Positions 1 through 64,000 of a stretch of DNA of 64,000 nucleotides are shown here, in pieces. Below the pieces are notes generated by a model. That model made no database searches. It was not told the DNA's origin and saw nothing but the letters and a program-made list of their open reading frames with translations. This DNA comes from Geranomyces variabilis (Eukaryota; Chytridiomycota; Chytridiomycetes; Spizellomycetales; Powellomycetaceae), in assembly GCA_027603065.1 (NCBI GenBank), contig JADGJP010000024.1:346659-410658 (forward strand). The letters are read 5' to 3'. The position numbers and the translations under genes were made by a program. Each line of letters begins with the position of its first letter. The stretch's first letter is position 1.

Positions 1-3000
1 AGTACGAACTTTCCAAAGCCTCTACAAGCGCATCCATGCGCTCGTTGCTATTCCAATTAGCCGAAACACCTGATGTTGCGTTCGCCCCGTCGTCGCCGCC
101 ATTGAAATGGCCATCAATGTCGGCAGCAAATTCGAAAGGCGGGAAGTTGACTCCGCGGGCGGCTGGACCGGTAAGCGCCAGTTTTAACAGGTCAATCGCT
201 CCGTTGTATAGCTGAATCATTAGATTGAACGTGTGGCGATTGCATTCCAGATTATTTGCTGTAAAAGTCATCAGGATAAGCGACAAAAGCTCCACAACAT
301 TACGATTCAGTACCGCTTTGCTCACCCATCCGATGTGGAAAGCGAGACTGCATATCGTGCGCATGAGTGCGAAAATGCATTGGAAAAAGCGAATCGCCAA
401 TGACGTCGTTGCCTGCCAGTCCGATAAAGTTCATTTCTGGCGTGATCGGCGCGTCGTGGGCAAGCGCCTCCAGCTGATGAACCAGTGCTTCATTTGCGTC
501 TCGCAGAGTTTCAACATCGTTCCCTCGTCCGACTTCGAGCCAATGGATGCTTTTAATGGGGCCCTCGCGGAGCACAAAGTCCAGTTCAAATAGCTTTTTG
601 GTCTGCTCAAGGAAAAGTAGTAAGCATTGACACCTAGCCAAAGAAAAGCACGCAGCGGTGCTCTTACTCTAGCTTTGACTTGCGACATGGACAGCTCCGG
701 TCCCGTCCAGAAGATAAACAAAATCGGCACCTTGCTAGTCATGGCTGTGCTTGGCAAGCTGTTGATGAGGTTCACAAACCGGTCGCGTTCTTGATTCAAG
801 TAGAACCCTACGTCGACGCCTGGTTCCAGAATATCAAAATGGAACACCAGCGCGCTGACGCCGCTCATGGCTAACGATCCGCGAATGGCAGTAGGGTCCT
901 CCAATTGCCGTACAACCGCCCAGCAGTCCGCGCTGGCCACACGATTTTTCGACTTTTGTAAAAGGATAGTACCGTCCTCCTCGTACGTCGGTGATGCTGG
1001 AAAGTTGGCACCGCCGAGCTTGGCCTTTAGCCATGTGACAGAGCCCAATTTGCGGTCGCTAGATCGTAGGCGGCAGAGGGCAGATGCTACGCAGAGCTTA
1101 AAGTATAATGTGGAAGTGGGAGAGATGGCACGCTTGCGCAGTACGGAATGGGCCAGGCTAGCCACATCTATCCTGTGCAACGCCTGACGTTCTTGTGCCG
1201 CGATCTGCAGATGTGATTTGCAATGAGCATTTTGTTGTGCACTCTTCATACTTTCTAGCTGTCTTACCTCGTTGCAGGCCGTGGCCAATTCGATATCCCG
1301 GTCGCGGCCCAGTGACAAATGCAGTTTGGCAGGTTTCTTCAGACTAGCGCTCGAGGACGCCTTTCGTGGCGATGCAAGCTCGGATCCCGCCAGGTCAAGA
1401 AGCACCTCAATAGCTCCCTTTTTTGCTTGCCTCCTTGCATGAAGCCTTGGCAGCAATTTGGCGAAGTAGATCCATTTTTTGCGCGCGTTTTCGCTGCGGA
1501 CAGTCTGCTGCACTATCCCAAACGCAACATGACGGGCGACTTCCTCAAGAGCGTCATCCGTGAATTTCGCGGCCGCGGTGTCCAAATCCCGCTGCAGCTG
1601 CGCACGGCGCTCCGCAGCTTCGCGTTCCAATGCCTCCTCTCGTTCACGTTCTACCCTTTGGGCTTCGCGCTCGGCCGCGGCTTGCATCTGTGATGCACGC
1701 AGGCTTTCGGCCTCGGCCTCAGCGCGCTGCGCAGCACGGGCCGCTTCTTCCTCCTGCGCAACACGAGCGGCGGCCTCATCGCGCTCACGGCGGAGCTTCT
1801 CGGCCATGTCGGCCTTCTGCTTCTGAAGTGCTGCGGCTACGGCCGCCTGCGCAGCAGCCTCGCTTTTTTTGCGCTGCTCATCAAGTTCTGGCTCTGTGAT
1901 AATATGTTGAGATGGTATAGTTGAAGGTGGAAATGTAGCGAAATTGGAGAATGACGACGTGTTCGGTGGTGGTCCTGTGCTTTCGGATGCGGCTTGAGCG
2001 AACGCTGATGGGTAAGTGAACAGATTAAGAGATGCGACCGGCGGTGAGCCTTCAAGTGAGGGAAATTGCTGCAAATGACCCAAAGAGCCGCCGGAGGTCG
2101 AAGATTGAAGCGGAAAAGTCGTCTTCGGAGCTGGTTTGGGAGCAAAAACTGACGGTGCGGCGGTATTAATCGATGCCGTAGATGGTTGTGTGAATACTGA
2201 GTTGAAAGCTAATTTTGGAGCAAACGGTGACGGCGAAACAATCGGTTTAGTGTCCGCGGCGTATACTGGCTTGTTGACTTGAGTTGCTGGTTGCGATGCC
2301 GCGGGCGCGAAAGGTGTCGCATCAAGAATCATGCCTCCTCCTTCATTCCCTTGCCCATCTTCTCCGTCTACTATTTCCGAGTCAGCCAGAAATTGACGTT
2401 TGGATTCGATGAGACGATACGCGACGCGAGACTGCAACGAAACCTGTTTTGTGTCTGAAACGAAACGTGAACTTAGTACACCATTGTTGGGTAACATGTG
2501 AACTGGAAGACGGCTGCCTGTACCGTTAAAGACCCCTGGAGTCAGGATCTTCTTGCCATCCGGGCCTTTGGAGCTGACGCGCCCAATCTGCGCATACCAC
2601 CCTGATCCAGCAGCTAGGACTGGAATCTCGTAGTAATCCAAATCAATCTTGGCGTCCTCTTCACTGTCATAGCCCAGTTTTGCAACGAGAGAAGACACAT
2701 TGGTCATTGTGTCCAATGCATCGTCCAGCACGTATAACGCATTCATCATGTGCCGATATGCGTGCCGCCGGACAATCAGGAAATGTGGATGTACGGCGCA
2801 CGCAACGAGGTACGGGGTATTTGGGTCTTCCAAAATCTTGAAGAAAATGCCGTAAGCTTCGAAGGCACCTTCGCCTACGCTCTCTCCAACTAGTCCCGGG
2901 GTGTCGGGATCATCGGAATGCAAGTCCAGTCGTGGTAAATGGTTGCGGAGGCGAACAGCTAGTGCAATGTGCGGATCCGAAATAATAGGATCACGTCGAA

Positions 3001-4062
3001 ACTTGTGTTCGAAGGAGGACTGCACTTCTGAGTTGAAGGCGTGATGAAGGAGGTAGTACGCCCGGAATTCGGCTTCATTTGGCATGTACACTTTTTGATC
3101 CCGCAGATCGTTGTAGAACTCCATCAAGCTTTGAAGCGCTAAGTGACCAGTGTGAGTAAGAGGTCTGACCTGTTCTGATAATTTGAACGAATGATGCATA
3201 CTTTTCCCAAGCTGCTCATACTCCTGCTTGATGTCAATCTCGGCGCAAAGCTTTTGCGAGCACATAAGGTGGTATCGAGCAATACGCTCGAACAAATTGA
3301 CTGCTTCCGGTCCTCGGAGGTTTTGCAGCGTGATATCCTTTCGTATTGCGCGCATTCGGTCGCGGAGAAATCCGTATGTCCTGCTGAGGCCAAAATCAGG
3401 AAGCACGGTGTGCACAAGGTAATCAAGGGTACGCTAAGGTGTCCAACGAGGAAGATGAGACTCGAATCGTCGGACTGGAGCGCTCGCCGGTTAAGAGCAA
3501 GAGGACGGACCTCGAGAACTGGCGGTGGCCGAACGTCGCAAGGAAGAGGCTTTTCATCATCGGCGGCCGAACGTCGAAATCGCTTCACTGCTCGGGCATG
3601 ATCCACAGCTTCGCTGCCCGGAACCTTCGACAATAAATGCAGTCAGCTTGGCAATTCAAATCAGCGGCGTGCTGGTCAAGCCCACCTTTTCAAATTCCAT
3701 CAATCCTTTTTGGTATTCCCGCTCGTGTCGTTCGTACTCTGGACACATATCTTGGCACTCGCCTACAAAGTTTCGGGCGTCTTCAAGTCGATATTTTTCG
3801 TCAGGATCATCCATTTTTCCAGCGGCTATGTACTTGGCCATCAAAGCGGGCCGCTGGGCTTTCAGCTGCAAGAAAAGATCAGAATACGCGGAGGCTTCAG
3901 CATGCGCCGCTTTGGGTTTGCCATGTACCTCCATGTATCGATTGTTTTCCGGCTTTGAGGCAAATCGATCCGCCCGGTCAGCATTGGACACCCTGAGGCT
4001 GTGGGAGTCAAATTTCCTGAACTTTACACACAAGTCGCATGCCAGCGTCTTCCAACTCACGC
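1..4062 (-). CDS. SAC3: SAC3/GANP-family mRNA export scaffold (C-terminus beyond left edge)
   Basis: Sac3/MCM3AP proteins scaffold the TREX-2 complex at the nuclear pore and couple transcription to mRNA export. Exons on the minus strand: start..4061, 4016..3686, 3624..3511, 3433..668, 602..326, 258..1; the frame is still open at base 1. The Sac3 signature GECQDMCPEYERHERE lies in the second exon, followed by VKRFRRSAADDEKPLPCDVRPP and, after an intron, TLDYLVHTVLPDFG. The rest of the SAC3/GANP helical region follows. A middle stretch rich in FAP, FN and FxxFP motifs resembles an FG-type nucleoporin contact. After it comes an Ala/Glu/Arg coiled coil, then a Cdc31-binding-like helix (KKWIYFAKLLPRLHARR). 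The start is unresolved: the exon ending at 4061 is open upstream to about 4222 but I find no in-frame ATG that splices correctly. Family assignment is firm; the N-terminus is not. Confidence 0.9.
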
Positions 4063-4275
4063 CTCATTTTGCGGGGCCAGGACCCCGGTCGATGGTGCTG
4101 CCGCATTCCAGCCCGCTCCGGGAGCAGCAGTAGGGAACGCTGGCGATATTTTTGTGGTATCTTGCCACCGCCGAGTCAGACATGAGCGCCTCGCCAAAGG
4201 AATTGATTCAACCACGTTTACCTATTGAGCTTGAGTGGGCCCCGCGGGCCACTGCTCCTGCGCGCAAGTCAAGCG

Positions 4276-4865
4276 TCATATGTCCTCGAGCTGCTGACGG
4301 AAAGGAGGCTCCTCCCCCTCGCCCGCCAGCGCCTGCAGATGCTCCACCTTTGATCCAGGTTGCTGATCGGCCACGACCTCTGGCTTGGTTGGCTGCAAAT
4401 CGACTCTGAAGCGGGCCGCCGACACCCTGGACAGCGCCAGTTCCTGCTGAATGTGGTCGTTGGACGCCCGCGCCTGCGCCGGCGCTGCCACCTTCCGTTT
4501 GATACGGCGTCGGAGGCGTGCCTCTAGGGACAGAGGACTGAGGCAAGAATGCAGAACGCCTCATGGCATGAGGGGAAGATTTGTTGACGGGGCCGCGACG
4601 TGGGCGATGTCGCAAGAGTCGAACTTTGTGAGTGGGAACCCCGGCCGTGGTTCCGGTACGCACACTTACCCGTCTGCCCACAAAACCAGGATGTCGCTCG
4701 TAGAGCGTTGCGTGCACACAATATGGACAGCCTCGCCCGCGAGAGACCTGCACGACGGGGTAGCTCCTCTATGCGCTGAAGAGTTGCTACTGTTGCTTTT
4801 CCGACACTCTCGCTACGCCGCCGGCACAGCAGAATGGACACGAATTGAGGTAAACAGACAGTCAT
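4276..4865 (-). CDS. Unassigned small gene, or 5' exons of SAC3
   Basis: Two exons join in frame on the minus strand: 4865..4670 and 4523..4276, with a GTAAGT donor and a CCTAG acceptor. The product is about 147 residues. It has a basic middle (RLRRRIKRKVAAPAQ) and a helical, Gln/Glu-rich C-terminal half (HIQQELALSR, VEHLQALAGEGEE) ending at a TGA. I do not recognise a family. The stop lies only about 55 bp upstream of the open first exon of the SAC3 gene on the same strand, so these exons may belong to an alternative SAC3 leader. The proposed ATG at 4865 is simply the first in frame. Confidence 0.4.
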
Positions 4866-5148
4866 GCATGCACAGGTATCGCCTTCAACCCCTACGGCTG
4901 GGCTGAGACGCTTGCGATGTGCCCCTCAAGAACCGCTTACCGAAAATGACCGGCCGGTACATCTCTGCTCATGAGTATGAAGAAAAACTATGGCTTTTCT
5001 GGCCATGTTCCGGTTAGCCTTGTCTTAGTTATACCTACGTGGCTGTCGTCGTAAACTGCTTCTGAGCATGCTCGCTTCGCTGCCCGCTTCACAGATGCCG
5101 TCCGCACTGAGGTACAGCAATGGCATGTTTTCTGTGTGCGTCCTTTAG

Positions 5149-5993
5149 CGCGGTGCTGATTGTTTGCACCGCCAGCCCCAGTCAACCTCTACGAAGAGAC
5201 CCCACTCAGTACTGGAGAATGATTTGCCAATTCATACGAAGGCACAAACCCCATCGGTAAGAACAAACCATAGTCAGTATTTAACTATCTCTGTATTTAG
5301 CTACTGGAATGGGATTTTCAGGCACGAGCACGAACGTTCACGTCCCCGCTGCGAGTCTTCAGGGCCCCTCAGACCATAGAGCCCCCACAAATAACCGTCA
5401 GCTCTCGAGGCCGCGGCGTGCATCGAGCGTTTAGGTCGCCGATTAAAGGCGCAACTCTCACCAGCGCCAACAAGGGGAATCATGCACATGCAACTGCTCA
5501 TCCGGCCGACGACACCGAAACTGTACGAGCTCTTCGGTCCAGGCAAAGACAGCTGGAAAGCAGGATTCGACAGCTGGAGGATCAGAATCGAAAAACGACA
5601 CTGATCAAGGGATACCAATCAAAGGTTTGCCATATTTTGCAAAACCTTCCTTGAACGATCGCATTGGTTTTTTGGTCTTTTAACATCTATTTCCAGGACG
5701 AAGCACGTCAGGTGGACGCACTCACGATCAAGTGGCGTCGTGTGGCTCGCGAAGCGCTCGTGGCCTTTCGCGCCCTCCTTGGTCCTATTCAAATGAACGA
5801 AGCTCGGCAGGACTACGGAGGGTGGGGCTTCAATGAGTTTTCCGTCCCGACTGAGATGGGTGACAAGAGCGAGTCTCTGATCCCGGAAGAGGCCAGAGTT
5901 CCAACGCTGAAGGAGCTCTGTCAGAAACTCAGGCTCGAGATTAACGTGTTTGGCGAGTACGACTCTGACCATGACGATTTTATTGATCAATGA
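5149..5993 (+). CDS. SFR1: Sfr1/Mei5-like recombination accessory protein (5' end unresolved)
   Basis: Sfr1 (Mei5) pairs with Swi5 and stabilises Rad51/Dmc1 filaments in homologous recombination. Exons 5149..5256, 5301..5624 and 5697..5993 are in phase 0 with clean GT-AG introns. The central exon has HRAFRSPIKG, like the short Ser-Pro motifs before the coiled coil in this family, then a heptad-like helix (RALRSRQRQLESRIRQLEDQ). The C-terminal domain follows: GYQSK joined to DEARQVDALTIKWRRVAREA, then TLKELCQKLRLE and an acidic tail ending HDDFIDQ. This order and the KWR motif match fungal and animal Sfr1. The exon at 5149 follows a CTTTAG acceptor, so one or more 5' exons remain; candidates near 4970-5130 were not convincing. 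Confidence 0.75.
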
Positions 5994-6187
5994 ATTTGAG
6001 ATCATGTCTTGGCGTATAGCGTGCTTCATGCTTTTGCTATGACTGTAATCAGGTAGTTTGCCGGCTGCATCGCCGTGATAACAGATGGGTGTCACAGAAG
6101 TGACTCGTTGGCTATGACTCAAATTGTTGATGCGGCGGAAGTGCCGCCCCTCATCTTCCGACTTCGACCTCAAACATTGTCACCAAG

Positions 6188-7777
6188 ATGCTTGCAAACG
6201 TTCTTGCTCCTGATACCACGGTGGTCCCTCTCCTCATCGACGGCAAGGAGGAGCACTTGCAAGACTCCTTCGACGTTATCAGTCCATACACCAACCAGAA
6301 GTGCTGGACTGCCGCTGCAGCTACCCCTAAGGACGCCATCCGCGCCGTGCAGGCTGCCGCCGCAGCGTTTCCTGGCTGGGCTGCCACAAAACCTACCGTC
6401 CGCCGAGACATTCTCTTACGTGCTGCCCAACTTTTTGAAGACAGACTTGAGGAGAATGCTGAAATTATGCGTACGGAAATGGGCGCGGACGTTGGGGTAT
6501 CGCTGCACTTTACAGCCCCGCTCGCCGTCGCAATCTTGCGCGAAAGCGCCTCGCGGATTACGTCTATCTGCGGCACTGTGCCTACTGTCAGTCAGGAGGG
6601 TACTAGCGTCATGGTTTTGAAGGAACCTATGGGGGTCATCCTGGGCATCGTTCCCTGGTAGGTTCATGTTCCGCTGCAACGTCCGCGGCAAAAGGACGGT
6701 ACAGTGAAGAGAGTTCCTCTCGTTTGCAGGAACGCACCCTTTCCTTTGGGAATGCGCGCAATTGCCAGCGCCCTGGCGGCGGGTAACACGACAGTTTTGA
6801 AAAGTTCAGACATGTCGCCCCGGTGCTTCTACGTTCTCGCGCAGGCGTTTCATAAAGCAGGTCTGCCGGACGGATGCCTCAATGTTATTTCTTGCCGCGC
6901 AGAAGACGCGCCGCTGGTTGTAAACGCGATGATCGAGCACCCCGCCGTCGCAAAAGTAAACTTTACTGGAAGCACGGCGGTCGGGCGTAAGATTGCCGCG
7001 ACTTGTGGCCAAAACCTCAAACCCTGCTTGATGGAATTGGGAGGAAAGAACAGCGCCATCGTGTGCGAGGACGCCGACATCGATGTCGCAGTCAGAGAAG
7101 TTATCGCTGGATCATTTTTAAATGTAAGTGAAAATCTATCTGGTTCGCACTCATTGGCACTTGCTTATGATCCACCAAACCAACAGTCCGGACAGATATG
7201 CATGTCCACCGACAAGGTCCTCGTCCACGAGAAAATTGCGCCGGCGTTTTTTAGTGCACTGCGCACGGCTCTCAATGTTACTCCCAACGTTCAACCCACA
7301 CTGGTTTCAGCATCTTCGCGTGACCGCTTCCGCCAGATGATCGACGCAGCCGTGGCTTCCGGCGCACAGGTTCTTTTTGGATCACTGGACGCAAGCGCCG
7401 TCGACGCTGCTGCCAGTGGTGTCCGCGTCTCTCCAATCGTTCTTACCCACGCCACAGAAGATATGGCTGCTTGGCAGAACGAGTCATTCGGTCCGCTTGC
7501 CGCATGCATGGTTGTTCCGAACGATGAGACCGCAGTACGGCTGGCCAATGCCGGCGGTTACGGTTTGTCCGCGGCCGTGTTTACGAAAGATTTGCGCAAA
7601 GCATTCCGGCTCGCCAAGTCGATTGAATCTGGAGCGGTCCACATCAACGGGATGACTGTTTTTGATGAACCATGCGTCCCGCATGGGGGAATTAAGAACA
7701 GTGGATGGGGGAGGTTTAACAGTAGCTGGGGACTGGACGAGTTCCTGGTCACAAAAGCAATCACTTGGAAAGATTGA
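6188..7777 (+). CDS. NAD(P)-dependent aldehyde dehydrogenase
   Basis: Oxidises an aldehyde to the acid with NAD(P)+. Exons 6188..6657, 6730..7123 and 7187..7777 give 484 residues, the usual ALDH length. Visible motifs: the cofactor-domain start VILGIVPWNAPFPLG, the nucleotide-binding KVNFTGSTAVGRKI, the general-base ELGGKNS, and the nucleophile as SGQICMSTD, split from the upstream part by the second intron. ESFGPL and the C-terminal GGIKNSGWGRF are also present. The subfamily resembles salicylaldehyde/vanillin or succinate-semialdehyde dehydrogenases, but the substrate cannot be read from sequence. There is no obvious mitochondrial leader. It starts about 195 bp after the Sfr1-like gene on the same strand. 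Confidence 0.9.
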
Positions 7778-8908
7778 CCGTATCTCGTTAGTTTACATAG
7801 GACTGGAAAACTTTAGCTCTCATATCACGTAGTTGCGGGTAGCGACCGATCGTCACCCCCCTCGGTTGGAACCAACCGAACATGCTCCTCCGCTTTGCCG
7901 GCCAATCCCACGCGGGCCGCTGGATACCATGAGCAGCAATCATCCGGTTGGAGCATGCAGCATAGTATTAGTTCCAAACGCTGGTGTATATAGTAGTGCG
8001 CAGGATGCTTGCAGCGATATTCGTGCGTTAGCGTCAATCCGAGTGGGAAGGAAAGTGTGACTCACAACTTGTTTGGTCTAAGTTCGACCGCCATGCACCG
8101 CCTACCTCTCTGCCCCACAACACACCGCAACACACTCGCACACGCGCTCCCATGCTCGCCAACATTAAAATGACTCTCAGCCCCACTAACGAGTGAGGCA
8201 ACTCTGAAAGCGCTGTAAGAGCAGCGGACTTGGACAGCGGGGTCGTTCAAGGTTCGCCTTTTATTTAAAGAACGCAGAACGAGCAAGAATACTGATGGCG
8301 ACGCAGCTACCTGCCTCCAAACCGTTCCACAACTGCCCATGGAAATTCTTGAAGGATCTTTTCCACTGTCTCGGATGCCAAAACGCTGCTCAACCTGCCA
8401 ATTTGTCTGCAAAAGGTTTGCAAAGATCGTAAACGACAACAATCAGATGTTCTGGAAGGAATGAAAGGAGGCGAATGGTTGGCAGGCAGAAAAGCTTCTA
8501 AAGAGCGCCTCAGTCTATGGAGCAAAGCGCTCGATTGCGCCCAAGGGATTCAATGGATGCGAGGTAATGTCACAAACCCAAAACGTGGTCCTCATGACTT
8601 CCGACCCTCATTACTCTCATTTCTTTCATATATGCAAAAGAGAGCGGGGAAAGCGCCGCAAAGGGGTCAGCACAATTTTCGATGTCTTTCCAATACTACC
8701 CAGCGGGCGGCACGGCCTTTTCCTAGAATATCTTTTCTGCGGAAGCAATCAGAGACGGTCACTTTGTGGATTTCCTTAAACCGGGGGCGGACCCCATGTA
8801 CTAGATTATTCCAATGTCTACAAGGACCGGCTAGCATTACAGAACTCTTAAATCTACTTAATACGCCAGGGTTGAGTCCGGCTCATCCCTTAGTCTCGTT
8901 CCTGCTGT
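7778..8908. other. Intergenic stretch without a recognisable gene
   Basis: About 1.1 kb between two converging genes. Open frames here are short and uninterpretable on both strands, with no splice-linked coding signal, tRNA or repeat that I can see. It probably holds 3' ends and untranscribed spacer. Confidence 0.6.
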
Positions 8909-9717
8909 TCACTGATCCTTTTTCGATGCACTGTCTACATCTTCCATCTCCACTTCCTCCTCTTCGGGCAAACCAGCATCGGGCACTACATCCTTCTCTT
9001 CTCCGGCCGCCTTTCTCCTCAAGAACTCTGCGTTCCAGAGCATCTCCCTTTGAGTCTCCATGTAGAAGAACCCATAGCCGACTGCAATAAAGCCGGTAAG
9101 GAACAAGGCGATTGTGTTGGGTTTTAGGCCTCCCCATTGTGTAGCGAAACCGGCCATGATGGCAAGGCTTTCACGATACGCGCGCTGAAGTGGGCTAAGG
9201 TGCGGGCCACGCTCCCAGGCACTGAATGATGGAAGGGAATTTGGAGTTAAAGAGGACTGATTGAATAAAGCAGTGTGCACGCTGCACAACCCGTACCGAG
9301 TTGTTGGCTCAGGATCAAGACTCTTGCGGCCCTTTTGGTACTCCCAGAGACCCATGGAGTATGAAAGGAAAAACCATCTGCATACAAATTGAGAACATAT
9401 TAACGACGCGGGCCAAACGGTGGATTCCTTGGTGTTTGATGTCCTGAGCTTACGTGAAGACCGTAGCGGCGTAGGCAAACAGGAACTGGACTTCTGCCGG
9501 GTTGCCCTCATAGCGGCTGAGATATAAGTACATGACATAGCCCAGAGCAGCGTGTTTGGCGTAGCCGTCGAGCGCGGCTTGCGTGAGCCCGTGCTTGCCT
9601 GGGCGCATAGCGTTGCTGCGAGCACCATGCCATTAGACCGAGAGGAAGAGGAGGGACACAGTAACAAGGGCAAGACACTTACGCGGCCATCATGGCGCCT
9701 GTGTAGGAGTACCACAT
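8909..9717 (-). CDS. Small multi-pass membrane protein of unknown function
   Basis: Exons 9717..9683, 9615..9454, 9377..9297 and 9221..8909 splice in frame to 196 residues starting MWYSYTGAMMAANAMRPG. Hydrophobic segments are visible near residues 40-60 (AALGYVMYLYL), 57-80 (LFAYAATVFTWFFLSYSMG) and 125-145 (TIALFLTGFIAVGYGFFYME). The tail is strongly acidic (EEEEVEMEDVD) and presumably cytosolic. The architecture suggests an ER or mitochondrial membrane protein, but I recognise no family motif. Splice sites are canonical and all exon lengths agree, so the gene itself is well supported. It is divergent from the FYVE gene, about 195 bp apart. Confidence 0.75.
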
Positions 9718-9911
9718 TTGCAGTTGCTTGGAGAGGGAATAAGTAAAAGTGGGGAATACAAATGGGGAGAAACGAGCCGTGAGCGAGAGCGCTCGTTATA
9801 AGCGGAGGACGTGGCCAAACTCAAAACGCCACTTGTGCGGCCACCGCTTCTCCTTTCTTCCTTGGACATCTGTCTCTCTCTCCGCTCCCACCGCACCAGA
9901 CTTCCCTCCGC

Positions 9912-11656
9912 ATGCTGTCGGACAAGCAACAGTTGTCCGACCCCGCCGGCGCAATCGCTGACGGCCCTACCGCTGCGTCCGCAGAAGTTGCCTCAGCGGC
10001 CGTGCTGTCCGCCCCGCTTAGCTCTTCTCCACCACAGGCCTACGACACCCTGTATGCCTCGCTCAGCAGTCGCCGCGACACCGCAAAGCGATCCCGCATC
10101 AATATTTCAAATCCAGTACCGCAGCACGACATACTGTATGAAAAAAATCGGTCAAAACGGAATAGCGTCCGACCAAAGCTGCACTCTGTTGGGCTGCGCT
10201 CCAGCATTGAAGCTGCAGCTGCGACCGCGGCAGCTGCTGCCGACGGCCCAAAAGCTCGGCCTCTTAGTGCCTCGTTCTATGCATCGACGCGGAGACGGCC
10301 ACCATCGCTTTTTGAGGCTCTTCCAGAAAAGTCGGCAGACGATGGTGCGCCTGTCAGTGCCGCACAGCCGCCGCCCGTTATTTCTGAGGTTCCTGCATCG
10401 CAGGAACCAAGGCCCAGAGACCTTTCGCGCCCGTCTCAGCGGCCAAAATCGGCAACTCAACTCTCACTCTCCGGCGCTGCCCCGGCCTATCGGCCGTCTC
10501 TTGCTCCGCCGCCGTCTTCCCATTCCCACGCTTCTCAAACCGCCTCCTTTGCTTCGCGCTTTGGCTCTATTGGCGTCGTTTCTCGCAACCCGCCAGCGAG
10601 GAAGTTGCAAAAACCACGCACTCGCCCGTCCCTTGCTTCGCTACTTGACACCAACGGCGCGCTGTCAGCTCAATCCAGTTTAGCCTCTTCTCCACCGACC
10701 CCACCTCCGCCAACGCCGCCAGTTCTCCGCCGTCCGCATGAAGCTACAGCCAGCTTTGAAAACATGCATTCTCTTGCCGAGCTCGAATTTTTTTTTCTTG
10801 GCTTGCCGCTCGTGAATCGCACGCGCGAGTTTCTCCGTGCTGACGATGTTTTCAAAGTGGTCGTTGGCGAAGCGGACGAGCAGGATGACGCCGAAGGTGG
10901 CATGGTTAAGCAGACGCTCTTGCCACGCAAATTGTTTCTATGCGACGACGTGCTTATTTACGGGACGGCGCCCGAGTCCGGGTCAGCGCAGGCGCGGCGG
11001 GCCGCGTATGCGAAACAGACCGTGCTGCAGCTTGCGAGTCTCGAGTGTTTTCCCGTCGACTCGACGACGTTACCCGTCGTGGACCTTGAGACGCCGTCGC
11101 ATGCGTTAAGGGTAGCGTTTGCGACTCACGCGGCGCGCGATGACTGGACTCGGGCGGTGCGCACGGCAGCGAGAGCACGCCGTGCTGCGTTGGCGAGAGC
11201 TAAAGGCCAGCGGCGGAGCTCCACGTCGTCGGTTTCGCGACCGGCGAGTTTGACTGAGTGGGGATTCATGAAGCTGTGGCAAGGTGTTGAGCTTGCGACC
11301 AGCGGGAAGCGGGGCACAGTTGTGCCGCGGAATAACAACAATAACAACAACCACGCGGGCAGCTTCGGTAGCGTGAGTAGTATGGATTCGTTGAGCAAAG
11401 GGTGGATTCCGGATGAGGAAGCGGTCGTGTGTATGATTTGCCGGACGACAAAGTTTTCCGTGTTGACCCGGAAACATCACTGCAGGTGAGAGGCGCTTCG
11501 CTTTTCGCCATTCATACATTGTGCAATTGCTCATATATGCCTTGTTCTTTCACTAGAAAATGCGGCCGTGTCATTTGTTGGAAGTGCTCCAAAATGGAGG
11601 CAGCTATTCGCGTTTGTACCGACTGTCACGACGATGTCATCGACCCCATTCCATAA
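9912..11656 (+). CDS. PH-like/FYVE zinc-finger protein
   Basis: Exons 9912..11485 and 11557..11656 encode 557 residues. The first 270 residues are low-complexity (Ser/Ala/Pro) and probably disordered. A PH-like domain spans about residues 285-425: it begins near LAELEFFFLGLPLVNRTREF, has KLFLCDDVLIYG in the middle and ends in a helix near RDDWTRAVRTAARARRA. A C-terminal FYVE finger follows: CMIC, then KHHCR split by the intron from KCGRVICWKCS, and CTDC close to the end, giving eight Cys/His ligands. FYVE domains bind PI3P on endosomes. The combination suggests an endosomal scaffold or a Rho-GEF-like protein without a recognisable DH domain. The finger ends only about 8 residues before the stop. 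Confidence 0.85.
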
Positions 11657-11772
11657 AATTGTAGATCTATTAAAGTGATAGCCATCACCTGCTCCCCTCC
11701 CATCTTTTTTGCTTTTTCCTTGTACATCTTTTGTAATTTTAATATCCTCAACACTTCCTTGCAACGGTGGCA

Positions 11773-13426
11773 ATGCCTCCTCGCTTGTTGTGGCGGACAG
11801 GTCTGTCGGTGGCTCGTCGCGCAATGAGCAACACCGTCGCGCGGGCTCGCGGCTCGCACCGGAACTTCAACATTTCGCCAGCTGTTTTCGCCCCAATGCA
11901 CGTCAAATCCTCCAAGGTTAGAATCCTTTTGCAAACATATATACTAGCCTAGAGTCCCGCTAAAACCAAAGCGCAAATGGCATCCCTTTCCAAAAAACCC
12001 CCTTCCAGGCCGCACAGCGTCTCGCGACTCTCGACCCTTCAGGAACCGTTTTTGCCGAGTTTACAGCCCTCGCAAACAAGCATGGCGCCGTCAACCTCGG
12101 CCAAGGCTTCCCAGCCATTCCCGTACCCAAATTCATTACCGACGCCGCGACAACCGCCGTCAACGGTCCGGGCCTCCTGCACCAATACACCCGAAGCGAA
12201 GGGCACGTCCGTCTCGCAAAAGCGCTATCCGCATACTACGCTGATAAACTCGGCCGGAGCCTAGACCCTCTGAGCGAGATTCTCACCTGCGCAGGAGCGT
12301 CTGAAGCGATCCACTGCGCAATGCAGGCGTTCATCAACCCCGGGGACGAAGTCATCATCATGCAGCCTTTCTACGACTGCTATGAACCGTCGGTGCGGTT
12401 CGCGGGGGGCGTGCCCGTGTTCACATCCCTACGCCCCCCGCCGAACGACAAACCGGCGACGACGTCCCGGGATTGGAAATTCGACATTGAGGAGATTCGT
12501 GCGAAATGCAAGCGGGGCGTGACGAAGATGATTGTGTTGAATAACCCGCATAACCCGATTGGGAAGGTTTTTACGCGCGAGGAGTTGGAGTGCGTTGCGC
12601 GGCTTGCGAGCGAGTTTGATTTGCTTGTGCTTGCGGATGAGGTTTATGAGACGTTGAATTTCTCGGAGGCGCCGTTTATCAAGTTTGGTAAGAGGCCCGC
12701 CCGCGATGATATGGCCGGGAGGGTGGGGCGGTTTGTGATGTGTGAAAGGTCACACTGCTGTGCTTTGTTTGCCACATCAACTCAACCCAACCCCACCTTT
12801 TTTTTCTTTTGTGGATAATGATTTTTTATTTTTTTTGCACCACAGCAACACTACCAGGAATGTACGACCGCACAATCACAGTCGGCAGCCTCGGCAAGAT
12901 GCTCGGCATCACCGGCTGGAAGATCGGCTGGGTGCTAGCTCCACCAGCAATCACGCGCGCAATATGGATGATCCACCAATACGTCCCCTTTTGCGTCGCC
13001 ACCCCACTCCAAGAAGCCGCAGCCGCCTGCATCGAACACATTCTGACGGAATCCCCCACATACTTTGCCGACACTGCACGGCAGTACGCACGCTTACGCG
13101 ACCGCTTGCATGCGCATCTTGCTGCTGTCGGGTTGAGGCCGACGCTGCCGGACGGTGGGTATTTTATACTTGCTGATACGTCCATTGTGAATGTGGACAC
13201 GACGACGTCGGCGACGACGGCGACGGGAGAGACGAGGAGGGATTATGCTGTGTGCAGGGAATTGACGGAGCATGCGCTCGTGACTGCGATCCCGCCAAGC
13301 GCGTTTTATGACGCGCAGGCTGATCTGTCTGCGCCGGGACGGCTTGCGCGTTTCGCGTTTTGCAAGAATGAGGAGATGTTGGACGATGCGGGGGCGAAGC
13401 TCAAGGCGTACTTTAGTAAAGGTTAG
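11773..13426 (+). CDS. BNA3: Kynurenine aminotransferase / cysteine-S-conjugate beta-lyase type
   Basis: PLP-dependent class I aminotransferase of the kynurenine/glutamine transaminase group. Exons 11773..11916, 12009..12687 and 12846..13426 give 467 residues. The first exon encodes an Arg-rich, acid-poor leader (PPRLLWRTGLSVARRAMS), a likely mitochondrial presequence. Fold-type I motifs: NLGQGFPA, the substrate-loop YTRSEGHVRLAKAL, GASEAIHCAM, NNPHNPIGKVF, ADEVYETL, and the Schiff-base lysine in GSLGKMLGITGWKIGW. The second intron (158 bp) has a long T-run before its acceptor. The FYVE gene lies just upstream on the same strand, with only 116 bp between stop and start. Confidence 0.9.
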
Positions 13427-13790
13427 CAAACCGCCATAAAAAAGTTACTTTATAGATGTTGTACCTCTCCCAATATCATAGCACAATAAACAAACACATC
13501 GATTGCGCAACTGCATTTAACGGGTACATTTGACGTGGAACAACAGCACAAAGGCAGGGTAAATATTATAAGAAACAGGAATGCGGAAAAGACCATATTA
13601 GAGAGAAGTGATGCTGATGGGCTAAAGTAGACAATTACGTGGAGTGCGTGTAGTGGTACTATCATAGAATGTGGGACGTGGCGACAAGGAACCAATTAAA
13701 CAAGAAAGGTAAGTAAAAAAAAAAGAAAGGAAACCAACGGCGAAACCAGAAACGGCATTTTGCTGTGAGCCTGGTGAGGGAGCTCTCTGG

Positions 13791-15908
13791 TTATGCAGTG
13801 CTGCCGCCAGCGCTGCCGCCGCCGCCGCCAGTGGCACCGCCACTGGGCGTACCGCCAGGGAGGCCGCTGCAACCTCTCGAATTTGCATGATGACGAGCTA
13901 GCGCATCCTGACGCGAGAACCCGCGTCCGCATTGCTGGCAAAAGTACGGGCGGATTCCTTCATGAATGCGGACGTGACGGGAGAGATCGTGCCGGCGGTT
14001 GAACGCGGCGTTGCAGCGGGTACATTTGTATGGGCGGTTGGTGGTGCTGGAGCTGCTCGTGCCGCCGGATGTTGCCGCGGAGGTGGTGGTGATGCTGGTG
14101 CTGGTGGTGGGAGTCGCGGTGGTGGCCGTGGTGGCAGGTGGCGGATTGCTGGTTCTGCTGCTGCTCGCCTTCGCACTGCCGGTGTTTGATGCGCCGGCAG
14201 CGGCGGAAGCAGGGCTGGACGACGCCGAGAGGTTGCCCGCGGCTGCGGTGACCGTCGCTGGCGGCGGCGCCGGCGATGGCCGAGCAGGCGGCGAAGGATG
14301 CGGAGAGACCGGTGCTGCTGACAACGCGAGTGGATGTGGGTGATGCTGCGGCGGCGGTAGCGGTAGCGGATACGGCTGGTAGGCGTGCTGCGAGTGGTGG
14401 TGATGCTGGTAAATCTGCGGGTGTGAATGACGGTGCTGGCCGTGAAGCGCCTGCCTAGGATGGGGAAGCGCCGTAGACGAAGGCGGAGAGGAGGCGAGCT
14501 GCGGTGAGGCAGCGGCCGTTGGGCCTCGAGAAGCGTCTCTGCCGACAGGCGAGCCAGAGCGAACGCCGGCAGTCATCGCCGTACCACCACCATCCGCTGC
14601 AGCGTGTCTCGGCGCTGGAAAGCCCAACAGCAAAGCATCCTTAAGATCCGGATGCGCCAGCGCAGCCATGAGCAGCATGTGGCGGAGTTCGGCGGAGCTC
14701 AGTCGCAGGATGGTGTTTTCCAGCTGCTCGCGCGATGTAGCTGTGTCAGGCTGAGTAGTAGCACCGCCTCCACCACCAGCCTCACTACTACTCGCCGCCG
14801 CCGTGCGCTCAGCCTGGCGTTTCGGGTCAGCGCCGGCGGTAGTCGCATGTTCATGTGATGTCGAAGCCGCACGTAGGAGATTGAGCGCATAGCTGCGATG
14901 GTCCGCTGGATACGAGTACCGAGATGAAAACTGCGGCGGCAGGGTGTTGTGATAGTATGCAGCGGGCGGAGCATGGGGGTATTCATGGGCAGCAGGAGGA
15001 TGGTGAAGTGCGTGGTTGTGAAGGATTGGTGGGCGGTATTGCGGCGCACGAGCCGGATCCGGTGACGAGAGAAACTCGGTCAGCGGCGGGCCGGGCAAGC
15101 GGGACGACTGCAACTCCCGACCATGGGCGGCAGCGGTGGTGGTGTTGGTGATTGTCGCGGTCGAGGTCGAGGTTGAAGTCGATGCGGCGTCGCCGTGGAT
15201 GCGGGCGCTGGGATTTCCGGCAGCGGCGGCGGCTGGAAGCGGCGAGGAAGGCGAGACCGAGGCTGGCCAAGAAACAACAAAAAAAAAAAGTGTCAAAACA
15301 ACAAAAAAAAAATCTTTTCGCCCCGCGTAGCTCAGCCAGGCCAGACACCCCGCTGCCGTGTGGGGGTTCGCTAACATTACACCAGCTCGCTCCCCGTCAT
15401 CATACATAGGCGATGGCGAAGGCGGCTGGAGCCGCGAGTTTCAAGATATGATGTGAAACAAAGACAATTCGGATGTGTAGATAATGGAAAAAAATCTATG
15501 TTGCGATGAAACAAACGAGAACTCACCATGCATATCGGCAAGGATGCTTTTCCTTCTCAGCGCTTTTGCGTTATCGACCGAGTCTGCATGAATCAGGTCC
15601 TGCAGAAACGGAGCGGCGCCTGAGAGAGAGCTGCTTCTGCGGCTGCGGCTGCGGCTGCGGTTGGCCAGGTCGCCGCCCTTGGAACGTTGCGAGGACCCAG
15701 GCGACGTGGGAGAATGCGGTGGTGGTGTCGAGCGGTGCGCGTCCCTTGCTCGCAGCAGAGATGAGTGAGAGCGCGGACGAGTTGCGATGACGGCTGCTGC
15801 TGCTGCTGCTGCGGCGGACGGATCGCTCGTCGTGGCCGCAGCGGCGTACTCTTCATCAACTGGGTGCAGAGTAAACGGCGGCGGCGGTGGAGATGGCGAG
15901 AGAGCCAT
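13791..15908 (-). CDS. Two-finger C2H2 zinc-finger protein, putative transcription factor
   Basis: Exons 15908..15527 and 15262..13791, split by a 264-bp intron with long T-runs, encode 617 residues. Nearly all of it is low complexity: Ala, Ser and Thr runs, a His/Gln/Pro block (HQHHHHSQHAYQP) and Gly-rich ends. At about residues 545-600 are two C2H2 fingers: PYKCTRCNAAFNRRHDLSRH, then PYFCQQCGRGFSRQDALARH, joined by a TGEKP-like linker (IHEGIRP). The layout is typical of fungal stress-response regulators with C-terminal fingers, such as the Msn2/Crz1 style, but no ortholog can be named. A short run, LLHAALAHPDLKDALLLGF in spirit, may be an amphipathic helix. Codon repeats make this region slippage-prone. 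Confidence 0.8.
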
Positions 15909-17217
15909 GCAATAAAAAGGAAACACAGGCAACGAGAGCCTAGCGGGTCCGCGAGCGCATGTAACGGTGGTAATTACACCCGGAAGAGTGGTGTGGTGTG
16001 AGGGAGAGAGAGAGAGAGAATGAGCGACGTGAGCGGCTGGCGGTTGACGGGTTTAGCAGGGATTATGCAAGCTGCGTTGGTTGCATGTGCTTTTTTGAAG
16101 GGTCCCTCGATGTGCTTCGCCTTGTTGACCGGAATCGTCGGGTGTTTCCAAGCTGGTGGAAGTCGCGGGAAAAGGGGAGGAAGGGAGACTCCCAAGGGGA
16201 AAGAAAGGTCCCCGGCACGGAGACAAAAAACTCTGAGGGGGCGGGGCAGCAGCCAGCGGCCGGGCGGGGCGGGTTACGTGCGTGGGTGTTGGTTGGCCGT
16301 ATCTCTCTCGGCGTGCCTCTTTTCAGGCAGAGGCAGACCGCTTTTCCCTTTCTCTGGGCAAGCAAAGCGGTTGGGGTTGTGCTGACACTGCTGAGCGCTG
16401 TCCGTTTTTCTAGGAAGTTTTTGTTGTGTGGACGCGCCCCGATTGTTGGCGGCGGAGCACCACCACCACCACCACCAGTGTCCAGTGTCCACCACCAACA
16501 TGGGGCGGGCGCCCGCCTGTTTTTGCGTGCGCGGGGGCAATTTAGCGCCCCGAGCGAGACAGGCCGAGCGGGACGAGCAGAGAAAGCAGAGAGAAAGCAG
16601 CAGAGAAAGCAGCAGAGAAAGCAAAAATGCTTTTTGTCTTTTGCCCAAAAAACGCCGGAAATCGGCAGGAGAATAATAATGAGCCGAACCCGCCCGCCGC
16701 TCTCACTCCTTTTCGGCCCGCCCGCCCGCTTGGGGGCAATGCGCGCGCATGCACAGTGCACACGAATCACGAGTCACGATTGCTTGCCTTGCCATGGATG
16801 GATCGATGGATGGATGGATGATGGACCGATGACGTTTTTGGCTCGTGCTTTAGTGGCACGCAACCAGCGGCCGGCGGGGGCGGCTCGGTTGCGACTCTCT
16901 CTGTCTGGACTCTGGCTGGACTCTTGAACCTATGGATCCCCGTGCGGGTGCGGCAGTTCGGCAGTTCGGCCCAGCAAACGGAGGGCGCCACGGCAACGGT
17001 CCGCACGGAGGTCACGGAGCACGGGCTCAGCTATCACGGCGCGCGGTGGCTGTGCTGGCTCTCGCTCGCTCGGCCCCTCTCTCCGCCCGTTGCCCCCCAA
17101 CCCTCGCTCGCTCTTCGCTGCATGTAACTCAAGACTCTCGCCAACTCCCACCCCCGCGTCCACGCCAAGTTAAATATTTATACAAAATAGAATAGACATA
17201 TAGAGGTCGTCGTCGCT
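15909..17217. promoter_or_regulatory. Long divergent intergenic region with simple repeats
   Basis: This 1.3-kb gap separates the zinc-finger gene (minus) from the hydrolase gene (plus). It contains a (ACC)n tract near 16460, AGAGAGAG near 16005, AGAAAGCAG repeats near 16580-16620 and a GGAT tract near 16795-16820. A T/A-rich patch at 17170-17205 lies 15-50 bp upstream of the hydrolase ATG and may be a core promoter. Open frames here are repeat-driven and do not look coding. Confidence 0.5.
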
Positions 17218-18855
17218 ATGCCAATCGGCCACTCTCCTCGCCGATACTGGGCCTTGCGCTGCGTCGTCCTCCTGGTCGACCTCGTCACTCCGCTCTGCTG
17301 CCTTTACACCCTCGCCAACGTCTTCCTCCCCACAACAAACGCGCCGTTAGCGCTTTATTGTCTGCTCGAGACGCTCTTTCTCGCATTCACAACATGGAAG
17401 CGCCGCGAGTTTCAAGCAACAGTCAAAGAAGGCGTCTACCCAATGCTCCGCTCCGAAGAACGGCTTTATTTGTTCAACATGCTGATGAAGGAAGTCACCC
17501 GCTTCCCGGCTTTTCTCACATCCCAGTTCATGTGGGTCGACAGCTACGCCCAGCTGACCGCCGCTGACGTTCAGGAACTCCGCATGGACAATGTCCGCGA
17601 GTTTATGGCCTGGTTCCTTTTTGCTCAAAGCAGTTTTGACGAGATTCGCTCAACTCGACCCGAACTCGCTGCAGAGGCCGACTCGATGTTGAAACATGCG
17701 CTGTGGGCCCACGGGTTGGCCTTGGAGGATGGTTACAATCCAAATATCAAAGCCACGACAATCACGCACAATAAAGTCGAGGCGTACCACAAACCGCTTG
17801 CGATGTATGCCATCATTGCAGCGCTGGAAAAGACTGCTCATTTCCCGCTCCGAGTGTTGGGTTTTCGGCGATGGAGGGCCCAAAGCGCAGCGGCGGGTCT
17901 CACGTACTGGCTAAGATACCCGAAACGAGGCGCACGCCACGGCCGCCGTGACGACAAAGACCTGCCTCTCGTATTTATTCATGTAAGCGCCCCCGTTCAC
18001 AAACCAGATTGCGGCGGGGAAGCCACTCGGAAAGGAAATTTCTAAATGGCTATTCTCTTGCTCTCTTTTCAGGGCCTGGGAGGCGGCTTGTGGTGTTATG
18101 TCAAGTTTATAGCCAAGCTCTGGTACACGCAACGCGAGCGACCAATCTATCTAGTCGAGCTGCCGCACGTCAGCATGCGCTTCACAAAGGACTCGCCCGA
18201 CCCGGACGCATCCGTGCGGTCAATCGCCAAAATGCTCGCAGACCACGGCCACGGTTCCGCGGTATTCGTCGGCCACTCGCTAGGCACTGCCTACCTTTCT
18301 TACATCAACAAACACACAACTTTAGCCGTTGGGAACGTCTTTCTTGATCCGGTCGTGTTTCGCATCTACGACACATCGCTGCTGTACAACTTTGTGCACC
18401 GCCGACCAGGCGCTGGGGGCACAGAGAAAAAAGCAAATCACTTGCTAATGCACTGGCTCGTTGCGCGCGAGCTGTGGATCTCGCACTGGATTTCTCGGCA
18501 TTTCATCTGGCATCGCATCCATTTACCTGCTGATCGCCTGCCGCCGCACACTACCCATGTCGTGATTCCGGAAAAGGACAATTTGATCAACGATGTCGGC
18601 AGTATTGTGAAATACCTCCGGGACCATGGTATCGCGACGACAGTGCATGCGGGCGCGGACCATGCGCAGTTTATGATTAATGAGGCGTTGGAGAATGATA
18701 TTGTGGACAAGATTGGGTCGGTGTTGAGGACTGCTGGGAGGGAGTGGAGTCGGAAACGTGGGCCTCACGCAGCTAGCGATGTTGCGGGTCTTTCGCCGTC
18801 GACGATTGCGAAAGCTGCACGGCCGAGACGTCTGCATGCTGCGGCTTCGGGTTGA
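17218..18855 (+). CDS. Membrane-anchored alpha/beta hydrolase
   Basis: Exons 17218..17982 and 18073..18855 encode 515 residues. Hydrophobic N-terminal segments (CVVLLVDLVTPLCCLYTLA, then ALYCLLETLFLAF) anchor it in a membrane. The catalytic domain starts with LVFIHGLGGGLW, the oxyanion-hole HGxG motif, interrupted exactly by the intron. The nucleophile elbow is FVGHSLGTAYLSYI (Ser in GHSLG). A late His lies in HAGADHAQFM, and an acid is likely in PEKDNLI. The family is the lipase/esterase-like group found in fungi and algae; the substrate is unknown. A decayed copy of its 3' end appears at 24.6 kb. Confidence 0.85.
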
Positions 18856-20700
18856 AAATGGGACTGGTCATGATGATGATGATGACGATCATGCACCATC
18901 TTTGTTTATCTTTCTTCGGCTTTGTGGTATACCCCGCCCGTCTTCGCAGCCGAAGGGGAGGGAAAAGTGGGGTGACGGACTCAAAATAGAATAGACTTTT
19001 TTTTCATGTTAGACCAAGCTAATGTCTGGGTGACACGCCACGCTGGTGTGACTCATTCTGCCCTCGGCGGTTTCGCTAGCAAAATGCTACCACCACCATC
19101 TCTAATGCAAGGGCTGAACGACCATTTACAGCAGCGCCTTAATGACGGCCGAGATGTTTGCCCCGATGGCGTCAGTATCTGCTTTCAAGAGAATGCCTGG
19201 TGCAATGGTGCAATGTTTCAAGGTGAAAACCGTGCGCGGGCCCACACACAGTTACCTCAAAACACAAAATCCTTTGTAACTCGGTCGAAAAGCATCGTAC
19301 AGCCTGGACGCTGGCCATTTCAGACCCGCGAGGGCCGGTTCTACGCGGTCGTGGCGATCGTTTAGTGGTGGGATGTCAGCGGGGGGGGGGAGAGGGGGGG
19401 CGTGATTTCGAGCATGTGCGCATGCTTCTACCTCAAAACATAAAATTCGAGAGCGCTTTGGACAGCGCAACGCTTCAGCTATTTGCTTCCCTGCTTTTGT
19501 TCCACATGCTCAATAAAGATTTGTCCCATCTCTATGAATTTGTCTTTTCAGTTTTGGTTTTTGAAGCCATTGCAAGAGATGCCAGTGTAAAGCCTAAGCA
19601 ATTGCCGGTGTACTAAAGGGCACACGGGAGCTGTCAAATAGCATCAGCGCCGTAAAGTAACAAGGTTGATGATGCCGGGTTTGGTTTTGCAACCGGAGCG
19701 AGACTTCAATTAATAACTTTTGCGCAAGTTATATATTCTGTGCACTTCATATATATTTTGCCTGAATTCAATTAGGACCCTCGAGGCGCTCCATACTTAC
19801 TAGATACGGCTTGCAATCTATTACAATATAAAGGACTAACTTAGTCAAGTCATTGACTCGACTAATGACTATAATAATATTGGTCACTCTTAAGTCAAGA
19901 GCAAGCCAGTCATGAGTTTGGTTGACCAACCAGCAGTCAAGTCACGAAAATGGCTTGACTTGATTATAGTCTATATAAACCCATTTGACCGCCTTTGTTC
20001 GGAAGGTGGTTCCAACCACAGGGGAGGTGACCATTCGGATTGTGAGGTCCAACACGCGCATTCAACCGCCATCAACCGCCCGTCTCTGCTATACGAGCTA
20101 TACGACCAGGGCGTACATAATAGGCGGAGTGAAGCAACGATTCCTTCTTGCTGAAGCATCCTCCGTTTGGCACGTCCTCCACACAAGGTAGGGTAAAGTA
20201 GACTTCTCACGGACGGGCTTCCAGGAGTAGGCAATCCTAGTTTGTTCTTCCACTTGACATCTCCTTCCGATCCAGGGCCGCGGGCTGAATCGAGCGACAC
20301 TAGGGCAATGCCGCTTGCTCCCTTTCGCGGTGGATCGGTGGCGTGCTGCTTGACTAGCCGCATATCCAACGCGACTGGATCAAATGCGCAGTCAGCAATT
20401 CTCAATCTTGCTCACGTTCGCCACGAGGTACGAGAATTCGAGTTTTCACGGCCTCAAGAAATGGATTGTTCTAAGCCTTTTTTTTCAAAGTCTTACGTGT
20501 CGTGTAATCAACAATAGCTTTTCGGACCCGAGGGCGAGGCGAGCTGCTCCCCTGTGCGAAGCGGATGGTCGTCAGTCAGTAAGCTGAGCATCCTCAACCT
20601 TGCGCCCGGCTCGCATAAGGTTAGAAAAATGTCTTGCACAGGTTGTTATTGTCCTCCAGGTTCTGATCCACTTTCTTGGCATCTTTCTTTATAGGGCGGA
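18856..20700. other. Gene-poor start of accessory island
   Basis: No coding gene is supported here. At 18967-19009 there is a G-rich to AAAATAGAAT to T-run segment that recurs at 24666-24713. A run of G occurs at 19381-19400. Around 19840-19975 the sequence is dense in GTCAAG/CTTGAC words on both strands. The rest looks like spacer with scattered short open frames. Confidence 0.5.
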
Positions 20701-20733
20701 GGACTGAAAGGGCTTCGCCAGGCGATAGGCTAG

Positions 20734-20889
20734 CTGTTCCCCTTTGCGAAGCGGAGCAGTGATGAGTCGGCGGATGCCACTTGCCTCGCCTCAGTGTCCG
20801 GCGTAGCCATACCCAAACTTTCAGTCAGCAGGCAGCCAGGTTTGCCCCTTTGCGAAGCGGCAAACCCATGGGTCGGCGGATGTCACCCG
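20734..20889. repeat. Two tandem double-hairpin elements, family A/B
   Basis: Copy 1 at 20734-20783: stem CTGTTCC/GGAGCAG around the 12-base loop CCTTTGCGAAGC, then 4 bases later a short stem around the loop CGGCGGATGCC. Copy 2 at 20839-20889: perfect 8-bp stem GGTTTGCC/GGCAAACC around the identical loop CCTTTGCGAAGC, then stem GGGT/ACCC around CGGCGGATGTC. The loops are conserved and the stems differ yet remain complementary, so the structure is selected or copied as a hairpin. A more decayed copy of the first loop (CCTGTGCGAAGC) is at 20551-20562. Confidence 0.8.
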
Positions 20890-20928
20890 CTGCTTGCACA
20901 AGAGGCCAGTAGTTCGTGCTTGGGCTAT

Positions 20929-21193
20929 CCACGCACAGTTGCGACTCTGCGTGGTGATGGGGCGACAGCTGTCTCCCGCCCTGCACCTTTTAGGCTACTG
21001 GTCCCGCCGTCCCACCCGGGAGGAATAGAGCTGACACGTGCTAGCTCTGTACAGTTGCGACTCTACAGATTGAAGGTGCCGTGGATACGCGCCGCACGTA
21101 TCGCTCTTAGTACTCCGACTGAGGTTAGAAGTTGACCAACTAGCCACGCACAGTTGCGACTCCGCGTGGTGACGGGGCGACGGCGGTCTCCCG
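20929..21193. repeat. Three hairpin elements, family C/D
   Basis: All three share the 12-base loop CAGTTGCGACTC. Copy 1, 20929-20954: stem CCACGCA/TGCGTGG. Copy 2, 21046-21069: stem TCTGTA/TACAGA. Copy 3, 21144-21169: stem CCACGC/GCGTGG. Each is followed by a second hairpin. After copies 1 and 3, exactly 4 bases downstream, the second loop is GCGACAGCTGTCT or GCGACGGCGGTCT closed by GGG/CCC. After copy 2 it is an unrelated stem GATACG/CGTATC at 21084-21102. The layout matches the A/B pairs upstream. Confidence 0.8.
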
Positions 21194-22520
21194 TTGGGCA
21201 ACGTCTCCTTGGTCAATGATGTATTCTGTGTTAGTGCTTCATTTTGCTGGTAAGGGGCTTCAGCAATACGCGCAGCACCTGTTACGTGATTATATTGAAC
21301 GCTAACAAAATGTTTACATTGTTTCTTTTGAGCCATCTCTTGGTAGTAATTCCAATGGCTGCTCGCTGCACATAGCCGCCCAGTAGCGAAAATTTCACGG
21401 TTTTCTGCACACTAAAGTTCATGAGTGTACGTAAGAGATGAAAAATGCCCTTACTTCTTGCTCATTGGTTGACTATCGCCTACTTTTAGCCCGTACATAA
21501 CCGACCCAGGACTACCCCGGGTGGACTTCCGGCAGTAGAGCTGTTTCATTGCAAATATAAATACTACTCTGTCAGCAAAGGAGAATCACTCATAAAAAGG
21601 AAACTTTGCATACACAGCCGTGAAACTTCTCCGCCTACACTGTTTGCAGTGCGGACTTGGGGACATAAGTGTCTGAGGGCGGTCCAATTGTTGCTATAAT
21701 ACTGTCGATTCATGCCCTTTGCTGTTTTATGAGCGTTTTGACTATTGTTCTGTCCGTTCTTCAGCGAAGAAGCTACGGCAGAGTTTGAGAACTTCCAGCT
21801 TGACCCTGGTGCGGCTTGAACATCGAGGTGCACTCCTGAAAGGGCTCTTTTTGTAGCGTCTTCAGAGCGAGTCATTACGCAAAGCAGTTCAGTAATACCA
21901 CAGCGAGATGCCGTTTTCCATAGCACAGTGCCCAAATAACAAATTGGACATATTCATAAAAAGCACGATTGCTCGATTGCTATGTTGTTAAATTTCGCCG
22001 TAGAAGGCACGCTTGGCACTCGAGTAGCAGACACGGTTGTGAATTACCGCTGACAGGGAAGGCCCTCCTCAAAAGTCCGTCACGATGACTCACCCACCCG
22101 CTTCCGTTCCCCGCAATGTGTCAACTAAAGAATAATCATAATAATAACAATGACAACGCCTGCAAATTTTGTAAGTGATGGCGCAATCCCAGCATTTGTG
22201 TGCAGTCCTTTTGTAAGCCGCGGAGGCAATCTCGGAAGAGCTTTCTTCGTGCCCGCGCCGAAAGGGAACCTGAAAAGGGAAAGAAGACCCGGCGCTCCCA
22301 AAGGGTAAAAGGGGCAAACAATGAGCCCCTACAACCCGAAGCGTTACAGTCCATCTTCTTTTCAACGGCAAACCTCGACGAGCCCATCTTCTATTCATCA
22401 AACTTGTAGAGATCCACGCAAGACAAAAACAAGTGCAGGGTCGCGTCCAACGCTTCATACACCTCGGCGAGGATGATGCGGGTCAATGCGAATACTCTCT
22501 CCAAGCTCCACGCAAGCCGT
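21194..22520. other. Gene-free stretch in accessory island
   Basis: I see no supportable gene, RNA gene or further hairpin element here. Short open frames on both strands lack splice-linked extension. Local AT-rich patches are present near 21545-21570 and 21940-22000. Confidence 0.5.
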
Positions 22521-22790
22521 TAGCAAGCCCAACACCTCGAAGAGGGTCAGCTTGGTGTCCTGGTTGCCCGGCCCGCAATGAGCAGATGGTCATACTATAG
22601 CCGGAATTTAGCAAGCCTAAGACCTCGAAGAGGGTCAGCTTAGTGTAACTGGTTGCCGGCCTGCAACGAGCAGATTGGTCTTACCGAAGTCGGAAATTAG
22701 CAAGTCCACGACCTCGATTTAGCTTGGTGTCCTGGTTGCCGGCCCGCAACGAGCAGACTGTTCGTACCAAAGCCGCAAGTACCAAGCCAG
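22521..22790. repeat. Three-copy tandem repeat, unit about 89 bp
   Basis: Successive copies begin at about 22521, 22610 and 22698, each opening with TAGCAAG or AGCAAG. Shared core: ACCTCGAAGAGGGTCAGCTT, then GGTGTCCTGGTTGCC and CCGCAACGAGCAGA. The third copy has lost about 10 bp from the GAAGAGGGT part. Copies differ by scattered substitutions, so the array is old. It lies directly at the 3' side of the minus-strand relic. Confidence 0.8.
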
Positions 22791-22799
22791 CTGCAAGCA

Positions 22800-24540
22800 C
22801 AGCAGTCCGCCGCGGAGGGGAAGAAACTCGCGCTGGATAGGCAACTTCTCCCATTGCGGAGGGCGGCAGGGGCTCGTTATTGCGAGCCGCGCGCGCACGA
22901 AGCATCCGCCGTAGGCCTGCTTGGTACTCCTCTTCCTCTGCGTCAATCACGGCATCCAGCAGCGCTCGCGTTCGCGCCCTTGTCATTCAACCCCACGCGC
23001 AAAGAGCGGTCTGCCCGGGAGAAAGTTCGGAAACGTTGCAACGACCCGGCTGACCGCGTCCCGAAACCATGGCCGCAACTCTCGCGCCGCGAATGTGGGC
23101 CAGTCGGCAAGCCCCAGCAGCTTGCCCTCGTCGATCTGCACGGGCAGAACGAGGTGGGCAAGCTGCTTGGGCCACATGACAAAGACCTTTTGGTGTCGCA
23201 TTCCGGATAAAGGATTAAGCCCCACCTACCGCGGAGCTTCGGGCCGGGAGGCCCAGGTTCGCGGGTCTTTCTTTCCTCGGAGGTCTTCGCCGGCTGCGGA
23301 CTATTCAGGACGATGGTCTGCATTGCCGCCATCAGGTCCTTCTCGATCTTTGCAATATAACGCGTCGTCTGGTGCAAAGGCATGGTACAACGGGAAAGAT
23401 CATGCCCGGCTAACAGTCGAACAAAGAGCAGCGCTTTCGTGCACTCGGAGAGGATCCTCAGATCGGTTGGCCAACAGCACACTTCGCCAGCGTTGTTGGG
23501 ATCCTGCTCCTTCGCGTGTTGGCTGGTACTTCGCACCACGCCCTCAACCGCAGCATCAACGCACCATTCTCGGCCGCAAGTGACGTACAGGGAGGACAGA
23601 TCATCGCTTCTCCTCCACTCCCGGCGGACCACATGCAAAAGCGCGCCGATGTCTTGCTTTTGCCGCATAGTCGGCCAGACTTTTTGGAGAAACGCTCGGC
23701 AGGCCTTCTCCACGGCTTCCACCACATGTTTGACGTATCTGGCCTTCGAGCTTGCGGCAATGGTGCAACGTGCGCCGGTATCTCGAATCGTCCCAGCTTG
23801 TATAGAGATGTCTCCGTGTGCTTGTCCCGTTTCAGCTCGACGAAGAGGAGCTCGCCAATCTCAGCAGTTACTCGGCAGTCAGCCTTCTTCCCAATTGCGC
23901 TCGGGATATCGTGCTGGCGTTGCTCGCGCGAGCACGCAGACTCGCCGTTTGCCCAGGTGGTGACTGTGTTGCCGTCATTAAACGCTTGCTTGGGTGATGA
24001 TGACGTGCAGCAAATCGTGCGCAATGGTGTCTTCGTCTGGCGCTAACATTACCCTGTCCTCGGTAAAGGAAACCTCAGGCTTATCTTCAATGCCTCCGTC
24101 AGCCGTTTCCTCCTCGTCGTGCAAATCATTGCCGCTGTCGTCGTCTCCATCCAGGTCTTCGCTGTTGGTGTTGATGCCCAGCCTTCGCTCCACTTTTGTC
24201 TTGTCAATGGCCTCAACGAAAGCGGTAATGACGGCATTTGCCCGAGAAACGCCCGGCAGGCCTTCTTGACGGCTTCCACCACATGCTTGATATATCTGGC
24301 GTTCGGGCTTGCTGCAACGGTGCATCGTGCGCCGGCATCTCGGTAGCGCGGCTCTGGATTTTCTTCTTCCGCTCGCGGGATTGGCGACAAGGACGAGGAC
24401 GGGTCCTTGAACAAGCGTCGAGTTTGTGCAAGATATACTCGCCGACTAAGCACCCCAACGGTCTGGGAATGGAAGTTTCGCTCATTTGCCCGACGCCCTC
24501 GTGCGTCGAGTGGCGTGGCGTATCCAGGCTGTCAAGCATA
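22800..24540 (-). pseudogene. Frame-broken relic of a lineage-specific (possibly Crinkler-type) protein
   Basis: Protein-like stretches run down the minus strand but switch frame repeatedly without usable GT-AG introns. From 5' to 3' they are: an acidic segment with EDLDGDDDSGNDLHDEEE (about 24,030-24,200), a segment with GKKADCRVTAEIGELLFVELKRDK (core ELLFVELKRDK, about 23,850-23,960), and a long C-terminal stretch (23,725-22,943) including RREWRRSDDLSSLYV and LSECTKALLFVRLL. The block ending KACRAFL occurs twice, at 24243-24345 and 23686-23790. The E-x-K motif in a hydrophobic strand resembles PD-(D/E)XK nuclease folds, and chytrid Crinkler effectors carry such domains. That link is inference only. 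Confidence 0.45.
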
Positions 24541-24619
24541 ACAGGTTTCGCTTCTTTCGCAAAGCGGGTGCAACGTTGCCAGCGACATATCTACGGTAAA
24601 TGCGATAAGAAGCGCGCAG

Positions 24620-24713
24620 ATACGGCATTGTGGAGATGCTTGCTCGGTGTTGAGGAATGCTGCAAGTGGGGTGGGGAACTTAAAATAGAATTAGAGACTT
24701 TTTTTTTTCTCAT
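24620..24713 (+). pseudogene. Decayed duplicate of the alpha/beta hydrolase 3' end
   Basis: The segment ATTGTGGA..TTG..TCGGTGTTGAGGA.TGCTG at 24628-24664 matches 18700-18737 in the last exon of the hydrolase gene. It is followed at once by GTGGGG...AAAATAGAAT...T-run (24666-24713), which matches the hydrolase 3' flank at 18967-19009. The roughly 230 bp between these parts in the original are missing, so this is a deleted, non-coding copy. It marks the far end of the accessory island. Confidence 0.6.
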
Positions 24714-25419
24714 TCAGCTGTTTGTATGACAGAAGATCTCCCAACCAAAGAAAAAAAAAAGGAGAGCGGGCGATCCGGCCCCATCACGAGAAAAAAAAAA
24801 GCGATCTGGTGACTCACGGAAACTCAAAAAAAAAAAAAAAAGAACGGAAAGCGCCTCGTCGTTGGCTTCTCCACAGCAGAAAGGAAAAAAAGGACCAAAT
24901 CATACGGGGGCCCGGTAGAACGTGTTGTTGGGTTTGTTTGGGATGTGTTGTTGGTGTGGTTGTTGTTGGGCTGCCGTGTTGCCGTGTTGTGTCGTGTTGT
25001 GGGGGCAAGGCAAGGCAAGACAAGGAAGGGAAAGGGAGTCAGTCAAGGGACTCGCCGCCGCGTGATGTGATGTTGAAACGCGGTTTGTTTGCTGCCATTG
25101 CCACGCCTGTCGCTCGCCCGCGGTTGTTTTTCCTTTTTCTCCCTTCGCCACCAGTTATTGATTTAAAGGCGTTATCTATAAGAGGCCATTCGTTGTTTCG
25201 TTTCCCTTCTCGTTCTCCCTTTTTTATTCAGCTGCTTCCTGTTTATTCTTGCCATACGTCCTTAATACACATATCACCCCACCGCCCCCCGCACGCACGC
25301 ACGCACGCGCACGCACGAACGAACGCACAGCATCCATCTTCACTGCACATACACACTCAACACTCTACTCTCTGCATACATTCTTACCCCACCGACCAAC
25401 TCCCCGCTCAGCAACAACA

Positions 25420-26942
25420 ATGCTCTCCTCGCACATCTCCGACTCTTCCGCTTCGTCCTCATATGAGCTTCTCGGCGAGGCTTCCCGCCCCAAAGTCCCG
25501 CTCCGCCCATACTCCTCCCTCGACATCATGTCGCTGGAAAACACCCGCGGCGCACACAACTACCACCCAATCCCCGTCGTCTTTTCCGAGGGCAAAGGAG
25601 CGCACGTCTGGGACCCGGAGGGCCGCAAGTATTTGGACTTCTTGTCGGCTTACTCCGCCGTGAACCAGGGCCACTGTCACCCAAAGATTGTGGCAGCGTT
25701 GGTGGAGCAGGCGAGCAGGTTGACGTTGAGCTCGAGGGCTTTTTACAATGATGTGTTTGGCGGGTTTGCCAAGTACATTACTGAGGTAAGAAACGAGACT
25801 GAGCGAAGCGATGCGATCTAAAGGCGGAACGAAAAAGCTACGCCTATTGTCTGTTGATCCCATGCTTTCTTGCTCCGCCTTGTCTCTTTTCTCTTTTCTC
25901 TTTACTTATTTCCCCTCTTCTCCTTTCCCCTCGCCCACAGTACTTTGGTTACGACATGGTTCTTCCGATGAACACGGGCGCGGAGGGTGTGGAAACGGCG
26001 CTCAAGCTCGCGCGCAAGTGGGGCTACGTTAAGAAGGGCATTCCAGATGGCCAGGCATTCATCCTCTCGGCAACTGGCAACTTCCACGGCCGCACCCTTG
26101 GCGTGATTTCCATGTCGACCGACCCGGACAGCACCGACGGCTTTGGTCCCTTTGTGCCAAACATCTCGTGCACCACTCCGCAGGGCATCACTGTGCGCTA
26201 CAACCACATCGAGGACCTCGAGGCGGCGCTTGAGGCGCACGGCAAGTTCACCGCCGCATTCCTTGTTGAGCCCATTCAGGGCGAGGCCGGAATCTTTGTT
26301 CCCGATGAAGGCTACCTGACCAAGGCCTACGAGCTGTGCAAAAAGCACAACGTGCTCTTTATTGCCGACGAGATCCAGACGGGTCTGGCGCGCACGGGCA
26401 AGCTGCTCGCGATCGACTACGAAAACATCAAGGCCGACATTTTGATTCTCGGCAAGGCGCTGTCGGGCGGTGTTTACCCTGTTGCCGCCGTCCTCGCGTC
26501 CAAGGAAATCATGCTGTGCATCAAGCCCGGCGAACACGGCTCGACATACGGCGGTAACCCGCTGGGTTCCGCCGTCGCCATGGCCGCGCTTGAAGTCATT
26601 CGCGAGGAGAAACTCGCCGAGCGCGCGTACGACTTGGGAGTCAAGTTCCGCAGCGCGGTGGAAAAACTCAACTCGCCGCTCATCTCGCTTGTCCGTGGCC
26701 GTGGTCTGCTCAACGCGATCGTCATTGACGAATCCAAGTTTGACAAGTCGGCATGGCACATTTGCTTGCTGCTCAAGCACTACGGTCTGCTTGCCAAGCC
26801 TACGCACCAAAACATTATCCGCCTCGCGCCGCCAATTTGCATTACGGAGGAGGAGCTCATGCAGGGCGTGGAGATTCTTGGCCGGGCGCTTAAGGACATC
26901 ATGACCATGTCGATCACTGACATCCCGGGCCACGACTTGTGA
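25420..26942 (+). CDS. OAT: Ornithine aminotransferase
   Basis: Transfers the delta-amino group of ornithine to 2-oxoglutarate, giving glutamate semialdehyde, in arginine catabolism and proline synthesis. Exons 25420..25785 and 25941..26942 give 455 residues. Motifs: [38 protein letters not shown], the N-terminal active-site region [32 protein letters not shown], the cofactor Asp in [15 protein letters not shown], and the Schiff-base Lys in [15 protein letters not shown], then [19 protein letters not shown]. No mitochondrial leader is evident (it begins [14 protein letters not shown]), as expected for the cytosolic fungal enzyme. The 5' region has CACG repeats at 25290-25325 and long pyrimidine tracts. 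Codon use is strongly biased, suggesting high expression. Confidence 0.95.
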
Positions 26943-27264
26943 GCAATCCGTGGCGATCGGGGGATGTAGTTGTCGGCGCCGAGACGTGGGGCGGATTGCC
27001 CCTACGTCGACGTGGTAGTGCCATCAATGGGCACAACGGCGGCGCGTCGTATAGGGTCTGAGAGTCGGGTCGCCGGGAGAGGGCTGCGACCATGTTAGTA
27101 GGGGCATATCTTTATGTTTTTTGTTAGTTGGGGAAATTAAATACAGAAAACCTTGACGGCCGAAATTTAATTTAACTACATCGAGATTAAATGGAAGCAC
27201 TCTGTCCGGCCTTGTCCATCTGCGACGCGCCCGGTGCGGTTACCTTGTCCGTTTTCCGCGCGAA
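26943..27264. other. Spacer between OAT and RNA triphosphatase
   Basis: About 320 bp with the OAT 3' end and the promoter of the next gene, both on the plus strand. An A/T-rich stretch at 27105-27185 may contain the polyadenylation region. No gene is seen. Confidence 0.5.
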
Positions 27265-28877
27265 ATGAATAACGACAGCCACAAGCCTTCGCGAAAGCGG
27301 CCACGAGTGGAAGAAGGAGCATCTGACGACGACGAAAGCAGCGGCGATAATGGAGTAACGAACAGGCATTCGCGTGAAGGGTCCGCGGCTGGTAATGCGC
27401 AGGATGCGGCTGCTGCCTCGCACCCACCGTTTCGTGAGCCCTCCACCTCAAACGTGGACCGCAGTTCGGAACCGCACGGCTCTCAAGCTTCTGCGGAACC
27501 ACAGCAGCCGACTGCGAGTGGCCAGCCGACGCAGAGCGTAGCGAATACTGTGTTGGCGAAAACTGGCGGGGCAGCGTCAACGTCGGCGTCACGCCCACCA
27601 GCACCACAACCGTTAGCGTCAGCGCCACCACAACAACGGGCAACTCAACATCACCATCATCATCAACAACAACAACAACAACCACATACCATGCATCTCC
27701 AACCTAGCATTTTTGGCAAGCGGCCAGACGACGATATCGTTCTGCAGGTGTCTGAGTTTTTTTGGCAGAATCTGGGAGCTGTGGCGGATGGCCGGCAGTT
27801 GGAGGTAATGGCGACGACTTGGGGAAAGGAAAGAGGGGACTATGCTGGTTATATAGAGACCTTATTGCTGTGAGCTTGTTTGTGTTCGCTTTTCGTTAGA
27901 TCGAAGGCAAGCTGGGCTTGATTGTTGATAAGAATACGGGGGACCGGATCCGGTTGCCTGTGCGGTCGGAAACAGGTTAGTGGGAGTTGAAACGACTCAA
28001 GCTTTGTGGAATGTGCATTTGCGCGCGAGGAAAACGCCCTCGCTTTTTGCTGACCGTGTACCGTGTGTCTCCGTCTTTTTTTTCTAGTGCTTTGGAATGA
28101 TGGAAGCTACCGGTTTGATTCTAATATGACGAGGGTAAGCCCGCCATATCATACTGTGAAATCTTTCAACCGCCGATGACTTATTTTGCCAACTCCACTC
28201 TATTCGCCAGGACCAACACGGCCACTTCAACCGCGTCCTCAACGCCCTAGTCCAACCCCCCGCCCCAGGACTCACCCCCCTCCGCTACATACACACCAAC
28301 GAAGTCGACCACTACCACGAAGACGCCGGCCGCAAAATCCGCGTCTCAATGGACCAAAAAACGGGGCGCGTGCGCGAAGTGCTCTGCAAACGCCGGATCG
28401 CGGATTTGGAAATCTATTTACCAAACTCACCCCTTGATTTCCGGATATCGATGAGTTTGGAATTGCCGGCGCCGCACCCGCCGCCGGGCAGCGTTAGTCG
28501 GAATCGGAGGTTTAAGGATCGGTTGTCGTATAGCCATCAGGCCGTGAGGGTGGATTTGACGCAGGTTAAGCAGGTTATGGTGCGTGCGTGTTCCGCAACG
28601 AAAACAGCACGGGGGAAATGAACTTTTAAGCGCGTATTTTTTTTTTTTGTGGTCGTCGTCGAGGCTGACCGGTTTGTGTGTATGATTGTTGGTTTTGTCA
28701 TAGGGCAAGAATGAGGAGGTGACACATGAATGTGAAGTCGAATTCATCCGGGCGGCGTGTTTACTCGAAGAACGACAAAAGCGCATGCAGAACCAACCGA
28801 ATCTGTTCACTGCTTATGTGGATGTGTTTCTCAACAACCTACGGTTTCTTAGCAGAAAGGCGCCACGGCTTCCATGA
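27265..28877 (+). CDS. CET1: mRNA 5'-triphosphatase, Cet1/Pct1 (TTM) type
   Basis: First enzyme of fungal mRNA capping; removes the gamma phosphate of nascent transcripts in a metal-dependent triphosphate-tunnel fold. Exons 27265..27804, 27900..27975, 28088..28134, 28211..28579 and 28704..28877 give 401 residues. The first about 150 residues are disordered, with a basic patch SRKRPRVEEG and His/Gln runs. The tunnel begins with LEIEGKLGLI, whose Glu pair is created across the first intron. Strand motifs follow: RFDSNM, KIRVSMDQKTG, CKRRIADLEIYLP, DFRISMSLELP, DRLSYSH, and the closing HECEVEFI with the second metal-binding Glu pair. Animals and plants use an unrelated cysteine-type enzyme, so this supports a fungal or protist host. 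Confidence 0.9.
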
Positions 28878-29042
28878 CTGCAAAACAACATGGCGCCGGG
28901 GCTAAGAGCTCGCCCGGACCCAGAAAATCTGTTTCTCGTTAGCGCCTGCAAGACATAAAAATTGTAATTTACGATACATATCAAACACCCCCCCATTTCC
29001 AAAAAAGATTATGTGCACCGCACTGTTTGTTCTCTACAATGG

Positions 29043-30785
29043 TCATCGAAACTCTTGCGAGGCGTACTCCTCGACCAAGTCGCGGACGTTTTCTGATGCT
29101 GCTGCAATGTCGCCAACGTCCATGTTTGCGGTGTAATGGTGCAAGTTGGCCTAGAAGCGGGAATAAAAGAAAACGACGTGGATGAGCGCGTGGTCGGGCA
29201 CCACAGCTTAAGTTTTTTTAGAATCACGTTCCGCGCACCTTTCGCTTGTATAGCTTGAGGAAACGACCGCGCAGGTTGCCAAAGTTTTGACGGATGCAGC
29301 AGTTGTTTGCGAGAGCGAGCAGGCAGCGAGGCTGTTTTCAGTGTGGAAGAAGGTGATTAGGAATTGCATGGATATTAGAACGAGCTATCGCCGCTTACTT
29401 GACCAAGCGGTGGCACCGAACACAGCCCAATCTTCCAAGCTTCTCTATTCCAGTCCGGAAACCTTAAGTGCGTGGACATTCTGAAAGAGGATAGATCGAA
29501 AGTATGGGAACACGTGGTCAGCCTCCCCGGCCACTCTCTGCGATTGAATAGTGTTATCAGCAGCTTGACATTGCGCTCACCGTTCAATATTCCGGCGGAG
29601 GTCCGAAATTTCCACATCGCCGCGCGCGATCAATGCACAGGCCAGGTATCTCCCAGCTTTTGGCTCACAGCGCACAAGCTGTGTATCACGCGCAAATGCA
29701 TCAAGAAACATTTGATCCAGCCGCCGTGGGGCCGGCCGCGCCGCAGCGGGATCCGAAAGGGTATACAGAGGCGCCATGGACGAGAGCAAGAATTTCAACC
29801 GCGGGAACGGGACGAGGTTTGTGACAATGTCGTTAATGTCGACGTTCATTGTGCCTTCAAACCGCATTGAGCTGGTCATGTTCATCAAGAGATTGGCAGC
29901 AATGTTGTTCATGGCGTCGAACGGGTGTGTTTTGCGGCCGGGAGAAGCGCACATCCCTCCCGCTGCAAACTCTACCGCGCCACTGTCTGTCAGTGCTGTG
30001 CCTGTGCGGCGGCGGAAGGATCTCGCGTCTGCTCCGACGGCGGGCTTTGACTCGGCTAGCACCCGCGCGTGGATGTCCAACAGAGCTTCGTTTTCAATAG
30101 GGAGCACGCAGTCGGCGCAGTCAATCAGCTTCGAAAGTGAAAGAACGCTGCAGCGCAAGGTTTAGAGGAAAGCTCTCTCTTGGCCATCGGCAGTAATATC
30201 TGCCTACCTATTGTACGGCGAAGTCACCACGTCGTCGTCGCCACTCGGCACGATCGGAGCCACGAAGCGATATACATTAGGGTACTCGTCGCTAAGCATC
30301 TCGCACACATAACTGCCCAGCCCACTGCCAGTGCCGCCGCCGAGGCTACTAAGCATGAAAAAGCTCTGTAGCGCGTCGCAATGCTCGGCCTGCTGTCGAA
30401 CCGCCTCCAAAATCTCGTCACGGTACAAGGGGCCGTAAACGCAGTTGCCCACACTCCAGTTGTTTCCACTGCCAGAATCGGCCGTCAGGCGCTGATTATC
30501 GTCAAACAAATCGCCCAATGGCGACCGCGCGATAGCTCCAACCACCGCGGGTTCCATGTCAATCATAACTCCACGCGCGCGAAGACCTGTAATACGACCA
30601 TTTCCGTCACCGACGGGACGGTTGGCAAAAGTCGACGGATGTACGTTGCGGAAGAAGGCGGACAGGGCGTCATCGTAGATCCCGCGTCGGTTGTGCAGCG
30701 CGTGCTCCTGCAGGACCATATCCCAAAAGCGCGAGCCGATCTGGTTTCCACATTGCCCGACTTGCACGACGATGGAATTACTCAT
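29043..30785 (-). CDS. TUBE1: Epsilon-tubulin
   Basis: Centriole and basal-body tubulin, required for triplet microtubules. Exons 30785..30208, 30147..29581, 29480..29399, 29331..29239 and 29150..29043 give 475 residues. The start SNSIVVQVGQCGNQIGSRFW and EHALHNRRGIYDDALSAFFR are typical of epsilon, not alpha or beta. The GTP-binding signature is LSSLGGGTGSGLGSYV. Further matches: NSVLSLSKLIDCADCVLP, PFDAMNNIAANLL, the PFPRLKFLLSSM region, CSVPPLGQ, NFGNLRGRFLKLYKRK and ANLHHYTANMD near the end. Higher fungi without flagella lack this gene. It converges with the triphosphatase gene (165 bp) and diverges from the Rcf2-like gene (265 bp). Confidence 0.95.
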
Positions 30786-31050
30786 GGCTGTGAGTAAACG
30801 CTTTTCGGGACTAGTGATCGCCCGATAGCATCGTTGCCTCGCCCGTTTGCGTTTCCCGCCTTTGGCTGTCCGCGGGGATGAGAAATGCGGGGTTTCCGAT
30901 TGCGGCCGACTCGGAATTTACAAAGGCCTAGAACCGCAGAACCCTAAAACGCCCGCGGGTCTCTAAATTTCCGACCAGTTTACAAAAAGACGCGCTGTGC
31001 TGCTCTCCCCCCGCCAGCCCATATCGCACAGCGCAACCCCTACGAACACA

Positions 31051-31794
31051 ATGGCCGAAACCTCGACTTCCTCCTCTTCCTCCTCCCATTCACAGGCGCC
31101 GATACCGCTACCCGTCGCCCGCCTCTCGCAAGAAGACAAGGATGCCCGCCACTCGAAAGTCCTTTGGGCCGGCGCAAAATCCGTGGCAGTCGCAGCACCA
31201 TTGGGCCTCGCCGCTTCGCTACTTGCTCAGCGGAACATTGCTTTCTACCGCCGTCTCTCAATGCCTTTCAAGACCTTCATCGCCCTCATGATCCCGACCG
31301 CGGTCTTCTTCACGGTAACAGACCGCGCAGCTATGCACGCGGACCGCGAATACGCCATGCAGTTTTCCATTACGCGGCAAACGGATATGAAAGCCCCGGT
31401 AGCGGTACCACACACTGAGACGCCTTCGGAATTCGTATTCCGCAATCGTTATACGATCATCGGCTGGGGCTGGGCTAGCACTTTGGGAGCTGCGCTGCTC
31501 TACAATGCTCGGCGGACAGACATCACGCGATCTATGAAGATCATCAATTCGCGTATGACTGCTCAAACTTTTGGTGAGTGGCGTGTAAGCCTTTGAAGCC
31601 AAACATGCGGGCGCGCAAAAACTCTGATACTCGGTCTATTTGTGTTTTCCCCAGCGCTCGTCGGGATAGGAGCGATTGCAGCTCTTGCAAGCAGTACTTC
31701 AAGCGACCTTTCCAATGGCCTGGACCCGCATTTTGAGCGGGTAGTAAATGGCGGACGGGCAAGGGAGCGAGTCTCTGAAAAAACCATTGCCTGA
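31051..31794 (+). CDS. RCF2: Rcf2-like mitochondrial supercomplex factor
   Basis: Rcf1/Rcf2 proteins of the mitochondrial inner membrane stabilise the cytochrome bc1-cytochrome oxidase supercomplex. Exons 31051..31573 and 31655..31794 give 220 residues. After a Ser-rich start, the N-terminal half has LWAGAKSVAVAAPLGLAASL, RRLSMPFKTFIALMIPTAVF and TDRAAMHADREYA, the pattern of the fungal Rcf2 N-domain. The C-terminal half has a HIG1-like pair of segments: IGWGWASTLGAALLYN, ARRTDITRSMKIINSRMTAQ and, across the intron, FALVGIGAIAAL. Four hydrophobic segments are seen. The overall layout fits Rcf2 better than Rcf1. Confidence 0.7.
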
Positions 31795-32518
31795 ACCACA
31801 CCTTATAATTTTGAATTTCGCCTTGTGCGCCCATTATACAGCCACCGCATATCCTTCTCATTTCATACACTTTAGCAATAACTGATCATTTCTCATATCG
31901 GTGCGAGTATTCTGGGCCCTCTTGTGGCCTTGATGAAAAGAAATCGTTGTCAGGGTTGATGACAAAAAAGTTCCGATCAATTGCTTACGCCAACCGTGGT
32001 GACTCACTCGCCGTTTTCGACAGCTGCACCTGCTTGACCGACCTCCGGGCCCGTTGCGCTCCGCTATCTCCTCGTTATTATCCTCCTCGCAATCTTGTAT
32101 GAGTCCGCCGACACAAAAGTGGTATGCGCGGGTCAAGGCGAAGACAGGGCATTGTGCTTACGATACCAGGAATCTTAGGCGTAACTTGACATGGGGTAAT
32201 TTCACTAGCACGCTGTCACGCACCTTAGTAGATCGCACAAAGTGAAGTTGACACCGCAACTAAGGTTCCAACCGTCATGCCTCTTTACTCTGGTAACAGC
32301 GGTGGCGGAATTCAGACGAACAGCGATGTCATACCGATGGTGCGTCGATGATCGCTTCATCCACGAACCGGCGGGAGCTAGTAGGCTCATGATCAAGCTG
32401 TGCCTCGACCAAGGAGACAAGAAAAGGCGGCTAAGGACGGAAAAGGGGAATGAAATGTATCAACTTCAAAATGTATCAAATTCACACGAAACCGTATTCT
32501 AAGCGCTACATCGTCTAG
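31795..32518. other. Convergent spacer without a recognisable gene
   Basis: About 720 bp between the Rcf2-like gene (plus) and the ankyrin gene (minus). Short open frames on the minus strand near 31858-32136 show no family motif or splice continuation. I see nothing else. Confidence 0.5.
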
Positions 32519-33937
32519 CTAGGCTACAGCCTCAAACAAGTCGTCACGCCCGACTTCCTCTCGCAGATACGCCATGACCTTTGTTGCGATACTGCAATAC
32601 CCCTTAAGGCTGGCAAGCGCGCCCGGCTTAAGGCAGGGCCAAAAGTCGTCCCCAAGGTGCCTGCAAAAGTCCGGATCGTTGTTTCGGAGTGCAGCCCGGA
32701 TACAGTCCATGGCCACTATCGATGGCTCCCCCCGCCTGGTCATCAAGGTGAAGCAACGCGATTGCAGACCGGCTTGCACCAACAGACCCACATTCTCCAC
32801 ACGGCGTGCTCTGCAGGCAGAGTTGACGGCGTTCCGTGTCAGTTTGTGCCGTCCCTTATTCAGAACCAACTGAAGGAGGGACGTCTCGCAATTTGCTGCC
32901 GCAAGACAAAGCTCTCGTTCGTCGCCCGTGAAGCGTACACCGCTTTCGGCAAGAAAGCGCACAACTTCAAGCTGGTTGCTTCCCAATGCCGCCTGGAGAG
33001 GAGTTTCAGGAGAGTCTCGAAAGTGCTCATCGTCGTAGTGTTGATCGTCGTAGAGGTCATCCTCAACAGTGTGAAAAGCAGTGCTGAGGGACGCTCCATG
33101 AGATACAAGCATCTTGATGGCGTCAACTCTGCCTGTTTTGCAGGCTACCCCTAGAGAGCGGCTAAGGAGCGCAGCGCCAACCGGACGCCTGCCGTTCCAT
33201 CGGTCCAGCAAGTGTTTCAAGACGGGCAGGTCGTCAATGACAGAGTCGAGGAAGGCCTCTGGTAGAGGCGCATGGGCGTCGATCAAGAGGTCAACCATAG
33301 ATATCTTCTGCTCGGACGTCAGGCTGCGGTCGTGGCGATGCCACCTGCAGCAAGGCCAGTATCCCGAGGGTATGCCAGCAGGCTGCAGTTGCAGCAAAAA
33401 GATCACCAGCCGCTCGTCTGCCACGGCTACGGCCTCAGCCAGACCTGTAGGCAGGTCAAAGCACTGTGCGTCAATCAGGCATTGCACTTGCTCAATAGTA
33501 AAATTCTGGGTGACGGCCACAATTGCGGTGCATGGGTTTCCTCGGAGCGATTCCCGAAACTGCGAGACGTTTTCCAAAGCAAAGGGTAGAACGCTGGATC
33601 GCCAAAGCCCTCTAAGCATAGACCCGTTGTACCATGGGATGTTGTCTAGGTCGTAGGAAATGCGGCCCGCCGCAGCATCTAAGAAGAAGAGCTTTGCAAG
33701 CTCCACTCGCAGGCGCAAGGGACAGAAGGCCAGGGCGCTAACCGGGTTGAGGATTTGACACAAGAACACATGAAGGGACTGGTTGCCAATGTTGCGCAGG
33801 AGGACGGCGTGGACGAGGGTTGGCAACAGCAGTGTGTTGCGGAGGGTCTTGCTGGCGGCAACAAGGGATGAGAGGGCGACGGTGTCGTCCAGATGGAAGC
33901 GCACCAGATAGACGAGAATCTCAAGTGACAGCAACAT
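32519..33937 (-). CDS. F-box-like/ankyrin-repeat protein
   Basis: A single exon of 472 residues. The ATG at 33937 is chosen because the frame upstream has no ATG and an F-box-like motif starts there: LLSLEILVYLVRFHLDDTVA followed by LVAASKTLRNTLLLPTLV. The rest contains degenerate ankyrin-type helices, among them LGVACKTGRVDAIKMLVSHG, SPETPLQAALGSNQLEVVRF and NAVNSACRARRVENVGLLVQ. F-box/ankyrin proteins are often expanded in chytrid-like fungi and may act as SCF ubiquitin-ligase adaptors or be fast-evolving family members. No introns are seen, unlike nearly every other gene in the window. Function is inferred only from architecture. Confidence 0.7.
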   Translation of the reverse strand: MLLSLEILVYLVRFHLDDTVALSSLVAASKTLRNTLLLPTLVHAVLLRNIGNQSLHVFLCQILNPVSALAFCPLRLRVELAKLFFLDAAAGRISYDLDNIPWYNGSMLRGLWRSSVLPFALENVSQFRESLRGNPCTAIVAVTQNFTIEQVQCLIDAQCFDLPTGLAEAVAVADERLVIFLLQLQPAGIPSGYWPCCRWHRHDRSLTSEQKISMVDLLIDAHAPLPEAFLDSVIDDLPVLKHLLDRWNGRRPVGAALLSRSLGVACKTGRVDAIKMLVSHGASLSTAFHTVEDDLYDDQHYDDEHFRDSPETPLQAALGSNQLEVVRFLAESGVRFTGDERELCLAAANCETSLLQLVLNKGRHKLTRNAVNSACRARRVENVGLLVQAGLQSRCFTLMTRRGEPSIVAMDCIRAALRNNDPDFCRHLGDDFWPCLKPGALASLKGYCSIATKVMAYLREEVGRDDLFEAVA

Positions 33938-35256
33938 AGTAAGAAAGTTCGTTTGTCCGGGGAGGGTGAACGGGTTGCTGTCGAGGCGCTGGCATATTGA
34001 AAGCGGGATGGGCACTGTTTCGCCGTTGTTGGAGCAGCCCACGAACCCGGCGCCGTGTTCTACGCCGCACGACCAACTGGCTGAGTAGTTACGATGTTTT
34101 CTGAACCAAAATTTCAAATATTCGTTAAATGTATCTGCAAATATACGGCTAGCGTTTTCCCGAAATGAACTATCTTGTTGGCGCGACAGTCCGAGATGAT
34201 CATCTCAAACAGGGTCTTTCCGTCATATAGTTTAACCAACTTCCGCTCTCAAACTGGCTGCCCGGCCATACACAGGAGGAGCCCACGGGGTTTCGCCAAA
34301 ATCAGGAAAAAATTAGAGTATTTTTGCCCTCATTCATCCCAAATGAAATGTCAGGCAAAGGTGTTTGGTTCATCATTTTCGGGATTCCCATGTGTGCTGT
34401 GTGAGCGGACCAAAATGAGCCAAAGGTGCAAGGTCTGGACAGTCATTTACGGTCGCAGATAACATTTTCAGAGCAGCGGTAACTAAAATGCTGCATCATC
34501 ACCTGCGAGCGTAAAAGGGATCCAGAGACCATGTAATATGGAATTCATGTCCAAGATGCAAGGCAAGGGAGCGGGGCGAGGGCGATCGTTCTTCTTTTTT
34601 ATAGCGACAGTCACGTGATATGCCCTTTATGTGACTCAGAGGGAATTCCCATTCCGGCAAAAAGCGCAAACCAGCATGCATTGGGTGTAAGTTGGGCAGG
34701 ACCTGACTGTGAAGAACTACTACGGTCAAACTTGAGCCAAGAAAACAACTAGCTTGTTATAATCGTTGTAGTCTCTTTCATTCTGCCCTCCCCTGCGATA
34801 CCAGAAGAACTTCTCTGATGAGAAAGGCAGGGTCTGTTTCATGAAGGTGACGCAGGGAATCATTCAGAACGAGGAAGATGTGGCATTGTATACCGTAGAC
34901 TTATGCCTCGACTTCTGCGGGCCAGCTCCTGACCAAGCTGCGTATTCTACACATGGCAGTGAATTCCTTCCCCTTCACAGATATCTGCTTCTCTCCAAAG
35001 TCAACTATGACAAGCTTTGTCGCCTACTACTACTCTGCGATGCTTGCCAGCCAGCTTCGCGTAATGCGTGATCAGTTGGGGTAAAATTTCTTCAAATATG
35101 TACTACGGTAAGCAAAAAACCACGGCTGCAAGATAAGAACCTGGTAGGAACGTGAATTGGGGGACAGGGTCAAGGAGTGGTGACGTGGAGTCCGACCCAC
35201 TCGGACATATCGCCAAGGTCACAACGTGAAGCCCCGTCAACCAACCATCTTGCCGC
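33938..35256. other. Spacer holding a carrier gene relic
   Basis: Apart from the carrier-like fragment near 34.8 kb (separate entry), this 1.3-kb stretch has no supportable gene. AT-rich sequence dominates 34100-34480. Confidence 0.5.
34812..34962 (+). pseudogene. Decayed fragment of an Sfc1-type mitochondrial carrier
   Basis: The reading MKVTQGIIQNEEDVALYT followed by APDQA matches FVKVTKGIIQNEGYAAFY and APGQA of the intact carrier at 38.1 kb. Nucleotide similarity begins upstream of this, at TCTCTGATGAGAAAGGC versus TCCGACGAGAAGGGAT. The middle part diverges and carries length changes, and no start or further carrier repeats are present. It is a single-exon-sized fragment of the third carrier repeat, clearly non-functional. 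Confidence 0.6.
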
Positions 35257-36568
35257 ATGTCAACCCGAGCCTACCTTTTTGGCGCGGCTGGTCTAGGCAT
35301 AGGAATCGGCTCAGGCATTCTCCTAGCACAGTATGCACTTCCTCGTACGGTTCCGCCGCCCGTCTTTTCCATACCCGACCCCGACTTGCACAAGCAGCGG
35401 CCCGTAGCGACTCCAGAAGAGACGGCGGTTATGGGACCCGCACAAGCGGCCGCGGCGACGGACATTATGAGATATGGATTTCCAGGTGGGCGCTCAACGG
35501 GAGAACGGAAAGCGCGCTGCTGCTTTATCTCTGACCTTCGTCCATGCGACGCGAGTCAGGCCCCGTGTCTGACCGACTGTACCGCAACGCTTACGGTGGG
35601 TTTCTATTTACCTGCGCTGAACCCATGCTATGTACAGTCAGAAGCTTACACGATTTTAATCACAGTCGGTTCTTACAATCGTGCGCTGCGAAATCCTAAC
35701 TGGATTGCCGAGCATCTGACCGCAAAGTCACTGGAACGTGCAGCTTCCGACAGCCTGCCTCTCGCAGACGTTGCCGTAGACGACACTCCGAGCCGGAAGC
35801 ACTCTACATTTAAAGAGGATTTGGCCATTCCGCGCTTGTTCCGGGCGAAACTCAAAGATTACGTTGCTTCGGGCTATGACCGCGGGCATCTGGTGCCGGC
35901 GGCCGACGTGCGTGGGTCACAGGAAGCGATGGATGAAACATTCTTGCGTAAGACATTGGCGTTGCAAGCTGCTTTCTGCGCTTTATGTGGATCACTAACA
36001 TGCAGACAGTGACAAATATCAGCCCGCAGGTCGGGATGGGCTTCAACCGCAACTACTGGTTCTACTTTGAGAACTTTGTGCGTTCTCTCACAAGCGATTT
36101 TGACGATGTGTATGTCGTCACCGGCCCGCTGTACCTGCCGGCACAGGCAGCAGACGGCAAGTTCTATGTGAAGTATGAGGTTATCGGCGACCCGCCAAAC
36201 GTGGCGGTCCCTACGCACTTTTATAAAGTGATCCTGGGTGTCAAGAACGGACAAACGGCCATGCAAGGGTTTGTGATGCCAAATGACAGAATTGGGCCAG
36301 TACCGCTGGAGAGTTTCGCAATGCCTTTGGATGGTAAGTGAGGCTCGACAGCCATGTTGCTCGGTAAGTGTATCCTACTGACCCTGAGCAACTGCTAACA
36401 TTCTGCTGGCTTTGTTGTTATACAGCCATCGAACGCGCCGCGGGCTTGGTCTTCTTTCCGGATGTTTCACGGCTGAAATACCAACCACTATGCAAAGTGA
36501 CAAAATGCCAAATTCGAAATTTCTTAGTGGAGTCTTCCCGCGGTCTCAAACTCGCGGAGCCGCGGTGA
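35257..36568 (+). CDS. NUC1: Mitochondrial endonuclease G / Nuc1
   Basis: Sugar-nonspecific DNA/RNA endonuclease of the mitochondrial intermembrane space. Exons 35257..35485, 35560..35595, 35666..35947, 36010..36333 and 36426..36568 give 337 residues. The N-terminus has a short membrane anchor (AYLFGAAGLGIGIGSGILLA). The fold continues through YGFPGPVSDRLYRNAYVG, built by a 36-nt micro-exon, and RALRNPNWIAEHLT. The catalytic motif is SGYDRGHLVPAADV with the catalytic His, followed by the metal-binding Asn region TNISPQVGMGFNRNYW. VTGPLYLP, KYEVIGDPPNVAVPTHFYKV and a Cys pair near KVTKC close the domain. It aligns closely with yeast Nuc1 throughout. Confidence 0.95.
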
Positions 36569-37073
36569 GCTTGTTGAATACTAGCGGATTGGAGTCTGCA
36601 ACGGCCTGGGACATGTAACTTGAGACATTGAGAACCAATCGAGTCACATATACAGTCCCATCATAATTCTGGACGAGGGAAGCCGCGGTGGTGGTGGTTT
36701 GCAGCCTGCTGTCTGTCCGGTCCTTCCGCTCAACGATACGTTTAATTGGTTGCTTCGTTTGTTTGCCCCAAGCGGAGCCGGGAGGGTTCGGGAGAGTGTG
36801 GTTCGGTTGTTTGGACAGGCCGTCGTACTGACTCGTACAGTCAAACGGCGATCGGAAGGACCCGGGACCGCTTCTCACGCGACGCTGTCCACACGAGGCA
36901 AAAATCTGCATTCTCTCCTCGTCGCATCATCCATCGCGCTGGACTTTCTGCCGGACGGGACCCTCCTGCGTTCATCGTCATCTTAAAAGGGAAGCGCTCC
37001 CCGCCTCGTCGTCCCCGTCGCCTCAACCACTCCTCCCTCCTCCTCCTTCCTCCTTCCTCATCACTCTTCCGCC

Positions 37074-38424
37074 ATGCCTGCCGCCGCTCCCGCCACCACC
37101 GCCCCGCCAAAGGCCGCCCCAAAAAAGAATCTTGGCATTCACCTGTTTGCTGGAGGAATTGCTGGCTGTTGCGAGGCCCTCACTTGGTACGCCGCGGTCT
37201 CCACCGACTGCCCGAGCTGTTTATACGTCGAGTAGCCACTAACGTTTGCGTATCTTTGTGCAATTTAGCCATCCCCTGGACACCATCAAAGTCAGGCTAC
37301 AATTGCGCGGCGAACGCGCCGCAAAGCGACCCATTACAACGGTCGCTGGTGGAGCAATGAACGCCGCTGCTGCCAACGCTGTTAAGGTATCTACTTGTTG
37401 CTGCAGGCGACCTGCGCTGTTTTGTCAGTGTCGAATGCTGGATGCGGAATGGCGCGTCTAACTCGTGCAATGTGTTCCTTGCACCACCCAGCCTCCAAGC
37501 ACCAACTTTATATCCGTCGGCATCAACATTGCACAGAAGGAGGGAGTTCTCTCGTTATACAAGGGCCTGGGCGCCGTCGTGACGGGAATCGTTCCCAAGA
37601 TGGCGATTCGTTTCTCGTCCTTTGAGTACTTCAAAGCCAAACTGGCCAACAAGGAGACGGGTGTGGTCAGCGCTGCTGGGAACTTTGTCGCCGGTCTGGC
37701 AGCGGGAACTACCGAGGCCGTTCTTGTAGTCACGCCAATGGACGTCATCAAAATCCGCCTGCAGGCTCAGCGGCACTCGATGACCGACCCGCTTGACGTG
37801 CCCAAATACCGCAACGCGGCGCACTGCGTGTACGTCATGATCAAGGAGGAGGGCGTTGCTTCGCTGTACAAAGGCGTCGGCCTTACGGCTCTGCGCCAGG
37901 CCACCAACCAGGCCGCCAACTTTACCGTATACCAATACCTCCGCAAGGCGCTACACGATGCGCAGCCCCAGCACGAAACACTTCCCGCGTACCAGCACTT
38001 GCTCATGGGCTTTGTATCTGGCGCCTGTGGGCCTCTTTTCAACGCCCCTATTGATTGTATCAAGACACGCATTCAAAAAAATCGGTCCGACGAGAAGGGA
38101 TGGTCGCGCTTCGTAAAGGTCACCAAGGGAATCATCCAAAACGAAGGATACGCGGCGTTCTACCGGGGTTTGACCCCTCGTGTCCTGCGTGTGGCCCCCG
38201 GCCAGGCCATCACGTTTATGGTAAAGAAATGCGGCGGAGCTGGCGCATCGGCGGCAGCTGGTTGTCCGTTTTTCTTCACGTACTAACGTATCTTTTTATT
38301 TTTCCGTGTTTTCTCCCCTCCCCACCACCAGGTCTACGAGCGTGTGTACAAGTGGTTGGTCGCTGCAAGCGAGGCAATGAAGGGAGAGGACATCGCAGCG
38401 ACGGGTGCCAGCAGCGAGAACTAG
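37074..38424 (+). CDS. SFC1: Succinate/fumarate-type mitochondrial carrier
   Basis: Exchanges cytosolic succinate for fumarate across the inner mitochondrial membrane in C2 metabolism (yeast Sfc1/Acr1). Exons 37074..37186, 37269..37386, 37492..38220 and 38332..38424 give 350 residues. Three carrier repeats are visible with PxD/ExK motifs: HPLDTIKVRLQ, TPMDVIKIRLQAQ and APIDCIKTRIQK. The Sfc1-specific stretches YKGLGAVVTGIVPKMAIRFS, ALRQATNQAANFTVY and RVLRVAPGQAITF are present. Residue spacing fits the six-helix fold. The first exon adds an Ala/Pro-rich leader. A fragment of a paralog or copy lies 3 kb upstream. Confidence 0.92.
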
Positions 38425-39993
38425 TAGAGGCGCGCACATACTTCCAAATCACCTTTCTGTATTACTTTTTTAATTTACGAATTTGGTACGCAAACAGTTC
38501 TGGTCCTCGCCCAACCGCCCTTGCGAAGATTGGGCAATCAACAGAACCCAAGTGATTCCGAGCACAAATCTACACGCCGCAGCCCGGCGGGACCCTTTGC
38601 GTAAGATTGGCGGCCACTCGGTAATCTCGAGCAGGGATAGTTAGCAATGAACATCAGCAGTAAGGCTCCAGCGTCTTCTCTTTGTCTGCATAGTGGGCAT
38701 TCAATAAAGCACCTGCGCCAAGAAATATTCGAACGACCGGCTTCATGCATTCCTGGAAGTGGCATCAGTTCGTACATACACAGATTCAAGAGGTGCCAGG
38801 ATGTAATAAATATTGCGTGCGTCTCAGAGTCATGGAGACAATAAAATTTTCATTTCCGATAGCTCAAAAACATTTTAATGCGGCAGCTAAGAGACATTGA
38901 GCTGAAAGTGCGGCGCGTGTCCCTTGCCAATTAGCGTCATGCTGTTGCGCCGCCGGCATTTCAGCCAGCCAACACGTATTACGTCGAGCTTCTCACCATC
39001 AATGTCGCAGCCACTAAGGCGCAGCTCAGCGGGACACAGTGGCAGGATTTCCTTGTGAACACGACTTGCTTGACCGTGGCTAACGATTTCGAGTTTAGCG
39101 GCGCCGGCGGGCTGGCGACGTGCCCAATTTTGGACCAGGAATGGGCGATGGGAGGAGGAATTTGGTGATGAGAGTGTGGTTGCTGCGTGTTTTCGGTGTA
39201 TTGATGGGTTTGTATGTGTTTGCGTTCATTCTCTTTGTACATATCACTATCCGGACGGGCTCGCGGTTGCCATGCTTCCTATGATACTATCAAGAAACGA
39301 ATCCAGAAGAATCGATCAGTTTCAAGCGACCTGTTTATGCCCGTCCCGGAAAGTCATCAATCGTTACCACTTTCACGACGCTGAATAGGCCGCGAAAGCT
39401 AAGGCGCGCGGTGAGAACGTCTCGAGAAGTTTTGTGGGAAGAGCACATCTGTGGGCATCGTAGCAGTACAGGATGCCGAAAATGTTGGCGACTGCTTTGC
39501 TTGAGGATGCCATACACACAGTTTTGCGCACAGGTAGACTCCGTGCACGCCACCCTCAATTAAACGCTGAGAAGAGCTTGCGGGACGTCAAACTGAATCG
39601 CGCTGTTTGCTTGAAAGCGCCTCACGAGCGAAATCTCAACGCCGTTACGAGGACCCATTTCAAAACTGCTGGTCCGACGCCGGCTCAATTGGCAATGTAT
39701 GGGTGGACAACGACCTGAACCGCAAGCACTTTGTTTTCAACCCGCGAAAAAAACCTTAGTACCACAATTTATTTGCGACCCCGTTGAGCCGGCTGAAGGG
39801 CCAAATGGATTTTAACTAAACCCTTCGGTCTTCGCTCACAAACCGTGGGATGAGTCATCTTAGAATTCGCTACTGTCCAAAAATAGACACTCCCCGGAGA
39901 CCTCAGAGAAAACGAACCTTCGATCATTTGTTTTTCCCGCTGTTCCTCCTCATTGCCGCTTCTTGCACAAAAAATTGATATCGAAAGAACGTA
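38425..39993. other. Spacer with one weak minus-strand open frame
   Basis: Between the carrier and the zinc-ribbon gene. On the minus strand, about 39150-38878, an open frame reads LVQNWARRQPAGAAKLEIVS and runs through LRLSGCDIDG to HFQLNVS and a stop. It has no start codon or family match that I can identify, so it is only noted. A second frame on the plus strand at 39473-39718 is equally unassigned. Confidence 0.4.
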
Positions 39994-41953
39994 ATGACAG
40001 CTGTAGCCAGTCCCACTAGCAGCCCGCCCGCGTACACCCTTGGCATCGGTCAACCACTGCGAGTGGACGCAAAGCGCCCTCTCAAACCTCTTCGCAAGGA
40101 CTCATCGCCTCCATTCAACTACGACGCGCGAAGCGACCCGGCGCTTCGAAATTGGTTTGCCAGATCTGGCGTACGAAAGCTTATCCTTTCAACCGAAGCA
40201 AGTTTTCCCGAGAGTGTGTACCGACTGGCAACGTGATGCCCTTTTACTAACTTTATGATCGTTCTCGCAGCTCTCCAAGCCGCGGCCATGCTCGACCTGC
40301 AGAAATCCGGACCTGACCACCTGCGAGCAATGTCAGACTCGCTTCCATGACCACTCGCCGCCTGCGATAGCGCTCGCCAGCTCCCCAATCTCAACCGCAA
40401 TTCTCCACAGCTCGCTTTCCCGCCAGACTCTTGCTCCACTGGAATCGCTTCTCCTTGCGACAATGCACTTTTCAGATATCCGTAGCTTTGATCTTGCCGA
40501 GTCGCTCCCTGCCACGACCGAGCTGTCGAAATTCCAGTCAATCCTTCTCATCGGTGATTTGCTCAAACCCAATTCACCGCACGCTCTGCTTCAACGCTCA
40601 GCGCCCCCATGGCATCGGGTATTAAAGGAATACATTGCGACGCATCACCCTGCCATGGTCATAACTCCATCGACATTCGACTCTCCGCTAACTCCGATCG
40701 CAGTCAATCGGTCAGTATGCCCAGCATTGGGACGTATTGAATCGCCCGACCATCCATTGATGACCGGCGTTGAGCGGCTTGGGCTGGAAGACGCGGTGTG
40801 GACAGTGAAAGGGCATGTGCAAAAGGGTGCACAAGTGATTGCACGGTGGGGCACTGGAGTCCCGCTGATTGTGGTAAAAGGTAGCGTGGTGGCTATCAAC
40901 ATGATTGTGCTGCCAAAATGTGAAGGTCGCAACAATCACTTGATTGATGTCTGGGGTACGTCTGTGCAATGTGTTTGATTTGCCACAGGCTTGCGGCTTT
41001 CTAACTGCAAATTTTTCTTGCTCTCAGATCCGGCGCAAACTGATGCATTGACTTTGATATCAAACGCATTGCGTTGGTCCGCGAGCGCTTCCGAAGCCGA
41101 ACGCGCCCCACGCAAATGTCCTGCCTGCACCAACGTGAGCTTACCGCGTTTTATGTTTATCGAGAGTGCGAAGCGCTGTCATTGTTGTCTAATTTCCCCT
41201 CGCACTGACATCTAGCCTGCATTAAGAGCCAAGTCCGAAAACCTCACGCATCGCACAGTTCGGGAAATCGAACGCGAGCGCAGAGACGAGCTGCGCCGTC
41301 GACACGAGGCGCAGATGCACGACGCGGTGTGGGCTCAATACGAAGCAGCGCGGTATGCCAAAGAGCACGCACCACCGCGCCCGCACACGCATGACTGTGC
41401 GACGGAAAACCAGCGCACCGGCGGCACGCCTGCGAGGAAAAGCGAATCGGGGTGGTTGCCTCGCATCGCAACTGATTCGCCTTATAAACGAAAGGAGCCA
41501 GTGCGGCAAGCAAAGAGCAAGACTCAAACGCTTCCGAGGTTTGCGGAGCGAAAGGTAAGAGCTGGAAGATCGCCTACTTGGTGTGCCTCTGTCACTGTGT
41601 TTTGTTACTTTGCTGAACCCCAACCTACGTAGCCAAACAAACCTCCATCACAACCAAGTTTGTTTGTTCCGCTACCAGATACGCCATCTCGTCGAACCAG
41701 ACCGGAAGGCGCCGGCAAAGGGTCGCGACGGCCTATCGTGTCGACTACCCACGGCGATTCGGATGCAGAATCCGACGAGGGAATGGGTGAAGTGGCCGTG
41801 AGCGCCGAAGCGGGAGAGCGGAAAGGCGATACCCTTGTCGAAAAATGCGACGAGGTTCCAGAAAACGGAATTGCTAATGAAGGGGCAGAGTTAGTAATAG
41901 CTCCGATATCGCTGACAGAAGGGCCTCTTGATGTTTCTGGGCAGGCGGACTAG
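39994..41953 (+). CDS. Zinc-ribbon-like protein of unknown function
   Basis: Exons 39994..40170, 40271..40955, 41028..41134, 41216..41554 and 41633..41953 splice in frame to 542 residues. A CxxC pair motif appears at about residues 65-85: PCSTCRNPDLTTCEQC, a likely four-Cys zinc knuckle, with a further CPAC at about 320. The middle (residues about 120-300) is a folded, hydrophobic domain (LSKFQSILLIGDLL, GVPLIVVKGSVVAINMIVLP). A basic coiled coil follows (REIERERRDELRRRHEAQ) and then an acidic, disordered tail. I do not recognise the family. The splice structure is convincing; function is unknown. Confidence 0.6.
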
Positions 41954-42379
41954 GCCAGGTTTTTAGTTTCATTTTATCTAGCATCACGTTGAAGTTCTTA
42001 TGTAAGGCAAAGCGTTTTATACATGACTTGGCTTTCGCATGCTGAACAAGGAAATAATGAGGACTTATCTGACAGGTCGCTGTCGTTTCTCCGAGTCACC
42101 CTGCTCCTGTCAACGCTCACTGCCAACAAGCAATCATGCACTGCTAGTTCCCCAGCCAAACTTACACCGCCAGGCGGCAGCCTTTGTCAGCAACCTAGTT
42201 GTCCAGCTTCTGAAGATCCGAGGAACGCAAAAAGACAAAGCTAAAAAGCATGATAGAGCAATCATGCTCACTCCAAAATCAATCCCCATATCCGTAAGCA
42301 CGTGCGCTGTGCGGGCAGAGGACTGCCTGCTTTGAATCTATTGTATGCTACCCCGGAGCGGTAGGACAAAAATATCAAG

Positions 42380-44278
42380 CTACATTCTGATTTGATAGCG
42401 ACCTGCTCTGGTTACCGTCCGCACTCCCTGTCAGAAAATACAACCACTTAATGAGACCACGCCGCGATTTGCTCTAAGCGCCATTCACGCGGCCCTTACC
42501 TTGAATGGCTTGTAAGGCTCATGATGCACCTGCAAGGTGTCGATCTTGAGGCCAGACGCCGTAAACATGTTGACCTTGAAGTCGATGTAGACGGTGCACA
42601 TGTTTTGTATCGGATCAGGACTGCCAACAAACACAATGGAAGTCAGCTATATGAATGCGGTGGCCACGAAAACATCGGCAGTTAGGTGCATACTCTGAGT
42701 CCAAATACAGTGTGCCATTGAGAAACGGCGCTCCGGCGACGTTGAAGTCTGTCGAAATTTTTCCAATCGTCCACCGTAGTTCCTTGATACAACACGCATG
42801 GGTAAGCGTGGCGTTTCACGACATTCGCCTACCGGCGCACTACCTTGGTAATATGGTCAAAGGAGTATTGCCCGGCGTTCGCATTCAATTTGACGGACGA
42901 GACTGCTTTTGGCAAGGTTACTGATAGCGCTGCTTGTTCGACAACTTTCCCGCCAGTTGAACGCGGCTGGAAAGATATCTCAAGCTTTCCCGTTCTGTTT
43001 ACGATTCGTAGCGACGGCTTCACGAGAAGTGGGAGGGTATTTGCGGTGGTGAGGTTGACGCTGGGATTACATCGAGAGATTTAGAGCAAACGTAAAGGTT
43101 CATGCTTAACGCTGTGTTAGGCGTATTTACCTGTAATCCATCAGCTTGAACTGCCCGTCTGGTGGAACAAAGGATAAAACGCGATCTTTCTCAAATCGGT
43201 TGTATCTAAGCTGACCGCCTCCTTATGAATATGGGCCAAAGACGACGAGCCGGGAAATGCGCTTCCGCGAGCCTACCTGACGCAAGGATGTAAGCTGGTC
43301 ATGTTGCTTTCCAGCATCCGATGGTTCATCAGCGAGAGTATGAGGTCCGGCATGCCAGAAAGCCTGCTGTTGCAGATAATTTCTCCGTGGGTCTCGGCAA
43401 ACACAATATTGTTGTGCTTGTCGAGTATCGCATTGACCGTCTCCACCATGTCAAAAAATATCTCGTTGTTGGTGTACTTTACGCCTGAAGAGCGCCATGG
43501 AATACTTGATAAGCTTCCGGATGGCAGTTTGGTCCCAAAACTGCGGAGAGTCGTTGATAAATTTCCTAATACAACGCGACTTTGCGATGCCACACACACA
43601 CACAGACTTTGTCCCTAATGACACGGCGTTAATGACGGTGGACAGGAGTGATGGCGGTGGTACAACATCCTTCAGGATGTTAGGTTCGGTGATATATGGA
43701 AAGCCGTAGTCAAGGAGTTCTTCGAGAAGCTGATGGCGAGTGTGAGATGAATAGCCATAATCTCCATAATGCGGGAGTCACGTCGGCCCTACCTCGTACA
43801 CTATGACGAAGTTTTCTTTTATGGTACTCTCAGTTACCGCCCCGAAATAATCAAGCAGCAAATCCACGAAGCGATTAAGGAAATGCAAAACGCTCAGCGG
43901 GGATACTGTTGCGCACACCATCATGTTAGTCAAAGCGCCAGTATCGAACATGACGTTTCTCGCGGCTGCTTGCCTTCTTCAGCGGTGACACTTAGAAAGA
44001 CCAGGCCGTTTCTATATATGTGGTGCAGGTAAAGGTCGTCCGTGGAGATAACTGGCGGAACTTCCTGCGGGGACGGAGCTTTGGTGGACACCTTGAGAAA
44101 ATCCTCAACCGCGCCAGTTATGGTATTTCGCCAGTGCTTTTCAATAATGACTTTGCTGGGGGTCCGCAGGTATAATGTCAGCGTCAGCGTGGAAGCCGGC
44201 GAAGAAGCACCTCGAGAACGACGCTTGGCGGCGAGAACAGTACCCAGCCTTGTCAAGCACAAAAAGACTACTGATCAT
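42380..44278 (-). CDS. APM3: AP-3 complex mu subunit
   Basis: Medium chain of the AP-3 adaptor, which sorts cargo from endosome/Golgi to the vacuole. Ten exons: 44278..44244, 44155..43974, 43905..43793, 43729..43608, 43540..43277, 43205..43131, 43060..42844, 42782..42694, 42620..42500, 42427..42380; 421 residues, the family length. Longin-like start ISSLFVLDKAGKVIIEKHWR; the domain link SSIPWRSSGVKYTNNEIFFD; SRLSGMPDLILSLMNHRML; the mu-homology strand LPKAVSSVKLNANAGQYSF; and the end KPFKGVRTVTRAGRYQIRM. The second intron starts with GC rather than GT. The exon at 43729..43608 ends at a weak GTCTGT donor, chosen by frame and conservation. Confidence 0.93.
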
Positions 44279-44736
44279 GTTGCTGCTGCAGACGGAAGTT
44301 TGACGACAGGGATATGAAACGCGGCTTGACAGGACAGTGACGAGGGTTGAGAATGGAGATGGCCAGACAACTTCAGGCCGACAATGTGACGAGAACGAAA
44401 CGGCCGAGTCGACACCAGCCCCAAACAACTATTGGATGACTGCCACCGCGCGCATTTCTATTGCGTCGCCCTCACGCGCCAACGGCGACGACCACCGAAC
44501 CGCACTGTATTCAATTCTTTCGCACTCGTCGCATCTCTCAGCGGGTTGCTAGCCAGATACAACAGGTGCGGCGAAAACGTTTTCAAAAGCGAAGCTCCTT
44601 GCCGGCGGGACGAACTTTTGATTAGTTGATCTTTGATCATTATTATGAACGAAAGGGGCATATGAGGTGTTTGATGGATGAGCTGTCAAGCTATGAGGTA
44701 CTGCGGCTGCTGCTGTACTGGGCATGTAAGGCTGTA

Positions 44737-45159
44737 TCATGTCGCCATCCAAAGGGAGCGCAGAGACTGGCAGAACTTTTCAACAAAGTTTGCCGCTCCA
44801 GGGATGATGTGGCCCTGATCATGAACGAGGTCGCTTCGCGCCGAGCTTGCATACCGTCCTGCCATCCTCATCATTCGGTCGCTTCCAAGCTCGTCGTTGC
44901 GGCCCCACACATGGAGGGAACGGCACTGGAGCGGGACTGAGAAGTTCCAGGTCTTATCAACCACCCCTTGCGAGGCAAGCCGGTCGAGCATTTCGACGAC
45001 CGTTGCTCCCTGCGAGAATCCAAGGAGTGGGGTTTGCGCGGAGAGAACGCGCGTGCGGGTCTGTCCGAGCTGTCCGGACTTGTCCATTGTTAAGTCTCTT
45101 GAACTCTTCCATTCTTCTTGCACAACGCCAGCCCGCACGGTCCTCCGATCGTGGAACAA
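44737..45159 (-). pseudogene. Remnant of an FSH1-type serine hydrolase
   Basis: The open frame keeps the nucleophile region LLGFSQGATVVEML, a strand-turn with the acid (LHVWGRNDELGSDRMMRMAG) and the catalytic-His region (HDQGHIIPGAANFVEKF). Missing are the N-terminal LHG oxyanion part and about 50-60 residues normally found between nucleophile and acid; the frame upstream has no plausible start or exon. This is best read as a truncated, internally deleted gene in the spacer between AP-3 mu and the ABC transporter. Confidence 0.55.
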
Positions 45160-45458
45160 CCCCCATTGCCCAAAAAGTTAGCCACTCTTGAGTCTTGACA
45201 TTCCATTATGTCAATTTGTGTGTACAAGTAGCTACTACCTGGTACCACGCGGCGCGGAGCGGCGGGGGGCGATTTGCGCGGGACGGAGCGCGGTGCAGGA
45301 GGAGTCTTTGGCTGCGACCGTTCGCTTTCTTGTGGCTTCACCCCGACCCCGCATGGCGCATGGCCTTCCATCTCCCAACAGGTTCTATATAGCAGCAGTC
45401 TTCCCGACAGGCCTAAGGCGCCCTGCCGTTTGCTGCTGCTGCTGCTGCTGCAAACATT

Positions 45459-48400
45459 ATGTCCTTTTCGTGTGCAAACGACGTCGGCTGGGGACCAGCC
45501 GTCCGTTCCACCACCGACCTCGCGGTGTGCTTCGAGGCCGCCCTTTTTCCAACCGCCACAACCGCCACCCTCTTCCTCATCGTTCTCATCCGTCTGCTCT
45601 CGCCGCGTCGCTCTGCTTCCACGTCCTTATCTCGCCGCGAAAAACTTTTCAGGGACGCCGAAGGCGCTGGTGCCAAGTTTACCGTCGTTGCAGTCAAGCT
45701 GGTAAGTGACAAAAGTGGCTGTTTTCCGCCCTTCTACTGAGGGTCATGCTAAATTTGCGCTAACTTGCGTTCCCTCTCTCGCTCTTCCTCTCTCTTCGCT
45801 AGCACGTCTACGTTGCTGCATGCGTGCTGACTATCCTTCGCGCGGTCGCGAGCGAGACAGACTCTGCCCAAACTCCCACGGGCTTCCAGTACATCCAGCT
45901 CGCCGGCCATCTCGCCGCCATCTTTCTTGCCATTGCAGAGTTTCGCGCGGCGCAGCGGCGCTCCAATACGCTGTTTGTCTACTGGATTGCCCTCCTGATT
46001 CTCGATGCGGCTTTTCTGGGAGCCATGGTTGCCCAGGGTGCCGATTCTTCCTTAACCCGCCTCATTATCGCCTCCATGATTGTGCAGGGTCTCGCTGCGC
46101 TCGTCGAGCAGGTCCCCATGTCGTCATTGAGTGGCGTCCGCGAACCCCACGGTGGACCGCTAAGCCAGGCCACCTACGCGTGGCTCTTCCCTCTCGTTCA
46201 GATTGGCTACCGCCGCAACATTGGAGTCAACGACCTCCCTCCTCTTGAAACCGCTCTGGGTACCGAAGCCACATACCGCGCTTTTGAACCCTTCTGGGCC
46301 GCCGAGGCTGCTCGCCCCAAGCCCAGCCTTCGTCGCGTGCTGATCAACGGCCCTTACCGTCGCAGCATGGTCTGCGCTTTACTCCTGTCCCTACTGGCCA
46401 CCATACTTACCTACGCGCAGCCTTTGCTCCTTTCTTCGCTGCTCGACTTTTTTGCCACCCACATCAAAGACGCCGATGGTGCGTTTGTTGCCGCCGCGGG
46501 GCCTCAACCTAAGGTCCGAGGTATTATTATCGCGATCGTAATGATGGGTGCTTCCGTGGCGGCCGCTCTTCTGGGCGTGACCGTTGACCAGCTAGCCGCC
46601 GTAGCAGGACTCGAGGCCCGCTCCGCTCTGAGTGGAGCGGTTTATCGCAAGTCGCTCGTCCTCACGCCGACCGCCCGCGCAGAGTTCGACATTGGCGAAA
46701 TCACTGATCGTCTCACGGACGACACCGATGAGGTCCAGGCTCTTTACTCGTATCTCATAACTCTCGTCAACATTGGGCTTCAGCTTGTCCTTGCAACTGC
46801 CCTCGTTTACCTTCAGCTCTCCTGGGTCTCCTTCATCGGGATCGCCCTGATCCTTGCTGCCGGACCGGTCCAAACTCGCCTCATGAGCAAGCTGGGCACC
46901 TGGATGCGAAAGTATAAGTCGCGGAAAGATGCTCGGATGAACACGACTACCGAGATGCTCGGCGCTATGAAAGTCGTCAAGTTCAATCAGATGGAGGCGT
47001 TCTTCTTGGAGAAGGTTAGCGCGTAAAGAATAATCACTGAAAGAAGGAGAGAGACCCGTTTTATGGCTGACGGATTTTGCTTATATCTAGATTGTCGGCC
47101 TTCGTGCTTTGGAACTTGTGCCTCTCAAGACCAAGGCCAAAGGAAACTTCTTGCTGAGCATCGTGTCCAACGGCATGTCGCTTATCGCTTTCCTTGCCAT
47201 GCTCGGTGTCTACAGCGCCGTCGCTCCGTCGGACTCACCTTTGGACGCCAATCGCGTCTTCGTGTCGCTCTCTGCTTTTCAGCTGCTGCAAACCCCGCTC
47301 AGCCAGCTCGCGCGTCAGCTCTCGTTCCTGCAAAACACCTGGTCCTCTGTGGACCGCATCGGTGATCTCCTCTGTGCCGCCGAGCTTGGAGAACGTGACG
47401 GGCACGCCGTCACGCAGCAGCGCTCTCAGATCGCCGTGTCCATTGAGGGCGGAGAGTTTGGATACACGGTCGAAAAGGGCGTCGTGCTGCACGGCATCTC
47501 TTTGAGAATCAAAACCGGAACCCTTTGCGCGATTGTAGGAAACACGGGCTCAGGCAAGACCTCCCTTCTCCACGCCTTGCTGGGCGAGATGGAGGTGGCC
47601 AGCGCTAAACCCCGGATTAACGGAAGCGTCGCCTATGTTGCTCAAGCACCTTTTGTCATGAATGGCACGCTGCGCCAAAATATCATCTTCATGTCGCCGT
47701 TTAAGAAGCACTGGTTTGACGAGGTCGTGAGCGCCTGCGGCTTGACGTCTGATATCGCAAGATTCGCTGAGGGAATCGATCATCCCATCGACGAATCTGG
47801 TTCTAACCTTTCCGGCGGACAGAAAGCCCGCTTGGCCCTCGCTCGTGCGGTATACTCCTGTGCTGACACGTAAGTACACGTGCAAAAAGAGCGGTGGTGA
47901 AGCGTTGTCCCTCGTTCTGCATTAACGCTGCTTCTTCATCTCTTGTTATTCCAGATATCTCATAGATGACACCATTTCTGCCCTTGACGCCCGCGTCGGT
48001 CGTCATGTCTTTGACAACGTCCTCGGCCCCAACGGTCTGCTCGCCCGGACTACGCGCATCTTTGTCACGCACGCTGTCCAGCATCTGCGCGTCGGAGTTG
48101 ATCAGATCGTGTACATGCAGGAAGGACGCATCCTCGAGCAAGGCTCTATTACGGACCTTCAGGCCGTAAAAAAGGGTAAGGTCGCTGCCATTTTGACTGG
48201 CAACCTTGTCCTGGCCTCGTCCAACTCTACCGACACGCTCGCGGAGACCACCGAAGATGGAGAGTCCGAAGAGAAACCAAAGGGGGCTGCAGATCACACC
48301 GTTGTCTCGGCATCTTCTCCTGCTCTTGATGCTGCCGCAGCACCCGTTAAAGCTGCGGCCGCTGCTGTTCCCACAAAGAGCGGTTCCGTCTCATGGAACG

Positions 48401-50340
48401 TATACCGTCGTTACGTTGCTTCCTCGTACGTTTTTCATTGCCTTTTTTCTCGTTTGCGGTCTCATTTATCTGATTGAATAATTCTTTTTGTTTAGAACCA
48501 TGCCTCTACTCGCCCTGTACGCCATGACGGTCTTGTTTGGGACCGGCATCACACTGGGATCTCGATACTGGCTGGAATACTGGACCAACAATTTGAATGA
48601 CCACTCCATTGGTTACTACCTCGGCATTTACGCCGCATTTGTCTTGCTGACCGTCCTCTCGGTCCCAATCTCGAGCTTCATCTGGATGGGCGTATGCGCC
48701 ATGCGCGCGTCCGCGGAGCTTCACCGGGCGATGCTTCAGACCGTGTTGAGGCAACCTATGTGCTACTTCGATGCCAACCCAGTGGGTCGGTTCATCACTC
48801 GATTTACGATGGACCTGGGCATGACCGACGTCACCCTGCCTCCTATCTTCATGTCCGTCATTACTATCCTGACCGGCATGGTCGCCAACATCATCCCCGC
48901 GTTCGTCAACACTCCTATCCTCATTCTTGTTGTTGTTCCCCTCTCTGCCGGCTTTTACGTGGTGGTTTTGTACTACTTGGACTCTGCCCGCTCGCTCAAT
49001 CGTCTGCAAGCTCAGCTCCGTGAGCCGGTCTGCTCCAACCTGTCCGAGACCCTGGAAGGTGTCGCGACCATCCGCGCTTTCCGATGCGAACAGTGGTTTA
49101 TGGACCGCAACTCGAATCTCGTTGACGCTGAGCAGTCCTCCGCTTACATCGTCATGTATGCCGACCGCTGGCTATCACTCTATTCGAACCTCCTAGGCGG
49201 TGCCGTTCTCTTTGGCGCGGCCATCCTGTCTGTCTGCTACGTCGACCATCTTTCGGCCTCCGCGGTCGGTCTTGGTCTCAGTTACCTCATTGGTTGGACC
49301 GCGATGGTAACCATGCTTGTCAACATGATGGTATATAAAAAAAAAGATCGAGAATAACAACTCTCACGCGCACCCTTTGATGGCTTACCGTTTCTGCTCG
49401 ACCTCCTCCAGGGCATGATGAACATGGCAATGGTCGCCGTTGAGCGAATCTGTAAGCACATCGATCTTCCTCGCGAGGCCCCGGTGACTACCGCCGCTGT
49501 GGTTCCCGAGGCTTGGCCCTCGGCTGGGACCATCGAGTTTAAAGACTACTCGACGCGCTACAGTCCCGACGGCGACCTCGTGCTGCGAGACGTCAACCTC
49601 AGCATCAAGAACGGCGAGAAGATTGGGATCTGTGAGTTATGAGTGCATCGCACCTCCTCCATGCTTCCGCTCACTTATCTGCTGGTTTCTGGTTACTAGC
49701 GGGCCGAACCGGATCAGGCAAGTCGACCTTGATGCTAGCGCTTTTCCGATTCATCGAACAAGCCGACACGACACCAAATAGCGGGATCTTTATCGACGGC
49801 ATTCCGATCTCTATGTTAGGACTCGACCGTCTCCGTTCCGCCATTACCGCAATCCCACAGGAACCCGTTCTCTTCTCGGGCACAGTCCGGTCCAACCTGG
49901 ACCCATCCAGCTTATTCGCCGACGATGCCATCTGGGCCGCGCTGGAATCCACGTCGATGAAATCGGTCGTCGCGGGACTTGAAGGCGGCTTGGACGCGCC
50001 CGTGACCAAAGGAGGTGACTTCTTGTCCGCGGGTCAACGCCAGCTCCTCTGTATCGCTCGTGCCATCCTCAACCGTACAAAGATTGTCGTAGTCGACGAG
50101 GCCACTAGCTCTGTGGACACGGAAACGGACGAGGCGGCCCAGGATGCGCTCAAAACGTCGCTGAAGCACTGCACGGTACTTACAATTGCTCATAGGATAA
50201 ACACTATCGTGTCGGCGGACCGGATCTTGTGTCTGGACGCGGGACGCGTTGCGGAGTTTGACACTCCGGATGCATTGATGGCCCGAGGTGGCGTTTTCGC
50301 CGATTTTTGTTTGTGGTCGAAGCTGCCGACAGGCTTATAA
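45459..50340 (+). CDS. Full-length ABCC-type (MRP) transporter
   Basis: Exports conjugates or xenobiotics, usually into the vacuole or out of the cell. Exons 45459..45701, 45803..47014, 47091..47869, 47955..48425, 48496..49330, 49412..49631 and 49700..50340 give 1466 residues. Order: N-terminal helices, TMD1, NBD1, linker, TMD2, NBD2. NBD1 has Walker A GNTGSGKTS, signature LSGGQKARLALARA and Walker B YLIDDTISALD, with Asp replacing the catalytic Glu, as is usual in ABCC NBD1. NBD2 has GRTGSGKST, the signature LSAGQRQLLCIARA, Walker B VVVDEATSSVD and the H-loop IAHR. The TMD2-NBD2 linker is EWPSAGTIEF-like (PEAWPSAGTIEFKDYSTRY). Substrate cannot be inferred. Confidence 0.92.
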
Positions 50341-51020
50341 TAGAAGGTGTTGTCGGGTATCAGTATTTTCGTTTCCGCATAGTTTCGGAAATATCTGCCA
50401 TTTGCCACGGAGCAGAAAAAAGTAAAAATGAGAAGTAAACGCTCATCTGGATCTAAGGAAGCCAGCGTTCCAAACGTGCGCGTTAGCGGATCAGTCATAA
50501 AATTAATGCTGTGCTTACCATTTTCCAACATTACGTTCGACGGATATGATTGCTGGAGGGAAACACGAAATAATCTCGTCAGAACGTTACAACTGTATTA
50601 ACTATTGAGACAAAGGAGAGCCAATAGAACGTGTCATTATGACTCATCAATTGCAATTGATCGCACTGAAAGTCCAAAATTGAACGCACCCTTTTCCGTC
50701 ACTTGCCGTCTATTCACGGTTGTAAAGTCGCCTGAAACCAATTAGACTGTACCGCATGGTTACAATGTGCTGTATGATGGGAGCATTTCGTGTTGCACTC
50801 AGCTTCGTCAAGGCCCGTTACATACTGTGCTTCACTTGCATTTGCGCCCGCAAGCCCCGCCCGCCACTGTGATTTGCGGCCTTTTGCTCCCGCTCTCTCG
50901 AAAGCCTCACCCCGCCTTGCGCTACCACTCGCTTTCGGCTAGAGACATACAGTTACGACCAGATTATGGACGTCCCTAAACCTAACCCTTCGCGCCAGCT
51001 TTTAACGCACCCCTTATTTC
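50341..51020. other. Spacer downstream of ABC transporter
   Basis: Nearly 680 bp without a supportable gene. It must contain the promoter and possibly a missing 5' exon of the phosphopantetheinyl transferase gene. CTAAC plus a CAG acceptor-like site lies at 50981-50998, but the frame after it hits a stop at 51003. Confidence 0.5.
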
Positions 51021-52094
51021 GTGCACGCCGAGCTGTATATCGTAAAAGAGACATATGATGCCTCGGAGGAGGTAACAATCGGGAGATATATCTTCCGCAC
51101 TTTGTTGTCCTTTTCTCTGTCCGGCGTGCTAACCGCTGTCAATAGGAAATTTCTGCGCTGCTTTCGTACCTTCCTACAGCGGAGCAGGCCAAGATCAAGG
51201 CTTTTCGCTTTCCAATCGACGGCCACCGCTCGCTTATGGGCCAAATCCTTGCTAGACTCGCTCTGCTTGCATACATTCTCGAGTTAGAGCGCTTGTCGGA
51301 ACCTACAATTGGCAGAACTCCATGTGGGAAACCTATTTTGGTGAGAATGAAATCACGTCTTGCGCTGTGGATAGCGCGAGAGAAATTACCGCAGAGCAAA
51401 GAAAAGACTGGAATCGGTTCCCAGATTTCTCCTTCGGACCGGCCGGATCTCGCATTCAACGTTTCCCACCACGGAGACTGGGCTGTTGTGGCATCCGTGG
51501 CAGCCGAAGCCGAGTGCCCTACCGGCGTGCGCCTGGGAGTAGACGTCTCGGAAGTCGCTGAGCCGCTCCCAGGCGAGTGCGTCAATGATTTTTTCGAGTC
51601 ATTCCAAACCTACTTCTCCCAACGGGAGTGCACTTATGTCAACGGCGAGAACCCGAGCAAGGCTCGCATGCATCGGTTTCATCATTTGTGGTGCCTCAAA
51701 GAGAGCTATGTGAAGGCCCTCGGACTCGGTCTCAGCATGGACCTTGATCGCATCTCGTTTTCTGTGAACGCTGTGCAGCCAAAGTCTTGCTTCATTTGGG
51801 GGAGAATGTTTTTTGACAGACGCTTTGTTCCGCTCACAGGCTCACGGAGTTTATGCGATCTCGCCTGTCGACGGTGAGGTCCAGAATGATTTCCACTTCG
51901 AGCTCTGCTATTTGGATCAAAGCCACCCCGTCGCTCTCTGCTACGAGCGCAAGTGCTCCTCACTCATGCAACAGAGACGACCCGCCCCGCCACAGTTTAC
52001 GGTGTTGCGGTGGGGTGGCATCAAAGAACACGAATTAGCGCGCTGGGCGACTCGCGATTTGGAACCTGTGAGGCTTCATAAACATTGCAGCTAG
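51021..52094 (+). CDS. 4'-phosphopantetheinyl transferase (Sfp/Lys5 type)
   Basis: Moves the phosphopantetheine arm from CoA to carrier-protein serines (alpha-aminoadipate reductase, PKS/NRPS or FAS). Exons about 51021..51071, 51146..51340, 51425..51772 and 51840..52094 give about 282 residues. Visible motifs: LPTAEQAKIKAFRFPIDGHR, the CoA-site GRTPCGKPIL, FNVSHHGDWAVVA, the metal-binding GVDVSEV and the family signature WCLKESYVKALGLGL. The C-terminal strand reads FHFELCYLDQSHPVALCYER. The start is uncertain: LYIVKETYD looks like the true N-terminus, but the frame lacks an ATG and the only upstream initiator-like codon is GTG at 51021. It converges with the Trm9-like gene (116 bp). Confidence 0.85.
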
Positions 52095-52210
52095 CTCGCT
52101 AAACACGATGACGAACCCAGCCCGCCAGAGACACCCACGCGTAAGGCCATCGCCATGGAACGAGTCTTTTGCCATTATGAGGTCAAACGAACAAAAATCG
52201 TGTATGTAGC

Positions 52211-53200
52211 CTACAATACCTTTTTGCTAGCTATCACATACCAATTATCACGGTCGTAACCGCAAGCTTCTACCACCGCATCTGTCGATTGCCGAACTAA
52301 CTGCTCTAGCTCGTTTTCTTTGAATAAGTGGTAGTACCGTTGGTACACGACGTCGCCTCCATCTTCGGCAACTGCCGTGTTAGGTTGTGGGGAGGCCGGA
52401 CCGTAAATCGCTTTGGGCATCTTCCACGGCACAAAGACATCTTGCTCACTGAAGCGGCGCTTACTTCGCGACTGAAAAAAAAAAAAAAACAAAAGTTTTA
52501 GGAACAATGAATAGCGATGATGGTGAGCTTGTGTTTGACCTGTACCTCTTGTTCAAACGCCCAAACAAAGATCAAGACACGGCCGCCAGGCTTCAGCACA
52601 CGTATGAGCTCGTTCACGGCCGTCAGTCTTCGTTCCGGCGATGACATATGATGTATAACTGCTATTGATGTTATAAAATCCTGTAGGATTCGCGTAAGAT
52701 CTGTCAGCTGCAGAGTGTATCGCTAGTCGAAACTGCTTGTCGTCCTTACAAAGCAGCTGTCTCGATATGGCAAGCGAAGATTGTCGCACACCATCGCTTC
52801 AAAGCCTCGCTCGCGGACAATGTCGATTAGGTTTTCGCTTCTGCAGATCCAATGAAGAAAGTTTCAGGCCCGCTTGAGCTTCTAAGCGGCGCTTAGACAC
52901 TTTCAGCATACCTATCTGACCCTACAGTAAAGACATCCAGATTCACGCCAAGGTATTTGCCATTCCCACATCCGACATCGGCCCCGATTGAGCCTTTGTC
53001 CAGACCCCTTTGCAGCAAGCACGATTTTAGCAAACATCTCGGCAGCGCGGAGCAAACTTAGAGCTTCCCCGTCTTTACTTAAGAAAGTTGTCTACTATCG
53101 GCCATGGCTTGTAGCGGGTAGCGCTAAAGTGCGGTGCAATGATATTATAGACGTTGTGGACGTGGACATGTTCCAGCTCCTCCTTGGGCAAGGAGTCCAT
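52211..53200 (-). CDS. TRM9: Trm9-like tRNA wobble-uridine methyltransferase
   Basis: SAM-dependent enzyme finishing mcm5U at the tRNA wobble position, with Trm112 as partner. Exons 53200..53079, 53037..52912, 52840..52750, 52680..52546 and 52471..52211 give 244 residues. N-terminal motif [23 protein letters not shown]-binding motif [15 protein letters not shown]; then [20 protein letters not shown] and [16 protein letters not shown]. The C-terminus reads [25 protein letters not shown] and [12 protein letters not shown], diagnostic of Trm9/ALKBH8 methyltransferases. Its ATG (53198-53200) shares bases with the ATG of the oppositely oriented Rai1-like gene. Confidence 0.92.
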
Positions 53201-54792
53201 GTCGAAAGAAAGTGCGCACGCGCTCGCTCGCCATCCTCCTCGCATGTCGACTTCCCATACCGACGACCAGCAGCCGGGAAACCTGCCGTCCCGCCCACCG
53301 CCGTCGTCAAATCAAAGACCGTCATCATCAAATCACAATCATGGTGACGGGACCCGCGGCCGTAGCTCCCGTTTCGCACCACTTGCTCGGCCTCCAGAGC
53401 ACCGTACCCACCGTGATGTTCATAGTGCCTCCTCCACCTCTTCCGCCTCTGGCTCTGTCCTCGCTGTAGATCCGATAGAGCGCTTTAAGGTCCGGTGCGC
53501 CGCGTATCAGCAGCCAAAGGAAATTGTATGCTTCTCTTACGACGAGGAGCGCAAATTGTCTATGGGGAGTGACGACAAGCTGGTAATGCGCTCAGAAACG
53601 CTGCAGTGATATTTATCAAAAGGAAGTAGATCTCATCGTATTGACAAACGATTACTTCGCGGTCCTCTTCTGGGGGATTCAGAGCTACTACTGCGAGCCA
53701 GATATCCAGTCCGCCAACCTTTCGTCCGGGTTTCCTGACAGATATGTTATGCGAGAACCTGTACCGGAGCGTCTCGACGCTTTACTTGAGAGCATGCGCC
53801 ATGTCAACTCACGTCCGCGAGACCCAAACACGCCTCCTCTCCGACCAGCTTTTTGCACATGGCGGGGAATCATGACAAAAGTGCTGTGTGCGCCTTTCAG
53901 TCGCGACCGGTGGGAACTAGGCGCAACACTGCATGATGGCACAATATACATCGAGGAGCACGAGAAGCGGAAGGATTTATATGGGTCGACAGATAAGGAC
54001 AAGCTCATGAGCTACATGGGCTATAAATTTGAGGCTCTGGCAACCATTCCGTTTCCACCAGCGGAGCTATGTGGTCCATCTGATCCGCGTTTAGCGGAGA
54101 GAGACAGCGGGACTGTCAACACGAATGTGCAGTTTTGCAGCGTGTTCAAGACCAAAATTGGGGTCAACAGCATTGTCATGGGCGCGGAAGTGGACTGTCT
54201 ACTGGCCGGTATGTGTGGTCTTCGAGACTGGTCGGTGGTATGTCACAGTTCCAAGGCTTGATGGGCCCTCGTCTGAAGGTTTTAGACCGTAAACCGGAAC
54301 GAGACCCGCAGTCTGCGTACGCCGAACTCAAAACCAACAGGGTCATTACGAATGAACGACAGCAGCAATCTTTCGAGAGGTGCGTGCCATGTAGAGTCGC
54401 TTTGAGCCGTTTTGCGGACGTATTATCTTATGCGCATAGGCAGGCACAAGCTGCTCAAAGTGTGGGCCCAGTCTTTCCTGCCTGGAATCCCGACAGTCAT
54501 TGTTGGATACCGCCATGATGATGGCCGGCTCTCCCACATTGAGCAGCGACGCACGATGGACATCCCACGCAGTGTACGCGGGACGCAACCGGGAATCTGG
54601 GACGCGACAGTGTGCATCAACTTTGCCGATGCCTTTCTCACTTGGTTGAAAGAAATCGTCGTCATTGACGACCCGGACACGGTGTACACTATCGAGTTCG
54701 ATGGGCGGGCTGCGTCATTGCTGCGAACGGAAACAGGGGCGGAGGGTCCAGAAGGTCCGTTTATACCGCCATGGTATCGCAACCAATCGTAG
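53199..54792 (+). CDS. RAI1: Rai1/DXO-type 5'-end decapping and quality-control nuclease
   Basis: Removes aberrant or NAD caps and hydrolyses 5'-triphosphate RNA; in yeast Rai1 partners the Rat1 exonuclease. Exons 53199..53582, 53683..54208, 54256..54379 and 54444..54792 give 460 residues with a disordered Ser/Pro-rich N-terminus. Family motifs: YQQPKEIVCFSYDEER, RGIMTKVLCAPF, DGTIYIEEHE, MSYMGYKFEA, SIVMGAEVDC with the catalytic acid, AYAELKTN, and LLKVWAQSFLPGIPTVIVGY followed by CINFADAFLTWLK. The initiator could also be the second ATG at 53244. Introns are canonical; the second is only 47 bp and ends CCAAG. Confidence 0.92.
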
Positions 54793-54852
54793 CACAATTA
54801 CATGAGTATGAGACTATGGTACTCTAGCCACCTGACTGCACACGTTACACGT

Positions 54853-56368
54853 CTATGTGGTCTGTGATGGTAGCTCTTTGCGCTTCTTCATGTCGAGATA
54901 GGTCTGATATGGTGGCCGAATAGGTGCTTGCACGGGCTCCAAAACGTTGTATTCTCCTCCTTTCTCGTTCTGTCGGGCAAAAAGAAAGCATGGGTGAGAT
55001 ATACGCTCGGACATGAGCCTCCATGATGCAAAGTCAATCTTTACCCCTAATGGATACGTTTGATCCGAATCAAATCCATTCAAGTCGCCGCACGCAACAA
55101 ATGGAACCACCACCCGGTTCACGCCAACCAATTCGTTCCCTTGACTGTATGAAAAGTCGAGGAGCGGGTTGAGCATTGTTGGGACGTAACCTGCTGGTGG
55201 TGTGTAATTTTGGCCAACGATAAAGGCCTCTGTGTGGGACAAAGCAGCACAGCTCGCACTCATTAGCGACAGCGCGTGAGAGGGCAGAAGTTGTAGCTTC
55301 AATCTCACCAATGGACGAATTCCGCGAACTTCGAGGCTTGGAGCAAGTGACTGTGGGAAAGAATATTTTCATTTGCGCGTACAGCAGCGAAATGTCTTTG
55401 CCGCGGAAGATCTTTGCAATGAATGTGCCTCCTGGGCGGAGAACGTTGGTTGTAATGTTGAGCGCCTACAGAACCAAACGCAATAATGTTACAATTTCTC
55501 TGGCGCGATGCTAATGCTCATTAAGCTGGAAGGACGGCACTTACGGCAAGTAACAGCTGTGCTTGGATGTACTCGTCCATATCGTGCAGTCCCGTCACTG
55601 CGAAGTCAAACACAGAGCGCGGTCAGAACCCTCAACGCTCGTGGTCACTCAAATGCGGAAACCGAGAGACCGTACCATCTGGCGCGCCGTCGCAAACAAC
55701 AAGGTCCGCCAGCCTGCCCTCAAAGTGCGAGATGATTTGCTCTGCTGTGGAGCTCTTCGTGATATCCCCCTGCAGTTGAATGACCCCAGGTAGCGGCGCC
55801 TATATCGAAAGCCTTAGCATTCCGCACCGTTAACGGTACATATTGACCGGAGAGGTTGCTCTCACCATAGCTTGTAGATCCACCGCAACAATCTTGACCG
55901 GATCATTCGGGTCATCGGACTTCATTTTCTGTTTTGCCCAATCACAGATTAAAATCTGAGGTCGTTTGGGCAGCATTTTCCGCGGAGCTTTTCGCACCTT
56001 GCTTAAAACTTGACTCCAGCTCCCCGGTGCCGCACACAAATCGACGCATCTTGTAACGCCGGTAAAGATATCAAACTCTTCATCTGAACCAGCGCCCGGC
56101 AGGGATGTGATAAGCTTCCGGCCCTTCACCCTTGCCGGCAAAGCCAGTCGCTTCCCTCCCTATTAGGTACCAGCGCTGTACCTATTTGAAGCAGTTTGAA
56201 AGCGCTTCTCGCTCGCCACCCTTCTTCCTTCGCCGCGCGGTAATATATGTCCCGCTGATTTATGGCGGAGTACAGTGGCAACATATGTGTTAGTGGGACC
56301 TACTGCCTGAGGTAGCCATAAAACCCGGCACGCAAAGCACAAACCTTGTCCTTTGACGCTCTTCCCAT
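54853..56368 (-). CDS. TRM7: Trm7/FTSJ1 tRNA 2'-O-ribose methyltransferase
   Basis: Methylates the 2'-OH of anticodon-loop positions 32 and 34 in tRNAs. Eight exons: 56368..56345, 56254..56182, 56083..55866, 55799..55676, 55597..55545, 55465..55309, 55229..55045, 54969..54853; 316 residues. Start MGRASKDK then [20 protein letters not shown] with the first catalytic Lys; SAM motif [34 protein letters not shown]; the catalytic Asp in [25 protein letters not shown]; the second Lys in [13 protein letters not shown]; and the third region [20 protein letters not shown]. The K-D-K-E catalytic set is complete. The C-terminal [15 protein letters not shown] tail is typical of Trm7. Confidence 0.95.
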
Positions 56369-56498
56369 GCCTTGCGCAATATAGTACTACGTATCGGGAA
56401 TGGCTGCCGGTTTTTCGATACCGAAATGTCAAAAAAGTCAAAGGAGACCAAGCGCGATTTATTTTTTCTTGCCATTTGACATTTCTCCAAACTCGGCC

Positions 56499-57196
56499 AT
56501 GCCTGCACGCCAAGCAACAAAGCAAGCCCACTCTCTAGTCTTTTGCCCAGACTGTGGTTCGCTTTTGGACCCTCCATCAGGAGCGGAAGATAATGTCGCT
56601 TGCGGAATATGCGGCGGAGTTGTCGTTGCAGCTGGTAAAAAAAGCACTGGGGTGACTGCCGGGCTCAGTGCACCTAAGGCAATTTGCTAACTCGTAATGA
56701 ATTTTCGCCAGCGTTTGAGTCAGTCCATGTTGTAACGAGAAGCAAGCCTGGAGCATTCCCGGATCGGCCGCTGCCGCGGGTTGTAGCGGGTCGCGGCGAC
56801 GACGGCGCAGGAGAGAGCCGAACTAGCCAACACTTGCGGGACGGAGCGACGGTGAGAGTTTATACGGAGGAGGAGGATGCGGCATGTCCTCACCCTGGGG
56901 AAACGCCGCTCCTCTGAGTCTTGTCTCGCTTCTCTCACGGACGTGGCAGATGTTCTGATCAAAATCAATCTGTGCTTCGAGCAGATCAAAGAAAAGTGTC
57001 CAAAGTGCGATGCGCCCGAGATGGTGTTCCATACAGCGCAATTGCGGTCGGCGGATGAAGGGCAGACGGTGTTCTACAGCTGTGTAAAATGCGGGTATGT
57101 CTCGTGAGGACTTCGCTGTCAGAGTTTGTCTGCATTTTCTTGCTTGCTAAACCACATCCTCTGCGCATCAGGCACAAACACAGCGTCAACTCGTAA
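56499..57196 (+). CDS. RPA12: RNA polymerase I subunit Rpa12
   Basis: Small zinc-ribbon subunit of Pol I that supports RNA cleavage and termination. Exons 56499..56634, 56712..56851, 56985..57094 and 57172..57196 give 136 residues, the family size. The N-terminal ribbon reads FCPDCGSLLD and CGICGGVV. The C-terminal TFIIS-like ribbon has KCPKCDAPEMVFHTAQLRSA, the catalytic acidic hairpin in SADEGQTVFYSCVKCGHK and a very short final exon of 25 bp coding HKHSVNS. Divergent from Trm7 with about 130 bp between starts, so the two may share a promoter. Confidence 0.93.
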
Positions 57197-57394
57197 GGTT
57201 GCGGTCATCCCACTACCAATCATTTGCTGTGTCTGCAACTTTCCGCATGGCAGCGCGCCGGATGCGGACCAAATAGCTACAGAGCAGCAGCTATCAAGTC
57301 GTCTTCAAGGGGGTTTATTTATTTAACGGCATGCATTAAGATCGACATTCGGCATTATATATATGTACACTGTGTCCGCGCACTTTTTGCAAAC

Positions 57395-59791
57395 TCATGG
57401 TGACAAGTGCATCATCATGGAGAAGTCCCCATTATGCTGCCGCAACGGGGTTGATGCGACCCCCAAATCCCCGAACCCTCTCACAAGGTCATCCACTGCT
57501 GCGGTGGGCATCGCGGCTGCTTTTGACGGAGACCGCCATCCACCGGTCGATTGCGCGCGGCGCAGAGGTTGCGGGTGGTGTGGAAGCAGTCGACTGTCTG
57601 AGGAAGCTGATGAAGGGCCGGCGCCGCCAACGCTGCTGACGGGCGGACTGGGCAAGCTCGGAGGCGGGGTCGCGGGCTTTGACGGTTTGCGCATGCCAAA
57701 CATACCGAAAGTGCCCAAAGCAGAGGTTAGAATGTTTCTATGTGGCAAAGATGCAGCAAGTGCAGATGAGTACGAAGAGCCGACCAATGCGGACGAGAAG
57801 TCTACGGTTGTAATTACTCTTTGTTATACGTCGCGCGATCGTTGAGAAGAGTTCGCGATGACCTGCGCGAAAGCCCTGGTGAGATGGTGCTTTGCGCCTG
57901 CTGAGCTGTGTATGCGCCAAGACGTGAGTAAAGAGCAAATATTAAGGTCGCACGCTAATGAGGCGGTCCCACCTCGCTGCAAAAGCGTTTTGACTTCATT
58001 CAATTCAGCGTCCTTTCGAGCAAGTTCCATGTCTCTCACACGGACAGTGTGAAGCAAGCTTTGCTCGGTTTGCTTGAGTTTGTCGACAAGCGCTTTTTGT
58101 TCAAGCATGGAAGAATTGAAGTAATCTTCTCTAGCGGCCATATCTCGCCGCCATTCTTCCTCGCGAGCGCGCAGTGCAAGTTCGGCGGCTTCGACAGCCG
58201 CAATCCTTTGCCGCAACTCTTCCTCCGGGTCCGGAACATGCGGCAACTGCGCTACAGCGGGACTGCGAAAGATTTAGATTTCCTGCGAGTCGCAGGGTCT
58301 GGAATGGAATGGTCTTTACTCACGGTTCTGGCTCTTGGTCCAAATGCAAGCACTGACGGATTCTTGGATGTTCTAACAAAATGGTGGTGCAGGGCCGTCG
58401 TTCGTGCTAGGGTCGCACATAAATCGTCAACACGTTTTGCACTACATTCCATGTTCAGCAGCCGTTTTCGAGTATACCTTGACTCGCAGCATTTCGCGCA
58501 TAAACTGAAAAAGCTCTCGCGAATACTAGTAAAGCGAGGTAGGGTTAGCACAGGATAGCCACAATGCATGGTGGTGAAGATTACGCACATCACGCGACAA
58601 CGGCTCTATTACGCCACGTTGGATCCGTGCTGCCAGCTGTGATTGCGTTTTTCCTTGAAAAGGTGGTCTGTGAATCAACGCACGGAGTCAGAATCCCAGA
58701 TGCTCACGCCGTATGAATCAGCCTCCATTGCTTACTCGAGTGTACAGAGCTCGTAAACCACACATCCTACATCACAGATTTGAGTTGAGAGTTCAGCCCG
58801 GAAACGCTACTTTTTGCTCTCTGCCGCGAACGCACCCAGGGCCCAAATGTCCGATTTCGCGTTGTAAGCCGACTCGCTAATGAGCTCCGGCGACATGTAG
58901 AATGGCGTGCCGACGTAGGTGCGAGCAAAGTCGCTGCCATCCATAAGCCGCGAAAGCCCAAAATCGCCCAGTTTGGCGTTGTTTTGCGAGTCCAGGAACA
59001 CTGTACGGTAGCAAATGTGTCAGCATCAGCGCTGCGTATTTGTTGGGATGCGCTGCTAGCCCCGACCAGTACCATTATCAGGTTTGATGTCTCGGTGCAG
59101 GATTGGCGGATGAGGGCCACTCTTTCCAGAGGCTCCGTGGTGGCACTCGTGAAGTGCGAGAAGAAGCTGCGCAAGGAGATTCCAGATTTGATCTTCGGAA
59201 AAGCGCTTTCTGCGAGGATCTAGCTTTAGTGTGCACGCGACAGATTGTACGAAAGACTGACAGCAGACACGACACGCACCCCAATTTCTTGGCCTTGCGA
59301 ACTACTGCGGCCAGGTCGCCTGATGAGAGCGCATTAGTTTCGTCACGGTGAGCTGCACCCAGACGGCTCCTCATATACCTCCTTCGCAGTATTCTGAAGA
59401 AGAGACGGACGTTAGATATATCAAAGCAAATGCACTCTCACCCGAGCGAAAAACTGAATTTTACCCATAATTATATATATCATCGAGTTCTCGCGATCAA
59501 TGTGGCGCTCAAAATATCTGACAATGTATGGATGACGCAGCTCGCGAAGAATGTTGACTTCGGCAACGAGCTGCTTGCGTTCGCGTTCGCTCATCTTCCG
59601 GTAGTCAATCTCCTTTCGCGCAAATATCTAAAGAGACACAAGAGCGCGCGCAATGAGGCAAGGCCATGTCACAGAAGGCATTAAAAGGCGCTGAGCAAAC
59701 GGCATACCTTGCCGTCACTTTTCCGCCGCACTTTGCGTATTACGCCGAAGGAGCCCGAGCCAATGACGTTGAGCGGTTCGTACAAGTCCAT
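57395..59791 (-). CDS. NIMA-related (Nek2-like) protein kinase
   Basis: Ser/Thr kinase acting in mitotic entry, centrosome/basal-body and flagellar control. Thirteen exons: 59791..59708, 59627..59465, 59393..59379, 59319..59280, 59209..59073, 59000..58836, 58766..58736, 58667..58589, 58525..58478, 58406..58324, 58262..57973, 57905..57863, 57737..57395; 506 residues. Motifs: IGSGSFGVIRKV, FARKEIDY with the ATP Lys, EYCEGGDLAAVV, HRDIKPDN, DFGLSR, VGTPFYMSPE and SDIWALGCVVYEL. After the kinase domain comes a coiled coil (RQRIAAVEAAELALRAREEE) and a Ser/Pro-rich tail. The Glu-Tyr-Cys-Glu-Gly hinge is supplied by a 15-bp micro-exon. Confidence 0.9.
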
Positions 59792-60088
59792 GGCAGATAT
59801 GATCAACTGACGCGCGGATAAAGATGCAAGTGTTTGGAAGGAAAACTAGCGGTTTGCTCGAGGGCGGAGTAAAGGCGAGCGAGGAGTTTTGAGGGCTGCT
59901 TGCTGTCTAGGTAGGATGCTTTTGGGAAGAAGACAGACGCGCAACGTGAGGGGGTTCGGACGCAGCAGGCGACAATTGTTAATTTAACCAAATTGGGCGT
60001 TAATGAAAACACGGACAAAGCGGGCGAGACAAACGACCATTTCTCACACCCTCCCTCACCTTCGCCCCATTCTCGCAACCACGCAGCA

Positions 60089-62640
60089 ATGTTCTACACA
60101 GACGCGCTGCTTTCAAAGAAGGGCAAGCTGGCAAAGGTCTGGCTTGCCGCACACTGGGAACGCAAGCTGAGCAAGACTCAGCTGCTGCAGACCGATGTGC
60201 CCGCCTCCGTCGGTACGCCCTTTCCCACTGTCTCGCGCGGCGCGTCCGGGCGCTTAAAATCCAACTGCACTGGAACACTCCGCCCTCTCAACGCTAACAT
60301 ACACGGATGTACGCTTCTTGTTGTAGAGTCTATCATTCAAACGGGTCAGCAGCCCATGGCTCTCCGTCTGTCGGGCCAACTTCTACTTGGAGTGACGCGC
60401 ATCTACTCGCGCAAAGCGCGCTATCTCCTCGAAGACTGCAATGAAGCATTTGTCAAGATCAAAATGGTACATAGAACGTGGCGTGTACTGTCTTAGTGTC
60501 GGCAAACTCTTTCTGACGTGAGCAATCTGATCACAGGCGTTCAAACCGGCTGTTGTCGACTTGCCGGGAGACCATGCTATCGCAAACCCTAATGCGATTA
60601 CCCTTAATGATGCGATCACCGAATTCGACATCTTGCTTCCTGAGCCGGCGTTTGACATGAGGTAAACTTGATGGTGTCTAAACGCGTTGCGTAACTCCGC
60701 CGTCTAATGCAGGTTATAATATAATTCGCAGGATGTTCAATTCGGTCACCAACGACAGCCCGTCGCAGGCTATCTCCCGCACGCAGGATATTACTCTCGC
60801 GGAGCCATCGCATACGTCTTTCCAGGGTGCTCACAATGAATTGCGCGACATGTTTGGACTTGATATGCACACGGGAGCCCCGTCGACAGGCGACGCTGGT
60901 ATGACGATGGATTCTGCCGCCGGTGACGAATGGAATCTTGACCTTGGCTTTGGCGACGCTCCTTCCGCCGCCAATCAGTCCGGCACGCTTGATGAGGAGT
61001 CTTTGGAGATTGAACGTGCTCGTGACGCGGCGCCGGAACGTGCATTCTCTCCTATCCGCCGTGAAAGCGTGTCGCTTGATGACCCATCCATCGAGAAGGT
61101 TCGCGGTGACGTATCTCTCGGCGACATCCCGGCGTTCGACATGGGCGATGCGGACACGGGTTTGCTGGCACCGAACCTTGGTGACGGGCCCGATATGATG
61201 GACCTCGACAATCCCCTGCCGCAGTTCGATGCGCTGGAAGACATGCCTGGCGACTTTACTGGGTCTGGCGGCGCTCTTGCGGGTCTTCAGCTTCCAGCTG
61301 AGGAAGAAGACGAAGAAAATATCGGGTCGTTCCGGGCTCCCGAGACCGTCGCGCACGCAAAGGAGGTGGATGCCGGAGGTGCAAAGAAAGAACGGCAGAG
61401 TAGGAAGCGGAAGCTAGCCCTGGACAGCCAGACGGAACTTCCATCCAACCTGATTCAGGAGCAACTGCGGGACACCTCGGACATTACCCAGCAGGTAAAG
61501 CGCGCCATTGCGACGGCATCATCGCTCAGAACTCGTGATATTTACCAGACATTGCACTTGTACTTTCGACATCTTAGAACCAGCAATTCGTTCCGCGTTC
61601 GCGTAAAATGCAGCGCCTTACCGATATTCGTGCCAAAGGCGCTGCATTTATACTTGACAACCTGGTTTTCAACATTGGGAGCAGCAATGGCAGTGCCCTG
61701 CCCGGCATTTCATCCAACGTCCTCGATCTTTTCAAAAGCACTCACAGTGGGAAGCGCGACGCATTTCCTGTTGTCGACAGCAGTCGGGAGCTGACTGCGG
61801 CCCCGATAGGTTAGTTGAATTATCTGCTATCGCAAGATCCTAAATTCAAAGCCAGCAGGACTGTCGCTGAAACTACGTTCCTCCGCAGACCTCGACGTTG
61901 TTCCTCTGGGCGAGCTGGATGAGCCGCTCTTCATCCCCAACTTTGGAGAAGAGTCGCTCCTCGAGCCTCTGCCGCAGGACGAGATGCATTTGCACGACGA
62001 CATCGCTCCGGAGCCCACCGCACCAGGAGCTACCGAAGAAGCTACTGCCTTCCACGACGATGGCACGGATGGCGTTCCATCAATGTCCTTGGGTGGCCCA
62101 TCGCTTGCTGATGCACCGCAGTATGATGTGCTTTTGCCAGACGACATTAACGAACCTACGTCTGCCGAGGCGGCGACCGACAAGCCTGTTGAGGACGACC
62201 TGCTTGATGACAGTGCTGTAGTTGCACCGATTGACCCCGCCGCAAAAGACCTCGGGCAAGACACGCTCGGTCGCATCACCGCCGCGGATACCACGACTGG
62301 AACCACCTACCGAGCTCTGGTCCAAAATGTATGGTTTTACCACCAGTTTTGCAAACGCCGCGCATTTTGGAACGGGGTGCTATTACGTGCTAATCATGGT
62401 CCTTTGGCGTTCGCAGAAAACTAGAACCGCGGCTGTCGCTGCGTTTTTCGACCTTCTGTCTCTGGGTACGCGAAGCCTTGTCACCCTCGAGCAGGCCGCT
62501 CCTTATGCCGACATTGCAGTCCGCGCAATTCCACAGTACGTTTTCGCAATAACCGGTCGAGGCGGTCACTTCAACCTCGCAAAACTTCCCGCCGGCTTAC
62601 CATCTTTTTCTTTTTTCCTTGCAGGGAGATTGCTGCTTAA
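60089..62640 (+). CDS. RAD21: Cohesin kleisin Rad21/Scc1
   Basis: Closes the cohesin ring by bridging Smc3 and Smc1 and is cut by separase at anaphase. Eight exons: 60089..60212, 60327..60466, 60537..60661, 60732..61494, 61578..61809, 61889..62328, 62417..62535, 62625..62640; 652 residues. The N-terminus [20 protein letters not shown] followed by HWERKLSK is mitotic Rad21, not Rec8. The C-terminal winged helix reads [20 protein letters not shown] then [10 protein letters not shown]. Two stretches fit the separase consensus (S/D/E)xExxR: EIERAR (61006-61023) and SIEKVR (61087-61104). The final exon codes only five residues. Head-to-head with the Nek gene, 297 bp apart. Confidence 0.93.
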
Positions 62641-62940
62641 ATTGCGAGACGCAGTTTTCGAATCGGAACCGCAACCGCATAAAAATTATACCCTTTAGCG
62701 AATTTTTGGCGGCCAACAGTATCATTTCCAAGATGAAATTGTCCTTTGCTGCACACTCAAGCCGGGGAATTTTGTTCAATGTTAGCAAGCTCGCCTTCAC
62801 TATAATAGTTAAACCAAATATATGGACATTTCTTCATTCCGCGCTTTGAGCGCCGTGCTGTTCTCTCACGACGTAGTAAATCACTAAGCCAGAATGCCAT
62901 ATTTCTATCTTCTAAATTACGCCGAGCGTCTGGTCTAAAC

Positions 62941-63850
62941 TCATTCCAGTCCTTCTCCCTTCTTCCATGCCGCGATGACTTCGGCAGGAATATCAGCCTT
63001 CCGCTGCTGCTCGTACGAAAACGTGATAATGACACACTCACACTGTTTCGGATATACCATTGACCTAACCGGTTAGCTCTGGGGCGGTTGACTACTCCCC
63101 AGACCAGGGCGACATACTACAATTACCTCTGCAATAACCGTCCCATTCGCATGCGACACAATCCTCGCCTTTTGCGTAAACCGGTCCTTTTTAACCGACG
63201 CTGGGTCAACACGGACACCGACTGTGACTGTATCTGGGTATTTGGCTTGAGCCATGTATCTCATGGATACGCCTGCGACGATTGGGCCTGGGTGGTGGGA
63301 AAAAGCCAAGCAGATGCTTTTTAGTCAAGGCCTGCTCCGAAGATTTTCATGATGCAGATATGAACAATAGCAAAAAAACTTGCCGACCGTCCGCGGGGTG
63401 ATAAAATCCTCGTACGCCTTTTGGGTCAGATTCGGTTTTAGGATTTGATCAAAGTACGCCATTCGTCCGCTTTCGAAGTAGCGCATGTGCTGGACGTTGT
63501 TGAGGTGTCCGTAGCTCTGGAAGTGAGGGGCCGGAATATGGACAACAACAGTAAAGAACGTTTAAGCGTTTGTTCAGGGCGCTGCCACTCAGCAAGAGGC
63601 GCAAAAAGGGTCTTACATCCTGGTCACCCCATTGCACGGGGAGGTTGATGAGTGACGCATATCCGTCCAAGTGCTTTGCGACGTTTTGCGGCAATGACTT
63701 GCGGACGTCGTCGACATTTGCCAACCCGCCAATTGGAAGATGCGGGCCGGACTGAGTGGTTCGGCGGGCTAATGTGAACGCCGCGACACGGCGAGAAGAG
63801 ACTGGGCCCGCGGCTCGCAGACCAGAGGCGGTTAAGGAAAGAAGTCGCAT
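62941..63850 (-). CDS. Hotdog-fold acyl-CoA thioesterase, likely mitochondrial
   Basis: Exons 63850..63617, 63516..63384, 63287..63127 and 63042..62941 give 209 residues. A basic N-terminus (MRLLSLTASGLRAAGPVSSR, then VAAFTLARR) suggests import into mitochondria. The 4-hydroxybenzoyl-CoA thioesterase-like hotdog core has LPVQWGDQD, whose Asp is the usual catalytic residue, then SYGHLNNVQHMRYFESGR, MRYMAQAKYPDTVTVGVRV and IVSHANGTVIAE. The end reads IPAEVIAAWKKGEG. The substrate is unknown (medium or long acyl-CoA is likely). The second intron starts with GC. It converges with RAD21. Confidence 0.85.
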
Positions 63851-64000
63851 GTGGGAGACGTGGAGAGCAGAGAAATGCGTTCGTTGACAGGTTACAAGCC
63901 CAGGGGGCGGCGTTGCCGCCCCACCTGTAAACAGACCAGTATACTGGTCGGGTGCCACAATCCTTGCGAAAACAAGGGCGGAGTACTGCAGCGCATACAC

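Follow-up and report, generated by a model that had tools for sequence, protein, structure and literature searches.

The locus considered here raises the question of what it means that a cluster of hairpins with seemingly fixed loops and unrelated stems, a combination described in a preliminary account of this DNA as the hallmark of mitochondrial double-hairpin elements (DHEs), is found among nuclear-type genes of a chytrid. Three answers had been offered: a dispersed family of nuclear hairpin elements, an inserted segment of mitochondrial DNA, or a structured RNA locus. The stretch of DNA analysed (the window) comprises the final 64 kb of contig C17; the assembly to which this contig belongs has 91 contigs and 23.8 Mb in total. 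The answer at which we arrive, and to which we give a slightly better than even chance of being right, is a putative nuclear noncoding RNA gene on the + strand with five tandem copies of a 60-nt three-way junction, each on its own arm, the transcript of which would be a five-site scaffold or sponge.

Five units of 60 nt on the + strand align over 60 columns without a gap, and all of them can form the same fold. It begins with a 4-bp closing stem (AGGC/GCCT, CAGC/GCTG, GGGC/GCCC, GTGC/GCAC, and CAAC/GTTG in the five units), which is followed by a 2-nt joining strand (TA; once CA) and by hairpin 1, in which 8 bp and, beyond a C.C mismatch, another 3 bp lead up to TGCG, a tetraloop of the UNCG type. 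A 3-nt strand with an invariant A leads to hairpin 2, whose 4 bp and 3 bp are set apart by a bulged C and whose tetraloop is GGAT in three units, AGCT in one, and GGCG in one, and from there the chain enters the closing stem again with 0 nt in between. The unpaired bases A6, C15, C26, A36, and C42, the whole TGCG loop, and G47 of the second loop are invariant across the units.

The two loops named in the preliminary description are indeed present as exact copies on the stems given there, CCTTTGCGAAGC at 20741 and 20847 and CAGTTGCGACTC at 20936, 21052, and 21151. They are not simply loops, however: each of these 12-nt sequences consists of a C, 3 bp, TGCG, the other side of the 3 bp, and a C. 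Being internally paired, the loops covary too (CTT/AAG versus AGT/ACT). The pairing of hairpins is also real, but the second hairpin is present in five of five units rather than in four, that of unit D having been overlooked; its stem differs from the others (GGTG C CGT GGAT ACG CGCC). Finally, the two hairpins are adjacent in all five units with a spacer of 3 nt, but a third covarying stem closes both of them, and the unit is therefore one domain and not two hairpins side by side.

How much of this could be due to chance? Near-matches to the loop and second-hairpin sequences occur in the window about as often as expected (11 versus 9.4, 10 versus 7.0, and 4 versus 4.3; 2 mismatches were allowed, and 3 in the case of the second-hairpin sequence). 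Nor is hairpin 1 by itself an unusual shape: a relaxed descriptor finds it 12 times on the + strand, 4 times inside the units and otherwise with different loops. The weight must therefore be placed on the whole unit. The five units can form 21–22 of 22 core pairs, whereas all other 60-nt windows of the 64 kb on both strands reach at most 18, and 15 first-order Markov sequences (64 kb, one strand each) reach 19 at most. Standard pairs fill 107 of the 110 alignment cells (five units times 22 pairs), and 18 of the 22 pairs have changed on both sides (3 of 4 in the closing stem, 9 of 11 in hairpin 1, and 6 of 7 in hairpin 2), these compensatory changes being scored on paralogous copies within one genome and not on orthologues. 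None of 500 column shuffles was as good as the whole structure on any of five measures of pairing and covariation. Slid registers pair to 36–50%, which is a biased control because the structure comes from the very sequences being tested. Similarly, the covariance model gives the five units 76–81 bits and the rest of the window at most 13.9 bits, and only the gap between these scores is informative because the five units are the training set of the model.

Averaged over the ten pairs of units, identity is 51% in paired and 82% in unpaired columns. That the paired columns are the less identical ones points to selection on the fold and on specific unpaired bases, as judged from paralogous copies in one genome. 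Two simpler descriptions were tried and rejected. A plain tandem repeat does not fit paired columns that are just 51% identical, the pattern being reversed, and a coding repeat does not fit units distributed over three reading frames (one shared by A and C, one by D and E, and one of B alone), so that no single repeat protein is encoded; the 133-codon open stretch that runs over the array in one + frame is out of register with the units.

Upstream of the five units there is a degenerate sixth copy (20530–20610, + strand). It has kept the sequence of hairpin 1 at 20537–20565, where 26 of 29 bases are identical with unit A, and has lost the fold: 20530–20610 folds no better than shuffles (z +0.6, as compared to z −2.3 to −3.9 for the five modules on the + strand) and is given 7.9 bits by the model (E 5.6). 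This copy has changed without compensation and is an internal control for loss of constraint on the fold. The control bears on the explanation that the array has no present function and that after tandem duplication its complementarity was kept up by a mutational process, namely templated correction in palindromes. Hairpin-templated repair can keep arms complementary, but it leaves unexplained the conserved unpaired bases, the retained G.U pairs, and a closing stem with two further hairpins inside it, and the sixth copy displays the outcome of unconstrained decay. We regard this explanation as highly improbable.

Beyond the core, the closing stem is prolonged as an imperfect arm in all five units, and 20702–21216 consists of five such arms nearly end to end. 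Modules A and B abut, D and E overlap by one base, and the other gaps are 6 and 15 nt; relative to A the units are offset by 106, 195, 311, and 410. The z-scores given here for single modules are somewhat favourable because the module limits were picked after the folds were known, and the arms were compared with 300 single-base shuffles of the flanks each. Module A with its arm, on the + strand like all the others, extends from 20702 to 20827 (core 20727–20786, hairpins 20733–20760 and 20764–20782); 22 of its 22 core pairs are possible and 21 are in the MFE structure of the module (−54.5, z −3.4), and as many as the 22 pairs of its arm were reached in 1 of 300 shuffles. Module B (20828–20897; core 20833–20892, hairpins 20839–20866 and 20870–20888) can likewise form 22 of 22 and is the only one with every core pair in its own MFE structure (z −3.1); its arm has 5 pairs, with as many in 26 and an energy as low in 10 of 300 shuffles. 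In module C (20904–21004; core 20922–20981, hairpins 20928–20955 and 20959–20977) 21 of 22 pairs are possible and 17 are in the MFE structure (z −3.9), the 15 arm pairs being equalled in 1 of 300 shuffles. Module D (21020–21117; core 21038–21097, hairpins 21044–21071 and 21075–21093) has 21 possible pairs and 19 in the MFE structure (z −2.3), and its arm of 12 pairs was matched in number by 37 and in energy by 14 of 300 shuffles. Module E (21117–21216; core 21137–21196, hairpins 21143–21170 and 21174–21192) has 21 possible pairs, 17 in the MFE structure (z −2.8), and 16 arm pairs, a number reached in 0 of 300 shuffles. The arms are thus clearly beyond the shuffles in A, C, and E and weak in B and D. 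The inner stem is of the CTT/AAG type in A, B, and the decayed copy (there CTG/AAG) and of the AGT/ACT type in C, D, and E, and it is likely from these two types that the units split early into two groups.

The modules fold well one by one, which is not the case when they are folded together. The MFE structure of 20702–21216 contains 21, 22, and 19 of the 22 core pairs of A, B, and D and none of C and E; that of 20500–21230 contains 22, 17, and 17 of B, C, and E, 3 of A, and 0 of D; and that of 20000–21600 contains 3 of A and 11 of B. Whichever of these longer stretches is folded, at least half of the core pairs are missing from two of the five modules. The whole five-headed shape therefore differs from what the energy model predicts for long stretches. 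It should be noted that fold predictions for long RNAs are unreliable, as they ignore folding during transcription and proteins. As modelled, the folding in context would fit separate small RNAs at least as well, and the main rival of a five-site scaffold is a cluster of this kind, with processing into separate RNAs: a polycistronic precursor would be cut into five stable RNAs of about 70–126 nt, each working alone, as in a snoRNA cluster. Modules that lie nearly end to end, each with its own closing arm, and that fold singly and not all together would suit separate molecules, and tandem duplication of small-RNA genes is common. Against this stand the lack of an Rfam match at the gathering threshold, permissive matches being confined to the − strand (E 2.7 and 6.8), and the lack of a T-run of at least 5 on the + strand within the array. 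We consider the precursor rather unlikely, though to be taken seriously.

Is the array to be read as RNA or as DNA? On the + strand the core cells comprise 98 Watson–Crick pairs, 9 G.U, 1 A.C, and 2 others; on the − strand the 9 G.U would read A.C. Counted by columns the bias is modest (6 G.U versus 1 A.C), and 3 of the 9 G.U belong to hairpin 1's outermost pair, whose assignment is based on + strand folds; without that pair the ratio by cells is 6 versus 1. Since RNA tolerates G.U and not A.C and since a cruciform is strand-neutral, the bias favours an RNA of the + strand over a DNA hairpin. Folding energies do not separate the strands; they are low on both, and in C and D lower on the − strand.

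These low energies on both strands are compatible with an element acting at the DNA level, a cruciform or single-stranded junction bound by a transposase or by a replication or recombination protein, with copies related to the mitochondrial DHEs. Fixed loops with changing stems resemble DHEs as these were characterized in the preliminary description, and CTAG or CTAT beside the hairpin is reminiscent of some transposon ends. The strand bias, the third stem, and the decayed sixth copy speak against it, as do the searches for further copies. For these the whole assembly was scanned with three exact loop-and-junction patterns, and the covariance model was then run on the loci returned. When combined with the 5′ joining strand, the loop pattern was found at 30 places, 5 of them the units (reversed-pattern control 11), and when combined with the 3′ part at 26 places including the 5 units (control 20); the TTTCGA-loop pattern was found at 21 places (control 15). 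The other 25, 21, and 21 matches include no complete module, modules with another loop being outside the reach of these patterns, and a plain DNA search of the assembly with 20650–21250 returned the self-match only. The best other locus (L019; 21.1 bits, E 0.0008) has hairpin 1 and the closing stem, some of their pairs being broken, and 2 nt where the second hairpin should be; in the next (L050; 16.4 bits, E 0.037) most stem pairs are broken or absent, and a third (L064; 13.4 bits) has just part of hairpin 1. Four of the 25 other matches to the first pattern are identical over 33 nt (C17:109309, C17:112993, C37:152573, and C40:46868) and are therefore repeated genome sequence; the model finds no module there.

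The proposed dispersed family of hairpin elements thus did not materialize, as no complete module beyond the five turned up among the pattern-match loci. Nor is the idea of an inserted mitochondrial segment borne out: the contig with cox1 (C65) has no pattern match, the core units have 57–68% G+C, and the array is located on C17 with nuclear-type genes on both sides within the window. A DNA-level element is unlikely in our opinion, and so is, at this locus, a mobile or mitochondrial double-hairpin element. The third proposal, a structured RNA locus, is supported by the three covarying stems, the G.U bias on one strand, and the decayed copy without a fold. As to cox1 itself, five pieces of it are found at C65:18128–23200, four with in-frame TAG and one of these also with TAA. 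In chytrid mitochondria TAG has an altered meaning, and the in-frame TAG in cox1 is in keeping with this.

If an RNA, it matches none of the known families. Rfam 15 (4227 models) has 0 matches in the 64 kb at the gathering threshold, and a permissive scan of 20400–21350 yielded the two − strand matches mentioned above. A known RNA family was therefore rejected (best E 2.7), and likewise an identity as tRNA or tmRNA. Viral and bacterial sequences yielded no more than chance-like matches. Narrow exact patterns returned 2 and 7 stretches from viral collections and 13 from bacterial ones, to which the model gives at most 18.3 bits (E 0.014; in 9 matches E does not exceed 1) as compared to 76–81 bits for the units, and in which pairs are broken; because the loci were chosen by part of the model's own sequence, these matches are taken as chance.

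The array lies between an alpha/beta-hydrolase gene (+ strand, ORF end 18855) and an area at 22.7–25.8 kb in which the 7 of 11 ORFs that were scanned have no Pfam match. The ornithine aminotransferase piece of the window shares 97% identity with its Geranomyces michiganensis counterpart and 90% with those of Fimicolochytrium and Thoreauomyces; judged by this single gene, the DNA appears to come from a relative of Geranomyces among the chytrids, order Spizellomycetales. Could the array belong to a neighbouring mRNA, as a long structured leader or tail by which that gene is controlled? The hydrolase gene upstream is on the same strand, and repeated protein-binding hairpins do occur in untranslated regions. 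However, there are 1.85 kb from the hydrolase stop codon to module A, the next + strand stop-to-stop ORF of at least 150 codons begins only at 22701 and is without a Pfam match, and promoter-like signals are found between the hydrolase gene and the array. We judge a leader or tail to be very unlikely. The signals are at 19843–19979 on the + strand: nine TGACT/AGTCA motifs at 19843–19960, which are the densest cluster of the window (9 in 170 bp; 123 in total), and then a TATA-like TATATAAA at 19972, one of two occurrences on the + strand of the window. These putative sites are consensus matches only. Transcription of the array, perhaps from the TATA-like box near 19972, would give a + strand transcript that begins about 0.5 kb before the sixth copy. 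No 3′ end emerged from the sequence: within 19.9–22.7 kb there is neither AATAAA nor ATTAAA, AATAAT is found at 22131 and 22140, and T-runs of at least 5 on the + strand are only at 20478 and 21848. Matches to the polymerase III A-box are all on the − strand, and those to the B-box all have 2 mismatches.

Some other features of the surroundings may be mentioned. The motif AAAATAGAATAGAC is present at 17184–17197, just ahead of where the hydrolase gene probably begins, and a second time at 18983–18996, past its stop codon, where a T-run follows; a variant, AAAATAGAATTAGAGAC, also followed by a T-run, is found at 24682–24698, about 0.7 kb upstream of the probable beginning of the aminotransferase gene. 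At 19252–19387 there is a dispersed repeat of about 135 bp with copies on many contigs, often next to each other (e.g., on C21, C89, C45, C28, and C57), to which most of the at least 51 matches besides itself belong when 18950–20700 is used as query. An 88-bp unit in three tandem copies occupies 22520–22775, beyond which, to about 24.3 kb, there are partial matches to C26, C6, and C40.

What could a noncoding RNA with five such modules be good for? One RNA domain would have been duplicated in tandem long ago, and the copies would since have been held to one fold with fixed unpaired bases. Fixed unpaired bases on changing stems look like a protein recognition site, and we infer that one partner, a protein or an RNA, could recognize a surface made up of the conserved junction, the tetraloops, the bulged C, and the C.C mismatch. 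That five recognition-like sites follow one another suggests a multi-site scaffold or sponge. The arms would keep the heads apart, and their sequence would be free to change as long as pairing persists. A more far-reaching idea, that the array represents an undescribed class of fungal nuclear RNA, five-armed and assembling five copies of one protein into a particle or condensate, is possible but doubtful. In the mostly open-access literature on Geranomyces, Spizellomyces, chytrid noncoding RNA, and three-way-junction repeats no such RNA was found. How many long noncoding RNAs have selected structures is disputed. Here the five paralogous heads are a natural alignment that shows which bases matter, and covariation is strong enough to be visible within one genome, which long noncoding RNAs do not usually show.

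RNAs that act as a scaffold or sponge by means of repeated binding modules are known, for example roX, the A-repeat of Xist, NORAD, and meiRNA. They share with the array that a recognition motif is present in several copies in a long noncoding RNA, and differ from it in that the module of the array is a full three-way junction with diverged stems from an early-diverging fungus; we know of no sequence relation between them. The telomerase CR4/5 domain and the purine riboswitch are three-way-junction domains and thus of the same fold class with short junction strands, whereas the array has five copies and no Rfam match, and its conserved bases presumably differ from theirs. In the repetitive hairpin-forming elements of sponge mitochondria, which are sometimes in tandem, it is the stems that are conserved, with slight variation in the loops (PMC2800124), so that relative to the array the conserved and variable parts are reversed. 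DHEs were first found in mitochondria of Chytridiomycota (PMC10085805). Their hosts include Allomyces, other zoosporic fungi, and the Schizosaccharomyces octosporus group, and there are DHE-like elements in Candida albicans. Several DHEs of fission yeasts do not differ at all between two species or do so at 2 nt of a loop (PMC10085805), whereas the modules of the array are only 51% identical at paired positions within one genome. The likeness of the array to DHEs consists in two neighbouring hairpins in several copies and in the fixed loops on variable stems stated in the preliminary description. But DHEs are mitochondrial, while the chytrid array is nuclear, was found at one tandem locus, and has a third covarying stem and a G.U bias on one strand.
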